64,000 nt of DNA from Myxacorys almedinensis A (lineage in GTDB: Bacteria; Cyanobacteriota; Cyanobacteriia; Leptolyngbyales; Leptolyngbyaceae), in NCBI RefSeq assembly GCF_010091945.1, contig NZ_WVIE01000001.1, positions 273,404 to 337,403 on the forward strand. Direction: 5' to 3'. Shown one piece after another: positions 1-64,000 of this stretch; positions within the stretch are counted from its first letter, which is position 1, and every line of letters starts with the position of its first letter. The notes under the pieces are model-generated. The model worked only from the letters and a program-made list of their open reading frames with translations. It ran no database searches and had not been told where the DNA came from. The translations under genes were made by a program, and so were the position numbers.

Positions 1-3000
1 TTAGACCCCCATCAAATCGCCAATTTTCTGTCTCATCCGTCCATTCAAAATATTTTGGGGCGGGTTACAGGGGGGGAAGTCTCTACGATTGATGGAGTGC
101 TGCAAGTCACCGGAGGAAACTCAAACCTGTTTTTGATGAATCCGGCGGGCATCGTCTTTGGCTCTGGTGCTCAGCTAAATGTTCCTGCATCGTTTACGGC
201 GGTGACAGCTAATGAGATTAGATTTAGCAATGGGAAAACCTTTAGTTCTAACACTAGTTTTAGCAACGGAAACAACTATTCAGAACTCAACGGGAATCCC
301 AACCTGTTTAGCTTCACATCTGTACAGCCTGGAGCCATCGTTAACGCCGCAGATTTAGCCGTTTCTTCAGGGCAAACCCTGGCGTTGCTGGGTGGCACGG
401 TTCTGAGTTCTGGGCACCTCTCTGCACCCGATGGGCAGATTGTCGTGGCTGCTGTGCCAGGGCAGAGTACCGTCCGGTTGAGCCAGATCGGCAGCCCCTT
501 GAGTTTAGAATTCACACCGATCGGTGCAGAGCCAGCCTCCGGAGATCCCCTGTCTGAAGCTATGTCTCTCCCACAACTTTTAACCGGCGGAACCCTTGCC
601 AGCGCCACAGGCACCCAGGTGAACGCAGACGGAACCGTAACCCTGATTGGATCGGGCAGCGCGATCGCATCCGGAGATCTGGTCGCCAAAGCGGTGCGAT
701 CGCGCCATGCCCTGCTATCTGCAACTCGCGATCTAACCTTGGTTGAAAGCCAACTTTATACCACTGGCAATCTAGAGTTGCTTGCCGATCGATCGGTGGT
801 GGTTCGCGATAGTGTAGCTCATCCATTTGTGGCGCGCTCAGGAGGGGATCTGACGATTCGCGGCGATCAAGGCATCGATATTTTGGCACTCAACCACCTG
901 GAGCAAACCCCGTTTGAGAGCGGCGGTCGCTTGAGTTTGGTGAGCGATGGGGTTGTCTCTGGAGATGCCCATTTTAGGAGCGGGAACGGATTTTCGATCC
1001 GCGATCGCAGCAACAACCCAGGAACATTTCTCAGCTACTATGATCCGATCGTGATCGCAGATGGGGATGTAATTCTGGGTAACTATGAAGGCACATCCCT
1101 CAAAATCGAAGCCAGTGGCAAAATTGAAATCGGCGATGTGAACATTACAGGAGCCGATACGAGCCTTTGCCCAGAGTGCTCTGATCCAGATGCTGACTTT
1201 CTCTCTACTAATCTGGCGTTGATCCTCCGGGCTGGATCTGATTACACGGCGATCGCTCCAGAAACCTACCAAAGTTTTGGCAGCCCCACCCCCGAACCTG
1301 AGGTTTTTCCGCCAACGTCGAGCACCATTAAGGTTGGTCATATTTCAGGGAGCGCCCCCAATCTCCATGTGATTTTGCAAGGGCAAGCGGGCGTCACCAC
1401 CAAAAATATTACAACCCAGGGCGGAAATGTTGTTGCTCAGAGCACCCAAGGCAATGTCACTGCTTCGGTGATTGATACTCAGAGTCCTGCTGAAGGCGGC
1501 GCGATCGCCATCACAGCTAAGGCGATCCAAATCGGAGAACTTGCTTATGGTTCGGCAGGTTCACAAACCAATAGCGGCAACTTAACGCTAACGGCATCGG
1601 GAGAAATTGCGCTCAGCAGTAGCTTTTTGACTGCCCCTAGCGGCTTACCCACCCTGACCGCGCGGGGAGCAGAAACTATCCTCAACGGTGGTGCCGTTAC
1701 CATCGAAGGAGGAATTTCTACCTCTGGTGGTTTGCTTGATATTGTTGCCACCGGCGCGCTGAACGTTAATGGATCGCTAGACACAAGCGGAGCCGCCGTC
1801 ACCCTTCGAGGCGATCAAGTCACGGTATCTGGCTCGGTTGATACTTCTAGCGGTTCTCTGAAGGTTGAAAGTGCAGGGCTGTTAACGCTGATGGGAACGT
1901 TTAGAACACAATCTGGGGATCTCTGGTTAAAGGGAAACACGATTGATACTGCATCAGCACTGCTCAGTACGGAAGGAGAAGTGAGCGGCGGGGCGATCAA
2001 GCTGGAAGGCTTAGGCGATATTGCAACTGGAATACTGAGCTTTGGAATTACTGATGTGTTTACCAGATCGTTGGGAGCCAAAGGTCAAGCGTTAGAAATC
2101 AACACCTCTGGAATAGTAAATATTAATGGCTCCATTAACAACAATGGTGCTGATATTAGAATTGGTAATGCTAGCGCCAACAATCAAACTATTCCAAATC
2201 GCGTTATTCTAAACGCAAATGAGATCAACACAGAAGGCGGAAATTTTTACGTCAGAAGTATTGGAGATTTAAAAGTATCCAACGCGATCGCAACCCAGGG
2301 AGGAACGATCGATCTCCAAGCCAATACAATTAGCAGCAACGATTTAAATTCTAGCTCTGTCAATCGCGGCTTTGGCAATGCTGGCGGAGCCATCACGCTC
2401 ACATCTGTTGGAGATCTGTATAGCGATCGCATCACGACTTCTACCGATAATCGCTCTTTCTCTGGAGGTGCGATCTCACTCACGAGCCAAACCGGAGCGA
2501 TCGCGGCTGGCGATCTGATCGCCTTTGGTGGCTCTGGGGGAGACATTTCGGTGAAAGCGATCACCAGCATCACGCTTGGCAAACTTGATACGAGTGGTCG
2601 GTTTGCCAACGCAGGCAACGTTTTCATCGATCCACAATACGACATCGAAGTTGCGTCGATCGATGCCCGTGGAGCGCGCGCGGGTGGCAACGTCTGGATT
2701 AGCACAGAGCGCTTTTTTCGAGCCACAGAGACGCTCAATACCGGAGCAAGCATCGCCACAGACGGATCATTCAGCAGCGGCTCAATTGAGATTCGGCATG
2801 GCGGCGGCGCTTTAGGCATTCCTTTTACTGTGAGTGAGCCGCACCCTGTTAACGGAACCGCAGGCTATCTGAGTGCCGGAACTGATAATCAGATTCTGCA
2901 AGGGTCGTTTTCCAACTCCTACATTCAAGGTATGCCCCCAAATGATATTCGGTTGATCACAACCCCCGCCCCGCCACAACCGTTGCCTCCCGTTCCACCC

Positions 3001-4416
3001 GTCCCCGCTCCAATCCCCACTCAGCCGTTGTTACCGAATATTTCCAACAGCAATAACAATGATCCAAAAATCGCTCTCAAACCTGTTGAAACTCGTTCTT
3101 ACTTCAACGAGACCAATGTAAACGTAGAAAACATTGATATTAATTTTACCAATGAGTTTCGAGATTACTTAGGAGTTGGTGAGGATACTGCTAATGTAAC
3201 GGTTGAGCAAGCACAAGCGATCGCAGCAACGATTGAACAAGAAACTGGAACGAGACCCGCTTTTATATATGTCAATTTCGTACCTAGCATCGCTAAGTTA
3301 GAGCAACAATCATTAGATCAACAATCGGCATCATTGCGGCAGCCATCTCAACAAGAGGATGTCTTAGAATTAATTTTGATCACTGCAAAAGGCAATCCAG
3401 TTCGCAAAGTTGTTTACAATGCAACGCGAGAATCGATGTTAACAGAAACGCGAGCCTTTTTAGCAGGCGTGACCGATCGAACCAGTGATGAATACTTTAA
3501 ACCCGCACAAGCACTTTATAAATCGCTGATCAGCCCCCTTGAAGCCGATCTGAAGGCAAATCAGATCAATACTCTGGTGTTTTTGATGGAGAGCAAACTG
3601 CGATCGCTGCCGCTTGCCGCATTGCACGACGGGCAGCGCTTCTTAATCGAAACTTATAGTGTTGGGCTGATGCCAAGCCTTAGCCTCACCGACACCCGCT
3701 ACACCAATATCAAAAACAGCAAACTCCTAGCGATGGGCGCATCAACGTTTGAAGATTTGAATGCACTGCCTGCGGTTCCGGTAGAGCTATCGCTTATTAC
3801 AAAAAATTGGCAGGGAAGTCGATCGCTGCTCAACGAGACGTTTACCGTGGATAACTTTATCGCTCAACGCCGCCAACAGCCTTACGGAATTCTTCATCTT
3901 GCAACCCACAGCGAATTTAAACCCGGCGCGCCAGAGAACTCTTATATCCAATTTTGGAATCGCCCGCTAAAACTCAATCAAATCCGAGAGCTAGAACTGA
4001 ATAACCCTCCCGTTGAACTGCTTGTCCTCAGTGCTTGTAAAACCGCGATCGGGGATGAACAAGCAGAATTAGGATTCGCTGGATTGGCGGCGCAATCGGG
4101 AGTCAAAACTGCCCTTGCCAGCCTGTGGTATGTCAGCGATGAAGGAACCTTGGCGCTGATGAGTGAGTTTTATGATCGGCTCAGCGATCGCACCGTCAAA
4201 ATTAAAGCCGAAGCGCTCCGCCAATCCCAGATTGCCATGGCAACAAGCAAGATAGCGATCGTGGAGGGTCAACTTGTGAAAAATCGCCTGCACCCATCAC
4301 CCCTGTCAGAGCAATCCCCAATGCAAGCTATCTCACCTGACTTGGCATTGCCAGAAAGTGACTTGTCTCACCCCTATTATTGGGCAGCCTTCACGCTAGT
4401 CGGAAATCCTTGGTAG
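1..4416 (+). CDS. Two-partner-secretion (FHA N-terminal) domain protein with C-terminal CHAT protease domain, 5' partial
   Basis: The reading frame is open from base 1, so the start lies before the window; a TTG at 55 is only an internal codon. The N-terminal part is the end of a filamentous haemagglutinin secretion (TPS) domain, with the NPAGI motif near nt 139. Long Gly/Ser/Thr-rich beta-helix repeats follow to about nt 2900, then a proline-rich linker near 2965-3040. The last 430 or so residues are a CHAT caspase-like domain with the expected dyad: His in HLATHS (codon 3907) and Cys in LSACKT (codon 4036). By family, the TPS domain sends such proteins across the outer membrane through a TpsB pore; no TpsB gene is in the window. 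A surface or secreted protease is inferred; the substrate is unknown. Confidence 0.93.
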   Translation, partial: LDPHQIANFLSHPSIQNILGRVTGGEVSTIDGVLQVTGGNSNLFLMNPAGIVFGSGAQLNVPASFTAVTANEIRFSNGKTFSSNTSFSNGNNYSELNGNPNLFSFTSVQPGAIVNAADLAVSSGQTLALLGGTVLSSGHLSAPDGQIVVAAVPGQSTVRLSQIGSPLSLEFTPIGAEPASGDPLSEAMSLPQLLTGGTLASATGTQVNADGTVTLIGSGSAIASGDLVAKAVRSRHALLSATRDLTLVESQLYTTGNLELLADRSVVVRDSVAHPFVARSGGDLTIRGDQGIDILALNHLEQTPFESGGRLSLVSDGVVSGDAHFRSGNGFSIRDRSNNPGTFLSYYDPIVIADGDVILGNYEGTSLKIEASGKIEIGDVNITGADTSLCPECSDPDADFLSTNLALILRAGSDYTAIAPETYQSFGSPTPEPEVFPPTSSTIKVGHISGSAPNLHVILQGQAGVTTKNITTQGGNVVAQSTQGNVTASVIDTQSPAEGGAIAITAKAIQIGELAYGSAGSQTNSGNLTLTASGEIALSSSFLTAPSGLPTLTARGAETILNGGAVTIEGGISTSGGLLDIVATGALNVNGSLDTSGAAVTLRGDQVTVSGSVDTSSGSLKVESAGLLTLMGTFRTQSGDLWLKGNTIDTASALLSTEGEVSGGAIKLEGLGDIATGILSFGITDVFTRSLGAKGQALEINTSGIVNINGSINNNGADIRIGNASANNQTIPNRVILNANEINTEGGNFYVRSIGDLKVSNAIATQGGTIDLQANTISSNDLNSSSVNRGFGNAGGAITLTSVGDLYSDRITTSTDNRSFSGGAISLTSQTGAIAAGDLIAFGGSGGDISVKAITSITLGKLDTSGRFANAGNVFIDPQYDIEVASIDARGARAGGNVWISTERFFRATETLNTGASIATDGSFSSGSIEIRHGGGALGIPFTVSEPHPVNGTAGYLSAGTDNQILQGSFSNSYIQGMPPNDIRLITTPAPPQPLPPVPPVPAPIPTQPLLPNISNSNNNDPKIALKPVETRSYFNETNVNVENIDINFTNEFRDYLGVGEDTANVTVEQAQAIAATIEQETGTRPAFIYVNFVPSIAKLEQQSLDQQSASLRQPSQQEDVLELILITAKGNPVRKVVYNATRESMLTETRAFLAGVTDRTSDEYFKPAQALYKSLISPLEADLKANQINTLVFLMESKLRSLPLAALHDGQRFLIETYSVGLMPSLSLTDTRYTNIKNSKLLAMGASTFEDLNALPAVPVELSLITKNWQGSRSLLNETFTVDNFIAQRRQQPYGILHLATHSEFKPGAPENSYIQFWNRPLKLNQIRELELNNPPVELLVLSACKTAIGDEQAELGFAGLAAQSGVKTALASLWYVSDEGTLALMSEFYDRLSDRTVKIKAEALRQSQIAMATSKIAIVEGQLVKNRLHPSPLSEQSPMQAISPDLALPESDLSHPYYWAAFTLVGNPW

Positions 4417-4506
4417 GAGAGTTGATCCGAAAATGTTACGGCGGAGTCGGTGAGCCATCTCGGCAGATACGGTTGACCACCCTTGCTTTCTACTCAGTGC
4501 CAACCC

Positions 4507-5643
4507 TTATGATGTGACAGAAGTTGGGGTGACCGAGGGTGAAACGACAGAGGTTGAATCGCTAGCCGTTTGGATGCGATCGCCAGTGCTGACATCAAAC
4601 CAATGAATCGACTCAGGCGGAAATGCTAGCCGAACGGTGCTATCGATCGCTAAGCGATGTTCGATGCCGACAATGGCGCGAACCGTAATCGGCTCCCCTT
4701 GACCTTGAATTCTGACACTCACAAGATTATGCATTCCCAAGTTTTCGATCAGGAAAACCTGACCATCTAGAGCAGGCTCATGATCAGACTGTGCCAAATG
4801 CACATGCTCTGGGCGAATCCCCAGCGTGATTTCCGTGGGCATATTAGCGCCCCTAGGCAGCGGAATCGGGTGATTGCCTACGATCGCTCGTCTTGACTCA
4901 CAGGGAACCTGCAAGAAATTCATCTGCGGACTGCCAATAAATCCGGCGACAAATCGATTCGCAGGCTCCATGTAGATTCGTTCTGGGGCATCTAGCTGCT
5001 GTAGATAGCCATTGTTGAGCACCGCAACCCTCGTAGAGAGCGTCATTGCCTCAGTTTGGTCGTGGGTGACATAAACGACGGGGGTATTTTGCGTACCAAA
5101 TAGCTGTTTCAACTCTGCCCGGACGTGCTCTCGCAAGAGCGCATCTAAGTTACTCAGCGGCTCATCAAGCAAGAAGACATCCGGGCGGCGCACCAGTGTT
5201 CTGGCAACGGCAACCCGTTGGCGCTGACCTCCAGAAAGCTGACCGGGCTTGCGATCCATCAGATCATGCAAGCCTAAGAAATCAGTCACATCCTGAATTC
5301 GGGTTTGAATTTCACCACTGGGTGTTTTGCGGAGTTTTAGCCCAGAGGCGATGTTCTCTCGCACCGTCATGTGAGGGTAGAGGGCGTAGCTCTGAAACAC
5401 CATGGCAATGTTGCGATCGCCAGGACTCAATCGACTCACATCTTTACCGTTAATCAAGACCTGCCCGCTCGTGGGTTGTTCGAGTCCGGCAATCAATCGC
5501 AAGATAGTCGATTTACCACACCCAGAAGGCCCTAACAGCGTCAAAAACTCCCCGGAACCCACGCTAAGACTAACATTTTTAACAGGAACGACTTTAGCGT
5601 TAAATTGCTTACGGAGATCGACGAGTTCAAGTTTCTTATCCAT
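4507..5643 (-). CDS. Carbohydrate ABC transporter ATP-binding protein (MalK/UgpC type)
   Basis: This 378-residue ATPase probably energises the importer encoded just upstream. Visible motifs are Walker A GPSGCGKST (38-46), Q-loop VFQSYALYPHM, signature LSGGQ (136-140), Walker B VFLLDEP (156-162), D-loop SNLDA and switch histidine in YVTHDQTEAM. The C-terminal 130 or so residues form the TOBE/regulatory region seen in MalK, UgpC and GgtA-type subunits. It is the last gene of a minus-strand set (binding protein, two permeases, ATPase) and lies 82 nt after the second permease, a gap that holds a 13-bp tandem repeat. The substrate cannot be read from the sequence; glucosylglycerol, sucrose or trehalose are candidates for a cyanobacterium. 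Confidence 0.95.
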   Translation of the reverse strand: MDKKLELVDLRKQFNAKVVPVKNVSLSVGSGEFLTLLGPSGCGKSTILRLIAGLEQPTSGQVLINGKDVSRLSPGDRNIAMVFQSYALYPHMTVRENIASGLKLRKTPSGEIQTRIQDVTDFLGLHDLMDRKPGQLSGGQRQRVAVARTLVRRPDVFLLDEPLSNLDALLREHVRAELKQLFGTQNTPVVYVTHDQTEAMTLSTRVAVLNNGYLQQLDAPERIYMEPANRFVAGFIGSPQMNFLQVPCESRRAIVGNHPIPLPRGANMPTEITLGIRPEHVHLAQSDHEPALDGQVFLIENLGMHNLVSVRIQGQGEPITVRAIVGIEHRLAIDSTVRLAFPPESIHWFDVSTGDRIQTASDSTSVVSPSVTPTSVTS

Positions 5644-5668
5644 GATGCTAACGAGTGAAACAATAAAT

Positions 5669-5706
5669 CGGGAAATTACATCGGGAAATTACATCGGGAA
5701 ATCGGC
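5669..5706. repeat. 13-bp tandem repeat between permease and ATPase genes
   Basis: CGGGAAATTACAT occurs twice exactly (5669-5681 and 5682-5694), followed by a partial third copy from 5695. It sits in the 82-nt gap of the ABC operon, upstream of the ATPase start. It may be simple slippage or may affect translation of the ATPase. Confidence 0.8.
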
Positions 5707-5725
5707 AAATAAATAGCGAACCTAT

Positions 5726-6604
5726 CTAGCCTTTAACGGCTCCTGAAGTCAGACCTTGCACGATCCGGCGTTGGAAAAACAACACCAGCAACACAAGGGG
5801 GATGGTGCCTAGCACTGTAGCTGCTGCGATCGGTCCGAAGGGAATCTCGAATGGGGAAGCGCCACCAAGCTGTGCCCCTGCGACTGGAACCGTTTTCAGG
5901 TCTTCGCGAGTAATGAAGGTGAGGGCAAAAATAAACTCATTCCAGGCAGAAATGAAAGTAAGAATTCCGGTCGTAGCTAACGCTGGAATCGTCATCGGCA
6001 AGACAATATCGAGCAACATGCGAGGAGTGCTATATCCATCAACTCTAGCCGCATCCTCTAAATCTTTTGGAAGTTGCTGAAAGAAACTCCGCATGACTAA
6101 AATTGTCAACGGTAAGTTGATTGCTGTATAAGGAATAATCAGCGACAAATAGTTATTGCCCAGGTTAAAGTAACGCACAATATCGAGCAATCCTAGAAAC
6201 AATAGGATGGGCGGAAATAGCGTCACAATTAGAACAGCAGCCAGCATGATGCGTTCCCCTTGAAGTTTGAGCCGAGCCAAGGCATAGGCAGCAGGCGCAC
6301 CAATCCCCAAGGCTAGCACCGTTGAGGCAAGCGAAACCAAAAAACTATTAAAAATGTAGTTGAAAAATGGGCGTCGCTCAAACAGCTTTTGGTATTGATC
6401 TAAGGTGAGTTGATCGGGTCTGGGAAAATAGACATTGGGAATTTCTGCGATCGCAGCATCGGTTTTAAACGAGGTCAGCAGTTGCCACAAAATGGGTGCC
6501 AAACAAAACAGAACGGTCAGAACCACCGCCACCGGCAACACAATGCGCCGAACGCCGTGCTGATGAGCGCTCCTCGGTTGAGATTCTGGAACGGTTGTTG
6601 TCAT
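5726..6604 (-). CDS. Carbohydrate ABC transporter permease (MalG type)
   Basis: This 292-residue inner-membrane permease has about six hydrophobic segments after a short polar N-terminus. The cytoplasmic EAA loop that docks with the ATPase is visible as EDAARVDGYSTPRMLLDIVLP (about 183-202), with the DG core conserved. Its ATG lies 2 nt after the stop of the first permease, so the two are almost certainly cotranscribed and probably translationally coupled. It should pair with that permease to form the translocation channel for an oligosaccharide or compatible solute. Confidence 0.94.
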   Translation of the reverse strand: MTTTVPESQPRSAHQHGVRRIVLPVAVVLTVLFCLAPILWQLLTSFKTDAAIAEIPNVYFPRPDQLTLDQYQKLFERRPFFNYIFNSFLVSLASTVLALGIGAPAAYALARLKLQGERIMLAAVLIVTLFPPILLFLGLLDIVRYFNLGNNYLSLIIPYTAINLPLTILVMRSFFQQLPKDLEDAARVDGYSTPRMLLDIVLPMTIPALATTGILTFISAWNEFIFALTFITREDLKTVPVAGAQLGGASPFEIPFGPIAAATVLGTIPLVLLVLFFQRRIVQGLTSGAVKG

Positions 6605-6606
6605 AA

Positions 6607-7512
6607 TTACACGGCTCCTGAAGCACGTTTTCTAGACCGATTGAGAAAAAAGGTTGCGATCGCAACTACTAACACCAGCAATAGAAACGTCACGACCACC
6701 AACGCCGCGCCATAGCCAAAATCGAGGTATCGCATCACGGTTGAGTAAATGTAGAGCGAGACGGTTTCGGTGCCGCCGCCCGGTCCGCCCCCGGTCATCA
6801 CAGAGATCAGATCGAAGATGCCAAAGGCTTGAGCCAGACGAAACAGCAGCGCAATCACAATTTGCGGCAGCAGCAGCGGCAGCGTTACCTGGCGAAAACT
6901 TTGCCAAGGGCTTGCCCCATCAATGGCTTGCGCCTCATACAAGTCACCGGGAATCGATTGCAGACCCGCCAGCAGCAAAATGCTGATAAACGGCGTCGTT
7001 TTCCAGACATCGGCAATGATCACCGAGATCATCGCCAAGGTTGGATCACCCAGCCAATTGATGCCGGTGCTAATCAGCCCTAGCCGCAGCAAAAGGTCAT
7101 TGACAACGCCATACTGGTCGTTAAAAATCCATGTCCAGGCGAGGGCAATCAGTGCCGTTGGCAGTGCCCAGGGCAAAATCGCGATCGTTCGCACAATCCC
7201 CCGCCCCTTAAACGATTGATTGAGCACAAGCGCAATTCCCATCCCCAGCACCAACTCTAGGGAAACGGTCGCCACTGTAAAAATCGTCGTGTTCCACAAG
7301 GTATTCCAAAACCGCCCATCTTGCGCCATGCGGATGTAGTTACCTAGCCCGTTAAACGCTGGGGTGAGTTGGTTGCCCAAGTTGATGGTAAAAAAACTCT
7401 GCCAAAACGCTCGCAAAATTGGGTAGGCAAACACCAACGCTAAAACAAGCAATGCTGGAATCGTTAGAAACCAACCTGTGCGCCGTTCTTGGGCGCGAAC
7501 ATAATCAACCAT
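6607..7512 (-). CDS. Carbohydrate ABC transporter permease (MalF type)
   Basis: This permease is about 301 residues from the ATG at 7512; the frame is open to 7599, but that extension overlaps the upstream binding-protein gene and is polar and unlike the family. It begins MVDYVRAQERRTGWF and has six predicted membrane spans. The EAA loop reads EAQAIDGASPWQSFRQVTLP, near residue 190. The start is 4 nt after the binding-protein stop, a typical tight operon junction. Together with the MalG-type partner it would form the channel of the importer. Confidence 0.93.
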   Translation of the reverse strand: MVDYVRAQERRTGWFLTIPALLVLALVFAYPILRAFWQSFFTINLGNQLTPAFNGLGNYIRMAQDGRFWNTLWNTTIFTVATVSLELVLGMGIALVLNQSFKGRGIVRTIAILPWALPTALIALAWTWIFNDQYGVVNDLLLRLGLISTGINWLGDPTLAMISVIIADVWKTTPFISILLLAGLQSIPGDLYEAQAIDGASPWQSFRQVTLPLLLPQIVIALLFRLAQAFGIFDLISVMTGGGPGGGTETVSLYIYSTVMRYLDFGYGAALVVVTFLLLVLVVAIATFFLNRSRKRASGAV

Positions 7513-7516
7513 TGGT

Positions 7517-8827
7517 TTAGGCTCCCAGTAAAGAACGAGTTTCACGAGCCGCGGCTTGCAGTGCCTCTTCCGAGGAAGTGCGCCCCGAAATGGCAGCACT
7601 CAGGTAGCGTTGCAGAATATCGGAGGCTTGAGCATATTGAGCAATTTGAGGGCGCAACGCCGGAGTCTGGAGCACTTCTAGCACGAGCGGGAAGTACTCA
7701 TATTTTTTCAACAAATCGGGATCATTGTAGAGCGATCGCAAGCTGGGCAAATATCCGCCCGTCAGCGACGTTTGTTTTTGCACATAGGCACTGGTGAAAA
7801 ATTGAATCGCTTTCCAGGCTTCTTCAGGGTGCTGAGTGGTAGACGCAATTCCCCAACCCCAACCGCCCAAGCAGCCTGCGCTAGTTTGATTTGGGGCATG
7901 CACCATAGGTTTGATGCTAACGTTTCCGCGCACCGGCGACTCTGCTTGGTTTAGCAATTCCCAGGCATAGGGCCAGTTTCGCATAAACACCGTATTGCCA
8001 CTTTGAAATAGGCGACGGGCTTCTTCTTCTTGGTAAGTGCTTACCCCGGCGGGCGAAATGCCCTGCTGGATGGTGCTGAGCAAAAAGTTGAGCGCATTGA
8101 TTGCCTCTGGGCGATCTAACCCGACTTCGTTGGTTTCAGGATTAACCCAAAAGCCACCATAGCCCTGAAGCACTTCGGTAAACATAGCAGCCGTGCCCTC
8201 ATATTGCCGCCCTTGCCAAACGTAGCCCCACTGCACAGCGTCGTTGGCTTGTTGCACGGTTTTTGCCGCTTGGAGCAAATTGGCAAAGGTTTCGGGCGGC
8301 TGTAGCCCAGCTTGCTGGAGGAGATCCGTGCGGTAGTAGAGCATGCCAACATCGGTGCGCCAGGGCAATCGATACAGTTTGCCTTGATAGCGGCTAGCTT
8401 CAATGTCTCCTGGCAAAAAGGTGGCGAGTTCTGCTTGGGAAACCTGATCGTCTAGGGGGCGCAACCAGCCTGCTGCCGCAAACTTTGCGAGCCAAACGAC
8501 ATCCATATTAACCAGATCGTAAGGAGAACTGCCCAGCAAAAACGAAGACGTGTTTAAGTCTTCAACGAGGTTGGTGGCATTGGGAGCCTCGATCATGTTG
8601 AGCCGGATGTTTGGATTGTTGCGCTCAAATTCTGCGATCAGCGGGCGCAGCGTTGGCACCTCTGGTGCATTCATCAAAAACGACAGGACAACGGGCTGAG
8701 ATCGCGCTGGTAAAACAATCAGCAGTGCGGTTAAGGCGAAGGCTGCAATTAAACTTAGGACACGAACTAAAAGCGAGGTTCGCCAATATTTAAGAAGTTT
8801 AAATGAATAGTCTTGAACAATTTCCAT
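7517..8827 (-). CDS. ABC transporter extracellular sugar-binding protein (family 1)
   Basis: About 436 residues from the ATG at 8827 (MEIVQDYSFK); the frame extends 13 codons upstream, but this start gives a more normal N-terminus. One hydrophobic segment near residues 20-40 serves as signal or anchor and ends in PARSQP; no lipobox Cys is seen. The mature part has the family-1 solute-binding pattern: LIAEFERNNPNI, SSPYDLVNMDVVW, LYRLPWRTDVGMLYYRTD and GGWGWGI. It is the first gene of the ABC operon and probably captures a sugar or compatible solute in the periplasm. It resembles GgtB- or ThuE-type proteins, but the ligand cannot be assigned. Confidence 0.92.
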   Translation of the reverse strand: MEIVQDYSFKLLKYWRTSLLVRVLSLIAAFALTALLIVLPARSQPVVLSFLMNAPEVPTLRPLIAEFERNNPNIRLNMIEAPNATNLVEDLNTSSFLLGSSPYDLVNMDVVWLAKFAAAGWLRPLDDQVSQAELATFLPGDIEASRYQGKLYRLPWRTDVGMLYYRTDLLQQAGLQPPETFANLLQAAKTVQQANDAVQWGYVWQGRQYEGTAAMFTEVLQGYGGFWVNPETNEVGLDRPEAINALNFLLSTIQQGISPAGVSTYQEEEARRLFQSGNTVFMRNWPYAWELLNQAESPVRGNVSIKPMVHAPNQTSAGCLGGWGWGIASTTQHPEEAWKAIQFFTSAYVQKQTSLTGGYLPSLRSLYNDPDLLKKYEYFPLVLEVLQTPALRPQIAQYAQASDILQRYLSAAISGRTSSEEALQAAARETRSLLGA

Positions 8828-9232
8828 GGGGGTTTGATCGTCAAGCGATCGCAAGTTGCAGGACAAAACAAATGCAAATTGCAGAAACGCGAATTTTCAA
8901 GCGATCGCGCTCTTCTACATCAGATAGAAACCGTGCTAATCATAATACCTAATGAGGAATTTTATCGGAAATCAGCCGTTTGTAAGCTCTCCGCTTTTGA
9001 AAGGGAGGGTTAATACTTTTCAACCTAAACGGTTTGATCCCTGACCCTCATCTTCTTTAAGAGGGATTAAATGAGAACAAATATTAAGTTAAATAAAGAA
9101 GTTTAAGGGTCTATCAAGGCTGAAATGAGAAACTAGGAGCCGATGGGTGGAGAGTGGATGGGTAGGTCAGGAATCCAGTCCATCTCCCCCTCTCCCCGTC
9201 TCCTCAAAGAGGTCAGTTGCCAATACTAGAGT
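8828..9232. other. Intergenic region upstream of the ABC operon
   Basis: About 400 bases without a convincing gene. It holds HIP1-type GCGATCGC sites (8845-8915), a possible minus-strand promoter near 8942-8970, and an imperfect G-rich/C-rich inverted pair (GGTGGAGAGTGGATGGG near 9145, CCATCTCCCCCTCTCC near 9180) that could fold beyond the DUF4079 gene. Confidence 0.5.
8942..8970 (-). promoter_or_regulatory. Possible promoter of the ABC importer operon
   Basis: On the minus strand a TATTAT box (8942-8947) lies 17 bases after TTCCGA (8965-8970), which matches TTGACA at only three positions. The predicted start would leave a leader of about 100 nt before the binding-protein ATG. The case is weak and rests mainly on the -10 box. 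Confidence 0.25.
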
Positions 9233-9958
9233 TTATCGAACAGGCGCAGAGGGCTGGACAACACAGGGATTTTTATCACACTGCAATTGGTAGAGTTTCT
9301 GCACATACGGCTCTTGCCAACTGAGCGGCACTTCCAGGAGTGACAGAGTTCCAGTAAAACCTTGCCCAATAAATAGCAACAGTGCAAACGTGTTAAGCAC
9401 AATATGAATCGTTCGCCAACGATTCGTGCGATCGCTATAAATATCTTTCAAAACAGACAACGAAAAAATAAGCAGCAGCGCGGCAGCCATCCCATAGTAG
9501 TAATGGGAAATGTACCACTGAGCGGTTTTACGATAAATGCCATCTTGGCAGCCCAAAATGACTAACGCCATGCCGCTAAGCGTTGCAAAAACTGCCCGCC
9601 AAAGCCGTTTTTTCGCCCGATAAAGCAACGCAAAAGATGCGATCGCGGCTATAAACATAGCGACAACAAAACTCACTTGAAACGGGGTTTGGTTCCAAGC
9701 TTGAGTCTCTACCCAATGGCTAGTGAGATCAAATCCAAGGGCTAGCAAAACCGCCCCAACCACGGCTCCGGTGAGCCAACGCCCAAGCTCGACATGCTCG
9801 TGCCCAACTACGGGTGAAATTTTGCTTTTACCTGTGTCAGCCGTTTGCAGTCGTCTCTGTCTCACCTGAAAAGCCCGGTGAACGACAATCCCAAGGAGTG
9901 GAAAAACCACAACAACTGCAAACACGGGATGGAGCAGCAGTAGCAGATCTTTACTCAT
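9233..9958 (-). CDS. DUF4079 family membrane protein
   Basis: This is a 241-residue integral membrane protein with about six spans, matching the DUF4079 family of cyanobacteria and plastids. I chose the ATG at 9958 because GAGGTGAT, a near-perfect ribosome site, lies just before it; the GTG at 9964 falls within that site. Histidines sit at or near helix ends (LLLHPVFA, IVVHRAF, SHWVE, ISHYYYG, RTIHIVL), a pattern compatible with b-type haem binding, though that is inference. The DM13 gene is 211 nt upstream on the same strand. No function is established. Confidence 0.85.
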   Translation of the reverse strand: MSKDLLLLLHPVFAVVVVFPLLGIVVHRAFQVRQRRLQTADTGKSKISPVVGHEHVELGRWLTGAVVGAVLLALGFDLTSHWVETQAWNQTPFQVSFVVAMFIAAIASFALLYRAKKRLWRAVFATLSGMALVILGCQDGIYRKTAQWYISHYYYGMAAALLLIFSLSVLKDIYSDRTNRWRTIHIVLNTFALLLFIGQGFTGTLSLLEVPLSWQEPYVQKLYQLQCDKNPCVVQPSAPVR

Positions 9959-10169
9959 GATCACCTCTAAAGCACATGTGATAGTAACACGGTAGCGATA
10001 AGTTAATTAGCATCGGAGCAGACCCAATAAGAAATAGATCCGACAAAAGAGCGTTAACAATGGATAAAAAACGGATGAAACAGATCCGGTATAGATAAAA
10101 ATCAGTTTTTTCAGATTTTCCGCTTTCATCTCTGCTCCATCCGTGACTCAGTTTGCGGTCAAAATCACG

Positions 10170-10676
10170 TTACCTTAGTGATGCATAGCCAAAGGTGGCA
10201 TTTGCCATGCGGCACCAGATGCCGACAGATCGAAACTTGCTCACATCAACGGCAGCAGGAATCGGATATCGCTGCTCTCCGTTTACCTTTTCTAGCTTGC
10301 CCAGGTTGACGTAGCTCGTCGGGTCTTGATACTGTGCGGGCGGCTGTGTAGCCGGATCAAGCACAACGTGCAAATCCGGTCCTGGGTCGGTTTTGAAGGC
10401 GCTATCTAACACAAGATAGCGTTTGCCATTGTCCACCACAATTCGAGCCATGCCAGAGGTGGGATGCTCTGCTGAGACAAAGGTTCCGCTGGCTGCAATG
10501 TTTTGAGCAACGGCTTGGATTGGGATAGACGCGATCGCAGCATCAGAACGAGTTTGGCTGACGTACTGTTGCCCACTGGTGATCGGTTGCAGGGCTTGAG
10601 CCGCCAGCGGAAGCGATAGCGCGATCGCAGAGAAAAGAGCAAACGAAACGGGGGACTTAAAGTTCATAAAATTCAT
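10170..10676 (-). CDS. DM13 domain secreted protein
   Basis: This 168-residue protein has a signal peptide (hydrophobic stretch ending LPLAAQALQP near residue 30). Its C-terminal 105 or so residues form a DM13 domain: FVSAEHPTSG, NGKRYLVLD, FKTDPGPDLHVVLDP, EKVNGEQRYPIPAAVD, VGIWCRMANATFGYASL. DM13 is predicted in the literature to be an extracytoplasmic electron-transfer domain, with the Cys of the IWC motif as a candidate redox residue (here one such Cys). It lies upstream of the DUF4079 membrane gene and divergent from the glycosyltransferase gene. A periplasmic location is inferred. Confidence 0.9.
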   Translation of the reverse strand: MNFMNFKSPVSFALFSAIALSLPLAAQALQPITSGQQYVSQTRSDAAIASIPIQAVAQNIAASGTFVSAEHPTSGMARIVVDNGKRYLVLDSAFKTDPGPDLHVVLDPATQPPAQYQDPTSYVNLGKLEKVNGEQRYPIPAAVDVSKFRSVGIWCRMANATFGYASLR

Positions 10677-10997
10677 GCTGTTTTACCTGAAAGAAGTCTA
10701 GGGTTGGGAGTTTTGGAGAGCGGTCTCTAAACGCTAGATACATCTTGGCAGGAGGAATTGAATTCAGAATGAGATTTCTCTGAGAATTTTGATACAGTTT
10801 GATGAGAAATTTCTCCCACCAAAATATCAGGATATGCCTCAATTTCCACTATCTGAGAATGAGTTGAGCAGATTTTCAGGTGATTTTCATCTTTTTCATC
10901 AATGCTAAAGAAACCATTGAGCCTCTGGTTCGCGTATTGTCTTCTGACGGCTTAACACCGCAGGCTTGACCGATCTAGCACCTAGTTTTGAGAACCC
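10677..10997. other. Divergent intergenic region
   Basis: About 320 bases separate the divergent DM13 and glycosyltransferase genes and must hold promoters for both. It is AT-rich, with short repeats of TGAGAATTTTGA / TGAGAAATTTCT and TTTCATCTTTTTCATC. I see no confident promoter box, hairpin or small gene. Confidence 0.4.
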
Positions 10998-13271
10998 ATG
11001 AACAACACTCATCAGCATCAGCAGATTGCGGCAGAAAAATTGTGGAGGCAAACGTTGCTGCCTCAACTTGCAACCTTGATTATGTTTGGCGTCATTGCGA
11101 TCGCGGCGTTAATCTCGGTGGCTTGGTTTAGCGGTCAAGGTACCATTCTCACCATCTTCGAGCATCTCAACGCCCTTCAAGAGATGCCGCCGATCTGGTT
11201 AGCTGTCCCCATGGTGACAGGCGAATATCTGCTGTTTTGGGCAGTATTTCTGATGCTGATCGTGCTGGCAATCACCAAGCTATCTCCCACTCCACAACCC
11301 TGGTCACGAGCGCTGGTTGTAGGAATTTTAATTGTGTTGTCGGTTCGCTATGTGCTGTGGCGATCGCTCTCAACGCTAAACCTGAGTAACCCGCTCACGG
11401 GGGTGTTTAGTTTGGGGTTGTTTTTTCTAGAACTCTTGATCTTGGGAAGCGGCATGATCCAGTTAGTGCTGTTGCTGCGGGTAAAAGATAGAAGATCAGA
11501 AGCCGATCGCCTTTCGGTTGCCGTGTGCGATCGCACCTTTACACCCAGTGTTGATATTTTGATCCCAACCTACAACGAGCCGCCATTTATTTTACGGCGT
11601 ACCATTATTGGATGCCAAACCTTAGACTATGAGGCAAAAACCATCTACCTGCTTGATGATAAAAGACGCCCCGAAGCAAAAGCCCTAGCCGAAGAGTTAG
11701 GCTGCCAGTATCTAGCCCGACCAGACAATCTTCATGCCAAAGCAGGCAATTTAAATCATGCCTTGGCGCATACCCACGGCGAACTAATCGCCGTATTTGA
11801 TGCAGACTTTATTCCTACTAAAAATTTTCTAACTCGCACCGTCGGCTTTTTTCAAACCCCTCTGGTTGGCTTAGTCCAAACGCCGCAAACCTTTTATAAC
11901 GCAGACCCGATCGCTCGCAATCTAGGGCTAGAAGATGTGCTGACTCCTGAAGAGGAGGTGTTTTATCGGCAGATTCAGCCGATTCGCGATGCAGCAGAGG
12001 GGGTGATTTGTGCAGGCACATCGTTTGTAGTGCGGCGATCGGCATTGGTAGATGCCGGATGTTTTTTTACAGGAGCACTGAGCGAAGATTACTACACCGG
12101 TATTCGGTTAGCGGCGAAAGGCTACCGCTTGATCTATCTCAATGAAAAACTGAGTGCTGGTCTTGCCGCCGAAAATATTTCTGCCCAAGCCCTGCAACGA
12201 TTGCGGTGGGCACGGGGAACTCTGCAAGCGTTCTTTGTAAATGCAAATCCGCTCACAATTGCGGGGTTGCGTCCGATTCAGAGGCTTGCCCACCTAGAGG
12301 GCATCTGGCACTGGTTTACCAGTATTTCACGAGTCGGTTTTTTACTGTTTCCATTAGCGTATTCATTTCTAGGTATTATTCCATTACGAGCAACAATGGC
12401 TGAGCTTTTATATTATTTTCTGCCCTATTATTTAGTGCAACTCACTACCTTCTCTTGGCTAAATCATCGATCTCGATCAGCGCTATTGTCGGATTTATAT
12501 ACGCTCGTGCTTGCGTTCCCGTTGGCAATAACGGTTCTTCAAGTGATGTCAAATCCATTTGGTCAAGAGTTTCGAGTGACCCCAAAGGGAACGGTCAGCG
12601 ATCGCTTTCGCTTTAACTGGCGGCTGGCTTTTCCGTTGATCATTATGTTTGGCTTAACTGCAATTAGTTTATGGACAAACTTAGGCTATACGCTTTTGTT
12701 TGGCAGCGACGAACTGATGATGACGGCTGAACGCACAGATCAGATGAGAGGCCTTAATCTAGGTTGGATATGGAGTGCTTACAACCTGTTAACGCTAGGA
12801 ATTGCCTTGCTGATTTTGATCGATGCGCCTTCTCCTTATTCCTATGACTGGTTTAATCTCCATCGCACCGTGAAGCTAACGGTAGGGGAGCAAACGGTGT
12901 GGGGATTTACAACAAAAATTTCTGAGGTTGGGGCAGAAGTGGCGTTAACTCAGGCAGAATTTCCGCTCACGAGCGACGCTGTTTTACTGGACATGAGCAT
13001 TGTGGAAAACGATCTGACGATGCAGGGGCATGTGATTCATAGAGAATTTAAAGGCGCGTTTCCTACGGTGCGAATTCAGTTTGAGCCGTTGCCGTTGGGT
13101 CAAGAGCGCCGCCTTATCGAGATGTTGTTTTGTCGCCCAGGGCAGTGGCAAAGCCGTTGCGCGCCTGGGGAGATGCGATCGCTATGGCTTTTGCTCAAGG
13201 TTTTGCTCACACCACGAGTTTTATTTGATCGCAAAGCAGAAATTAGGGCAGTTTCTGTCAGTCAAGTTTAG
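10998..13271 (+). CDS. Cellulose synthase-like processive glycosyltransferase (GT2) with PilZ domain
   Basis: This 757-residue inner-membrane enzyme has four hydrophobic N-terminal segments and a cytoplasmic GT2 domain with the D,D,D,QxxRW set: LLDDKR (about 220), DADF (268-271), LSEDYYTG (about 363) and QRLRW (400-404). More membrane spans follow. A PilZ-like region begins near residue 620 (LHRTVKLTVGEQTVWGFTTKISEVGAEV), but the canonical RxxxR and DxSxxG c-di-GMP residues are only partly recognisable. The family polymerises UDP-sugars and exports beta-glucans. No bcsB, bcsZ or bcsC partner is nearby, so cellulose itself is not certain. Confidence 0.9.
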   Translation: MNNTHQHQQIAAEKLWRQTLLPQLATLIMFGVIAIAALISVAWFSGQGTILTIFEHLNALQEMPPIWLAVPMVTGEYLLFWAVFLMLIVLAITKLSPTPQPWSRALVVGILIVLSVRYVLWRSLSTLNLSNPLTGVFSLGLFFLELLILGSGMIQLVLLLRVKDRRSEADRLSVAVCDRTFTPSVDILIPTYNEPPFILRRTIIGCQTLDYEAKTIYLLDDKRRPEAKALAEELGCQYLARPDNLHAKAGNLNHALAHTHGELIAVFDADFIPTKNFLTRTVGFFQTPLVGLVQTPQTFYNADPIARNLGLEDVLTPEEEVFYRQIQPIRDAAEGVICAGTSFVVRRSALVDAGCFFTGALSEDYYTGIRLAAKGYRLIYLNEKLSAGLAAENISAQALQRLRWARGTLQAFFVNANPLTIAGLRPIQRLAHLEGIWHWFTSISRVGFLLFPLAYSFLGIIPLRATMAELLYYFLPYYLVQLTTFSWLNHRSRSALLSDLYTLVLAFPLAITVLQVMSNPFGQEFRVTPKGTVSDRFRFNWRLAFPLIIMFGLTAISLWTNLGYTLLFGSDELMMTAERTDQMRGLNLGWIWSAYNLLTLGIALLILIDAPSPYSYDWFNLHRTVKLTVGEQTVWGFTTKISEVGAEVALTQAEFPLTSDAVLLDMSIVENDLTMQGHVIHREFKGAFPTVRIQFEPLPLGQERRLIEMLFCRPGQWQSRCAPGEMRSLWLLLKVLLTPRVLFDRKAEIRAVSVSQV

Positions 13272-13331
13272 TCTTTAGGCTCATGTTTAGTCTTTAGGAC
13301 GGTGTAGAGCTTCTTGGTTACTTCTTGGTTA
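13266..13331. repeat. Two short direct repeats after the glycosyltransferase gene
   Basis: GTTTAGTCTTTAGG occurs at 13266-13279 (overlapping the stop of the glycosyltransferase) and 13284-13297. CTTCTTGGTTA is tandemly duplicated at 13310-13331. These look like recent small duplications. Confidence 0.7.
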
Positions 13332-13363
13332 CTAATGCGTCAGGGTTGCTTGGTTAACTCTGA

Positions 13364-13642
13364 TTAACACTGAATGCCTTGCAAGGCATTCACAATTCGA
13401 GAAATAACGATCACGGTTTGAATTGCGCCAATAAACAGCCCCAATCGATACATCGTGACCCACACGCCAACAGGTTTTTCATTGGCTGACCAGAGAAACG
13501 CGATCGCGATTGCCACGATCAATTCTGTAATCAATGCCATCCGAATCGTGACTGCACAATTGCCTTTTCCAACCACAAAAAGGCTACAGGTTGATAGGAA
13601 TAAACAGCCAAATCCTAGGAAACAATCAAACGTTCTACTCAT
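13364..13642 (-). CDS. Hypothetical small membrane protein
   Basis: I do not recognise this 92-residue product. It has three hydrophobic segments: near residues 6-24 (FLGFGCLFLSTCSLFVV), 33-50 (IRMALITELIVAIAIAFLW) and 60-85 (WVTMYRLGLFIGAIQTVIVI). The pattern suits a small inner-membrane protein better than the overlapping plus-strand frame, which is basic and irregular. It is convergent with the glycosyltransferase gene and has no evident partner. It could still be a chance frame. Confidence 0.45.
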   Translation of the reverse strand: MSRTFDCFLGFGCLFLSTCSLFVVGKGNCAVTIRMALITELIVAIAIAFLWSANEKPVGVWVTMYRLGLFIGAIQTVIVISRIVNALQGIQC

Positions 13643-13804
13643 TGTCTCGTCTGCTGGGGGTAACAGGAAAAGGGTGCCAACGGATTTACGTTATCACTAT
13701 GTGCTTTTTTATTCAATCGGTTTTTACGTATGCGAAGCAACCTTTTGTCGCATTTTTTGACAAAGACATGAGCAATGTATGAGAGAAGCAGCAGGCGATC
13801 GTAG

Positions 13805-13951
13805 GAAATTAAATTGTTTTTCTGCCAAAGATTCCTCGACCCCCCTGCCTACGGCATCCCCTTTGGTAAGGAGAGACTTTTTCTGGCTCCCCTTCTAAGT
13901 AAGGAGGGATTGAGGGAGGTCACACATCTGTAAATGCTACAGATTTTGGTA
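13805..13951. repeat. MITE-like dispersed repeat, copy A
   Basis: This element of about 147 bp aligns along its length with 31713-31842. Shared blocks are CCTCGACCCCC, AGGAGAGACTTT, CTGGCTCC, a GGAGGG..TTGAGGGAG-like block, CACATCT and ACAGATT..GGTAT. The ends are an AATT-rich left side and ATTTTGGTA on the right, weaker inverted ends than copy B. It also has an internal palindrome-like pair (AAGGAGAG.../...CTCCCCTT). No coding potential. Confidence 0.75.
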
Positions 13952-14039
13952 TAAATTGTCTGGTCAGTCCCAAACCTGATCGGGGAGAATTTGCAAGTGC
14001 TTTTGTAACAAATAGTTGAGTTCTAACGATAAAAAATGA

Positions 14040-14885
14040 ATGATTGGGGTGAAGCGCATGTATGGTAAAAGTTTTATACAATTATCTGAAGTTGGCAGTT
14101 TTTCACCTGTGAATTTTCCGGTTTACATTGGCGTTGGCGCATTCAAACTCCATCCGCACCTGTTTTTTGAAGCGATCGCATACTCGGTGGCATTGCGGTT
14201 ATCGCTGCGAAATTTTCGTCGTCATGGCGTTTCGCCCCCTCATCGTAGTTCGATTGTGGTTGGTGGTCTTGCGGGTGCCTTAATTGGCGCAAAAGTGCTG
14301 GTGATGCTGCAACACATTGATATTTTTTGGCAGCATCGGGAACAGTTTTTTTGGCTGCTGCTTCAGGGTAAAACCATTGTTGGGGCGCTATTAGGCGCGG
14401 TAATCGGCGTCGAGATTACGAAGAAAATTCTTGGGATCAAGCAATCGACAGGAGATGCTTTCGTTTATCCATTGATTTTAGGAACGGCGATCGGACGGTT
14501 GGGCTGTTTTTTGACAGGACTTAGCGATCGCACGTATGGCATTGCCACCGATCTACCGTGGGGCGTTGATTTTGGTGATGGGCTTTTACGGCATCCAACG
14601 CAGCTTTATGAAATTGCATTTTTGTTGATATTAATGATTTTTTTGCGGGTGCGATCGTCTAAAACTTGGCAACATCAAGCTCGCTATCCCATCCAGTCCG
14701 GAGATTTGTTTAAATTCTATTTGATTAGTTATTTAAGTTTTCGATTTTTAATTGACTTTATTAAGCCAGATTTCCATCCAGTGTTAGGATTAACAGCAAT
14801 CCAAATTGCCTGTCTTCTAGCACTGGTTTACTATCGCAACAGCCTTCCTAAATTGCTTAGTTTTTCTGTAAAAAATTCTCTGTAA
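14040..14885 (+). CDS. Lgt-like (prolipoprotein diacylglyceryl transferase-related) membrane protein
   Basis: This 281-residue polytopic protein follows the Lgt fold order: a first segment with an LHPHLFFEAIAY-type start, a membrane core, GTAIGRLGCFLTG (like the Lgt GRIGxFxNG motif), RHPTQLYE (like HPSQLYE) and YLSFRFLIDFIKPD. The central HGG motif of true Lgt is replaced here by GKTIVGALLG. It is therefore probably a paralogue rather than the housekeeping enzyme. A radical SAM gene follows 81 nt downstream and then a small membrane gene, suggesting a shared lipid-related role (inference). The start could also be the ATG at 14058. Confidence 0.85.
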   Translation: MIGVKRMYGKSFIQLSEVGSFSPVNFPVYIGVGAFKLHPHLFFEAIAYSVALRLSLRNFRRHGVSPPHRSSIVVGGLAGALIGAKVLVMLQHIDIFWQHREQFFWLLLQGKTIVGALLGAVIGVEITKKILGIKQSTGDAFVYPLILGTAIGRLGCFLTGLSDRTYGIATDLPWGVDFGDGLLRHPTQLYEIAFLLILMIFLRVRSSKTWQHQARYPIQSGDLFKFYLISYLSFRFLIDFIKPDFHPVLGLTAIQIACLLALVYYRNSLPKLLSFSVKNSL

Positions 14886-14914
14886 AAATTCGTCGCTAAC
14901 GCTGTTTAGCTATC

Positions 14915-14962
14915 GTTCAAGGTTATAAGTTCAACGCTACATGTTCAAAGTTATAAGTTCAA
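14915..14962. repeat. 20-bp direct repeat in the leader of the radical SAM gene
   Basis: GTTCAAGGTTATAAGTTCAA (14915-14934) recurs at 14943-14962 with one mismatch. The period is 28 bp, and the second copy ends 4 nt before the ATG at 14967. The copies may be a regulator site, or part of the translation-initiation region; no clear Shine-Dalgarno sequence is present. Confidence 0.85.
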
Positions 14963-14966
14963 ATGT

Positions 14967-16415
14967 ATGCCAACTCGCCCTTATTTGTTTTACGCCTTGA
15001 CAAATAGTGTGTGTTCTACATGTCTCACGAAAGTTGAAGCGAAAATTATCTTTCAAAATGGAAAGGTTTACCTTGTCAAACACTGTTTAATTCATGGACG
15101 AGAAGAAGTTTTAATTGCGGATGACATCGAATATTACAAGCAATGTCAGGACTTTATTAAGCCTGGAGATATGCCCCATCGGTTTAACACGCCCATTAAA
15201 TATGGCTGTCCCTACGATTGCGGCTTGTGCCCGGATCATGAACAGCACAGTTGTTTAACGCTTGTTGAAGTCAGCGATCGCTGCAATCTTTCCTGCCCGA
15301 TTTGTTATGCCGATTCGGGAGCAGAGGACGTTTCAAGCACCAATCAACCCCGTCGTCACCGCAGTTTAGAGGTGATCGAGCGCCTATTGGATAACATTGT
15401 TGCTAATGAAGTCGAACCGGATATTGTGCAAATTAGTGGTGGCGAACCCACAATTCATCCAGAATTTTTCGAGATTTTAGACCTCGCTAAACGCAAACCG
15501 ATTAAGCATTTGATGATCAATACCAACGGGTTGCGAATTGCTCACGATTGGGACTTCTGCGATCGCTTAAGTCAATATATGCCAGGAATCGAGATTTATT
15601 TGCAGTTCGATAGTTTTGAAGAAAGAGCGCTGCGAGAATTACGAGGAGCAGATTTGCGCTCTGTGAGACAAAGCGCGATCGCACATCTGAATGAGTTCAA
15701 CATTTCAACAACGCTGGTTTCAACGGTTAAAAAAGGACTCAACGATCACGAGATTGGCAAAACCATTAACTTTGCCTTGCAGCAACGATGTATCCGAGGG
15801 GTCAGCTTTCAGCCGATTCAGGCAGCAGGGCGGTTAGAAAATTTTGATCCGAAGCGCGATCGCTACACCCTCACCGAAGTTCGCCGCGCCATTTTAGATC
15901 AAAGTCCTCACTTTCAGCCAAAAGATCTTCTACCTGTGCCCTGCCATCCCGACTGTTTAGCCATGGCGTACGCGCTTAAAGTCAAAGGTCAGGTTATCCC
16001 TCTCACTGGATTGCTCGATCCCACAGCATTTCTCAATGCGATGCCAAACTCAGTGTTATATGAGCAGAATTCAGAATTAAAAAACCAGATCTTTAAGCTG
16101 TTTTCCACCAATCATTCTCCCGATTCATCAGCAACAACACTCAAACAATTATTGTGTTGTCTTCCGTTGATCCCGGTTCCCACAGGAATCACTTACGAAA
16201 ACGTGTTTCGGGTTGTCATTATGCAGTTCCTCGATCCGTTTAATTTTGATGTTCGTTCGGTTAAACGCTCCTGCATTCACATTGCCCATCCTGATGGTCG
16301 TATCATTCCTTTTGATACTTACAACATGTTTTATCGAGAGGGCAGTGCCGGATATCGCCTCATCGATCCTGCGGAGCGTCGTAAAGCAAATCGCACTTTG
16401 CAGGAGCATTCGTGA
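14967..16415 (+). CDS. Cysteine-rich radical SAM protein, Tes/MJ0619-like
   Basis: This 482-residue enzyme has several cysteine groups. An N-terminal C16xxC19 precedes C40 and C60. A CxxxCxxC at 81/85/88 plus C96 (GCPYDCGLCPDH) follows. The canonical radical SAM CxxxCxxC is at 106/110/113 (CNLSCPICYA), and the SAM-binding GGEP is at 158-161. Later cysteines include VPCHPDC (326, 330), C397-C398 and C436. This layout resembles archaeal MJ0619/Tes (tetraether lipid synthase) and its bacterial relatives, which carry extra Fe-S clusters. The neighbouring Lgt-like gene supports action on lipid chains, but the substrate is inference. Its stop overlaps the next start (TGATG). Confidence 0.88.
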   Translation: MPTRPYLFYALTNSVCSTCLTKVEAKIIFQNGKVYLVKHCLIHGREEVLIADDIEYYKQCQDFIKPGDMPHRFNTPIKYGCPYDCGLCPDHEQHSCLTLVEVSDRCNLSCPICYADSGAEDVSSTNQPRRHRSLEVIERLLDNIVANEVEPDIVQISGGEPTIHPEFFEILDLAKRKPIKHLMINTNGLRIAHDWDFCDRLSQYMPGIEIYLQFDSFEERALRELRGADLRSVRQSAIAHLNEFNISTTLVSTVKKGLNDHEIGKTINFALQQRCIRGVSFQPIQAAGRLENFDPKRDRYTLTEVRRAILDQSPHFQPKDLLPVPCHPDCLAMAYALKVKGQVIPLTGLLDPTAFLNAMPNSVLYEQNSELKNQIFKLFSTNHSPDSSATTLKQLLCCLPLIPVPTGITYENVFRVVIMQFLDPFNFDVRSVKRSCIHIAHPDGRIIPFDTYNMFYREGSAGYRLIDPAERRKANRTLQEHS

Positions 16416-16792
16416 TGGGCAGGCACTATCAACGTCTAGAACGCAACAAAGGTATATTCACTGCCTTCGGGCTAAACCTTGTAGCCTGGGGTATTTACAG
16501 CGTTTGCTTATCGGTTATGGAAGATCGATTTTCTCCGCAGGCTTGGCAACCTGGAGGCGTTTCTGCTCCCCTGCGTGCGGTTCACAACGCCTTGGTTTAT
16601 CTGTCTTACGGCATTGGCTTTACTCAACTCTTTCACATCGTGCCGTGGGTTACTCGGCTCGTCGTTCAGCGACAGTTTGAACGGGCAAACGGTGTGATGA
16701 TCGGTGCATTGATCACTGCCTTGCTCTGCGGCGGATGCTTTGTGCTATTTTTCCCATACCTCACCGCTCAGAGCACCATGTTCTGGCGATGA
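16415..16792 (+). CDS. Small membrane protein coupled to the radical SAM gene
   Basis: This unrecognised protein of 125 residues starts at the ATG at 16415, which shares one base with the TGA of the radical SAM gene; a GTG at 16412 is also possible. It has three hydrophobic segments: IFTAFGLNLVAWGIYSVCL, HNALVYLSYGIGFTQLFHIVPW and ANGVMIGALITALLCGGCFVLFF. The overlap implies translational coupling, so it probably works with the radical SAM enzyme, perhaps as a membrane anchor or electron-transfer partner (inference). A hairpin near 16917-16945 could end this transcription unit. Confidence 0.75.
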   Translation: MGRHYQRLERNKGIFTAFGLNLVAWGIYSVCLSVMEDRFSPQAWQPGGVSAPLRAVHNALVYLSYGIGFTQLFHIVPWVTRLVVQRQFERANGVMIGALITALLCGGCFVLFFPYLTAQSTMFWR

Positions 16793-16916
16793 TGAGGCTC
16801 AAACGTTTGCAGGGTTATCTACTTAACCTGAGTTGGGGATAAGCATCGGCACAAGAAAGGGGCAAACCCGATAGGCTGAAAATGCTACACGGAGAGTTGC
16901 TCACCTTCGTCGTTTA

Positions 16917-16945
16917 TGGGTTGGTTGCCTGTTGCCACCAACCCA
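16917..16945. terminator. Inverted repeat between convergent genes
   Basis: TGGGTTGGT (16917-16925) and ACCAACCCA (16937-16945) form a perfect 9-bp stem with an 11-nt loop. It lies between the convergent small membrane gene and orf131, so it may terminate both directions. There is no strong T-tract on either side. Confidence 0.45.
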
Positions 16946-17004
16946 ACAAACCTGCGATCGCACTTGACCCCAATTTACTGCACCCTTCCTAACCTGAACG
17001 CCCG

Positions 17005-17400
17005 TTATTTTATCCAGCGCCAAAGCGGATGGCTCGATCCTTGTTGGCGAATTTTGAGTACTCTCTCTTCGAGCCGCTTTTGCTCAACTTTGGGGATGCC
17101 AAACAAAATATTGCGGCTTTGCCATAGGAGAATGCTAACCGTTACGCCAATGCAGAGTCCTAAACCCATTGCAGCTAGCGGGTGGTAGGCTAGCCCATAG
17201 CGCAGGGCTGACCAAGTGAAATACTCTTGCAGTAGCGCGATCGGCTCTCGCAACCCCCACAGGCTCAGCAAGCCAATCGTTAGCCACAGCGCGATCGCGA
17301 CAAGCCATCTGCCCAGTACTGTCACTTCGTGCAGCTTGTGAACAGAGGCTTGAAACGTCGGATCGAGGGAGTGCACTTTGGAAGCGTGAGGCTGTCTCAT
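17005..17400 (-). CDS. Conserved hypothetical membrane protein downstream of secF
   Basis: This 131-residue protein has two or three hydrophobic segments (LGRWLVAIALWLTIGLLSLWGL near 30-50; LAAMGLGLCIGVTVSILLW near 75-93) and a polar C-terminus (EQKRLEERVLKIRQQGSS). It starts 8 nt after the secF stop, so it is probably the third gene of a secD-secF-orf131 operon. I do not recognise a named domain. A role linked to the Sec auxiliary complex is possible from position only. Confidence 0.75.
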   Translation of the reverse strand: MRQPHASKVHSLDPTFQASVHKLHEVTVLGRWLVAIALWLTIGLLSLWGLREPIALLQEYFTWSALRYGLAYHPLAAMGLGLCIGVTVSILLWQSRNILFGIPKVEQKRLEERVLKIRQQGSSHPLWRWIK

Positions 17401-17408
17401 GCTAGACG

Positions 17409-18389
17409 TTACCCTACCTGATCGTGAGGTGCGATCGCATCGGTTGCCGTGGCGCTAGCAGGCGCGATCGCGTTGCCAGTCCGCTCTCGCCAGAGGGCAA
17501 GCAGTGAACTCGCAATGAAAATGCTGGAGTACGCACCCATTATGAATCCCACAATCAATGCCAGGGCAAAGTTTTTCAGGGTCTCTCCTCCAAATAGGAA
17601 GAGGGCAATTAACGTCAGCAATGTCGTTAGCGTTGTATTGATTGACCGCGTTAACGTCTGATTAACGGCATCGTCAACAATATCGTTAATGTGACGACCG
17701 GGACTGAGCGCAATGGTTTCACGAACGCGATCGTAAATCACAACTGTGTCGTTCACCGAAAAGCCAACGATCGTCAGCAGTGCCACAATAAATAAGCTAT
17801 CAACCTCAGTGCCGTTAATCACACCCAGAATGGCAAAGAAGCCAACGGTGATCAGAATGTCATGAAAAAGAGCTACGAGCGCAAAAATGGCATAGTCTAG
17901 CTGAAAGCGAATCGTCAGATAGAGAGTGATGCCAGCAAAGGACACAATCAGCGACAGCAATCCAGAAGAAAAGAGTTGTTGCCCAACGGTAGGTCCAACC
18001 GTATCAATTTGAGTTTTCCTAACATCAAAGGCTCCAAGTTTTGACTCTAGAGCCGCTTGCAGCTTTGTTCGCTGATCTACATCTAGCGCTGTCGTCCGAA
18101 TGGTAACCGCTTGTTGCTCTTGTCCGAGGACTTGGATCGTGCTGTTGGCAATGCCCTCAGCGTCTACCACTTCCCGAACGGCTGCCGTCTGGATCGGGCG
18201 ATCGCAGTTATTCGGCTTTGTGCAGTCTAGTTCAAACTGGAGGCGCGTTCCTCCCACAAAATCTAGGCTCGGACGCAACGGCATGCCGATTTGATTCCAA
18301 AGCACTCCCATAGCGACCAATCCGGCAACAATGCAGCCTACAGAGATTGCCCACCAAAGCCCTCGTCGGCGAATGACCTGTAGTTTCAT
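17409..18389 (-). CDS. secF: Protein translocase subunit SecF
   Basis: This 326-residue RND-superfamily protein has six spans. It has the periplasmic P1-type stretch [14 protein letters not shown] near residue 45 and the conserved TM4 segment [17 protein letters not shown] (about 210-226), with Asp and Arg expected to relay protons. With SecD it forms the accessory complex that uses the proton gradient to help late translocation at SecYEG. Its ATG overlaps the secD stop by 4 nt (ATGA), so translation is coupled. Confidence 0.97.
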
Positions 18390-19807
18390 GAGGTTACCTC
18401 CACCGGGGGTTTGCTACGAAGATTTGGGCAAAAGAGTTCTGGCTTCCGCAAGCTTTGAATGCTCAGCACGTAGAGCATCAAAGTCCGGCTACAGGTCAGG
18501 GCGGTAAACATACTAATCACGACGCCCAATGCCAACGTTAGCGCAAAGCCGCGCACCAACCCTGCCCCTAGCCAAAACAGCGCCGCGCACGCAATGAGCG
18601 TAGTGACGTTGCTATCGAGAATGCTGGAGAACGCGCGGAAGAAGCCCGATTCGACCGATCGATAGAGGGTTTTCCCAGCGCGCAATTCTTCGCGGGTGCG
18701 CTCAAAAATCAGCACGTTTGCATCAACTGCCATGCCGATACTCAGAACAAAGCCGGCAATTCCAGGCAGGGTCAGCGTTACGCCAAGAAGGTTAAACGCG
18801 GCAAAGGTAAGCAAGGCATAGATAGTCAGCGCGATCGCACTAATTACGCCGGGCAATCGGTAATACACGATCATAAACGCCAAGACTAAAATCAAGCCGC
18901 CAATTCCAGCGATGATGCTGCTTCTAATGCTGTCTTGACCCAAGGTTGCGCCCACGGTGCGGTTTTCGACAATTTGGATGGGCACCGGAAGCGAACCGCC
19001 GCGAAGTTGTAACTCCAATTCTTTAGCAGATTCTGCCGTAAAGTTTCCGGTGATGATGGCATTACCGCCTATAATCCCTGTTTGGGCGAATTCAGCAGGA
19101 ACAGTAGGAGCGCTAAGCAGTTGATCGTCGAGGAAAATTCCTAACCGGGTGTTGGTCTGAACTGCTTTTTTCGTGAGGTCTGCAAACAAATCGGCTCCTT
19201 TTTGATCAAAGGAAATGCCCACTGCCCAACTGTTTCCTTGTAGCTCAGTGCGGGCGTCTCTGAGGTATCGCCCATCTAGCCCGGTTTTCTCATACACCTG
19301 CTTGATCGCGTCCTCAACCTGCTTTTCTTTGGCGGCGATCGCACTTTGATTTGCCGCGATCGCAGCTTGATCCCCCGCTTTTTCTAAGGCTGGTTGCTTT
19401 GCCTGTAGTTCTTGCAGTTCTTCTTGCCGAACCTGTAAAAACGCAATCTGAGTCGGGTTTTCCGAGCGAAAATCTAGCTGTGCTGTGCCGCCCAAAACCC
19501 GTTCTGCCTGCTGTGGGTTGTCCACTCCCGGAAGTTGGACGACCACCTGATTCTCGCCTACGGTTTGGATCACCGGCTCAGAAACGCCCAACCCGTTGAT
19601 CCGCCCTTCGATCACTTTCTGAACGGCTTCGAGTTCTCGTTCGGTAATTTGCTTGACTTCTTCTGAGGGGTTTACCTGAATCGTTAGCTGAGAACCCCCG
19701 CGTAGGTCTAATCCTAAACGAGTCGGCACTTTAACAATGACGATGATTGACGCGATCACCAGCGCCAAGATTAAGAGTAATAATCCGCGTTGCCTTCCCA
19801 TAGCCAA
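18386..19807 (-). CDS. secD: Protein translocase subunit SecD
   Basis: This 473-residue protein has an N-terminal span, the motif [16 protein letters not shown] (about 30-45), a long P1 periplasmic domain with a coiled, Gln/Ala-rich insertion near 125-170, and five C-terminal spans. The TM4 motif [21 protein letters not shown] carries the conserved Asp and Arg. It is the first gene of secD-secF-orf131. The product supports protein export across thylakoid and plasma membranes in cyanobacteria, as known for the family. Confidence 0.97.
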
Positions 19808-19931
19808 ACCAGATATAACAAAGGCTATGATAGCTCGTTCTCAAGGGTTTAAGGCTGAAACCGGGGGATGGAGTAACGATTAGTGACAACTGGCAAAGCC
19901 TCTGGCAGGTGCTCTCACTCTCTCGTTTGAG

Positions 19932-19955
19932 TGGAGGGGTGGAGGGGTGGAGGGT
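19932..19955. repeat. 8-bp tandem repeat upstream of secD
   Basis: TGGAGGGG occurs three times in a row (19932-19955, the last copy ending in T). A C-rich partner, CTCCCTCTCCCCCAT, follows near 19970-19983, so the stretch can fold imperfectly. It lies in the 201-bp gap between map and secD, both read leftwards. Confidence 0.7.
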
Positions 19956-20008
19956 TCCGATTACTAGACTCCCTCTCCCCCATTTCAAGCTTGACAAATC
20001 ACTAAGTC

Positions 20009-20815
20009 TCAAACCTGGGTTCGATCGGTCAAAATTTCGTAGCCCTGTTCTGTCACCAGCACGGTATGTTCAAACTGGGCAGAGAGCGATTTATCCACTG
20101 TTACGGCTGTCCAGCGATCGGGCAGAATGCGGGTATTTTTTGAGCCAGCGTTGACGATCGGTTCGATCGCCAGGGTCATGCCTGCCCGGAGTTTGACGTT
20201 GGGCATTTGGTGAGTGCGGAAATTAAACACAGACGGCTCTTCGTGGAGGTTGCGCCCGACGCCGTGCCCGGTAAAGTCTTCGACAATTTTGAAGCCGTTT
20301 TCTTCGACATAATCTTGAATGGCTCCGGCAAGATCGAGCAAGAAGGCTCCGGCTTTAACCTGTTCGATGCCTTTGTAGAGGGCTTGTTCTGCGACATCAA
20401 TTAGCTTTGCGGCATCGGGCTTGACGTTGCCGACTGCGATCGTAATGCAGGAGTCGCCATGAAACCCGCCATAAAAGGCGCCGGTATCTACTTTCAGCAC
20501 GTCTCCTTTGCGAATCACCTTTTTGGGGCTGGGAATTCCGTGAACGACTTCGTTGTTGAGGCTAGAGCAGATCGATGCGGGAAAGCCGTGATAGCCCTTG
20601 AAACTGGGAGTTGCGCCCATCTCGCGAATTCGCTTTTCGGCATGGGCATCGAGGTCTGCCGTCGTCATTCCGGGTCTGACCATCTCTGAGATTTCTTTGA
20701 GGACGATCGCGACAATTTTGGCGGCTTGGCGCATGATCTCGATTTCTTGGGGAGATTTGATCTCGATTCCCCGGCGTTTTTTGGGAGACGGAAGCAGATT
20801 GCTAAGAATGTTCAT
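20009..20815 (-). CDS. map: Methionine aminopeptidase, type I
   Basis: This 268-residue metalloenzyme removes initiator methionine from nascent proteins. The five metal ligands are visible in order: Asp in LKVDTGAFY, Asp in FHGDSCIT, His in TGHGVGR, Glu in LAIEPIV and Glu in QFEHTVLV. There is an extra N-terminal stretch of about 15 residues ([16 protein letters not shown]) before the usual start of the domain ([14 protein letters not shown]). The gene is upstream of secD on the same strand, 201 nt away, and probably has its own promoter in the repeat-rich region to its right. Confidence 0.97.
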
Positions 20816-20850
20816 GGAGGGCTAGTGGCTCACAGAAATAGATGGAGAGG

Positions 20851-20886
20851 CGCGATCCTTCGGAGCTTCGCTTTGCGAATCGCAAG
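20851..20886. repeat. Short palindromic repeat, copy 1
   Basis: The core GATCCTTCGGAGCTTCG is followed by TTTGCGAATCGC. GCGAT...ATCGC at the ends makes it palindromic. Related copies lie at 21921-21954 (inverted), 23069-23099, 23132-23163 and, degraded, near 23823-23854. Confidence 0.75.
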
Positions 20887-21018
20887 AAATGCCGATCTCT
20901 AAAGTAGCGTATATCTGATCACAACATCTGGAAGAATTGCAATAACAGATATTGAGTTGCCAAAGATGGCGCTTTCTCGTCGGTTGGTTTGAAATCAGAA
21001 CATTTTGATTTTTGTTGC

Positions 21019-21228
21019 TCTGCGATCGCTCTTCATACTCCAACGGACAAGCTTTAACCTCAAACGATCGCTCCTTCTACTCCAACCGTCGAGCTTTGAT
21101 CTCGGATGATTCTACTTAGAGATGGAACGATCGCACTTTAAATAGGAACGATGACATCTCAAACAGGAACGATCGCATTCAAAACAAAAACAGTCTCACT
21201 TCAAATAGGAAGAATGCTATTTTCTACA
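21019..21228. repeat. Degenerate 21-bp tandem array, about ten units
   Basis: Cutting the sequence every 21 bases from 21019 gives ten related units. Most start with an AACGATCGC-type block and end in a CTT..A-rich half. Units at 21124, 21145 and 21166 all begin GGAACGAT. Units at 21019 and 21061 match each other, as do those at 21040 and 21082, so a 42-bp higher-order period is present in the left part. The left half has C/T-rich tails and the right half A-rich tails. One more unit-like piece is at 21967-21993. No reading frame is open throughout. Confidence 0.75.
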
Positions 21229-21303
21229 GAAATTGTGAGGGTTTGCGGAGGACTCTTGATTTTTGCGGTAGAAACAATATAGATATGAGGCGGAGTTGCC
21301 CCT

Positions 21304-21861
21304 ATGGAACCTGTATCGACCCTGACTGCTGCTGCGAACACTCCGTGGAGCGAAGCTAACGCTGACCTTGCGTTTAGAAAGTTTGTTGAATCGGGGGCAG
21401 GGGAGCTTGCCAAGAAGTTTACTGAGAGTGCGATCGCGAAAATGGACAACTCCGCAAGAAAATCTGGGACAAAATGCGGGGAAAACCGACGGCAGAAGCA
21501 GCATTCACTTCAATTGAACAAGGATCTAAGGCAGAATTAGACCGACTCATTGCTTATCTGCAAGCTGCGACTGAACGAAACGAATGCAATTATGCCGCAT
21601 CTAGCAGAAGCGAGCAGGCAGCTTACGATCGCAGGCAATGAGGAAGCTTTGGCAAATTGTCTTGCTTGGCTCGCAGAACTTTACCGTTCGCAAGGACGCT
21701 ACGCCGAGGCAGAACCTTCTATATCTTCATGCGAATGTCTTCTATCAGCGCTTAGAGAAACCCATCCTTACACACAAGGCACATGGCAAAGCTTTGTATT
21801 ACTCTTGCAGCAAGTGGTGCAAAGCGATCGAATTGCAGAACTGTCGGATCATCTGATGACA
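21304..21861 (+). pseudogene. Remnant of a TPR-repeat protein (NB-ARC/TPR type), frameshifted
   Basis: From 21304 one frame reads MEPVSTLTAAA...AGELAKKFTESAIAKMD. The similarity then jumps to another frame near 21446 (QLRKKIWDKMRGKPTAEAAF...GSKAELDRLIAYLQ). Beyond 21600 the remains of TPR units appear (ALANCLAWLAELYRSQGRYAEAEP), followed by ETHPYTQGTWQSFVLLLQQ. This order matches cyanobacterial proteins with an N-terminal domain and kinesin-light-chain-like TPRs, with the middle (ATPase and most TPRs) missing. At least two frame changes and a large deletion are needed, so it is non-functional. The parent family is inferred from pattern only. Confidence 0.6.
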
Positions 21862-21920
21862 GGATCGCTCCTCCAAAAACTACAAGGAAAGCGATCGTAC
21901 AATCGACCCGCAAGAATGAG

Positions 21921-21954
21921 GTGCGATTGCTCCGCAAGCTCCGAAGGATCGCAC
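21921..21954. repeat. Short palindromic repeat, copy 2 (inverted)
   Basis: GTGCGAT and ATCGCAC form perfect 7-bp ends around TGCTCCGCAAGCTCCGAAGG. This is the reverse orientation of the 20851 copy. It lies between the decayed TPR gene and the HigA-like gene. Confidence 0.75.
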
Positions 21955-21993
21955 AAAAGAGAACGACGATCGCACCTGTTTGAAGTGCGATCG

Positions 21994-22398
21994 CTAACGC
22001 AGCGACTGAGGAGATACCCGGAAGAACGCTGCTAACTGTTGAACCTGTATCTCGGTCGGTTGACTCATGCCATTCAGAATCTCAACCACCGTAGATTCTG
22101 CTCCCACAATCGGCACAAGATCCTCAGGCATCAGACTCATCTCATCAAGCAGCGCTCGTAGTAATTCAACCCCTGTCAGCCTCGGAAAAACTTCCGTCTT
22201 TTCCTCATACTCATACACCAACATCCCCAGCACCTTCAGATAATCCTGATCATCCTGCGTCAATCGTCCCCGATCAAGAATCGAATTAATTTGCGTTTGC
22301 GTCGCTTCTAGTTCCACCTCAGTCGTAATTGGACGAGGAGGAAACGCATTAATTAATTGCATGTAATAACTACTAGGTGTCTTCAAACCAGTCGTCAT
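21994..22398 (-). CDS. HigA-like antitoxin / HTH regulator
   Basis: About 134 residues from the ATG at 22398 (MTTGLKTPSSYYMQLINAFPPRPI). The first half is helical and acidic (ATQTQINSILDRGRLTQDDQDYLKVLGMLVYEYE). The C-terminal part, from about residue 80, resembles an XRE/HigA helix-turn-helix (LLRALLDEMSLMPEDLVPIVGAESTVVEILNG...LAAFFRVSPQSL). The start lies inside the 3' end of the toxin gene (26-nt overlap), the toxin-first order typical of higBA. Autorepression of the pair is expected from the family. Confidence 0.85.
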   Translation of the reverse strand: MTTGLKTPSSYYMQLINAFPPRPITTEVELEATQTQINSILDRGRLTQDDQDYLKVLGMLVYEYEEKTEVFPRLTGVELLRALLDEMSLMPEDLVPIVGAESTVVEILNGMSQPTEIQVQQLAAFFRVSPQSLR

Positions 22399-22681
22399 TT
22401 TTCCAATTCTCCTTGTCATATTCTGCATGAGTTAGAACCGCTCGAATGAAAATGATTTGTGATTGATAATCCAAGTAGGTGATTAATCGATATTTATTGC
22501 CGCCAATATTAAAGACGATAAAGTTTCCCACTAAATCCGCAGAAGGAAAGACCTCTCTGACTTGAATAAATGCTTCAAAGGCATTTGAGACTACACGTTC
22601 ATACCAAACTAACAAACTCGACTCTGCATCTGCGTGTTTCTCCCAAAATTTTCTGAGGGTGCTTCGACTCATTACCCGCAT
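22373..22681 (-). CDS. HigB-like mRNA interferase toxin
   Basis: This 102-residue protein matches the HigB family start MRVMSRSTLRKFWEKHADAE. It carries a core of FPSADLVGNFIVFNIGGNKYRLI and an end like FIRAVLTHAEYDKENW. Family members are ribosome-associated or free mRNA endonucleases neutralised by HigA. It precedes and overlaps the HigA-like gene by 26 nt. The length is normal for the family, so the toxin looks intact. Confidence 0.88.
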   Translation of the reverse strand: MRVMSRSTLRKFWEKHADAESSLLVWYERVVSNAFEAFIQVREVFPSADLVGNFIVFNIGGNKYRLITYLDYQSQIIFIRAVLTHAEYDKENWKNDDWFEDT

Positions 22682-22926
22682 GGATCTATTGTTTGAAAGG
22701 TTATTGAGATCGACACTCTGCCAGAGAGCCTCGCTTCTAAATACAGCCTTAAGTCATAACAAAACGAGGAAACTTATTGTACAATCCCTGCTCATTCAAA
22801 ACCAACCTATCCTGCTGACATCGCTGGTAGTTGCGGACTTTAGGGTGCAATCGATATTAGATCGCCTGAAACAGACAGAATAGAAGCGATCGGTTCTGAT
22901 CACACCGATTCCCTTACAATCCAAAC
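22682..22926. other. Intergenic region between HigB-like and PIN fragments
   Basis: About 245 bases separate the higB-like start from the divergent PIN fragment. A TTGTACAAT sequence near 22778-22786 is a possible promoter element. A plus-strand frame ending RVQSILDRLKQTE could be the tail of a lost antitoxin gene that once preceded the PIN gene; this is speculative. Confidence 0.35.
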
Positions 22927-23121
22927 ATGACGCAGCCTTACCAAGTCGTCGTCGATACCAACGTCTTAATCGCAGGATTACGCTCCAAACGAGGAGCCTC
23001 CTACAGCAAGCACGCCGATTTGGGAAGCGATTATACGCAACTCCGTAGGAACCGCAAAGCATCCCCTAGCGATCCTTCGGAGCTTGCGAAGCAATCGCAG
23101 TTCAAAGATAAGCGTTTGTGA
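22927..23121 (+). pseudogene. PIN-domain toxin fragment disrupted by short repeats
   Basis: The first 25 codons, MTQPYQVVVDTNVLIAGLRS plus KRGAS, are the typical start of a VapC/COG1569-type PIN protein, with the catalytic Asp in VDTN. After about 23001 the frame runs into repeat-derived sequence, first a degraded segment and then the copy at 23069-23099, and ends at 23121. The other acidic catalytic residues are missing, so it cannot be active. The event that removed the rest may be linked to the repeats. Confidence 0.7.
23069..23099. repeat. Short palindromic repeat, copy 3
   Basis: GCGATCCTTCGGAGCTTGCG followed by AAGCAATCGCA, within the PIN remnant. It shares the GATCCTTCGGAGCTT core with the other copies. 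Confidence 0.75.
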
Positions 23122-23131
23122 GTTTTGGAGG

Positions 23132-23163
23132 TGTAATCCTTCGGAGCTTGCATAGCAATCGCA
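23132..23163. repeat. Short palindromic repeat, copy 4
   Basis: TGTAATCCTTCGGAGCTTGC followed by ATAGCAATCGCA, 32 bases beyond copy 3. The left arm has decayed (GTAAT for GCGAT). Confidence 0.7.
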
Positions 23164-23189
23164 TCACTAATAAAATCCCTGCTCTCGCC

Positions 23190-23531
23190 TCACCCATTGA
23201 GCAAACTGCGAAGTTTTTCGACCAGTTGACGATGGGTTTCTGGAGATAATTCACCCAATTGCCGCTGAATCATGGAGCGACGAAGAGTAATCAGATGATT
23301 CAGACGGAGAGTAGAAGGCATTCTGAGTCCGCTTGTCACGAAATCTGGATGAGCCGCATCTAAAACAACATCGGTTTCCAGCAGTTGCATAGGAATGCGA
23401 CTGGTAATCAGGGCAAAAATAACATGGCGATTGTCTCCAACGGGGTCAGTTAGGCAATATGCAGGGCGAAGTTTGCTATCTGACAAATCATCATAGGGAA
23501 ACTCAACTAGAACAGTCCTACGCTTCGTCAT
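23190..23531 (-). CDS. PemK/MazF-like toxin
   Basis: About 113 residues from the ATG at 23531 (MTKRRTVLVEFPYDDLSDSKLRPAY). The pattern is that of the PemK/MazF barrel: a short hydrophobic strand, FPYDDL, SKLRPA, then HVIFALITSR and a C-terminal helix with LRRSMIQRQLGEL. Family members are sequence-specific mRNA interferases. The start overlaps the upstream acidic partner by 14 nt, so the two are translated together. The divergence from textbook MazF is moderate. Confidence 0.8.
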   Translation of the reverse strand: MTKRRTVLVEFPYDDLSDSKLRPAYCLTDPVGDNRHVIFALITSRIPMQLLETDVVLDAAHPDFVTSGLRMPSTLRLNHLITLRRSMIQRQLGELSPETHRQLVEKLRSLLNG

Positions 23532-23760
23532 CCAGCGGCTCGCCATCTTCTAAGGTGTAGATGTCTTCCTCTGGATCGTCTAGCAAATCACCCGTTGAGG
23601 CTTGGATAGCAGACAAAGACCACTCTTGATCCTGAGAATTATCTACCTCCGGGAATAACAAAATCCCTCGAAAACGAGTCAATTTTGCCTCCGCTAGCGG
23701 TTGGTCTAGCTGGACGAATCCTTCTTCATCAACGCTGCCAGTAATCTCGATAGCTCTCAT
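23518..23760 (-). CDS. Putative antitoxin partner of the PemK/MazF-like toxin
   Basis: This 80-residue acidic protein begins MRAIEITGSVDEEGFVQLDQPL, a short beta-rich start like that of small DNA-binding antitoxins in cyanobacteria. It ends in a strongly acidic tail (DLLDDPEEDIYTLEDGEPLDDEA). It precedes and overlaps the toxin gene. The antitoxin role is inferred from size, charge and position; I cannot name its DNA-binding fold with confidence. Confidence 0.75.
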   Translation of the reverse strand: MRAIEITGSVDEEGFVQLDQPLAEAKLTRFRGILLFPEVDNSQDQEWSLSAIQASTGDLLDDPEEDIYTLEDGEPLDDEA

Positions 23761-23822
23761 AGGTTCAATGGTCAGACGATCGCTTCTATCTTACTTGAAT
23801 TCGCAATTGCAGGACTGTTTTG

Positions 23823-23854
23823 AGCATGATTCTACGGAGCTTGCAGAGCAAACG
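23823..23854. repeat. Degraded palindromic repeat, copy 5, with 21-bp-type pieces around it
   Basis: CATGATTCTACGGAGCTTGC and AGAGCAAACGCT keep the CGGAGCTTGC core. The flanking 23764-23948 gap also has pieces like the 21-bp array (ACTGTTTTGAGCATGAT; GTACTTCAAATGCCATCGTTC; TTTTGAAAAGGAGCGATC), so both repeat types occur together here. Confidence 0.55.
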
Positions 23855-23948
23855 CTCTGTATAGCGAAGCTTGTGTACTTCAAATGCCATCGTTCTTTGT
23901 TTTGAAAAGGAGCGATCTCTGCGATCGCTCCTTGCCTCCTCAAGCCGC

Positions 23949-24146
23949 TCACCCTGTAATCACATGTTCTAACTGGAGTGGATTATTGACTTGCTTCGAT
24001 GCATTCAAAATCTCCAACCCTACTAGATTTCCAGACGCATCATAGTCCAAAATTGCCCCCGAACGGTCTTCATGACTCTCTTCAACGTCTGCTTCAGAGA
24101 ACACAATCGTTAAAATATCCACTTCCGGGTCATACACAACTTTCAT
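23949..24146 (-). CDS. DUF2283 family protein
   Basis: A 65-residue protein from the ATG at 24146: MKVVYDPEVDILTIVFSEAD then VEESHED...LDYDASGNLVGLEILNASK. This is the standard DUF2283 pattern (YDPEVDxLxI; GNLVGLEILxAS). The start overlaps the stop of the DUF4258 gene by 4 nt (ATGA). DUF4258 and DUF2283 genes are often paired in cyanobacteria and are treated as toxin-antitoxin-like; the biochemical role is unproven. Confidence 0.88.
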   Translation of the reverse strand: MKVVYDPEVDILTIVFSEADVEESHEDRSGAILDYDASGNLVGLEILNASKQVNNPLQLEHVITG

Positions 24147-24403
24147 TCCGACCTCCAATAGCGAGAAATTTGATTTGTCTTATAAACAGTCATCACGATC
24201 GCAGGTTCTGTCTGGGCTGAGACAACGACACGCAACAAATAACTTCTTCCGTTCTCGAATCGGAGTTGAGACTGATAAATATGGGTGCTATCGTCTTGCT
24301 CAATCACCTGTTGAGGACGTTCTAACACAGAATTGAGTAGCTCACTGGGAATCTTACGCCGCTCTAGTTGCTGTTCTGCATGTTTAGAAAGGTAGAAACC
24401 CAC
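24143..24403 (-). CDS. DUF4258 family protein
   Basis: An 86-residue protein with the DUF4258 pattern: LSKHAEQQLERRKIPSELL, VLERPQQVIEQDD, a central strand pair (IYQSQLRFENGRSYLLRVVV) and VMTVYKTNQISRYW. The fold is related to RelE-like small toxins, but catalytic activity is not established. It is the first gene of the pair with DUF2283, to which it is translationally coupled. It could equally be a benign stress-associated module. Confidence 0.88.
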   Translation of the reverse strand: MGFYLSKHAEQQLERRKIPSELLNSVLERPQQVIEQDDSTHIYQSQLRFENGRSYLLRVVVSAQTEPAIVMTVYKTNQISRYWRSE

Positions 24404-24469
24404 GTTCGTGAACCGACTGAGATGGATAAAGATTCATTGTATGAGCCTATCGCTTTTGCACCCAACATC

Positions 24470-24498
24470 AAAAAATCGGAGACGATAATGGTCTCCGA
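24470..24498 (-). terminator. Rho-independent terminator of the secreted small-protein gene
   Basis: On the minus strand TCGGAGAC and GTCTCCGA (24476-24498) form a perfect 8-bp stem with a 7-nt loop, followed by TTTTTT (24470-24475). It lies about 60 nt beyond the stop of the 24560-24931 gene. Confidence 0.8.
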
Positions 24499-24559
24499 CT
24501 TTACAGTTACTAACTCGTACCAGGCTCAAATCCTGAAAAGCCAAGCTAAAGGCGACAGC

Positions 24560-24931
24560 TTACCGGACTACATCCTTCGCCGACTCTACAGCATCCTTAC
24601 TTTTTGATTCAGCCTTATCCAGCCCGCGCTTGATCTTGCTCTCGATCGTGTCACCTTGAGAGTTGCTAGGGCGCTTTTGCTGGTCAAAGCCAGCCGTTCC
24701 TTGAATCTCGTTCAATCCACCAGACTGTCTTTCTTGAATCTTATCTAAAGATTTAGGTCCCCCCTCGTTGATCGCATCTACCGCAGTCTGCTCATAAATC
24801 TTGGCAGTCTCGCTGGCTTCACCTTTCATCGGAGTGGCGATCGCAGCAGGCGGAATCACCGTTAAGAACACCAATAATGCACAGATCGAAACTACGAGTA
24901 AAGCACGTACTTTTTTTAACATAGACTTCAT
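24560..24931 (-). CDS. Small secreted LEA-like / low-temperature-induced-type protein
   Basis: About 123 residues from the ATG at 24931 (MKSMLKKVRALL). It has a Sec signal peptide with a hydrophobic core (ALLVVSICALLVFLTVIPPA) and an AIA-T cleavage region. The mature part is hydrophilic and rich in Lys, Glu, Asp and Ser, ending IESKIKRGLDKAESKSKDAV plus ESAKDVVR. This helical, charged design resembles cyanobacterial stress proteins with LEA-like repeats; the gene at 40078 has a similar design. A role in protection during cold or dehydration is inference. Confidence 0.7.
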   Translation of the reverse strand: MKSMLKKVRALLVVSICALLVFLTVIPPAAIATPMKGEASETAKIYEQTAVDAINEGGPKSLDKIQERQSGGLNEIQGTAGFDQQKRPSNSQGDTIESKIKRGLDKAESKSKDAVESAKDVVR

Positions 24932-25109
24932 ACAATATCCTCCAAAGGGCAATAGATTTCTCTCTAGAATCTCGATGACCGAGAAACAATTAGAGGTGAA
25001 GTTAATCTATATCCATCTACTCAAAATACAGGGTTCCATCACATCTGTAACGGGGATGAATTTGCAAAAACTACTTGCCCTCCTTATGGAGGATGAGGAC
25101 GCCGTTTAA

Positions 25110-25415
25110 TTATGCCTTCGATAGAAAATCAACGCTGGGTAGCAATGGATCGTTGACCATGCCCAGCCCTTTGTATCCCCAACGATTGAGAACGCTGGCA
25201 ATTTGCCCTCCTGGCAGCGACTCGATCGTAAAGCGATCGCGCACCTCTGCCGCAAACTTGTTGAGGTACATCAACCCGTCTGCATGTTCCGAAAACACCA
25301 AAACATAGCCATCGGCGGGTGCTCGTGCCTGATCGTCGTCCGCTTGGTTGGGATAAGCCGCTAGATAGCTCCCGTCTATTCTAGAGCGAATCAAATAATA
25401 GCTTTGAGAAAACAT
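25110..25415 (-). CDS. Conserved hypothetical protein
   Basis: About 101 residues from the ATG at 25415 (MFSQSYYLIRSRIDGSYLAAYP); the frame extends 13 codons upstream without a better start. The protein is soluble and mixed alpha/beta in appearance (GYVLVFSEHADGLMYLNKFA, VRDRFTIESLPGGQIASVLNRWGYKGLGMV). I recall similar uncharacterised cyanobacterial proteins but cannot name a domain. It lies 65 nt downstream of the DppB-type permease on the same strand, so it may be cotranscribed with it. Confidence 0.65.
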   Translation of the reverse strand: MFSQSYYLIRSRIDGSYLAAYPNQADDDQARAPADGYVLVFSEHADGLMYLNKFAAEVRDRFTIESLPGGQIASVLNRWGYKGLGMVNDPLLPSVDFLSKA

Positions 25416-25480
25416 AGTTAGGAAAGCATAGTTAGGAAAATATAGATGATTCAAAATTTAGGCAACGTGACCCAACCCTA

Positions 25481-26530
25481 TCAATTTATGTCTGCTAATT
25501 TGATGCGAGGATCAACCGCTTTCAAAAGCAGATCAGCAATCAAATTACCCACAATCAGCATCACCGCACCCATCATCAGACTTGCCATGATCAGATACAA
25601 ATCTTGCGCCTGCACTGCTTGAAGAATCAATCGTCCTAAGCCCGGCCAGTTGAAGAAAAATTCGATGATAAACGCCCCGCTCAGCAGGCTTGCAAACTCA
25701 AATCCCAGCAGCGTGATCAAAGGATTAATCGCATTTCGCAGCGCGTGAACATAAATGACTCGGTTTTCTGGCAAGCCTTTTGCCCGTGCCGTTTGAATAT
25801 AGTCTTGCCGCAACACATCCAGCAATTGACCCCGCATGATGCGCTGTAACCCAGCAAAACTTGTGACACTCAGCGCGATCGTCGGTAAGATGACATGCCA
25901 ACCCACATCGAGAAACTTACCAAACCAGTTTAAATCAGCGAAATCTACACTGGTCATATCCCCGACCGGAAACAGAGGCGACGTATTTTGCGCCAAAATC
26001 AGCAGCAGCAACGCCGTAATAAAGCTCGGAAATCCTTGCCCGGTGTAGCTAATGACTTGCAAAATTCGATCAACCCAGCGCTGTTGATAAATCGCCGCAA
26101 CAATCCCCAGCGGAATAGCGATCGCCCAGGTTAACACCAGCGAGGTCAACGCAATCAGCAGCGTTGCCGGAACCCGTTCCCACAGGAGCGAAACGACCGA
26201 GCGATTGTAGACAAAGCTGGTGCCAAAATCGCCTTGGGTGACAATGTTCCACACCCAGCGAAAATACTGCTCGATCCAAGATTTATCTAGCAAAAATTGC
26301 CGTCTGAGTTGCTCAATCCGTTCGGGAGAGATTTTAGGATTTTCTCGCAGGGTGTCGAGGTAGTCTCCGGGTGCAAGCTGAATAATGAAGAAACTGAGCG
26401 CTGAGGCAAGGAAGAGGGTAAGGAGAGCTTGTAATAGCCGTTTGATGACATAGACCGTTGTTTCGCTTGCGATCGCGTCTACCAATCGATCTATGCCAGA
26501 TTTAAAAGTTCTACGGGGAGAAGTTGTCAT
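25481..26530 (-). CDS. Peptide/nickel-type ABC transporter permease (DppB/OppB family)
   Basis: This 349-residue permease has an N-terminal span followed by the DppB hallmarks: SALSFFIIQLAPGDYLD (near 45), FLLDKSWIEQYFRWV, GDFGTSFVYNRSV, a conserved EAA-type loop DYIQTARAKGLPENRVIYVH (near 235-255) and FNWPGLGRLILQAVQAQD. Normally it would pair with a DppC permease, two ATPases and a binding protein, none of which are in the window. Cyanobacteria often scatter these subunits, so it may work with components elsewhere. The substrate is unknown. Confidence 0.92.
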   Translation of the reverse strand: MTTSPRRTFKSGIDRLVDAIASETTVYVIKRLLQALLTLFLASALSFFIIQLAPGDYLDTLRENPKISPERIEQLRRQFLLDKSWIEQYFRWVWNIVTQGDFGTSFVYNRSVVSLLWERVPATLLIALTSLVLTWAIAIPLGIVAAIYQQRWVDRILQVISYTGQGFPSFITALLLLILAQNTSPLFPVGDMTSVDFADLNWFGKFLDVGWHVILPTIALSVTSFAGLQRIMRGQLLDVLRQDYIQTARAKGLPENRVIYVHALRNAINPLITLLGFEFASLLSGAFIIEFFFNWPGLGRLILQAVQAQDLYLIMASLMMGAVMLIVGNLIADLLLKAVDPRIKLADIN

Positions 26531-26654
26531 TGCCAGGCTGCAAGATGGGGGGATGAATAGTGATTATAGCCACGATCGCTCTTTCCTAATTGAATCTAGC
26601 TCAATCGATTTGATGTCGATGAGCAGGAAAGCGGCGAGCTTAGCAGAAGAGTTT

Positions 26655-27395
26655 CTATTTCAAGTCGGCAGGATCGATACCTGCGGCTCTGAGCCGTTCT
26701 TCTAGAAGGCTCGCTCTCGCTTCGGCATCTTCTGCCCGTTGATGTTCTTGTTCGGCGCGTTGGCGTTCTTGCTCGGCGCGTTGACGTTCTTGCTCGGCGC
26801 GTTGACGTTCTTGCTCGGCGCGGGTAGCAACTTCTTCATAAGTTTCAAACGGCTGGTCGTCGGGTCGATAGAGTGTAAGTTTTCCCGCGTCGTTTAACTC
26901 AAATCGAACCCGCAAGCGAGGGCTAATCCATTGAGCCATGGCGTCGATTTCTTCTAGCGTATCTTCAACTCGCAGATAGCCTGCCAAATTGAGGCGATCG
27001 GGATCGTATAAGTAATATTCTTCGACGCCATAACGCTCATAAAACAGATGTTTGCGATTCATCTCAGGAACCGTATTTCCAGGCGAGATAATTTCAAACA
27101 CAACTTGCGGCGGAATGCCTTCTTCTCTCCACTGCTGATAGCTGCCTCTATCGCCCTTGGGTCTGCCAAACACCACCATGACATCTGGGGCTTGTCGTAG
27201 CTTGTTGTTTCCCTCAACCGGATACCACAACAAATCGCCGCCCACAAACACGTCTGGATGGTTGGCAAAAATCCAGTCGAGTCCTTTTTTGATGTAAACA
27301 ATGTACTCAAACTGCTTTGTATTGTCTGCCATCGGTTGCCCGTCGCTGTCTGGATAGATGATGTCTGATTGGGTCGATCGCAGGTCTAATACCAT
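26655..27395 (-). CDS. Uma2 family (DUF820) protein with coiled-coil repeat tail
   Basis: About 246 residues from the ATG at 27395. The Uma2/DUF820 core shows the PD-(D/E)XK-like order: GGDLLWYPVEGNNKLRQAPDVMV (Asp), PPQVVFEIISPGNT (Glu-x-x-SP) and YERYGVEEYYLYDPD. After residue 180 a heptad tail, (AEQERQR) repeated four times, forms a likely coiled coil. These proteins are very numerous in cyanobacteria; a restriction-type nuclease fold is assigned but the cellular role is unknown. It is divergent from glyS. Confidence 0.92.
   Translation of the reverse strand: MVLDLRSTQSDIIYPDSDGQPMADNTKQFEYIVYIKKGLDWIFANHPDVFVGGDLLWYPVEGNNKLRQAPDVMVVFGRPKGDRGSYQQWREEGIPPQVVFEIISPGNTVPEMNRKHLFYERYGVEEYYLYDPDRLNLAGYLRVEDTLEEIDAMAQWISPRLRVRFELNDAGKLTLYRPDDQPFETYEEVATRAEQERQRAEQERQRAEQERQRAEQEHQRAEDAEARASLLEERLRAAGIDPADLK
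26737..26820. repeat. In-frame 21-bp tandem repeat in the Uma2 gene
   Basis: Four units of 21 bases (26737, 26758, 26779, 26800) of the form CGTTGACGTTCTTGCTCGGC plus G encode the AEQERQR heptads. Units 3 and 4 are identical, so copy number may vary between strains. Confidence 0.9.
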
Positions 27396-27503
27396 AGCCA
27401 CTGCCTCCAAAAACAAGACCGTATCTTCACCCTTCATCCTACGCGGTAAACTAGTGAAATTGATTAATTTGCGAATTATCTTGCCTCTAGAGACTGAAGA
27501 ATC

Positions 27504-29642
27504 ATGCCGTCATTTTTACTCGAAGTTGGGACAGAAGAATTACCTGCACGTTTTGTCGATGAGGCGCTAAATCAGTGGCGATCGCGCCTTCCAAAACTTC
27601 TGACGGAACTCAATCTCACCTCAGAGGCAATCGAATATTACGGGACGCCGCGCCGCTTGGCGGTTTTGATCAAAGGGTTGCCGAGTCAGCAGCCTGACCA
27701 AGATGAAGAAGTGAAAGGGCCTCCGGCAAAAACAGCCTTCAAAGATGGACAGCCGACCAAAGCGGCAGAAGGCTTTGCTCAGAAGCAAGGCGTTTCCCTC
27801 GATGCGTTGGAAATCCGCCCGACGGAAAAGGGCGATTTTGTCTTTGTGCAGAAACGGATTAAAGGACGTGCGATCGCAGACCTCTTCACCGAACAGGTTC
27901 CCCAATGGATTACCGGACTCGACGGCAAGCGCTTCATGCGTTGGAGCGATGGAGATTTAAAGTTCTCTCGTCCGATTCGATGGTTAGTCGCATTGATCGA
28001 TGATGAGGTTTTACCGATCGCGATTGTTAGTCATTCCATTTCTTATCACAGCAGTCGCCAATCTTTAGGGCATCGCGTTTTGCATCCAAATCCTGTTTCG
28101 ATTCCCAATGCAGAAGCGTATGTTTCTACGTTGGCGTCTGCGTTTGTCAATGTCGATCCTCAGCAGCGACAAACCACGATTGAGTCTCAAGTGCGAGCCG
28201 CCGCAGAACAGGTTGGAGGCATTGCGATCGTGAACCCCGATCTGTTGCGTGAAGTGACGAATTTGGTCGAATATCCGTCTGCGGTTGTTGGCAAATTTGA
28301 TGCAGAATTTTTAGAGATTCCGTCAGAAGTGGTAACAACAGAAATGGAAAGTCACCAGCGCTATTTTCCGGTTTGTCAGAAAGGCTCGAAGGAGTTACTC
28401 CCCTATTTTATTACGGCCTCTAATGGCGATCCAAAAAAGGCAGATATTATTGCGGCGGGAAACGAACGAGTGATTCGAGCGCGGTTATCGGATGGCAAAT
28501 TTTTCTTTGACGCCGATCGCAAAGTGCCGCTCGAAAGCTACTTACCTAAACTCGAAACGGTGACCTTTCAAGCGGATCTCGGATCGGTAAGATCGAAGGT
28601 GGATCGAATTGGTGCGATCGCATCTCAACTCGCTACTCAACTAAACATCACAGGCGAGACTTCAACGCACATTCAACGCGCCGCACTCTTGTGTAAAGCC
28701 GATCTCGTGACGCAAATGGTGGGAGAATTTCCTGAATTGCAGGGCGTCATGGGTGAGAAATATGCGCGATCGAGCGGTGAACCCGAAGCGGTTGCCGTTG
28801 CAATTTCAGAACATTATTTGCCCAAAGGCGCAGGCGATGCGTTGCCTCAAACAATTGTCGGGCAAGTGGTTGGTCTTGCCGATCGCTTGGATACCCTCGT
28901 TGGAATTTTTGGGCTAGGACTGATTCCGTCCGGGTCATCTGATCCGTTTGCGTTGCGGCGGGCAGCAACCGCGATCGTCAACATCACCTGGGCAGCCAAT
29001 CTCAATCTCAATCTCAACGAACTGCTGGACGCGATCGTAACTACTTCTGACCAACTCAAACTCACGCCTGAAGATCTGCTGAAACAGCTAAAAGAGTTCT
29101 TCTTGCAACGAGTTGAAACATTGCTGCGTGAAGATCGAACCATTGATTATGACTTAGTGAATGCGGTGTTGGGTGAGAACGACCAGGCGTATACAGAGCG
29201 GGCGTTGTCTAATTTGTTGGACGTGCGCGATCGCGCCTCATTCCTCCAAACGATTCGCAACGACGGGCGCTTGTCTGCCATCTACGAAACCGTAAACCGC
29301 GCCTCTCGCCTCGCCGCTCAAGGCAACTTAGACACTCAACAGCTTGATCCAACCGCTGTTGTTCGCCCTGATCTATTCCAAAAGAATTCCGAGAAAGCGT
29401 TCTACGATGCTTTGCAGCAGTTAAACCAAACCATGCAAGGGCACGCAGACTATGCCAAACTGATCGACGCTCTTAGCCAGAGCGCACCTACAGTCAGCCG
29501 CTTTTTTGATGGTGAAGATAGCGTACTGGTGATGGATGACGATCCTGATATCAAACAGAATCGCTTGAACCTACTCGGAATTCTCCGCAATCACGGGCGC
29601 GTATTAGCGGATTTTGGAGCCATTGCGAAACAAGCTTCCTAA
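27504..29642 (+). CDS. glyS: Glycyl-tRNA synthetase beta subunit
   Basis: This 712-residue subunit has the conserved start [15 protein letters not shown], the early motif [11 protein letters not shown], the core [14 protein letters not shown] and [21 protein letters not shown] (HD-like domain). The C-terminal anticodon-binding region ends with [22 protein letters not shown]. The length is normal for the family. With the alpha subunit (GlyQ, not in this window) it charges tRNA-Gly in the cytoplasm. The gene is convergent with the DUF6887 gene, overlapping it by 4 nt at their 3' ends. Confidence 0.97.
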
Positions 29643-29833
29643 GCTCCCCGCCGTTTGCGATGCTCTTCGTAAATTTCGGGCAAGCGATCGGCATCTTCTG
29701 CCGAATAGCGTTGGGTGTTGGGATTCAGATGAATCTTTTCGATGATCGCGTGAATGGCTTCCCCATCGTTACGGTTTTCTAGCAAATACGCTTTCAACTC
29801 AGGGATACTCATTATTTTAAAGTTAGGCTTCAT
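29639..29833 (-). CDS. DUF6887-type small protein
   Basis: About 64 residues from the ATG at 29833 ([23 protein letters not shown]). The start KPNFK-M-x-x-ELKAY-L-x-x-R-x-D is the recurrent pattern of the cyanobacterial DUF6887 family; the tail is charged ([15 protein letters not shown]). It overlaps the DUF6888-type gene by 11 nt as the second gene of the pair, so the two are coupled. The function is unknown; the two-gene, overlapping layout is reminiscent of toxin-antitoxin modules. Confidence 0.8.
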
Positions 29834-30008
29834 TATCAAATTCCCACTCTCCATCAGGGTTGATCACAATTGCCATTTCTTCTCCTGCCAAAATAAAGAT
29901 TTCTCCGTTTCGCTCATCGAGTCTAACAATCCAGATCGGGAGAAACATAGCGGTAATTCGTTGGCAGAGAATAAAACATTTCGCTTCTTGCTTAGCGGTT
30001 GGGTACAT
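29823..30008 (-). CDS. DUF6888-type small protein
   Basis: A 61-residue protein with the pattern MYPTAKQEAKCFILCQRITA then MFLPIWIVRLDERNGEIFILAGEE and INPDGEW. This matches the DUF6888 family (Cys-x-x-x-C in the first helix, LDERxxxIFILAGEE). It precedes the DUF6887-type gene and overlaps it by 11 nt. No enzymatic motif is visible. The assignment rests on pattern recall rather than a search. Confidence 0.8.
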   Translation of the reverse strand: MYPTAKQEAKCFILCQRITAMFLPIWIVRLDERNGEIFILAGEEMAIVINPDGEWEFDNEA

Positions 30009-30129
30009 TGGTCGTTACATTCTAACGAGTAAATTATACGTGTAGGAAATACCATGTCACAATCCTATGAACTGTAATGAATCTTTAGGCAGTACGATAA
30101 AGAGTGCAAATTTCTCGCCCCTGTTGACG

Positions 30130-31491
30130 ATGCCTAGCGCTTCTGTAATTGGTTTAGGAAAATCTGGGAATGCCGCCGCTCGATTGCTCAACCGAGAAGG
30201 ATGGCAAGTTACGATTAGCGATCGCGGCACCTCTGCGGCATTGCACCAACAGCAACACGATTTTCTCTCTGAAGGAATTAACGTTCAGCTTGGCGATACC
30301 TTTGATCCAGAATCTACCAAGCCAGAGTTAATTGTGGTCAGTCCGGGGGTGCCGTGGGATCTTCCGAGTTTGGTCAAGGCGCGAGAGTTGGGGATCGACA
30401 CGATCGGAGAGATGGAACTCGCGTGGCGCTATCTTCAATTCTGCCCGTGGGTTGCAATTACGGGCACCAATGGCAAAACGACGACGACAGCGCTAACCGC
30501 CGCAATTTTTGAGACGGCAGGGTGCCGTGCGCCTGCGTTTGGCAACATTGGCTATGCCGCCTGTGAAGTCGCGCTATTGGAGCAAAAACCAGACTATGCG
30601 ATCGCAGAACTCAGCAGCTATCAGATCGAATCTTCTCCTGCGATCGCGCCTAAAATCGGCATCTGGACAACCTTCACACCTGACCATCTTGCCCGTCATA
30701 AAACCCTAGAAAACTATTTCAATCTCAAAGCTCACTTGCTCCAACAATCCGACATTCAAATCCTCAACGGAGATGATCCTTACCTACGCAACATTGGACT
30801 TCAGCACAGCTATCCCGTTCACGCTGAGGCGTGTTGGACGAGTGTGAACGGCAAATCTAAATTGTTGGGCAAGTCCGAACTCGGTGCGTATATTGAAGAC
30901 GGTTGGGTGATCATGGCAGATCAGCAAATCGTTCGGGCGGATGCACTGCGGATGCCAGGAGCGCACAATTTGCAAAATCTTTTGATGTCAGTGGCGGCAG
31001 CGCATTTATCGGGTGTGGAGAATGATGCGATCGCAACAGCCGTTGCAGAATTTCCGGGTGTGGCTCATCGATTGGAACAGGTTTGCACCTGGAATGGCAT
31101 CGATTTTATCAATGACAGCAAAGCCACAAATTATGATGCTGCCGAAGTTGGATTGTCGGCGGTTAAACGTCCCGCCATTTTGATCGCTGGCGGTGAGCCG
31201 AAAGTTGGCAACGATCACGCCTGGCTCAAGGTGATTCAACGCAACGCCGCCGCCGTACTGCTGATTGGCGAAGCGGCTCCTACCTTTGCAAAACGGCTCG
31301 ATGACATTGGATATTCCACCTATGAAATTGTAGAAACGATGGAGCGGGCAGTAGAGCGATCGCGAGAGGTGGCAAAACAATATTCTGCTCAGGTCGTCTT
31401 GTTTTCGCCTGCGTGCGCCAGTTTTGACAAATATCCCAACTTCGAGCAACGCGGGGATCACTTCCGACAGTTATGTTTAGAAATGCTTTAG
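30130..31491 (+). CDS. murD: UDP-N-acetylmuramoylalanine--D-glutamate ligase
   Basis: About 454 residues from the ATG at 30130 ([13 protein letters not shown]); the frame opens at 30067, but the extra 21 codons are unlike the family. The N-terminal Rossmann domain has [15 protein letters not shown], the ATP loop reads [14 protein letters not shown], and the later motifs are [31 protein letters not shown] and [10 protein letters not shown]. MurD adds D-Glu to UDP-MurNAc-L-Ala in cytoplasmic peptidoglycan synthesis. It stands alone, divergent from the DUF6888 gene. Confidence 0.97.
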
Positions 31492-32099
31492 GACTAACGC
31501 AGTTGCCTGATAAAAGAGAAAAACCCCTGGGCGTCTGTCCGTGTTTCGACTCCAAAGGCTTTTCTGCTTTTCTATTTCGCTCTTTAACTCCTCACAACCC
31601 TATAGTCCTGCCATCCCTCTAATTTATCTATACACCTTGGGACAGATTTTGAAGTGGCTTCTTCATGACGGTTGCTTAAAAGGGGGTGCAAGCCGCTGCT
31701 CTTTTAAGGTTGTACCAAATTGATTGTTCACTGCGACAGATCCTCGACCCCCATGGTCAGGAGAGACTTTCTGGCTCCTCTCCTGACTCAGGAGGGGTTG
31801 GGGGAGATCGCACATCTCTAGCCTTGACAGATTAATTTGGTATTACGTTTAGAACAATAACCCCTCAATTGGGCACTGCATCTAGCTTCTATTTCGATAC
31901 CCAACAAACGGCTGCATACTTTACAAGGCAGGCAGCAATCGATAGCTTTTTAGAAGAGCTTTCCTCTATAATTTGACAGACCCTAAATTTCTTACACGTA
32001 CTATATTTTCACGCCAACCCGTTTTTTCATCATTCAAGTTACGTCATTTCGGTAAGTGAGCGATCTTTGCAGTTCCGCCCTTAATTATTGATCACCATC
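31492..32099. other. Long intergenic region with MITE-like element
   Basis: About 600 bases between murD and the efflux operon. It contains the MITE-like element (31713-31842) and otherwise AT-rich sequence with no convincing gene. The region upstream of 32100 must hold the efflux promoter; no clear box stands out. Confidence 0.6.
31713..31842. mobile_element. MITE-like element, copy B
   Basis: This 130-bp non-coding element is bounded by TACCAAATTGAT (31713-31724) and ATTAATTTGGTA (31831-31842), inverted repeats matching at 11 of 12 positions. The interior aligns with 13805-13951. TA at each end would fit a TA-target (IS630/Tc1-like) element; that class is inferred. The left 11-mer TACCAAATTGA is also found at 63925. 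Confidence 0.75.
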
Positions 32100-33434
32100 A
32101 TGATGCCAGCAGATTCTCCCGATCGCGCTACGCCTACCTCAGATGCTGATCACCACGAATCTTCTTCGATTCCTCAGCTTCGTCATCCGCATCGAAAAAC
32201 ATTTTGGTTTAGCCTTATCGGGCTGGCACTTTTGCTGGCTGGGCTTGGTTTTGGGTGGCGCTGGTGGCAAGGTCGCCAATCTGCCGCCCAAGCTCCGCCA
32301 GATGCAGCCCGTGCATCAGCCGTCTCTCTCGAAACGCTTGATACCGGAACGGTACAAGAAACCTCAGAGTTTGTCGGCAATCTTGACTCCTTAAACTCGG
32401 TACAGCTTAGACCAGAAGTGAGCGGGCGAGTCAGTCAAATTTTTGTGCAGGCTGGCGATCGCGTGGAAACTGGCGCACGCTTGATTCAACTCAACCCGGA
32501 TGTAAGGCAGGCAGAGGTTGCCAGTTCTCAAGCGGCTGTCAATTCGGCGCGAGCGGCTCGCAGCACCGCAAATCAGGAATTACAGGCGCTCCAGGCAGGC
32601 CGGGGAGAAGCGATCGCAGAGGTAGATCTGCAAAATGCAGAATATCAGCGGCGGCTGCAACTGTTTCGGGCAGGGGCGGTTTCGCGATCAGAACTGGATA
32701 TTCGGGAGCGCGATCGCAGGAGCGCGATCGCGCGTCTCAACGCAGCAAATCAGCGGATTGAGGCGGCTCGTGCCAGATTGTCTGAATCGGAATCGGCTGT
32801 CCAGCAAGCACAGGCGCAAGTAGACGCTGCCCAAGCAACCCTGCAAAACAACACCGTGACCGCCCCGTTTGCAGGTACGGTCGGCGATATTCCAGTGAAG
32901 GTTGGGGAATTTGTCGCCACAGAGGACGTTATGGGGACGCTGACGCAAAACAACCAATTGGAGTTACGGCTGTCCATTCCGGTGGAGCGATCGTCGGTGC
33001 TGCGACCTGGGCTGCGAGTAGAACTCAGTGATGCCCAGGGCAAACCGTTGGGAGTGGGGCAGATTAGTTTTGTTGAGTCGCGCGTGCAAGCCGCTGCTCA
33101 AAGCATTCTCGCCAAAGCTGTGTTTAACAATGCTCAAGGGCAACTGCGAGACAACCAATTTGTGCGATCGCGGGTGGTGTGGAGCGAAAAACCTGGCGTT
33201 TTAGTTCCCACAACGGCAGTGTCGCGGTTTGCCGGACAGCCGTTTGTATTTGTGGCAAAGCAACAGCAAGCAGAGGGACAACCACCCCTTGTGGCTGAGC
33301 AGCGCCCTGTCAAATTGGGCGCACTGCAAGGAAACCGCTATCAGGTACTAGATGGAGTGCAAGCTGGTGAGCAAATTGTGGTGTCTGGAACGTTGGGTCT
33401 GATGAATGGTGCGCCCATTAATCCTCAGCAATAG
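32100..33434 (+). CDS. RND efflux periplasmic adaptor (membrane fusion) protein
   Basis: About 444 residues from the ATG at 32100. It has a cytoplasmic polar start, one span (FSLIGLALLLAGLGFGW), a lipoyl half-motif (VQLRPEVSGRVSQIFVQAGD), a long Gln/Ala-rich coiled-coil hairpin (about 135-250), the second lipoyl half (TVTAPFAGTVGDIPVKVGEF) and a beta-barrel domain. This is the AcrA/MexA plan. The pump gene starts 187 nt downstream on the same strand. It should link the pump to a TolC-type channel, which is not in the window. Confidence 0.95.
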   Translation: MMPADSPDRATPTSDADHHESSSIPQLRHPHRKTFWFSLIGLALLLAGLGFGWRWWQGRQSAAQAPPDAARASAVSLETLDTGTVQETSEFVGNLDSLNSVQLRPEVSGRVSQIFVQAGDRVETGARLIQLNPDVRQAEVASSQAAVNSARAARSTANQELQALQAGRGEAIAEVDLQNAEYQRRLQLFRAGAVSRSELDIRERDRRSAIARLNAANQRIEAARARLSESESAVQQAQAQVDAAQATLQNNTVTAPFAGTVGDIPVKVGEFVATEDVMGTLTQNNQLELRLSIPVERSSVLRPGLRVELSDAQGKPLGVGQISFVESRVQAAAQSILAKAVFNNAQGQLRDNQFVRSRVVWSEKPGVLVPTTAVSRFAGQPFVFVAKQQQAEGQPPLVAEQRPVKLGALQGNRYQVLDGVQAGEQIVVSGTLGLMNGAPINPQQ

Positions 33435-33620
33435 GGTCTCAACCAAGCTGCGATCGCTCCCGTCGCAAACGTTGAACCGCCGCCAATGAACCCGAAGAGT
33501 TAACTCATACCAGGAGAAGCAAGGAACGGCTTTAGCAACGCTTTGCACGGAAAAACAAGTCAACCGTCAGCCTGAATTGGGTGAATTACTCGTCTCTCCA
33601 CTACGACCCCCTAAGCGATT

Positions 33621-36600
33621 ATGTTTGCTGAATTTTTTATTAGACGACCTGTTTTCGCTTCCGTTTGTGCCATTATCATCGTGCTGTTGGGTGCAGCGAG
33701 CATCCCGACGTTACCGATCGCGCAATATCCCAAAGTTGCGCCCACTCAAGTTGTGGTCACCTCAAACTACACCGGGGCGAGTGCAGAAGTGGTGGAGAAC
33801 ACGGTGACCAACATTATTGAGCGAGAAATTAACGGGGTGGAAGGGCTGCGCTATCTTGAGTCGAGCAGCAGCAACTCAGGAACGAGTACGATCACCGCCA
33901 CCTTTGAGAGCGATCGCAACGAAGATTTAGCCGCGATCGATGTGCAAAACCGCGTATCTCGCGCCGAACCACAACTGCCCGAATCGGTGCAGCGCACGGG
34001 CATATCGGTGAACCGCAGCAATAGCGGATTCCTGCTGGCGATCGGCATCTTTGCTGAAAATAACGCGTACGAACCCCTCTTTCTGAGCAACTATGTCGAT
34101 CGCTACGTGATCGACGCGATCCGGAGAATTCAAGGCGTTGCTGAAGTGCAACTTTTTGGCGAACGGCAATATGCCATGCGGCTGTGGCTCGATCCGCCCC
34201 GGCTAGCTGCTCGCAGCCTCACCCCGCAAGATGTAGTGAATGCGCTCAGTGACCAAAACGTGCAGGTAGGAGTCGGGCAACTCGGGCAACCCCCAGTTCG
34301 AGATAATCTGGAGTACCAGATTGATTTAGAAGCGCGGACTCAATTTACCGAGCCGTCGCAGTTTGAGAACCTAATTCTCAGAGCCGAGGACAATGGTTCG
34401 CTGGTTCGCCTCAAAGATGTGGGACGGGTGGAACTGGGAGCAGAAAACTATGGCTCGTTTTTGCGCTACCGAGGGCAGGATGCTGTAGGAATCGGAGTCT
34501 CTCAATTGTCCAACAGCAATGCTCTTGAGGTTGCCGATCAGGTCAAGGCGGAAATGGCTCGGTTGCAAACCACGTTTCCCCCAGGGATCAAGTATGAAGT
34601 TGCGTTTGACACAACAAGTTTTGTGAGAGCCTCTCTAGAGGAAGTGATCATCACCCTCTTCATTGCTGTTGCCTTGGTAATTTTGATCATCTTTCTTTTT
34701 CTTCAAGATTGGCGAACCACGTTAATTCCATCGATTACAATTCCGGCAGCGTTGATCGGCACCTTTCTATTCATTCGGGGTTTCGGATTTTCCATTAATT
34801 CGTTAACGCTGTTTGGGCTGACCCTAGCCACGGGGATGGTGGTTGACGATGCGATCGTGGTGGTCGAGGATATTGGTAAAAAAATCAAAGAGCAAGGGAT
34901 GCGCCCGCGCCAAGCTGCGATCGCAGCCATGCAAGAACTATCGAGCGCCGTCGTTGCCACGTCTCTTGTGTTGATGGCGGTCTTTGTTCCGGTCGCCTTT
35001 TTTCCTGGCATTACCGGAGCCTTCTATCGCCAGTTTGCGCTAACGATCGCCTTTTCGATCGCCGTTTCAACCTTTCTAGCCTTGACGCTAACGCCCTCCC
35101 TCGCGGGGTTGTTATTGCGTCGAGATCAGCATCCTCCCCGATGGGCAAACTGGTTTTTCATCCGGTTCAATCGAGGGCTAGACTGGCTGCGGCGGGGTCA
35201 TCAGTCGATTCTGGGCTACCTTGTCCAGGTTAAAGGTTTGGTTGTCGGAGTCTTTGTTGTGCTGCTGGGCATTACAGCCCTGCTTTACATTCAGGTTCCC
35301 ACTGGCTTTTTGCCCGAAGAAGATCAGGGCTATTTCATTACGATCGTTCAGGCTCCGGAAGGCGTTTCGCTTAGCTACACCGATACAGCCATTCGCAAAA
35401 TCGAAGAGAAACTGCTGCCCCTCGATGAAGTGGTAGGAACCTTTGCAGTGGGAGGATTTAGCTTTAGCGGCAACTCCTCTAATACGGGAATTATTTTTAC
35501 GACGCTAAAACCTTGGGCAGAGCGTAGAGGCAAAGATCAATCGATTCAAGCCTTGATTCAGACCTTAACTGCGGAACTCTCGACGATTCCAGAAGCTCTG
35601 ATTTTGCCCATCAACCCCCCGGTCGTGCAGGGGTTGGGTAACTTTGGTGGCTTTACCCTAAAACTGCAAGATCGGCGCAGTGGCGGTGAACTAGACGGAT
35701 TGGTGCAAACCTTGGGGCAGGTGCTAGGGCAAGCCAACCAAACCGAAGGACTCCAGGGCGTATTTAGTACATTTTCTGCCAACTCCCCGAAGTATCAGAT
35801 CGACATCAATCGCGAGATGGCTGAATCGCTGCGGGTTTCGGTAGGCGATATTTTGCAGACGCTGCAAACGGCGATCGGGTCTCAATATGTGAATGATTTC
35901 ACGTTAGAGCAGCGCAATTATCGCGTGTATGTGCAAGCCGATCAGCAATATCGCACTAAGCCAGAAGACATCAATCAGCTTTACGTGCGATCGGCAACCG
36001 ATCAAATGATTCCGCTCAGCAATCTAGTAACGCTGACCCCAACGACATCTCCTCAAACCATCACGCACTATAATCTGTTTCGGGCGGTCGAAATTACGGG
36101 CAACCCTGCCCCAGGCTATAGCTCAGGAGATGCGATCGCAAAAATGCAGGAGGTTGCCCAATCGTTACCTGCCGGATTTAGCTATGAATGGTCGGGCTTG
36201 TCTCTCGATGAAATTGAGTCTGGATCACAAGCCCCATTGATCTTTGGGTTGGGGCTGGTGCTGGTGTTTTTGGTCTTGGCGGCGCAGTACGAAAACTATG
36301 TCGATCCGATCATCATTTTGTTAGCCGTTCCCTTAGCAATTCTAGGGGCGTTGCTCGCTCAATCTTTGCGCGGGCTGCAAAACGACATTTACTGTCAGAT
36401 TGGGCTAGTGATGCTGATTGGCTTATCGAGCAAAAATTCGATTTTGATTGTTGAGTTTGCCAATCAATTGCGGGGCAAAGGGTTGTCGATTACCAACGCG
36501 GCGTTAGATGCGGCTCAAGAGCGGTTACGCCCCATTCTGATGACGGCTCTATCGACCTTGCTCGGCATTTTTCCGTTGGTCATTGCCACAGGAGCCGGGG

Positions 36601-36788
36601 CAGGAAGCCGTCAGTCGTTAGGAACAGCCGTGTTTGGCGGCATGTTTGTAGCGACGTTCTTGAGCTTGTTTATCACGCCGATTCTTTATATTGTGATTGT
36701 GTCGCTATTGTCGCGGTTCCGGGGTCGTAAAGCGGTGCCGCAACCCCTAGAAGAGACGCCCGAAGTTACTTCCTCGGATCGATATTAG
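33621..36788 (+). CDS. RND multidrug efflux pump, HAE1 family (AcrB type)
   Basis: This 1055-residue inner-membrane proton antiporter has twelve spans and two large periplasmic loops. The start MFAEFFIRRPVFASVCAIII is canonical. TM4 contains the proton-relay pair in ATGMVVDDAIVVVEDI, and TM10-12 have GLVMLIGLSSKNSILIVEFA and a final SLFITPILYIVIV. HAE1 pumps expel hydrophobic drugs, solvents or dyes; the substrates here are unknown. It is coupled by position with the adaptor gene. No regulator gene of the TetR or MarR type flanks the pair. Confidence 0.96.
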   Translation: MFAEFFIRRPVFASVCAIIIVLLGAASIPTLPIAQYPKVAPTQVVVTSNYTGASAEVVENTVTNIIEREINGVEGLRYLESSSSNSGTSTITATFESDRNEDLAAIDVQNRVSRAEPQLPESVQRTGISVNRSNSGFLLAIGIFAENNAYEPLFLSNYVDRYVIDAIRRIQGVAEVQLFGERQYAMRLWLDPPRLAARSLTPQDVVNALSDQNVQVGVGQLGQPPVRDNLEYQIDLEARTQFTEPSQFENLILRAEDNGSLVRLKDVGRVELGAENYGSFLRYRGQDAVGIGVSQLSNSNALEVADQVKAEMARLQTTFPPGIKYEVAFDTTSFVRASLEEVIITLFIAVALVILIIFLFLQDWRTTLIPSITIPAALIGTFLFIRGFGFSINSLTLFGLTLATGMVVDDAIVVVEDIGKKIKEQGMRPRQAAIAAMQELSSAVVATSLVLMAVFVPVAFFPGITGAFYRQFALTIAFSIAVSTFLALTLTPSLAGLLLRRDQHPPRWANWFFIRFNRGLDWLRRGHQSILGYLVQVKGLVVGVFVVLLGITALLYIQVPTGFLPEEDQGYFITIVQAPEGVSLSYTDTAIRKIEEKLLPLDEVVGTFAVGGFSFSGNSSNTGIIFTTLKPWAERRGKDQSIQALIQTLTAELSTIPEALILPINPPVVQGLGNFGGFTLKLQDRRSGGELDGLVQTLGQVLGQANQTEGLQGVFSTFSANSPKYQIDINREMAESLRVSVGDILQTLQTAIGSQYVNDFTLEQRNYRVYVQADQQYRTKPEDINQLYVRSATDQMIPLSNLVTLTPTTSPQTITHYNLFRAVEITGNPAPGYSSGDAIAKMQEVAQSLPAGFSYEWSGLSLDEIESGSQAPLIFGLGLVLVFLVLAAQYENYVDPIIILLAVPLAILGALLAQSLRGLQNDIYCQIGLVMLIGLSSKNSILIVEFANQLRGKGLSITNAALDAAQERLRPILMTALSTLLGIFPLVIATGAGAGSRQSLGTAVFGGMFVATFLSLFITPILYIVIVSLLSRFRGRKAVPQPLEETPEVTSSDRY

Positions 36789-37161
36789 GGTGCGATCGCA
36801 GAAGGGCTGAAGTTGCTAAACCCAAACAACTCAACATTAAATTTACTGGTAACTTGGAGTGCTTTTGAAAGCGAAACAGTCTAGATATTTAACACATCTG
36901 TTGCCCGTTCTAAGGCTCAATCAGCTTGGCTTTCGACTGGATCAATTTACCCATCAAGCAGTATCCAAACGCAGAACTTTGGGCACTAGATGGTCGGCTC
37001 TACCGTAACGCTGTAAAAAAAAGGGTTCGATATAAATCTGCTGAGCACCTGAGTTTCGGCAATTTCCCTTTGAAGAGGTGTAAACACCGATCTTCCCAAT
37101 GGCGCTAGCTTCTCTACAATAGCGGTATCGAGATCTAGACGTGACGACAGAGGGGAACGCG
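36789..37161. other. Intergenic region upstream of clpB
   Basis: About 370 bases separate the pump and clpB. A short plus-strand frame (36926-37108) has no recognisable features. I looked for a CIRCE element (TTAGCACTC-N9-GAGTGCTAA) and found only an unpaired GAGTGC near 36856. Confidence 0.5.
37115..37120 (+). promoter_or_regulatory. Possible clpB -10 box
   Basis: TACAAT lies 42 bases before the ATG at 37162. The -35 region has only a weak TTCCCA about 17 bases upstream, so an activator or an alternative sigma factor could be needed. Confidence 0.3.
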
Positions 37162-39786
37162 ATGCAGCCAACCGATCCCAATAAATTTACCGAAAAAGCC
37201 TGGGAAGCGATCGTTCGCACTCCAGAAATTGTCAAGCAATCGCAGCAGCAGCAGATCGAAACGGAACATTTGCTCAAGGCACTGCTTGAACAAGATGGAC
37301 TCGCCACCAGCATTTTTAACAAGCTTGGTGTGAATGTACAGCAGTTGCGCGATCGCGCCGATGAATACATCAACCGCCAGCCCAAGGTATCTGGCAGCGG
37401 GTCATCTGTTTATTTGGGGCGCAGTGCCGATACGTTGCTTGATCGATCTGAAGATTACCGCAAACAATTTGGCGATGATTTTATTTCTATAGAGCATATG
37501 CTGCTAGGCTATGCCAAAGATGAGCGGTTTGGCAGAGCATTGCTCACCGAGTTTAAAGTCGATGAAACGAAACTAAATGATGCGATCGCGCAGGTTCGGG
37601 GTAATCAAAAAGTGACAGATCAAACGCCTGAAAATAAGTACGAATCGTTAGAAAAGTATGGACGCGATTTGACCGAGTATGCTCGGCAAGGCAAACTCGA
37701 TCCGGTGATCGGGCGGGATGACGAAATTCGTCGCACGATTCAAATTTTGTCTCGGCGCACCAAAAACAATCCAGTGCTGATCGGTGAACCGGGGGTGGGT
37801 AAAACCGCGATCGCGGAAGGTCTTGCTCAACGGATCATCAATGGGGATGTGCCAGAATCGTTGCGCGATCGCAAGCTGATTGCCTTGGATATGGGGGCCC
37901 TGATTGCGGGAGCAAAATATCGCGGCGAGTTTGAGGAGCGCCTAAAAGCGGTGCTTAAAGAAGTAACCGACTCGCGTGGCGCAATTATTTTATTTATCGA
38001 CGAAATTCATACCGTCGTGGGGGCTGGGGCAACCCAAGGTGCCATGGATGCCGGAAACCTGCTGAAGCCGATGCTGGCGCGGGGAGAGTTGCGCTGCATT
38101 GGGGCAACGACGATTGATGAGTATCGCAAGTACATTGAAAAAGATGCTGCCCTCGAACGGCGATTTCAACAGGTGTACATCGATCAGCCGGATATAGAAG
38201 ACACCATTTCGATCTTGCGCGGTTTGAAAGATCGCTACGAGATCCACCACAATGTGAAGATTTCCGATGGCGCGTTGGTCGCGGCGGCAACCTTGTCTGC
38301 CCGCTATATCAGCGATCGCTTCTTGCCCGACAAAGCCATCGACCTGGTAGACGAAGCGGCAGCCAAACTCAAAATGGAAATTACGTCCAAACCTGAAGAG
38401 TTGGATGAAGTCGATCGTAAGATTCTGCAAATGGAAATGGAGCGCCTGTCGCTAAAAAATGAATATGACCCGGCATCGCGCGATCGCTTAGAACGGCTTG
38501 ATCGAGAACTTGCTGATCTCAAAGAAGAGCAGAGCCGATTTAACGCCCAATGGCAGGCTGAGAAAGGCATTATCGATCAGTTGCGGACGCTGAAAGAAGA
38601 AATTGAGCGGGTCAATATCGAGATTCAGCAAGCCGAACGCGATTACGATCTCAACCGCGCCGCCGAGTTGAAGTACGGCAAACTCACCGATCTCAACCGC
38701 CGATTGCAAGAAGCAGAGACCCAACTTTCGCAGACGCAGAAAAGCGGAAAAACTTTGCTGCGCGAGGAAGTGACCGAATCGGATATTGCCGAAATCATTT
38801 CTAAATGGACGGGCATTCCGGTGAGCAAACTCGTTGAATCGGAGATGCAGAAACTTCTGAAACTGGAAGATGTGCTGCATCAGCGCGTGATTGGGCAAGA
38901 TGAAGCGGTGACTGCCGTGGCGGATGCGATTCAGCGATCGCGCGCAGGACTTGCCGACCCAAACCGCCCCACGGCAAGTTTTATCTTCTTAGGTCCGACG
39001 GGGGTTGGTAAAACCGAACTTGCCAAAGCGCTGGCGTCCTTCCTGTTCGACACCGAAGAAGCCATGGTGCGAATCGATATGTCGGAATATATGGAGAAGC
39101 ACGCGGTTTCTCGGTTGATCGGTGCGCCTCCGGGCTATGTAGGCTACGAAGAAGGCGGGCAACTTACCGAAGCAATTCGGCGGCGTCCCTATTCGGTGAT
39201 TTTGTTTGATGAGATTGAAAAAGCGCATCCCGATGTGTTTAACGTGATGCTGCAAATTCTTGATGATGGTCGCGTTACTGATTCTCAAGGTCGCACGGTA
39301 GACTTCAAAAACACAATCATCATCATGACATCAAACATTGGTTCGCAGTATATCCTGGAGTATGGCGGCGATGATGCTCGTTATGAAGAGATGCGATCGC
39401 GGGTGATGGAGGCGATGCGATCAACGTTCCGTCCAGAATTTTTGAACCGAATCGATGACACCATTATCTTCCACAGCTTGCAGAAATCTGAACTCCGCGA
39501 AATTATCAAGATTCAGATCAAGCGGTTGGAGCAGCGGTTGGCAGAGCGCAAGATGTCGCTTAAGTTGTCGGATGCGGCGCTCGATTTCTTGGCAGATTTG
39601 GGCTTCGATCCGGTCTATGGAGCGCGTCCGCTAAAACGGGCAATTCAGCGAGAGTTGGAAACTGCGATCGCAAAGCAAATTCTCCGGGGCGAATATACGA
39701 CTGGCGATACTATCTTTGTAGATGTCGGTGAAACCGAGCGGTTAGAGTTTAAGCGATTGCCTTCTGAAGTGCTAACGACGCAGTAG
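37162..39786 (+). CDS. clpB: ATP-dependent disaggregase ClpB
   Basis: About 874 residues from the ATG at 37162 ([17 protein letters not shown]); a GTG at 37141 is possible but gives a non-family extension. Domains are the N-domain, AAA-1 with Walker A GEPGVGKT (208-215), a long middle coiled coil (about 400-530), and AAA-2 with Walker A GPTGVGKT (611-618), followed by the sensor and C-terminal domain. No ClpP-binding loop is expected with this middle domain. ClpB works with DnaK to rescue aggregated proteins after heat stress. It is monocistronic; a hairpin follows at 39843. Confidence 0.97.
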
Positions 39787-39842
39787 TTGAGTTAATCTGC
39801 TTCTTTCATCCTGTCATACAAGACATGGTTGCCCTTGTTCTT

Positions 39843-39868
39843 TTGCCCTCTCTTTTAAGAGGGGGCAA
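39843..39868. terminator. Hairpin terminator after clpB
   Basis: TTGCCCTCTCTT (39843-39854) and AAGAGGGGGCAA (39857-39868) form a 12-bp stem with one G-T pair and a 2-nt gap. It lies about 57 nt past the clpB stop. A T-run is on the left side (CTTTTG) rather than the right, so termination of clpB may be imperfect. Confidence 0.55.
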
Positions 39869-40077
39869 ATTACGATGTAGTGCAATTAATAACTGGCTCA
39901 CCAAACAATTGAATTGAGTATGAATTAAGCAGCACTTTGCGGTCATTTATTTAACCTGTCAAAAGAAAGAATCTGCATAACAACTTTCGACAACAGAACC
40001 TCTGTCTGGGGAGCGATATGACCCATAAGTCAGATCAAGTAAAAATAGAGTCATAAATCTTACGGAGATTGTAGTCT

Positions 40078-40527
40078 ATGAAACTGAATTATTTTGCAAA
40101 GCAGATGTCAACGGTAGCGCGCTGGATGGCAACTACCCTGTTTTGCCTCTTTGCGATCGCCTTCGTTTGGCAGGGTGCGTTTTTCTCAAATATGGCTGCG
40201 ATCGCGGCTCCTGCTGATATGCTAATCGCATCGTCAGACGCAGGCAGCCAGGCTCAAAATAAAGCTGCCAAAGACGCCAGAGAAACGAAAGGATTTGTTC
40301 GCGATGCGGCAGATAAGGTTGAGCAAACTGCAAAAAGCAATGCCAAGCGAGTTGAAAACGCAACTGATGGCGATGGGAGCTTTGTTGAGCGCAAAGCCAA
40401 GAAAGATGCGGCTCGCATTGAGAAAAGAGCAGAAGAAGATGCTGCCCGGACTCAGGGCGCAATCGATAACACCAAGAACGCTGTCGAAAGTGCGATCGAT
40501 AACATCAAGGGTGCTTTTAGCAACTAG
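40078..40527 (+). CDS. Secreted LEA-like / low-temperature-induced-type protein
   Basis: This 149-residue protein has a signal peptide (hydrophobic core WMATTLFCLFAIAFVWQGAF, likely cleavage near AIAAPA). The mature chain of about 100 residues is almost entirely Ala, Lys, Asp, Glu and Asn in a helical 11-mer-like pattern (KAAKDARETKGFVRDAADKV, KAKKDAARIEKRAEEDAA, ending NIKGAFSN). This matches cyanobacterial low-temperature-induced and LEA-like proteins. Location would be periplasmic or thylakoid lumen. A clear hairpin follows at 40579. A desiccation or cold role is inferred. Confidence 0.75.
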   Translation: MKLNYFAKQMSTVARWMATTLFCLFAIAFVWQGAFFSNMAAIAAPADMLIASSDAGSQAQNKAAKDARETKGFVRDAADKVEQTAKSNAKRVENATDGDGSFVERKAKKDAARIEKRAEEDAARTQGAIDNTKNAVESAIDNIKGAFSN

Positions 40528-40578
40528 ATATTGATTCTCTATCAGTTTTTAATTAATGGAAGAATTGATCGAGAAACT

Positions 40579-40613
40579 AGCGGAATGAAAGCGATTTTGC
40601 TGTTCATTCCGCT
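40579..40613 (+). terminator. Terminator of the LEA-like gene
   Basis: AGCGGAATGAA (40579-40589) pairs perfectly with TTCATTCCGCT (40603-40613) around a 13-nt loop. GTTTATTGATTT follows, so a plus-strand intrinsic terminator is likely, about 50 nt after the stop. Confidence 0.65.
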
Positions 40614-40729
40614 GTTTATTGATTTGGTTATTAACTGTTAACAACTCGTCCATTTTTGCCATAATTAACCACCTCGAAGCTGAAGATAAGACCATCTAAA
40701 GATAACCATCTAAAACTATTGTCCAAACC

Positions 40730-41353
40730 CTACTTCATAGCTCCCATTGTGTTCTTCCAAGCAAGCTCTCTGCACAACACAATTAGGGCACGTTCTTCGG
40801 CTCCTTTGAACAGTTTAGATTGAATCAATTCTTCTAATACCTGATGGGTGAGTTGAGCAGAAAAGGTGCCGCCACAGCGTAATAAATGGCTGTAATAGCA
40901 AAACTGCGATCGCCCCTCTTGATTGAGATGAAACTGATGAATTTCTTCCGTGGTCATCCGATGCACTTGGGTATTTACCGGAACCACGACGCGAGGAATT
41001 CCCTGAATTCCATAGGTTCGATTGGTCGGTGTGACCTGAACAGCGCCAACCAAGACCGTCCACAGCAACGTCCTTACTTCCTGAATTTGGTCGGGCGTAA
41101 ACATTGGATCAGGCTCACTCGTCAGCCGCACTCCCGAACTCAGAAATGCCGGATTAAGCAACTGTGAATTGTAGACAATGCCGATCGCCCAATGGCGATG
41201 GCTTCCTCCACTATGCGGCTCGTCTTCTAGCTTTACAAACGTCCCAAAGCCATAATCATCCGCTTGTGGCGCGTTAATAAAATCCATTTCATCATCGACT
41301 TGCACCACATAATCGCAGTGAGAATTTGACTTAACGACTTTGCCTAAACGCAT
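40730..41353 (-). CDS. HAS-barrel-like protein
   Basis: About 207 residues from the ATG at 41353, which has GGAG about 12 bases upstream; the frame is open to 41557 but the extension looks non-native. The N-terminal part (MRLGKVVKSNSHCDYVVQVD, DDYGFGTFVKLED, HWAIGIVYNSQLLNP) has the strand pattern of the HAS barrel, the domain found at the front of HerA-type ATPases. The C-terminal half is helical with FCYYSHLLRCGG. In cyanobacteria such stand-alone proteins often accompany HerA-like ATPases; here two AAA/STAND-type ATPases lie upstream on the same strand. The function is unknown. Confidence 0.7.
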   Translation of the reverse strand: MRLGKVVKSNSHCDYVVQVDDEMDFINAPQADDYGFGTFVKLEDEPHSGGSHRHWAIGIVYNSQLLNPAFLSSGVRLTSEPDPMFTPDQIQEVRTLLWTVLVGAVQVTPTNRTYGIQGIPRVVVPVNTQVHRMTTEEIHQFHLNQEGRSQFCYYSHLLRCGGTFSAQLTHQVLEELIQSKLFKGAEERALIVLCRELAWKNTMGAMK

Positions 41354-41703
41354 GGTTCCGTTGCTCCATTCTTCAAGGCATTTTACAGCGATGCGAGGTT
41401 TTGTACTACACGCAAGAGAAAGGACTTGTGTCTCTAAATAGAAATTTGGTCTTAATTTCGATGCGATCGCAGTCTTTTTAGGCGCATTTACGATCGCCAT
41501 CACCCCTGCGCGGCATTTTGGTCGCGTCCGCAATCGATCGCTTTTTAGCTCGTGCAAATCGGGATCAATCCATTTAGGACGGTTCCTTCCTCAAGGTAAT
41601 CGCATTTAAAACCTAACTTTTGCGTTCGGGTCTGACATGACGTTGGTTCGCTAGATCGCAGTCTTCAATTATGAAGCGATTTGCCCCAACGAAGGGCTTG
41701 AGG
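41354..41703. other. Intergenic region between ATPase B and the HAS-barrel gene
   Basis: About 350 bases on the minus-strand side of the locus. The HAS-barrel frame is open in part of it but shows no family-like sequence. HIP1-type sites occur near 41463 and 41495. No terminator was found, so the downstream gene may still be cotranscribed. Confidence 0.4.
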
Positions 41704-43725
41704 TCAGCATTGATCAGGCTCAGGTTTGTCGGGCAGGTCTTCGCGAGGTTCTGACTTTTCCTCGCGATCGTGTCGCCCAAACGTTCTCGAAATCACCGTA
41801 TCGATGAAATCTGTCATGGTTTGCGATAGGGCTGAGGGCAGGTTGCGGTAAAACCAACGGTGCACATACGCCAACGTGGCAAGATCTACTTCCCGACGGT
41901 TAAAAATTTCTCGCTGAAGATCATCGAGCCGCTCCAGTGCTTTCTCTCTCCATTCGTTTGGGGCTTCGGCATTCACCTGCTCTACCAGATGGGAAAAGTC
42001 GTCGTGCAGCATAGACAAGTCTTTTTCCTCTACTTCCACTTCATCGATGCTTTCAATACTTTCAATGCCTTGCTGAAGATCAATCCCATGCCCATTTTCA
42101 TCTTTTAGGGGGCTGAGCTTCAATTTTTCGTCCATTTCTTTGGCACGCCGAAGCTGGTTGAGCAAGTCCCACGCTTGCTCATTGTCAGGCTCAATCTCTA
42201 GGGCATCTTGCAGGCGAGCAAACGCCTCATCAAACTGCCCCATATCTCTGAGTTCCTGGGCATAGTTATAAAACGCCTTGACATAGGCATCTTTGACCCG
42301 CACCGGATCGAGCAAATAGGCGCGCTCGTAATATGCGATCGCGCTGGGAAACTGCTCTAATTCTGCCAAGGTTGAGGCGAGTTCTAACAGCGCTTTAAAG
42401 TGATTTGGATTGAGTTTTAAGACGCGATCGAGCAGGGTAACGATCGCGGGGGTGGCTCCGTGCAGTTCGCGATCGCGCAGTGCTATCTCATACAGTTCAT
42501 GAGCTTGACGACTCAGCATCCCCAGTTCTTTGATTTCCTTGCGAATCGGATGGCGGCTTACCAACCATCGGCGCACCAGTTCGATCGTCACCCGATAGCT
42601 GGCAAGGCTGGGCGGCATCGTCGCCGATCGAACCCAGGGGCGACGAGGCGTGGACGCTTGCAAAAATTTCCAGTTCACCAAATTGGCAATACTGCGGCGA
42701 ATCTCTTCGGTAACAATCACGCCGTGCTCGCGTAACAAGTCTAGCGGTTCTGTCTCCGTAAAGTCTAAAATCAAATCGGTGGGATGAGCCGCTAGCTTCA
42801 GTTCTGGAACTTCCGCTGCCGCCGAAAACACCACTCGCTCTGGCAACGGAATGCCGTCCCAAAACCAGGCTAGCCCCCCTTCCCCAAACTCGATCGCTTG
42901 ATCCACAATTTTTCGCACATCGTCTCGAATCACTTTCCATCGCCCTTCCTGACGCGCGTTGACAAATAGCGAGAAACAAAGCAACTGCGTGAAGTAGGGA
43001 TGACCCGCAGAAAGCTCTAAGATTTCGTCGATCGCCCCTGGAAAGTACTCTAAAATTTTTCCAGCCGGTTTCGTAATCAGCTTTTCGGCACTGCGACGAT
43101 CAAGCCGCCCCACTTCCTGGTAGGGTGCTTCTCGGAACAAGCTGAGCAGCGATCCCAGGTCTGTCAGTTGCCGCCCCACCACCGGAATGATGTATAAATC
43201 CCGGTGCTGATAGACTTCTGACTGTAAAAAGGGGAAAAGATGACCCGCCGCATCTTTCATATCGGGGCGGTAGTTGCCGACGGCATCAAACTCATCGAGC
43301 AGCAGCACAATATTCTTCACGCCTAGCGCCTCGCGCAGATCGGGCAAGAAGCGATCGACAAACAGTTGAGGCTGCTCGGTCAACGCTGCGATCGTGGGGA
43401 CATCAACGCGATCGCTCACCCGCTCAAAATAATCTAGCGAGTCTCGTGCAAGCTCGTGCAGCACCACCCCGATCGGCTTGCGGCTATCTCCTTCGAGCGA
43501 CAGCGGCACAAACTCAAAATCCTTGAGCTTTACAAAGTTTGGAATCTGCGCCAACACAGACGACTTACCGATGCGGCGCTGCCCATGGAGCAAAATCACC
43601 TGCGCCCCTTGCAGCAAATTATCTTCGATAAATTCAAACAGGGTCTCCCGCCCGAAAAACATTTCCGGTTCCACAATGGGACGACCAATAACATAAGGAT
43701 TTCTGCGCCCGAATGAATCGCTCAT
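41704..43725 (-). CDS. AAA/STAND-type ATPase with TPR region (ATPase B)
   Basis: This 673-residue protein opens with RRNPYVIGRPIVEPEMFFGR, the start of a cyanobacterial ATPase group. Walker A is GQRRIGKSS (48-56) and Walker B is IVLLLDEFD (139-147). A winged-helix-like region follows near 300-400 (EHGVIVTEEIRRSIANLVNWKFL). TPR-like helices occupy about 430-520 (LLELASTLAELEQFPSAIAYYERAYLLDP), and the tail is acidic and helical. It starts 31 nt after the related ATPase A gene, so the two are an operon and may act together. A signalling or defence-like role is possible; nothing in the sequence proves it. Confidence 0.85.
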   Translation of the reverse strand: MSDSFGRRNPYVIGRPIVEPEMFFGRETLFEFIEDNLLQGAQVILLHGQRRIGKSSVLAQIPNFVKLKDFEFVPLSLEGDSRKPIGVVLHELARDSLDYFERVSDRVDVPTIAALTEQPQLFVDRFLPDLREALGVKNIVLLLDEFDAVGNYRPDMKDAAGHLFPFLQSEVYQHRDLYIIPVVGRQLTDLGSLLSLFREAPYQEVGRLDRRSAEKLITKPAGKILEYFPGAIDEILELSAGHPYFTQLLCFSLFVNARQEGRWKVIRDDVRKIVDQAIEFGEGGLAWFWDGIPLPERVVFSAAAEVPELKLAAHPTDLILDFTETEPLDLLREHGVIVTEEIRRSIANLVNWKFLQASTPRRPWVRSATMPPSLASYRVTIELVRRWLVSRHPIRKEIKELGMLSRQAHELYEIALRDRELHGATPAIVTLLDRVLKLNPNHFKALLELASTLAELEQFPSAIAYYERAYLLDPVRVKDAYVKAFYNYAQELRDMGQFDEAFARLQDALEIEPDNEQAWDLLNQLRRAKEMDEKLKLSPLKDENGHGIDLQQGIESIESIDEVEVEEKDLSMLHDDFSHLVEQVNAEAPNEWREKALERLDDLQREIFNRREVDLATLAYVHRWFYRNLPSALSQTMTDFIDTVISRTFGRHDREEKSEPREDLPDKPEPDQC

Positions 43726-43756
43726 ATAAATAATGAAAAGTATCTATCTGGTCGAT

Positions 43757-45061
43757 CTATCCCTGGACAAAGCCCCTGGGCAATGCTGCCGAGAGCTTTC
43801 CTAACCACGCCAGAATCGAGGGCACTGCTTCTCGGTTATCCCACAACCACCGAATCGCGGTTGTCACATTCTCGGCTTGGCGGTGGCTCATCAGGTTGAG
43901 AAAGAGCTTTTGCCGCGCTTGCAAACTGGCTTCGTCCCTGTTGGCAATTTCCTTAACAACCCACCATTCCATAAGAGACGAGGCAAACTGATAGACCTTC
44001 TGACCGTCATCCCCCTGACAAACAATCACTCCACGCTCCTCTAGATCCATTAATTCTCGCTCTTTTTGGCTGAAAATAATATCCACATCGCCCAAATCGT
44101 AACGTTTATCGAGGATTCGACCCTTGAGGTTAACCAGACCAAGTAACATAAGTAACGTCTGTTCCGTGTCATTCGACAAATCCCAAATGTCCTGAAAATA
44201 GTGTTCCGTCATTTGGCGAAAATCTTTCGCAAAGGCATCCGCATCGGGGACGTGCCCTGCCCGGAGTTCTCGATATAACAAAAACCCAGCATTTTGCAAC
44301 AGTGCCGGATTGCCGTCTGCAACCTCGTGAATGCCGTCTCGCAGGGCAGGAGTCATGGGCAATCCGCCTAGCAATCCTGCGATTTCGGTGTTTGTAAACG
44401 GTTTAAGTGGCTGAAATAAGTAGTGGTTATACCAGGGAGAACCATCGGGCTTGAGTTTGGGTCCCAGTTCGTTTAACCGGCGCAGCGACGTGACGACCAT
44501 CGAGAGAAACTGCCGCTCTCGCGAATGGGAGGCAAGGTTGCGGCACTCGCTCAAAAATACCATGATGTCTTGATCCCCATAGCTTTGATTGGGGCGAAGC
44601 GCGGCATCGTAATCATCGACCAGCAGCAGCAAAAATCGATCGCGCTTGCCGATCTCTCGCAAAATACTTCTCAAACAGTCTTTACTCGTTGTCTCTGCGT
44701 CAAGATATTTTGTCGCTTCGGCTTGAATGTCTGGCTCATCGTCAAGCTGTTCTTTGAGAAGAATAAACACTTCTCGCCAAAAGTGGGTTGCTGTAAACGG
44801 TTGGATGCTTAGACAACTGAGCATAACAATGACCGCCTTCGAGGGATCATGCGATCGCAGTGTCCAGGCGTGAGGCGAGGCGAGCAGTTCTAGAAACGAC
44901 GATTTTCCGATCCCTGGACCGCCCCACAGCGCCAAATTACTCCGGCTAAAGATTTGATCGAACGCCGTTTCGATCTCGCTGGTGCGCCCGATAAATTTGA
45001 GCGGCGGGACGGGGCGACCCACCACGTAGGGATTTTGCGGAAGTCCAAAACTGTCGGTCAT
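43757..45061 (-). CDS. AAA/STAND-type ATPase (ATPase A)
   Basis: This 434-residue protein shares the NPYVVGRP...FIGR start with ATPase B. Walker A is GGPGIGKSS (47-55) and Walker B is LLLLVDDYD (about 144-152). The C-terminal half looks like a winged helix (YDLGDVDIIFSQKERELMDLEERGVIV) and ends after a helical domain. It has no TPR region. It lies 81 nt after ogt and 31 nt before ATPase B on the minus strand. The tandem pair probably arose by duplication or functions as a two-subunit device; the trigger and output are unknown. Confidence 0.83.
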   Translation of the reverse strand: MTDSFGLPQNPYVVGRPVPPLKFIGRTSEIETAFDQIFSRSNLALWGGPGIGKSSFLELLASPHAWTLRSHDPSKAVIVMLSCLSIQPFTATHFWREVFILLKEQLDDEPDIQAEATKYLDAETTSKDCLRSILREIGKRDRFLLLLVDDYDAALRPNQSYGDQDIMVFLSECRNLASHSRERQFLSMVVTSLRRLNELGPKLKPDGSPWYNHYLFQPLKPFTNTEIAGLLGGLPMTPALRDGIHEVADGNPALLQNAGFLLYRELRAGHVPDADAFAKDFRQMTEHYFQDIWDLSNDTEQTLLMLLGLVNLKGRILDKRYDLGDVDIIFSQKERELMDLEERGVIVCQGDDGQKVYQFASSLMEWWVVKEIANRDEASLQARQKLFLNLMSHRQAENVTTAIRWLWDNREAVPSILAWLGKLSAALPRGFVQG

Positions 45062-45142
45062 GAGCTACGCGATGTCCTATTTCAGCAGAATGTCTACGAT
45101 CGTAGCTCTATCGTTCCAACTCTGTCAGTCATTTCAACGCGC

Positions 45143-45691
45143 TCAGTACCCGGTGACCCCTTCATGGTGAAGTAACCAGCGCTTCCGCTCTAAGCCCCCG
45201 GCATAACCCGTTAGCGTCTGATTTGCGCCAATGACGCGATGGCACGGCAGCACAATGGCGATCGGGTTGAGCGCGTTGGTCATGCCCACGGCGCGATAGG
45301 CAGTTGGTCGCCCGATCTGGTGGGCTAGTTGCCCATACGTCCAGACGTGCCCTACTGGAATCGTTCTCAGCGCCAACCAAACCTGCTGTTGAAACGGCGT
45401 TCCGCCCAAGCTAACCGGAAGCTCATCTAAGCTAGAGACGTTGCCCTTTAGGTAAGACTGAAGGGCATCGCCGATCCCCTGGGGATTTGACGTGGGCACT
45501 AGCCTCACATGCCCAAATCGCTGCTCAAGCCGTTGCCTCATCCGCGCTTCATAGTCAGAAAAATCTACTGCACAGAGGCTTTCGCCATCTGACACCACGA
45601 GAATTTGACCCAACGCGCTGGGAATCTGATCAAAGCACAATTCCTTGGGTTGAGCCGAGTGGGCTTTAGATCTGATCGCAGCCTGAGCCAT
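45143..45691 (-). CDS. ogt: Methylated-DNA--protein-cysteine methyltransferase
   Basis: This 182-residue protein has the Ogt/MGMT signature LPCHRVIG (active Cys accepts the alkyl group from O6-alkylguanine), the helix-turn-helix stretch TYGQLAHQIGRPTAYRAVG with the arginine finger, and the conserved GGLERKRWLLHHEG end. The N-terminal domain is of normal length. It starts 9 nt after the metF stop, so the two are probably cotranscribed. It repairs O6-methylguanine in a suicide reaction. Confidence 0.96.
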   Translation of the reverse strand: MAQAAIRSKAHSAQPKELCFDQIPSALGQILVVSDGESLCAVDFSDYEARMRQRLEQRFGHVRLVPTSNPQGIGDALQSYLKGNVSSLDELPVSLGGTPFQQQVWLALRTIPVGHVWTYGQLAHQIGRPTAYRAVGMTNALNPIAIVLPCHRVIGANQTLTGYAGGLERKRWLLHHEGVTGY

Positions 45692-45700
45692 AAGATCGCC

Positions 45701-46675
45701 TTAAACGCTGACGCTATTATGATGGGCGGTTTCTACCTCACGGGGCTTACCCACCGGAGCAATGCCTGCCAAATCGAGAACTTGGGGAATCAGATCTTCT
45801 CGCTTGACAGCCATCATGTGGACGCCCTGACAGAGATCTTTGGCAAGTAAAACCTGTTCTGCCGCGATCGCAACTCCTTCTAATAGCGGATCGCTAGCGC
45901 ACTCTAGCCGCTCGATAATCGACTCTGGAATATTCACCCCAGGCACCGCCCGATTGATAAACCGAGCGTTCTTGGCAGATTTTAGCAAAAAGATGCCAGC
46001 AAGAATCGGTTTTCCGGCACCGTTGGCAATTTCTGTCATAAATTTATCTAACCGATCAAAATCTGTAATCAACTGGCTCTGGAAAAACTGTGCCCCTGCT
46101 TCTAGCTTGCGCTCAAATCGCTTCTGCAACCCTGACCAACTGCCACACTGGGGATCAACGGCGGCTCCAGAGAATAGATCGGTTGCGCCATCGGTCAGGG
46201 GTTGATCGTTCCAATCTAAGCCGCCGTTGAGCTTCCGAATCATCGTTAACAAGCGAACGGATTCAAGCTCAAACACGCCGCGTGCCGTGGGATGATCGCC
46301 CGCCTTGACCGGATCACCCGTCAGCGCCAGCACATTCCGAATGCCCAACGCGTGCGCGCCCATCAGATCCGCTTGGAGGGCAATGCAGTTGCGATCGCGG
46401 CAGGCTACTTGATAGACCGGCTCAATGTTTTGCTGCAACAACAGCGCCGCCGACACCAGCGACGACATCCGCATCACCGCCCGACTGCCATCAGTGATAT
46501 TGACGCTATGCACTCGCCCTTTTAGCATCGTCGCCATCGCCAACATGTGGGATGGATCGGCTCCCTTGGGAGGAGCAACCTCCGCCGTAATCAAAAACTC
46601 GCCAGCTTCAGCCGCCGTCCGAAACGCGGAAAGCGGAGCTTGACCGTAGGATTGGGCAAATCGGAAGTTTGTCAT
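45701..46675 (-). CDS. metF: Methylenetetrahydrofolate reductase
   Basis: About 324 residues from the ATG at 46675 (MTNFRFAQSYGQAPL); a TTG at 46717 would extend it. The TIM-barrel flavoprotein pattern is clear: EVAPPKGADPSHML (Glu of the catalytic site), NITDGSRAVMRMSS, ACRDRNCIALQADLMGAHALG (RDRN folate site), LALTGDP and GAQFFQSQLITDFDRL. It makes 5-methyl-THF for methionine synthesis. The last residues include HHNSV. It lies 9 nt before ogt. Confidence 0.95.
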   Translation of the reverse strand: MTNFRFAQSYGQAPLSAFRTAAEAGEFLITAEVAPPKGADPSHMLAMATMLKGRVHSVNITDGSRAVMRMSSLVSAALLLQQNIEPVYQVACRDRNCIALQADLMGAHALGIRNVLALTGDPVKAGDHPTARGVFELESVRLLTMIRKLNGGLDWNDQPLTDGATDLFSGAAVDPQCGSWSGLQKRFERKLEAGAQFFQSQLITDFDRLDKFMTEIANGAGKPILAGIFLLKSAKNARFINRAVPGVNIPESIIERLECASDPLLEGVAIAAEQVLLAKDLCQGVHMMAVKREDLIPQVLDLAGIAPVGKPREVETAHHNSVSV

Positions 46676-46866
46676 GAACGATAAGGGATGGAGTGCTTGC
46701 TCTAGGGTATCGGTCAATGATTCAAAAGGTGAAGAAATCGTCCGAAACTTTTACAGGAAATTAATCTGGTAGTTGGTTAAGGGGGGGAGATGGGGTAGTT
46801 AACTCAACTCTCAACTACTCAAAATTGACGCTCTACTAGCTCGCTCAAAGGTGATAGAGATGACGT

Positions 46867-47877
46867 CTAGCTAGGAATGGTGTATCCCATTGCCGTTTTA
46901 GCCTTGTTGAGCGTTTGGTTTGCGATCGCACGGGCTTGGTCGCGCCCCGATCGCAAGACGGTTTCTAAGTATCCTGGATCTTTCATAATGGCATCGTACT
47001 TTTCTTGGATCGGGTTGAGCGCCGCGATCGTAGTTTCTGCCAGCAACGGCTTAAACTGCCCCCACCCCATATCCTGGCACTCAGCCGTCACCTCGTCTTT
47101 GCGCTTGCCTGAGAGCAGCATATAGAGCGTCAGCAGATTATTGCACTCTGGGCGCTCCGCATCCCCAAAGGTTAGTCCCCGGATTGGATCGGTCTTGCAG
47201 CGCTTGATTTTGGTTTGAATCACATCAGGCGGATCGAGAAGATTGATGCGGCTCAACTCTGATGGATCAGACTTCGACATTTTTTTTGTGCCATCGGTGA
47301 GGCTCATCACCCGTGCCCCTTCTGCCCGAATCAGTGGTTCTGGACGTTTGAGCACAGGAGCTTTGGAGGTGGCAAACTTGTGGTTAAAGCGATCGACAAT
47401 ATCTCGTGTAATCTCTAGATGTTGCTTCTGATCTTCTCCGACCGGCACTTTATCCGGTTCGTATAGCAAAATGTCTGATGCCATCAACACGGGATAGGTC
47501 AAAAGTCCTGTCCCAACGTCTTGCCCTTGTTTGATGGCTTTTTCTTTAAATTGGATCATGTCTTCTAACCAATTTAAGGGAGTAACACAACTCAGTAGCC
47601 AAGCAAGCTCGGTGTGGGCAGGCACATGGGACTGAACGAAAATTGTAGTGTGGTTGAGATCTAACCCGCAGGCGAGGTACACTGCCGCCATTCGATAGGT
47701 GTCTGCGGCTAGGGTAGACGGGTCGTGGGGAACGGTTATCGCGTGCAAATCTGCCAAAAAGAAGTAATTTTCATAGTGGCGTTGCGCCTCGACCCAGTTG
47801 CGAATTGCTCCTAAATAGTTTCCTAAATGCAGATTGCCTGTCGTTTGAATGCCGGAAAGAACTCGCTGCTTGGTCAT
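46867..47877 (-). CDS. trpS: Tryptophanyl-tRNA synthetase
   Basis: This 336-residue class I synthetase has the HIGH-like motif GNLHLGNYLGA near residue 15 and the KMSKS loop TKKMSKSDPS near residue 198. In between are the conserved LADLHAITVPHDP, WLLSCVTPLNWLEDM and PVGEDQKQHLEITRDI. It attaches tryptophan to its tRNA in the cytoplasm. It is a single gene, divergent from the JAMM peptidase gene across a 244-bp gap. The length is normal. Confidence 0.97.
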   Translation of the reverse strand: MTKQRVLSGIQTTGNLHLGNYLGAIRNWVEAQRHYENYFFLADLHAITVPHDPSTLAADTYRMAAVYLACGLDLNHTTIFVQSHVPAHTELAWLLSCVTPLNWLEDMIQFKEKAIKQGQDVGTGLLTYPVLMASDILLYEPDKVPVGEDQKQHLEITRDIVDRFNHKFATSKAPVLKRPEPLIRAEGARVMSLTDGTKKMSKSDPSELSRINLLDPPDVIQTKIKRCKTDPIRGLTFGDAERPECNNLLTLYMLLSGKRKDEVTAECQDMGWGQFKPLLAETTIAALNPIQEKYDAIMKDPGYLETVLRSGRDQARAIANQTLNKAKTAMGYTIPS

Positions 47878-48121
47878 AAACGTGAAGGGTGCTTAGAAGA
47901 GACGATCAATACTCATCAATACTTAATAGTATTGAAAGATGGGAATCGGTGGGTGAAATGAAGCCGAAACTCCCTGCTTTTCCCTACTCTTTATTAATCT
48001 TTTTCCTACTTTTTATTAATAATAATGTGAGTTTGATATTGCAACTTAGATTCGGGAGAGTAGGGGAGTTGAGAGTCTATTAGATGGCTAATGCTGAGAG
48101 TTCGATCGTGACTTACAATAG

Positions 48122-48601
48122 ATGTCTGTCTTATCTGAAGATCATCCTGCCGTGATTCTCAGCCTCGACTCTCAGCATATTGTGAGCATTCAAGCTCATG
48201 CCACCCGCACCTATCCCGAAGAGTGCTGCGGTTTGCTGCTGGGCACGAGTGACCCCACTGGGAAAACCGTCATGGACGTTCGAGCGACGAACAACATTTG
48301 GAGAGAGGAAGCCCAGTCTGACCTAACGAAGAAGCGCCGTTATTTGATTCCACCTGAAGAAATGCTGGTGGCAATGAAACACGCCCGGACTCTTGGGTTG
48401 GATATCATCGGTATTTATCACTCTCATCCTGATTGTCCGGCTGAGCCTTCAGAGTGCGATCGCGCCGCTGCTTGGCAGCATTACTCGTATCTGATCGTCT
48501 CTGTCCCCCAAGGTAAAGCAGGCGATGTCCGTAGCTGGAGCCTCACCGATCAACAGGTGTTTTCCGAAGAAGACGTGTTGATTTTCCGGGGCAGTCCCTA
48601 G
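48122..48601 (+). CDS. M67 family JAMM (MPN+) metallopeptidase
   Basis: This 159-residue protein has a complete JAMM zinc motif: catalytic Glu in YPEECCG (E33/E34), H100-x-H102 and, after seven residues, S110-x-x-D113 (YHSHPDCPAEPSECD). Bacterial M67 enzymes of this size cleave the C-terminal residues of ThiS/MoaD/CysO-like sulfur carriers, or process ubiquitin-like proteins. The downstream gene, 27 nt away, is a MoeB/E1-rhodanese fusion, which fits that job. No carrier gene is adjacent, so the carrier must be encoded elsewhere. Confidence 0.92.
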   Translation: MSVLSEDHPAVILSLDSQHIVSIQAHATRTYPEECCGLLLGTSDPTGKTVMDVRATNNIWREEAQSDLTKKRRYLIPPEEMLVAMKHARTLGLDIIGIYHSHPDCPAEPSECDRAAAWQHYSYLIVSVPQGKAGDVRSWSLTDQQVFSEEDVLIFRGSP

Positions 48602-48628
48602 CACTCTGTTCATCTCAGCAAACGCACC

Positions 48629-49807
48629 ATGCTAAATCCCAATCTGGATCAGATCCAGTTAACTCAAGATGATGTTTCGCGCTATTCGCGCCATTTGATT
48701 TTGCCGGAAGTTGGTGTTGAAGGGCAAAAACGCCTCAAAGCGGCCAGCATTCTGTGTGTCGGAACGGGAGGACTCGGTTCTCCACTTTTGGTTTATCTGG
48801 CAGCAGCGGGAGTGGGGCGGCTCGGAATCGTAGATTTTGATATTGTCGATAGCTCAAATTTGCAGCGTCAGATTATTCATGGCACCTCTTGGGTCGGTAA
48901 ACCTAAAATCGAGTCGGCTAAAAATCGGATTCTAGAAATTAATCCTCATTGTCAAGTGGATCTCTATGAAACGAGTTTCAGATCTGACAATGCTTTAGAC
49001 ATCGCTCAGCCCTACGATATTGTGATTGATGGCACGGACAATTTTCCAACGCGATATTTAGTCAACGATGCCTGCGTGATGCTGGGCAAACCCAACGTCT
49101 ACGGGTCTATTTTCCGCTTTGAAGGACAGGCAACGGTTTTTAATTACGAAGGCGGACCCAACTACCGCGATTTGTATCCCGAACCCCCGCCCCCCGGACT
49201 GGTTCCATCGTGTGCAGAGGGCGGCGTTTTGGGCGTGCTGTGCGGCATTATTGGAACTATTCAAGCGACCGAAGCAATCAAGATTATTTTGGGCACCGGA
49301 ACCACGTTGAGCGGTCGCCTGTTGCTCTACAATGCGTTAGAGATGAAATTCCGAGAGTTAAAGTTACGACCGAATCCAGAACGCCCGGTGATTGATAAAT
49401 TGATCGATTACGAAGAGTTTTGCGGTATTCCGCAAGCGAAAGCGGCTGAAGAACAGGAGCGTAAAAACGTGCAAGAAATATCTGCAACGGAGTTAAAACA
49501 ACTCCTCGATCGCGGTGCGATCGGAACAGAGTATGTTCTGCTTGATGTCCGCAACCCGAACGAAGTTGAGATCGCCAAAATTCCTGGCTCTGTCTTGGTT
49601 CCCTTGCCTGACCTTGAGAACGGATCGGGCGTTGAAAAGGTGAAAGAATTGCTCAATGGACACAAGCTGATTGCTCATTGCAAAATGGGCGGACGATCGG
49701 CGAAAGCGTTGGCAATTCTCAAAGACGCAGGCATTGAAGGAACCAACCTGACCGGCGGCATCACCGCTTGGAGTCGCGATGTTGATCCCTCTGTGCCTGA
49801 GTATTAA
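48629..49807 (+). CDS. moeB: MoeB/ThiF-type adenylyltransferase with C-terminal rhodanese domain
   Basis: This 392-residue protein has an E1-like domain (CVGTGGLGSPLLVYLAAAG, DFDIVDSSNLQRQI, DGTDNFPTRYLVND, a PSCAEGGVLGVL stretch) and, from about 285, a rhodanese domain with LLDVRNPNEVEIAKIPG and the active-site loop HCKMGGRS. It would adenylate the C-terminus of a MoaD/ThiS-type protein and pass sulfur to it. The usual CxxC zinc pair of MoeB is not evident. The JAMM gene precedes it in the same operon. The symbol reflects the family; MoeZ is an equally used name. Confidence 0.93.
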   Translation: MLNPNLDQIQLTQDDVSRYSRHLILPEVGVEGQKRLKAASILCVGTGGLGSPLLVYLAAAGVGRLGIVDFDIVDSSNLQRQIIHGTSWVGKPKIESAKNRILEINPHCQVDLYETSFRSDNALDIAQPYDIVIDGTDNFPTRYLVNDACVMLGKPNVYGSIFRFEGQATVFNYEGGPNYRDLYPEPPPPGLVPSCAEGGVLGVLCGIIGTIQATEAIKIILGTGTTLSGRLLLYNALEMKFRELKLRPNPERPVIDKLIDYEEFCGIPQAKAAEEQERKNVQEISATELKQLLDRGAIGTEYVLLDVRNPNEVEIAKIPGSVLVPLPDLENGSGVEKVKELLNGHKLIAHCKMGGRSAKALAILKDAGIEGTNLTGGITAWSRDVDPSVPEY

Positions 49808-50047
49808 GTTCCACTTGTTGGGGCAGTGCTCCCGTGCCTGCCCTGATCAATCGTCGGGTCAATCCGAGCATGCGCCAGAATCTCTCATCAGTCTGATTCA
49901 AGCGAAACCTCAAGTCTAACTGGCATTTTTGGCTTCATCGCCATTCAACCTGCCTAGGACGGACTTCAAATTTAGAACGCGCACGGAAGAAATAGACTTC
50001 AAACTCAAAGAAAAATTAGCCTGTCCCAGAATCAATGGATTGAACCG

Positions 50048-50230
50048 ATGCTGTCGCCGCTCTATATTTTGCTGTTGCTAGGTGATGAGTCGGGCAGTTG
50101 TCGCATTTTTGATCCTGCGAAGAGTTATGCGGTAATTTCTGCTAGTTCGACGTATGATGAAGCGCAACATTGGCTGTTGGAAGACGAATACGAACCGATC
50201 GAAGGACGGCTTTCTGCCTCTGAGTTGTAG
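50048..50230 (+). CDS. Small conserved-looking hypothetical protein
   Basis: A 60-residue product: MLSPLYILLLLGDESGSCRI then FDPAKSYAVISASSTYDEAQHWLLEDEYEPIEGRL. The short hydrophobic start and acidic tail look like a genuine small cyanobacterial protein, but I cannot name the family. It is 240 nt downstream of moeB on the same strand. No ribosome site is strong. It could be a chance frame. Confidence 0.5.
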   Translation: MLSPLYILLLLGDESGSCRIFDPAKSYAVISASSTYDEAQHWLLEDEYEPIEGRLSASEL

Positions 50231-50762
50231 ATGTTGATTGTGCGATCGCGCCTAAAAGTTAAATGAAAAGCATGAGGATAATCTTCCTCCTTTATCAAGC
50301 GGGTACACCCTATCCAGCATCCATTATGGTTAAGGGAGGAGGCGCGATCATGTGACACGCTTTTAGTTGCTGATGCGATCGGGGTTAATAGTAGTCAAAT
50401 AGACGCATAGTTCTGGGTCTTCTTTCACCATAAACGGAGAAATAGCCATAACAAAACTGAGAGGACTAGCACATCCGTTCAAGCAACAGATTGACTCCAG
50501 ATAAAACGTGATGAGAACCTTGAAAGCTCTGCTTATACTATCGTGTGTTTGCTTCACATCTTGCAATGTGCAATCTTCTTAGCAAATTATGGGATCGGCT
50601 CCCATGGCAATTACGATAAACTGCTCAAAAATTTGTAATGTTTGTGTCTAACAAATAACGATTAGCGGTTCCATTCATCTCTTAACTGATTTTGAAACTC
50701 GACCGGATCAACTCGTTTGGGCAAACGATCACCTGTCAAACTGCATCTGATTGCCAACAAAC
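50231..50762. other. Intergenic region before the CCA-adding enzyme
   Basis: About 530 bases without a convincing gene. A minus-strand frame at 50363-50566 (ending FMVKEDPELCVYLTTINPDR) is the only one of note; its N-terminal part is irregular and it has no evident partner. No strong hairpin or RNA gene is recognised. Confidence 0.45.
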
Positions 50763-52241
50763 TTAGAAATTTGAGGAATCTTCCGCTAGTAGAGACTTCG
50801 CGAGTGCCAAAGCCTCAGCGCGATCGGTAATCTTTTGCTCAGCGTGGGCTAACTGCAAAGCTGCCAGCAATCGCCCGATGATTGGTCCGGCAGGGATGTG
50901 CAGCGTTTTCATCAAATCTTGCCCTGTTGCAAGCGCTGTTGGATGGGCAACGGAATCGGTGGGCGTTAAGAAGCGATGAATCAACGATGCGCTTGCTTGA
51001 GAAGAACCCTCAGCACTTGGCTGATTAAACGGCAACCCTGCTGTGCCCCTGCTGAGCTTGGCAGATCCGATCGCAAGTAACATCACTGCCGGAAACGTCA
51101 CCCCAACGCTCTGAAAAAAGAAATATTGTTCTGCCAAAGTCCAATCGCAGCAAGCTTTACCCGTTTGAAACGCAGGCATGGCTTTGAGCACCGTACTCAC
51201 CGCTTGAATTTCGGCACGGCTATATTTCAAGCGCCACAACTGCGCTTCTGCGCGATCGGGATCGCTAGAGAGCAAACTGGCAAGCTTGGCGATCGTTACC
51301 CATGTGCGTGCCGATCCAGACGCTTTCGGCTCTGTTCGAGCCTTATCCGATGCCGTAGAATGGCGTACCCCCCGCACCAGTTCTGCCCAAAATTCTGTCC
51401 AGGTTTCTTGAATGACAACGCTGGTTCGATCGATCGCCGCCACCCAACCCAACCCTTCAGCCGTCGCATCCGGAAACCAATCGTCTAGCAAGCCATCTTC
51501 CCAAGCGGTTTTGAGCCATGGGGTGCCCTTCATAGTGCTCAGCAGATAATTGAGTTCAGATTGCACTCGTTCGGCGGCGATGCGGCGCAAGTGAGGTGCA
51601 AGGTCACGAATGGTTTGTTGCGTTTCTGGATCTAGCCCAAATCCAAGCTGTGAGGCTTGGCGATAAGCCCGCAGCAACCGCAACGGATCTTCCTGCAAAT
51701 TTTCAGCGCAGATCATGCGGAGTCGTTTGCGCTGCAAGTCTTCGTAGCCCCCAAGCGGATCGAGCAATTCTGCGGTGTGGGGATTGTATGCGATCGCATT
51801 GACTGTAAAATCTCGTCGCCGTAAATCCGCTTCTAACGATGACCCTACCTGCCGCGCAAAATCCGCCGTTCCTTGCTCAAACACGACCCGCGCAATCTGG
51901 CGTTCGGCATCGAGCAGCACAAACCCGGCGCGGTAATGACGGGCGATCGCCGTTGCCGTTTCCACCGCATCGTGGGGCAGCACAAAATCAAGATCCAAAT
52001 ACTCCGATTCTCGACCGAGGAGGGCATCTCGAACCGTCCCTCCAACCAGGCAAGCTGACTTTGGGAGCCACTGGATGCTGAAGGGCCACCTCTGAGGAGA
52101 TAGCACCGAAGAATCGGATAACACGTTTAGTTGAGACTCGTTCAGAACAGTCAATGTCAATCTATCCGTAGGTAACTTAACTCTGAGAACCCCACCCAAT
52201 CGGGCTTTATCCCCTGCCAGCAATTTCGCAATATAAATCAA
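50763..52241 (-). CDS. cca: CCA tRNA nucleotidyltransferase / poly(A) polymerase family
   Basis: Up to 492 residues; there is no upstream ATG, so the start is uncertain (TTG at 52241 or GTG at 52124, the latter giving VLSDSSVLSPQRWPFSIQW). The class II nucleotidyltransferase core is present: CLVGGTVRDALLGRESEYLDLD, DFARQ, RRRDFTVNAIAYN, DPLGGYEDLQRKRLRMI and LRAYRQASQLGF. The family adds or repairs the CCA end of tRNA, and in cyanobacteria may also include poly(A)-adding members, so the symbol is tentative. It is divergent from ycf34. Confidence 0.9.
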   Translation of the reverse strand: MIYIAKLLAGDKARLGGVLRVKLPTDRLTLTVLNESQLNVLSDSSVLSPQRWPFSIQWLPKSACLVGGTVRDALLGRESEYLDLDFVLPHDAVETATAIARHYRAGFVLLDAERQIARVVFEQGTADFARQVGSSLEADLRRRDFTVNAIAYNPHTAELLDPLGGYEDLQRKRLRMICAENLQEDPLRLLRAYRQASQLGFGLDPETQQTIRDLAPHLRRIAAERVQSELNYLLSTMKGTPWLKTAWEDGLLDDWFPDATAEGLGWVAAIDRTSVVIQETWTEFWAELVRGVRHSTASDKARTEPKASGSARTWVTIAKLASLLSSDPDRAEAQLWRLKYSRAEIQAVSTVLKAMPAFQTGKACCDWTLAEQYFFFQSVGVTFPAVMLLAIGSAKLSRGTAGLPFNQPSAEGSSQASASLIHRFLTPTDSVAHPTALATGQDLMKTLHIPAGPIIGRLLAALQLAHAEQKITDRAEALALAKSLLAEDSSNF

Positions 52242-52334
52242 CCAATGAGTGGGTGATTTAGTGACTGTGCCTGAGCTAGAGTAACAGAAATAGCAAGGAT
52301 CTCGATTCTATTGTGAACTAGAGAGACTAGAACA

Positions 52335-52583
52335 ATGTGTATTTGTATCAATTGCCATTATGTCGATCGCTGCACAACCTACAACGCTGTAGAAACGCAG
52401 CATCAGCAACCCCACCTGACCGAGACCCCCACCTTTGAGGCAACAGAGCCAACGATCAATGTTAACATCCGCGATCGCGGGGATTATATCGAGATGGAAT
52501 GGGATGTCGTGGGCTGTCTTAGCTTTACCGAAGAAGCCGGAAAATGGGCAAAACTGCGTCCGGGGGAGCTAGTGCCGACTTAA
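52335..52583 (+). CDS. ycf34: Ycf34 family protein
   Basis: This 82-residue protein begins MCICINCHYVDRCTTYNAVE, the cysteine-rich Ycf34 start (C2, C4, C7, C13), and continues HQQPHLTETPTFEATEP and EMEWDVVGCLSFTEEAGKW. Ycf34 is known in cyanobacteria and red-algal plastids as a probable Fe-S protein that influences photosynthetic electron transport. The full pattern is intact. It is divergent from the CCA-adding enzyme across 93 bases. Confidence 0.95.
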   Translation: MCICINCHYVDRCTTYNAVETQHQQPHLTETPTFEATEPTINVNIRDRGDYIEMEWDVVGCLSFTEEAGKWAKLRPGELVPT

Positions 52584-52706
52584 CCCTACAGGCAGTGCTT
52601 GCAACCGATGGGTAAATCTTGCACGGCTGAATGTAACTAGGCACCGAGTTAAGGGAATCCTAAGAGTGACACCTTTTCTAAGATCCTTTAGCGTCGGTTG
52701 AAAGTC

Positions 52707-54155
52707 ATGGGCTTCATTGGTCAAACTCGGTCTCAGGTTGAACTTGCCTCGCGCCTTGCATTAACTACCCTCACAACCGTAGGCATGGTTTTTGCCTTCA
52801 GTAGCCCCGTTGCGGCGCAAACTCCTCCGCCAGACGCCACCAAGACGGTCGAACTTTCAAAAATCATTCAAGAAGCTCAAAATTTTTACAATCAAGGGGA
52901 AACCAAAGCGCGCGATGCGCGGTATCGGGAGGCGCTAGAAGACTACAACCAAGCGATTCAGCGCAACCCAAGCTTGAGCACAGCTTATGTAGCGCGGGGT
53001 ATAGTCCGCTCTAGGCTGGGCGATCGCGATGGGGCAATTCAAGATCTCAACCAAGCGATTGTGATGAATCCTGCCGATGCGATCGTCTATGCCCATCGGG
53101 GCGGCATTCGCTATAACTTGGGCAGTCTAGAAGCCGCGATCGACGATTTGAACAAAGCGATCGAACTTGATCCAACCTTGGCGGCGGCGTATGTCAATCG
53201 GGGTTACATTAAATCTCAAGTTCAGAATATGGAGGGGGCGCTCGCAGACTTTGAGAAAGCCCTGCAATTCCAGCCCACTTATGCCCCGGCACTGCTAAAT
53301 CGGGGATACGTCAAATTCAGCAACGGCGATCGCGATGGCGCGTTAGACGACCTCAATCAAGCGATCAAGCTACAGTCAAGCTACGCAGAAGCGTTCCTGA
53401 TTCGAGGCACCCTGCGTCACGATATGGGCGAAGCTGAAGCGGCAATCGACGACATCAGTCAAGCAATTCGCCTCAAACCCAACTACATCGCCGCCTACTT
53501 TAGCCGCGCTGCGACCCATTCTAAGCTGGGCAATCTTGAAGCCGCGCAAGCAGACTATACCCAAGTGGTGCAATCAAGCCCTGATCAGCCTGATGCGTTT
53601 CATCAACGGGGGCTGATTCGAGCCGCCCTAGGCGATGAACAAGGGGCAATGGACGATTATAATCAGGCGCTGCGACTCAAGGCAGACTATGCAGATGCGC
53701 TCAAAAGCCGGGGTGATCTGCGAGCCGCCCTAGGCGACAGACCCGGCGCGATCGCAGATTATGATCAGTCTCTTTTGGCTCAACCCACGTTAACCTCTGC
53801 TTATGCTGCCAGAGCCTCGGTGCGATCGCAGCTAGGCGATAAACCCGGCGCAGTTGCAGATTATACCCAAGCGGTAAACTACAACAGCAGCGACCCTAAC
53901 GCTTACCAAGAGCGGGGTAGAGCGAGAATGCAAATCGGTGATGTGCCAGGTGCGATCGAAGACTTCAGCCAAGCCCTACAGCTTAATGTGAACAGCGCTG
54001 AGGCTTACTACCATCGCGGTGTGTTGTTAGCCCGTTCTGGCAATCGTCAAGCGGCTTATACCGATCTTCAAAAAGCGGCTACTCTATACCGTCAAGATAG
54101 CGATGCCGAGGGCTATCGCAATTCGCTCAACACTCTAAATCAGTTACGGCGCTAG
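52707..54155 (+). CDS. Secreted TPR-repeat protein
   Basis: About 482 residues from the ATG at 52707; a TTG at 52698 is possible. There is a signal peptide (LALTTLTTVGMVFAFSSPVAAQT). About eleven TPR units follow, each of the type AYVNRGYIKSQVQNMEGALADFEKALQ..P, filling residues 65-470. TPR solenoids bind partner proteins; the location should be the periplasm or lumen. The repeats are regular with the Gly/Ala positions kept. No partner gene is evident in the neighbourhood. Confidence 0.9.
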   Translation: MGFIGQTRSQVELASRLALTTLTTVGMVFAFSSPVAAQTPPPDATKTVELSKIIQEAQNFYNQGETKARDARYREALEDYNQAIQRNPSLSTAYVARGIVRSRLGDRDGAIQDLNQAIVMNPADAIVYAHRGGIRYNLGSLEAAIDDLNKAIELDPTLAAAYVNRGYIKSQVQNMEGALADFEKALQFQPTYAPALLNRGYVKFSNGDRDGALDDLNQAIKLQSSYAEAFLIRGTLRHDMGEAEAAIDDISQAIRLKPNYIAAYFSRAATHSKLGNLEAAQADYTQVVQSSPDQPDAFHQRGLIRAALGDEQGAMDDYNQALRLKADYADALKSRGDLRAALGDRPGAIADYDQSLLAQPTLTSAYAARASVRSQLGDKPGAVADYTQAVNYNSSDPNAYQERGRARMQIGDVPGAIEDFSQALQLNVNSAEAYYHRGVLLARSGNRQAAYTDLQKAATLYRQDSDAEGYRNSLNTLNQLRR

Positions 54156-54225
54156 TTAGCCCTCAAGTTCCCGGTTAGCGCTATGCATGATGCGACGGTT
54201 GTGGCAGACTTTCAGGCTCGTCCGA

Positions 54226-54561
54226 CTAAGAATTATCTTTATCTCGTCTAAAAAACCTCCAGTCAAAAGAGCGCGATCGCTTCCGCTGCTGACGATGGCG
54301 CAACGCAGAATTTTCTCGGCGGCGTCTGCGATTGCGAGTCATCTCTTCCGTTCCTTCCTCAGGCAGGGGTCTTGGATCGGGTGCTGTTTTTTCGTCTTTG
54401 CTAAGCCACCAATCGACAATCAAACCGCTTGCCAAGCCGCCGAGCGCACCCAATGCAATGCTGAGCAGCGCAGGATAGCCGATGCCAAACAGAGTGATCA
54501 AAAACAACAACCAGACTTGCAACCCTGCTGAAAAACCTTTGGAGATGGGCTGTCTACGCAC
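54226..54561 (-). CDS. Conserved hypothetical membrane protein with basic tail
   Basis: This 111-residue protein has two spans near the N-terminus (LQVWLLFLITLFGIGYPALL; IALGALGGLASGLIVDWWL). The polar tail has DPRPLPEEGTEEMTRNRRRRRE and more Arg-rich sequence. I recall cyanobacterial proteins of this type but no named domain. The 54156-54225 gap to the TPR gene is short and the genes are convergent. The function is unknown. Confidence 0.65.
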   Translation of the reverse strand: MRRQPISKGFSAGLQVWLLFLITLFGIGYPALLSIALGALGGLASGLIVDWWLSKDEKTAPDPRPLPEEGTEEMTRNRRRRRENSALRHRQQRKRSRSFDWRFFRRDKDNS

Positions 54562-54664
54562 GATCGTTACCCTTGCAACTTTTAGACAGAATACAGCGAA
54601 TTTGAAACCTCGGAGCGAGGATTGGGGTCTCGCCTCTGGGGATGAGTTCTATCGTTGCCTATGG

Positions 54665-56191
54665 TTAAGACGCTAGTTGAGGTGCTAAGTCTTGAGTCGT
54701 GTCGATCGTTTTCACAAAAGGCTGTTCGGCATCGGTGAATGGCTCCATGTGCTGACGGGTAAGGACATCGGCAGTTGCATCAGAAATATCGCCTTGACGC
54801 TGTTGAACGCGGGTTTCCAACACATCGGCTGGGGCGGTGCAATGCAAAATTTCTAGAGCAATCGTCTGGGCTTGGGCTGTTTCAATCACCTGCGATCGCA
54901 GCGCTTGCCGATCGTATTTCGCATCCAAAATCACGGTGTAGCCTTGCGCGGCTAACGTGATGCCGAGGTTAAGCAAGCGATCGTAGGTTTTCTGAGTCAT
55001 CTCTGCGCTATAGAGCATCGCTTCACCGTGGGCATCCAACGCGACGCCGCCTAAATGCTTGCGGACTGCATCAGAGCGGATTTGGATCGCGCCCCACTGG
55101 CGGGCTAGCGATCGCGCGATCGTGCTTTTCCCCGACCCAGACAGCCCTGCCATCATCACAAGCTTGCCCGTTTTTTGCTGCGTATAGTGCCAAGCCAGTT
55201 GATAATAGCCGCTTGCTGTTGCCGTTGCGTCTTGTTTCACCGCCTCTGGAATGCTGGGATCGCCGAGCAAAAACGAGGTCACTTTGGCACGCACATACGC
55301 CTGACGGCTGAGATAAAGCGGCAACACCTGCAAGCCTTCCCAATCGCCCGTCTGTTCAAGGTATGCGTTGAGAAATAAATTTGCTAAATCAGAACGATGG
55401 CGAGCATCAAAATCCATAATGATGTATGCAATGTCGAACATCACATCGACGAATCGGAATGGCTCGTTGAATTCAATGCAATCGAATAGAAGAATTTTAT
55501 CGTGCCAGAAACAGATATTTCTAAGATGCACATCGCCATGGCATTCACGAATCCACTTGTGCTCGACACGGCTATCAAACAGCGGCGTTTGCTCAGCGAA
55601 TAATGTGTCAGTGTAGGCTTTGGTTTCGTCAAACTGTTGCTGTGTTTGAGCCACACCGATGTAATTCACGGTTTGATCATAGTTTTCATCGATCGCCTGC
55701 CGAATTTGGGAGACCTCTCCAAAGCTGAGAATGTAATCATTCGTTGGAGCTTTTTTGTGAAAGTCAGCCAGCACGGTTGCCAGTGCTTCGAGGTGCTGTT
55801 CGCGCAGTTCGCCGCGATCGTACATCTCACTCAGCAACGCCTCTTGCGGAAACTGCCGCATTTTCACCACATAGTCAACCGCTTCTCCCTCGCCGCCTAA
55901 CCCAAAAGTCTCCCCATCTTGGATGATTGGCAACACGTCTAAATACAACTCGGCGGCACCCCGTTGATTGAGCCGCAGTTCTTCATGGCAAAAGTGTTTG
56001 CGTTTTTCTAGGGTCGAAAAATCTAGAAAGCCATAATTCATCGGCTTTTTCAGCTTGTAGACAAAATCGCCCGTGAGCAACACATAGGAAATGTGAGTTT
56101 GCACCAGTTGGATGGGTTCTGTCACCCCATGGGGATAAAACGCTGGGTGCAGCATCGATTGAACTAAAGGAGGCAGCGTTGGTGATGTCAT
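54665..56191 (-). CDS. Bifunctional aminoglycoside phosphotransferase-like / AAA kinase-like protein
   Basis: This 508-residue protein joins two domains. The N-terminal 330 or so residues form an APH/choline-kinase-like domain (VYKLKKPMNYGFLDFSTLEKR, then the catalytic HGDVHLRNICFW and the metal loop LFDCIEFN). The C-terminal domain is a P-loop kinase (AAA_33) with Walker A GLSGSGKST and later VILDAKYDRQALR. The family is widespread in bacteria without a defined substrate; resistance to aminoglycosides should not be assumed. It lies beyond the purA-rplY terminator on the same strand. Confidence 0.92.
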   Translation of the reverse strand: MTSPTLPPLVQSMLHPAFYPHGVTEPIQLVQTHISYVLLTGDFVYKLKKPMNYGFLDFSTLEKRKHFCHEELRLNQRGAAELYLDVLPIIQDGETFGLGGEGEAVDYVVKMRQFPQEALLSEMYDRGELREQHLEALATVLADFHKKAPTNDYILSFGEVSQIRQAIDENYDQTVNYIGVAQTQQQFDETKAYTDTLFAEQTPLFDSRVEHKWIRECHGDVHLRNICFWHDKILLFDCIEFNEPFRFVDVMFDIAYIIMDFDARHRSDLANLFLNAYLEQTGDWEGLQVLPLYLSRQAYVRAKVTSFLLGDPSIPEAVKQDATATASGYYQLAWHYTQQKTGKLVMMAGLSGSGKSTIARSLARQWGAIQIRSDAVRKHLGGVALDAHGEAMLYSAEMTQKTYDRLLNLGITLAAQGYTVILDAKYDRQALRSQVIETAQAQTIALEILHCTAPADVLETRVQQRQGDISDATADVLTRQHMEPFTDAEQPFVKTIDTTQDLAPQLAS

Positions 56192-56230
56192 AGCGATCGC
56201 GATAGTAAACGGGTCTAGTTTGGTATAAAA

Positions 56231-56259
56231 ATCAAAAAACCAGGGAGCGTTCCCTGGTT
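56231..56259 (-). terminator. Rho-independent terminator of purA-rplY
   Basis: On the minus strand, AACCAGGGA and TCCCTGGTT form a perfect 9-bp stem (56238-56259) with a 4-nt loop, followed by TTTTTTGATTTTT. It lies about 32 nt past the rplY stop. This is the clearest intrinsic terminator in the window. Confidence 0.88.
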
Positions 56260-56290
56260 CTCTATACAGTGAAAATCTGAGGGAGCAGAC

Positions 56291-56935
56291 TTATTCGGCA
56301 CCCTTTCCGGAGGGCGTCGCCGCCGCAGATTCTGTAGCCGCCGCAGATTCATCATCAGCCGCATCCGCCGCCGCCGCCGTGCTGACGCCGGAAATCATCA
56401 CCACCACTCGATCGCTTTCCCCAGACACGGCTACCCCTGGTGGAAGCTTGAGATCGCTCACATTCAAAATATCTCCTATGTTGAGGGCAGAAACATCCAC
56501 ATCAATTTTCTCAGGAATTCGCTCTGGATCGCACTTGACCGCTAACTCAGTCAGAACACTGTTGAGCGTGCCACCTTCGGTTTTTACCCCTTTAGCGTCG
56601 CCGATAAAGTTGAGCGGCAACGACACCTCGACCTCGCTTTGAGCCGCGATCGAGAAGAAACTGATGTGATAGAGGCTGTTTCTCCAGGGATGCTTTTGCA
56701 CTTCTCGCAGCAGGGCTTTTCCTTTCCAAGGCAATTCGGGTATGGTCACCTGCACCAAAGTACTGTTGACCGCCGCATCGCGGATGAGAAAGCCAGCTTG
56801 CTTGGCATCTACAACAAGTTGAATCGATTCAGCCCCGTTGTGACCGTAAAGCGTTGCTGGAATTTGTCCACCCCGGCGCAGGGCGTTGGGCTTAGTGCCG
56901 TCAGGACGTTTTTGGCATTCGATCGTAAGTGGCAT
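56291..56935 (-). CDS. rplY: 50S ribosomal protein L25 (TL5/CTC type)
   Basis: This 214-residue protein is the long form with L25 plus the C-terminal TL5 domain: MPLTIECQKRPDGTKPNALR then RGGQIPATLYGHNG, and later IPEKIDVDVSALNIGDILNVSDLKLPPGV. The last 25 residues are Ala/Glu-rich (AAAADAADDESAAATESAAA). L25 binds 5S rRNA; CTC-type members are also general stress proteins. It is 54 nt downstream of purA on the same strand, followed by a strong terminator, so the two form an operon. Confidence 0.96.
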   Translation of the reverse strand: MPLTIECQKRPDGTKPNALRRGGQIPATLYGHNGAESIQLVVDAKQAGFLIRDAAVNSTLVQVTIPELPWKGKALLREVQKHPWRNSLYHISFFSIAAQSEVEVSLPLNFIGDAKGVKTEGGTLNSVLTELAVKCDPERIPEKIDVDVSALNIGDILNVSDLKLPPGVAVSGESDRVVVMISGVSTAAAADAADDESAAATESAAATPSGKGAE

Positions 56936-56989
56936 GGTAACTTCTGAAGGTAAGTGTGAAAAAACGAAAAATCAGTGCGCCGTATGGCT

Positions 56990-58336
<1,347 letters not shown>

Positions 58337-58559
58337 TCAAGTGTAGTAGAGTTTTCAACAAACTCCCATTATCGCATCAAAGCGGTGAGTGTCAATGATC
58401 CGGATTTAGCAGGGATAAGATGGCTTCCTCCTAAATTCAGGATCGTATGTAGGATCGAAATATTCTAGAGTTGAGATTCTAGAGTTGAGAGTTTACGCCT
58501 TAAATTTCAGGTTAATCTTAAAATCCCATCCCTCCTAATCCAATTTCCCTCTTCTCGCC

Positions 58560-59471
58560 ATGCACAGCTTTCTCCCCCTTGCGTATTTCAAAAATCAATT
58601 TGTGCCCTTTGAGCAGGCGAATTTGTCGATCGCAACTCATGCGCTGCATTATGGAACGGGTGCATTTGGCGGGCTAAGAGGCATTCCCAATCCAGAAAAT
58701 CCTGATCAGGTGCTCCTGTTTCGCCTCGATCGCCACTGTCAACGATTGAGCCACAGTGCCAAGTTTTTGATGTTTGATCTGCCTGCAAATAAGATTCAAG
58801 CGGTGATTACGGATTTTGTTAAGAAAAATCGACCCAAGACATCCTTTTATATTCGCCCATTTATTTACACATCCGATTTAGGAATTGCGCCTCGGTTACA
58901 CAATATTGAAAAAGATTTTTTTGTGTATGGTTTAGAGTTGGGAGATTATTTGTCGCCTGATGGGGTGAACTGTCGGTTTAGCTCTTGGTATCGCCAAGAA
59001 GATCGGAGTTTGCCTCTTAGAGGAAAAATAAGCGGTGCCTATATCACATCGTCGTTGGCAAAAACAGAAGCAGTCGAGTCAGGATTTGATGAAGCGATTT
59101 TGCTTAACACGCAAGGCAAGGTGAGTGAAGCCTCTGGCATGAATGTATTTATAGTCAGAAATGGCGAATTGATCACGCCAGGATGTGACCAAGATATCTT
59201 AGAAGGAATCACGCGCGATAGTATTTTAACGATTGCTAAGGATCTCGATATCAAGGTTACTGAGCGCCCTGTGGATAAAACAGAACTGTATATCGCAGAT
59301 GAAGTGTTCTTAAGCGGAACGGCTGCAAAAATTACTCCAGTAAAGCGAATCGAAACCTACACGCTATCGGAAGAGCGTCCGATTACAGATAAGTTACGAG
59401 AGAAATTGACTGCGATTACGGAGAATCAAGATCCGAAGTACAAAGATTGGGTGTTTGCGATTAGCGTGTAG
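58560..59471 (+). CDS. ilvE: Branched-chain amino acid aminotransferase
   Basis: This 303-residue class IV aminotransferase carries the start LAYFKNQFVPFEQANLSIAT, HALHYGTGAFGGLRG, and the PLP lysine in KISGAYITSSLAKTEAVESG with the following EASGMNVF and ITRDSILTIAKDL. It interconverts branched-chain amino acids and their 2-oxo acids with PLP in the cytoplasm. The length is typical. It is convergent with the MFS gene, 32 nt apart, and divergent from purA. Confidence 0.95.
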   Translation: MHSFLPLAYFKNQFVPFEQANLSIATHALHYGTGAFGGLRGIPNPENPDQVLLFRLDRHCQRLSHSAKFLMFDLPANKIQAVITDFVKKNRPKTSFYIRPFIYTSDLGIAPRLHNIEKDFFVYGLELGDYLSPDGVNCRFSSWYRQEDRSLPLRGKISGAYITSSLAKTEAVESGFDEAILLNTQGKVSEASGMNVFIVRNGELITPGCDQDILEGITRDSILTIAKDLDIKVTERPVDKTELYIADEVFLSGTAAKITPVKRIETYTLSEERPITDKLREKLTAITENQDPKYKDWVFAISV

Positions 59472-59503
59472 CGAACTCTGCGGGAACGGTGGTTGCTTAA
59501 TCC

Positions 59504-60808
59504 CTAATCCGAGTCGGGCGGAGTAGGTTCAATTGCTTGTAGCTGGCTAAATGCATATCCACTCAAACCAACCGTAATTAAACCAATCGAACTGATGATG
59601 TAGAGAACAGCGATTCCTGTGCCTGAACCAGTTCCAACAATTTTGCTAAGCATGGCTGCGATCGCATGATTTGATCGCATCATCGGTTCAAATACGCGAT
59701 CAGTGAGAGGACCTGCCATCAGTGCTGCGATCGCGCCGACAGTTTGAAACATCAGTGATTGAGTTGCAAACACGCGCCCTTGCAGACTTGCCTCTACTTT
59801 TGTCATCCATAGAGCAGTGTCACAACTGCCCATTAGCGGAAAATGAAACGAGGAACAAACCTGTGCTGGAATCCACACCTGAGGAACTCGTCCTAGTCCA
59901 AATACCAGTTTGCTCACTCCGGCTCCAATCATGCCCCGCAACACCCCATCGACTCGCCGTTTAGGTCCTTTCCAGACACTCATTAAAATGGCTCCAACTG
60001 TGCCACCAAACCCTGCTGCTGCGGCTAGCAATCCCAAAACTCTAGTATCGTTGTTTGTGCGAACGAGAATCATTGGCGTGTAAAGGAGATCTCCAATATC
60101 GTGAAAAAACCAAAACAGGGTTGTCATCATCAGCAACGCTTTTAGACTCGAACGCTGAAGGATATAGCGAACGCCAGACTGCAACTCCTGCCAAAAAGAT
60201 AGAACGAGATCCGAAATAGACCTGTTGCGAGTCCGATCATAGAGCAATTTTGGTTGAGGGATAGTCGTAACTGCTAAGGTCGTGATAGCGATCGCAAAGG
60301 TGATGATGTCAATGATGGCAAGTCCGGCAAAGCCAATTCCAGCGTAGAGGAACCCTGCTAGGGGAGGAGCCAAAATTTGAGCAATCCGACCAGATAACGC
60401 CCTCATGCTACTGACGCGCACATAGTGTTGTGGCGGCACAAGCAATGAAATGGAAGCGGAGTAGGCGAGTTCCTGAATTTGGGTAAGGGCACTGGCAATG
60501 GCGGTCAACAGATAAAGATGCCAAAGGTGTAAGTCATCTGTCAGAAACAACCAGAGTAGAGCAACCGTGGTCAGTACAGCAACGGTATCACCGACCATCA
60601 TGAGAGATTTGCGATTGCCGCGATCAACAATCACACCTGCAAACGGGGTAATTAGCACACTTGGGAGCAGGCTGAAAAAAGACCAAAGGGTGAGCGCAGT
60701 GGCTTGTCCAGATTTTTCCCATGCCCAGACTGCAAGGGCAAATCCACTCATGCTGCTGCCGATGGTGGAAACTAGTTGTCCCAACCAGATGATAATGAAG
60801 GTCTGCAT
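59504..60808 (-). CDS. MFS transporter (EntS/siderophore-exporter-like)
   Basis: This 434-residue protein has twelve spans with the MFS_3 pattern: IIWLGQLVSTIGSSMSGFAL at the start, GVIVDRGNRKSLMMVGDTVA between spans 2 and 3, and VEASLQGRVFATQSLMFQTV in the second half. EntS-type members export siderophores, and the neighbours (TonB receptor, binding protein, DUF1636) support this. Its ATG overlaps the DUF1636 stop by one base (TAATG), so it is translationally coupled to that damaged gene. The siderophore is unknown. Confidence 0.85.
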   Translation of the reverse strand: MQTFIIIWLGQLVSTIGSSMSGFALAVWAWEKSGQATALTLWSFFSLLPSVLITPFAGVIVDRGNRKSLMMVGDTVAVLTTVALLWLFLTDDLHLWHLYLLTAIASALTQIQELAYSASISLLVPPQHYVRVSSMRALSGRIAQILAPPLAGFLYAGIGFAGLAIIDIITFAIAITTLAVTTIPQPKLLYDRTRNRSISDLVLSFWQELQSGVRYILQRSSLKALLMMTTLFWFFHDIGDLLYTPMILVRTNNDTRVLGLLAAAAGFGGTVGAILMSVWKGPKRRVDGVLRGMIGAGVSKLVFGLGRVPQVWIPAQVCSSFHFPLMGSCDTALWMTKVEASLQGRVFATQSLMFQTVGAIAALMAGPLTDRVFEPMMRSNHAIAAMLSKIVGTGSGTGIAVLYIISSIGLITVGLSGYAFSQLQAIEPTPPDSD

Positions 60809-61185
60809 TACGTTTTGATGACAGGCGGAATTTTGGCAATGCCCGCAGTTTGCAGCAATTTAGGAATTCGTTTCCAGGGCACATCACCATTGCTGCTACT
60901 GAGGTACGGTTCACCAAATTGAAGCAATGCTAGAACACTTTCTAACTCTGGCAAATTTGTAAACAGATAGGTCGGCTTTTGAGGAGCAGAGAAGGCAACC
61001 ACACAGCCTTTATTACAAGCCCATAAACAACCTACAGGTTAAATTTTTAATTCACCGACCCATTGTTTCATGCCCGACGTATTGAGTTGTTCCAATAAGC
61101 GATCGCCATCAGCAGATTGCGTTTTGGCATGATCTTCAGCAGAACGACGACAGGATTGGCAGACAAATAGGATATGTTTTGGCAT
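60808..61185 (-). pseudogene. DUF1636 protein gene interrupted by an in-frame stop
   Basis: From the ATG at 61185 the frame reads MPKHILFVCQSCRRSAEDHA with a C-x-x-C motif, continues to GELKI, then meets TAA at 61039-61041. The same frame resumes without shift as PVGCLWACNKGCVVAF (a second Cys group) and runs to the true end at 60808, 126 codons in all. This is the DUF1636 family, small metal-binding proteins often beside siderophore or cobalamin genes. It is a single-codon lesion, probably CAA to TAA; a sequencing error or readthrough cannot be excluded. It begins 4 nt after the binding-protein stop. Confidence 0.85.
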
Positions 61186-61189
61186 GAGT

Positions 61190-62167
61190 TCAAGGAGTAT
61201 TGACCAGATATTTGTACAAGTCATCAATCACAGCATCAGCAGCAAGCAGGTTTGATCCACCCCAAGTTAACTGTTCGACAAGGTATACCTTGTTTTGCTG
61301 AACCGATTTGAGCGTTTTCCAAAGAGGCTTTTTTTGCAAGTTCTCAAGCATTTTCCTGCCACGACTATCAAAAAGTGCAACGAATAAGATATCACCATCA
61401 GCTTCTTCTAGCTTCTCTTCAGAAACAGTAAACCGACCAAGTGGTGCAATCACATCTTGGGCTTGAGGGCGTTGTAGTCCAACATCATTCAGAATCGACC
61501 CCTCAAATGAGTTTTTGGTACTGACTATAATGCCTCGACCCTCGCTAACAGAAATAACAGAGATAGTCTTCCCTTCATATTGATTGCCCAACGCTGCCTT
61601 TAGTAATTTTGTCCGTTGATAATAATGCTCCCAAACTTGTTGTGCGGCTTCTTCTTTTCCTAATGCTTCGGCTACAAAGCTAAAATGCTCTCGCCAAGAT
61701 GGGGGACCTTTCCACTTACCTAAAATCGCAGGAGCAATTTGAGCAAGAAGAGGGTAGATTTTGCGGTCAGGCTCCCAGCCTAAAATTAAATCAGGCTTTA
61801 ATTGCAGAATTTTCTCTAAGTTAGGATTGCCTTGTTGACCAAGTAGCCGAATTTCCTTGGTTTCACCCTTTACATATGTAGGGAAATCATTTAGTTCAAA
61901 ATTCAAGGCTGACGCGCTACCAATAGGTTTAACACCAAGTGCAATCGCATTTGCTAGGGTTAATTGAGAGAGAGTAATGAGGCGTGTGGGGTCATGAGGG
62001 ATACAGGTTTCTCCTGCTGCATGTTGAATCATGTGACATGATGGTTCAGAGGTTAAGTTTTCGTCTAGATGAACAAAAGTGTGATTACAAGCGGCGATCG
62101 CAAGAACCATGAGTATGGAAATTACAAACCACACAAGGAGAGCATAAATCTTGACAGGAATCTTCAT
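61190..62167 (-). CDS. Iron-siderophore ABC transporter substrate-binding lipoprotein
   Basis: This 325-residue protein has a lipoprotein signal with the lipobox LAIAAC (Cys27). The FecB/FhuD pattern follows: TRLITLSQLTLANAIALGVK, GNPNLEKILQLKPDLILGWE, IAPAILGKWKGPPSWREHF and NKVYLVEQLTWGGSNLLAAD. It should bind a ferric siderophore in the periplasm and pass it to an ABC permease that is not in the window. It sits 64 nt after the TonB receptor and 4 nt before DUF1636, so this is an iron-uptake operon, probably under Fur control (inference). Confidence 0.94.
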   Translation of the reverse strand: MKIPVKIYALLVWFVISILMVLAIAACNHTFVHLDENLTSEPSCHMIQHAAGETCIPHDPTRLITLSQLTLANAIALGVKPIGSASALNFELNDFPTYVKGETKEIRLLGQQGNPNLEKILQLKPDLILGWEPDRKIYPLLAQIAPAILGKWKGPPSWREHFSFVAEALGKEEAAQQVWEHYYQRTKLLKAALGNQYEGKTISVISVSEGRGIIVSTKNSFEGSILNDVGLQRPQAQDVIAPLGRFTVSEEKLEEADGDILFVALFDSRGRKMLENLQKKPLWKTLKSVQQNKVYLVEQLTWGGSNLLAADAVIDDLYKYLVNTP

Positions 62168-62231
62168 TGCAACCCAGTTCCTACGAACCTAATTCAAAAT
62201 ACTATGTCTCAAAAAGCGTTGCTTACTACTC

Positions 62232-63902
62232 CTAGAACTGCCACGAAATCGTCCCCTGTACTGTGAATGGTTCGCCTGGATAAAGCCGTAGATCGCCGAC
62301 GGCAGACTCAAAATAGTCAATATTAAATAAATTTCTGAAATTGACCTGTGCCCGAAATTGTCCTCGCTTATAAAAAATGGCAGCATCCGTGCGGAGATAG
62401 CTTGGCACAGTAAATGTATTGTTTAAATTTCCTTGTCGCTCCCCCACAAAGAACAAGCCTCCTCCAAATCCAAAGCCTTGTAACAGACCTCGCTGGAATT
62501 CGTAAGTTGTCCATAGGTTGAAGGAGTTCTCTGGAGCATTGTTCACTCGATTATCGACTGCAAACGTGTTGTCTTTGGTGATGCGAACATCATTGTAGGA
62601 ATAGCCCGCAAAGATGTTCCATCCTGGTAAGATTTCGCCTGCAAGACTCAATTCAATCCCTCGACTGCGTTGTTCACCTGTTTGAATTGAAAAGCCAGCA
62701 TTGATTGGATCAGCCGTTGTCACATTAGAACGAATGGTGTCAAAGAGGGAAAGGGTAGTAGACAGACGATTGCTGAGATCTGCTTTGACCCCAACTTCGT
62801 ACTGAGTACCGCGCTCTGGTACAAATGAATCGCCACTAAATGTCGTGCCCGTGACTGGACTGAACGATCGACTATAGCTGGCATAGAGCGAAATTGGCGG
62901 AATGGGTTGGTAAACAATACCGACACGGGGACTGAAGGCATTACCAGATTGCTCTTGCTCTGTATTAGCAACACGGTTCTCTGTGGTTTGCTTGAACGTA
63001 TCAAACCGTCCGCCCAGCAGCAGTTTGAGATTTTCCGCCAGCTTGATCTGGTCTTGAATATAAACACCGAAGACATCAGTTTTACTAGCAGTACTGAACC
63101 TGCTAAGAGGACCAAGCCTTCTACTAAACACAGGATTAAACAAGTCGATCGGTGTCGCAGCACCGCGAAAGAATCGATCTGTCGATCTATCTAAGCTAAG
63201 GGCAGTGCCAATGAGTAACTGATGCTCAACCGAGCCAGTTAAAAACTTACCCACCAGATCCACAGTTGCATCATAGTAATCAGCATTATTTCTTCTGTCT
63301 AGAAAACCTACACGATTTAGAGTTCGTTGATCGGATGCGAGACTGGTGTAGTTAAAGAATTCTTGCTCGTTACGATAAAACGCTGCTCGAAAGACATTTC
63401 GTAGTGACCAGTTGTCGCTAAACTGATGCTCCAATCTGTATCCGACTTTCCCAATATCTTCATCATAGAAAGCGGAAGGTTCATTGAAGTTGCGATCGCG
63501 GGGTATCTTTCCATTTTGGTTGGGCAGCACAGTCCCAATGGCTGGAATACCAAAGGCGGTTGCATCGTTTGCAACACCGATGTACTCTCCTTCTAGAGTC
63601 AATCTTGTCTTTTCACCAACTGCCAAACTTAGAACAGGTGCAATCAGTAGCTGTCTATTCTCTACAAAATCTACAAAACTACCTGAATTCTTATAAGCGG
63701 CATTGAGTCGATACAAAGCGGTTTGAGAGGAGTTCAACGGTCCAGATAGGTCGATCGCGCCACGGTAAAAATCATAGCTGCCAATGGTGGCATCCACTCC
63801 ATAGAAAGGGTCGCGTAAGGGCTGCTTGGTAATCTGATTGATTGTGCCACCCGGAAGTCCTTGACCAAACAGAACGGAAGCGGGACCTTTAAGGACTTCC
63901 AC
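62232..63902 (-). CDS. TonB-dependent siderophore receptor, N-terminally interrupted
   Basis: The beta-barrel and second half of the plug are present: ERVEVLKGPASVLFGQGLPG (plug motif), TINQITKQPLRDP, many aromatic-ended strands, and the final GTISWQF with the outer-membrane C-terminal Phe. Normal receptors have a signal peptide, often an N-terminal signalling (STN) domain, and about 100 more plug residues before this point. Here the frame is open only to 63992, with a TGA at 63993-63995, and codons before about 63923 are unlike a receptor. The nearest start is GTG at 63902. The break coincides with the motif at 63925. It is probably non-functional. Confidence 0.9.
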   Translation of the reverse strand: MEVLKGPASVLFGQGLPGGTINQITKQPLRDPFYGVDATIGSYDFYRGAIDLSGPLNSSQTALYRLNAAYKNSGSFVDFVENRQLLIAPVLSLAVGEKTRLTLEGEYIGVANDATAFGIPAIGTVLPNQNGKIPRDRNFNEPSAFYDEDIGKVGYRLEHQFSDNWSLRNVFRAAFYRNEQEFFNYTSLASDQRTLNRVGFLDRRNNADYYDATVDLVGKFLTGSVEHQLLIGTALSLDRSTDRFFRGAATPIDLFNPVFSRRLGPLSRFSTASKTDVFGVYIQDQIKLAENLKLLLGGRFDTFKQTTENRVANTEQEQSGNAFSPRVGIVYQPIPPISLYASYSRSFSPVTGTTFSGDSFVPERGTQYEVGVKADLSNRLSTTLSLFDTIRSNVTTADPINAGFSIQTGEQRSRGIELSLAGEILPGWNIFAGYSYNDVRITKDNTFAVDNRVNNAPENSFNLWTTYEFQRGLLQGFGFGGGLFFVGERQGNLNNTFTVPSYLRTDAAIFYKRGQFRAQVNFRNLFNIDYFESAVGDLRLYPGEPFTVQGTISWQF

Positions 63903-63924
63903 TCGCTCAATATTGGCGAAGTCA

Positions 63925-64000
63925 TACCAAATTGAAAAAAGGGAGAGACAAATGAGAGAATGGGTTCTGCCGTGTGGAGAAAAACAGCAATGTCAGGTGT
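63925..64000. mobile_element. Probable end of an inserted element in the receptor gene
   Basis: The sequence from TACCAAATTGA (63925-63935) to the window end does not continue the receptor. The 11-mer is identical to the left terminus of the 31713 MITE-like element, but the adjoining bases differ, so this may be an IS end using the same inverted repeat. The rest is outside the window. Confidence 0.5.

Follow-up and report, generated by a model that had tools for sequence, protein, structure and literature searches.

We report that a radical SAM enzyme of the Tes superfamily and an Lgt-like membrane protein constitute a co-occurring, usually adjacent pair in bacteria of several phyla, and suggest, with a confidence slightly short of even, that the two act together to modify phospholipid acyl chains. 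Surveys of gene neighbourhoods and of co-occurrence show that the association of the two genes is more than chance. A more specific version of the proposal, which we put forward as tentative and somewhat doubtful, is that the repurposed Lgt presents a phospholipid to a Tes-type enzyme whose C-terminal cluster has been rebuilt and which joins or thiolates the tails; the product would be a radical-crosslinked or sulfur-bearing phospholipid not yet described, made in ordinary bacteria, among them cyanobacteria, Paenibacillus relatives and Bacteroidota.

Organization of the locus

The pair was recognized in a window of 64,000 nucleotides (the whole stretch of DNA analysed) from a genome of 4.96 Mb in 85 contigs. 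The preliminary description had placed three adjacent genes on the plus strand, and all three ORFs were confirmed in the window sequence. The first encodes the Lgt-like membrane protein (14109..14885, 258 aa); a longer ORF spans 14040-14885, but GTG 14109 is the likely start, as homologues begin there, and the database prediction of the same protein (P0121, 258 aa, 100%) begins there too. The second, assigned from Pfam and NCBIfam models, PDB entries 7tol/7tom and residue counts, encodes the Tes-superfamily radical SAM enzyme (14967..16415, 482 aa). The third, delineated from its sequence and a family HMM, encodes a small membrane protein (16412..16792, 126 aa from GTG 16412, with ATG 16415 as an alternative start); the TGATG overlap described earlier is present, in that the in-frame GTG 16412/ATG 16415 overlaps the TGA of the radical SAM gene. 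For the radical SAM and small proteins, the best named relatives in the database are from Myxacorys (93% and 70% identity, respectively). Upstream of the three genes lies a cellulose-synthase-like glycosyltransferase with a PilZ domain (10998-13271), which scores below the CelA equivalog cut-off and is not among the ORF clusters common to many of the 80 loci surveyed below. On the minus strand at 9233-10676, a DUF4079 membrane protein adjoins a DM13-domain protein.

The two genes are linked across bacterial phyla

A scan of genome contigs with a radical SAM profile returned at least 556 relatives, and the best 80 of the 556, which are not a random sample, were fetched. HMM-based residue counts cover all 81 rows (80 loci and the window), while ORF-based counts cover 74 radical SAM and 61 Lgt rows, seven of the 81 radical SAM genes having been missed by the ORF caller. 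Gene trees were built from the 76 loci with both genes in the same stretch, and structure models drew on 73 and 71 rows picked by hand from these loci and the protein matches. The best 80 loci belong to cyanobacteria, Bacilli, Bacteroidota, Acidobacteria, Planctomycetota, Xanthomonadales, Melainabacteria, Omnitrophota and others, a breadth showing that the pair is not peculiar to cyanobacteria. An Lgt-like gene lies upstream on the same strand within 350 bases in 66 of these loci (median gap between HMM matches 23 bases among the 66); in 8 further loci it is upstream within 3.2 kb, and in 1 it lies downstream. For the remaining 5 an Lgt-like match is found elsewhere in the genome (384, 325, 256, 200 and 194 bits); the weaker of these unlinked matches include those of G098 (194 bits) and G088 (256 bits), and that of the L005 genome (200 bits) is partial and sits at a contig start.

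Among 291 genomes sampled from the class to which the window belongs, the radical SAM gene was detected in 24, the Lgt-like gene in 24 and both in 23 (Fisher p 8e-32, a value that ignores relatedness). These counts include partial matches (radical SAM in G001, G147, G311 and G337; Lgt-like in G147 and G188), and seven of the 24 radical SAM genomes belong to one genus (g92). The radical SAM gene occurs with no Lgt-like match in G010, a 97% complete assembly, and the Lgt-like gene with no radical SAM gene in G168, which is 62% complete. In the family of Paenibacillus chitinolyticus (G065), both genes were found in the same 16 of 104 genomes; the Lgt-like match is broken into two pieces in three of them, one of which also has a partial radical SAM match. 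In a sample of 58 relatives, eight had a close radical SAM match, at ≥76% identity and in one genome divided between two contigs, and seven of the eight also had an Lgt-like match above 190 bits; the other 50 gave one Lgt-like remnant, the rest reaching canonical Lgt level (≤50 bits) or giving no match. A cyanobacterium with no radical SAM match retains, at G021:C28:765102-765359, a short Lgt-like remnant interrupted by an in-frame stop, which looks as if the cassette had been lost.

Distances in the two gene trees were correlated (r 0.77 over 76 loci; maximum of 0.15 in 500 permutations), and common descent contributes to this correlation. Cyanobacterial, Bacilli, Bacteroidota and xanthomonad groups are common to both trees, which conflict on the Acidobacteria (united by the radical SAM tree but divided by the Lgt tree) and in where they place the Melainabacteria and relatives L052/L059.

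A Tes-type radical SAM enzyme with an altered C-terminal cluster region

The radical SAM protein is homologous over its full length to GDGT-MAS/Tes (MJ0619, PDB 7tol/7tom), with which it shares the whole fold, the rubredoxin site and the ligands of the N-terminal and radical SAM clusters, although it is only 32% identical, scores below the NCBIfam cut-off and, unlike MJ0619, belongs to a family with a nearly constant Lgt-like partner. Both CxxxCxxC motifs, at 81/85/88 and 106/110/113, were found where the preliminary description had placed them; further residues are C16/C19/C40/H43, C96, C326, C330, C397, C398 and C436. Rubredoxin-type ligands (C-X2-C-X20-C-X2-H, C16/C19/C40/H43) and the N-terminal cluster (C81/C85/C88/H91, equivalent to C73/C77/C80 and a His of MJ0619) are each present in the window, in 80/80 loci and in 120/120 database proteins among the matches listed. 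C106/C110/C113 form the radical SAM cluster, and three of the four Tes metal sites are retained. The predicted model keeps the Tes fold up to residue 460 when compared with 7tol/7tom, with pLDDT below 50 at residues 350-368 and 393-404.

The C-terminal cluster region (C326, C397, C398, C436 and D450) is altered. The position of MJ0619 Cys470 holds Asp in 64 and Glu in 17 of the 81 family rows, as opposed to Cys in 8/8 outgroup rows; that of Tyr459 is Ile in 81/81; and that of the labile Met439 is Met in 61/81, falling to 32/120 among the database proteins listed. Met439 and Tyr459, which lie beside the C-terminal cluster, were reported as completely conserved among 1,000 archaeal homologues of Tes/GDGT-MAS. 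The M439A, Y459F and Y459L variants of GDGT-MAS are reported to be still active, and it is therefore the replacement of Cys470 that serves as the main warning, being the change likeliest to alter the outcome. Cys326, Cys397, Cys398 and Cys436 are invariant in the family (81 rows), and of these Cys398 is missing from 8/8 outgroup rows, whereas Cys397 also occurs in a TrsS-like protein (L188) and C326 in both L188 and four acidobacterial paralogues. The combination of Cys470->Asp/Glu, Tyr459->Ile and C397-C398 is found in 81/81 family rows and 0/8 outgroup rows, a signature that separates the Lgt-linked family from the Tes, TrsS-like and acidobacterial Tes-type sequences compared here.

The same signature supports the best-placed alternative, in which the lipid tail is indeed the substrate, but the rebuilt cluster leads to a product other than a C-C bond, e.g. 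a sulfur-bearing, desaturated or methyl-branched chain. GDGT-MAS has been reported to release thiolated lipid when SAM is limiting, and radical SAM enzymes forming S-C bonds can have non-cysteine cluster ligands, both of which speak for such an outcome; the predicted model, however, does not reveal the C-terminal cluster ligands. We know of no characterised member of the Lgt-linked radical SAM family, which also counts against this alternative, and on balance we regard it as unlikely while taking it seriously.

The assignment to the Tes/MJ0619 family, expected from the preliminary description, held at the level of the superfamily, of which the protein is a full-length member, but by NCBIfam score it is nearer to TrsS than to Tes and below both cut-offs. 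TrsS (NF045646) is the best-scoring model and matches over nearly the full length (314 bits, cut-off 490); Tes (NF045702) follows with 282 bits (cut-off 450). Five other members, from Bacilli, Bacteroidota, Acidobacteria, Xanthomonadales and Melainabacteria, scored 320-333 bits with TrsS and 267-298 with Tes. Identity with Tes itself was rejected on the score of 282/450 bits and on the departure from Tyr459 and Met439 conservation. In a tree rooted on MJ0619, 77 members formed one clade (support 0.83), sister to the TrsS-like protein; the deeper branching order is poorly supported (0.197).

The preference for TrsS over Tes in the window protein and in 5/5 other members scored, together with the sister position of the family (support 0.83), would suit a TrsS-like enzyme acting on a non-lipid metabolite or protein, with the Lgt-like protein as a transporter or sensor. 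We find this improbable: the TrsS cut-off is missed (314/490 bits), the Tes fold is retained through residue 460, and the partner is Lgt-like, not a DVU_1556-like methyltransferase as beside the TrsS-like gene. That gene, L188 (itself 336/490 bits), is on a Mycolicibacterium vanbaalenii plasmid, in a region (5299-10339) where it overlaps the DVU_1556-like methyltransferase gene (136/155 bits) and where genes for CcdA, a disulfide oxidoreductase and a radical SAM protein of the Rv1681 family are nearby; its product has Cys at the D/E450 and Ala at the C398 of our family. No described function for TrsS was found in the open-access literature, and in the available part of a selenoproteome review TrsS is a table entry.

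A search for Tes-family paralogues, covering 47 of the 80 genomes, revealed a second Tes-type radical SAM protein of ~520 aa (L108-L111) in four acidobacterial genomes (G085, G075, G082 and G087), where it coexists with the Lgt-linked enzyme. It is 26-28% identical to the window protein, shows, when aligned with MJ0619, no counterpart of the N-terminal cluster cysteines and, in the three of its four proteins that were scored, matches Tes (319-328 bits) better than TrsS (206-214 bits). At L186 4483-7427 (G098:C53), two Tes-superfamily radical SAM genes stand in tandem, with no Lgt-like match in that 12 kb stretch.

The Lgt-like protein and the small membrane protein

Lgt is not known to be a prenyltransferase. 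The window Lgt-like protein matches Pfam LGT (PF01790) with 102.8 bits (gathering cut-off 24.9) and does not reach the cut-offs of the NCBIfam Lgt equivalogs (63.2/334 and 50.6/118.9 bits for the two best models). The canonical Lgt of the genome is encoded on another contig (G000:C66), scores 280 bits with Pfam LGT and retains the motif histidine, as HGA rather than HGG. The absence of the HGG motif from the paralogue, noticed at the outset, was borne out: the position of its histidine (E. coli His103) is V91, with V/I/L in 71/71 aligned rows. Further differences from E. coli Lgt (PDB 5azb) are C133 in place of N146 in the window protein and His in place of Y26 in 69/71 rows, whereas the fold, the RHPxQLYE region and R143/Y235/R239 are shared, the latter as R130/Y208/R212 in 71/71 rows; H17, E21 and K88 are also conserved. 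As the paralogue retains the lipid-site residues without the acceptor histidine, its sequence makes ordinary lipoprotein lipidation unlikely. Near the cassette of Cohnella sp. CFH 77786 lies a second Lgt-related protein (L050 695-1495; family HMM, 180 bits), in which Gln replaces the histidine of HGG (IQGALIGG) and the signature motif contains a Cys.

A database search with the small protein returned a single relative besides the window protein itself, while an iterated family HMM placed the gene downstream in 46 of the 80 loci, besides the window; in L027 the match is upstream of the Lgt-like gene, and in L005 it runs to the contig end. In 14 more loci, of which 12 are from Bacteroidota, there is a short ORF that the HMM did not match and for which two or three helices are predicted. 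Among the 80 loci, parts of the Paenibacillaceae and Acidobacteria showed no small-gene candidate, and the protein is therefore probably an accessory member. Its Cys109 is invariant (32/32 aligned rows) and sits near the C-terminus, not within an N-terminal lipobox.

This cysteine, along with the Lgt fold and lipid-site residues retained in the larger partner, could be read as the mark of a specialised lipoprotein modification, in which the Lgt-like protein would still transfer diacylglyceryl, to a special acceptor, and tailoring of that lipid or acceptor would fall to the radical SAM enzyme. Such a role is quite improbable in our judgement. E. coli Lgt devoid of His103 is reported not to complement, and this residue is missing in 71/71 rows; the cysteine of the small protein is out of lipobox position; and no other ORF cluster within ~8 kb is common to more than 10 of the 80 loci.

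Proposed mechanism

Radical modification of acyl chains is the reading we favour, since both partners have lipid-binding relatives, one with Tes architecture and the other with the phospholipid residues of Lgt. The Lgt-like protein would bind phosphatidylglycerol or a lipid like it; the radical SAM enzyme, presumably cytosolic, would take a hydrogen from an acyl tail by means of the 5'-deoxyadenosyl radical, with its C-terminal cluster holding the carbon radical. The likeliest outcome would be tail-to-tail coupling into a membrane-spanning (diabolic-type) lipid, most simply on phosphatidylglycerol-type lipids, while the small membrane protein may assemble or anchor the pair. Because the C-terminal cluster region is altered, the exact product is the least certain step. 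Several points weigh against tail coupling. To our knowledge, cyanobacteria do not produce diabolic acid. The Lgt active site is reported to face the periplasm, on the opposite side of the membrane from where the radical SAM enzyme is expected. Furthermore, the nearest NCBIfam model, TrsS, comes with no described function, and the TrsS-like gene adjoins a methyltransferase, not Lgt. A reading of the enzyme as 7,8-dihydro-6-hydroxymethylpterin dimethyltransferase, in line with the source names of many database entries and a Pfam zinc ribbon named HMPTM, is very improbable, as MJ0619, the first bearer of the annotation, proved to be a lipid synthase, and the authors of that work describe the pterin-methylase name as incorrect.

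The lipid-modifying system envisaged in the preliminary description thus keeps its Tes-superfamily enzyme and, across phyla, the conserved linkage with the Lgt-like gene, while the enzyme is nearer to TrsS, the small gene is less constant and the system is not confined to cyanobacteria. The radical SAM enzyme did not prove to belong to an unrelated family of known substrate, and the gene order is conserved in relatives.

GDGT-MAS was reported to bind E. coli phospholipids, and membrane-spanning bacterial lipids that carry PG head groups were described in 2026. Coupling of acyl tails has been proposed for Mss, compared here by its description only, and for the bacterial Tes homologues. Zeng et al. 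listed 456 of the latter, with a proposed role in membrane-spanning lipids such as branched GDGTs, whose bacterial makers are described as still incompletely known; the word 'cyanobacteria' is absent from their text, the available part of which makes no mention of Lgt. In a 2026 paper on Bacillota, Mss homologues were accepted at >30% identity and E ≤1e-30. Bacterial Tes homologues, known by the hundred with a guessed role, here gain a second component, a repurposed Lgt. Should the product be a membrane-spanning or other radical-modified lipid, the range of chemistry known from bacterial membranes would grow, with consequences for lipid biomarkers; otherwise, a lipid-synthase fold would have been recruited to some other use, and in either case the Lgt fold would be seen in service beyond lipoprotein lipidation. 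Several carriers of the Lgt-linked family are in culture.

Among the papers listed in our search of the open-access literature, none was found to assign a function to the Lgt-like/radical SAM pair. In single cells of Pseudarthrobacter from soil, a region of ~3,500 bases with radical SAM and prolipoprotein diacylglyceryl transferase genes was reported to be present in three cells and absent from a fourth (PMC12010503); if these genes belong to the same family, the pair has been observed there independently, as a unit that is gained or lost whole between cells.
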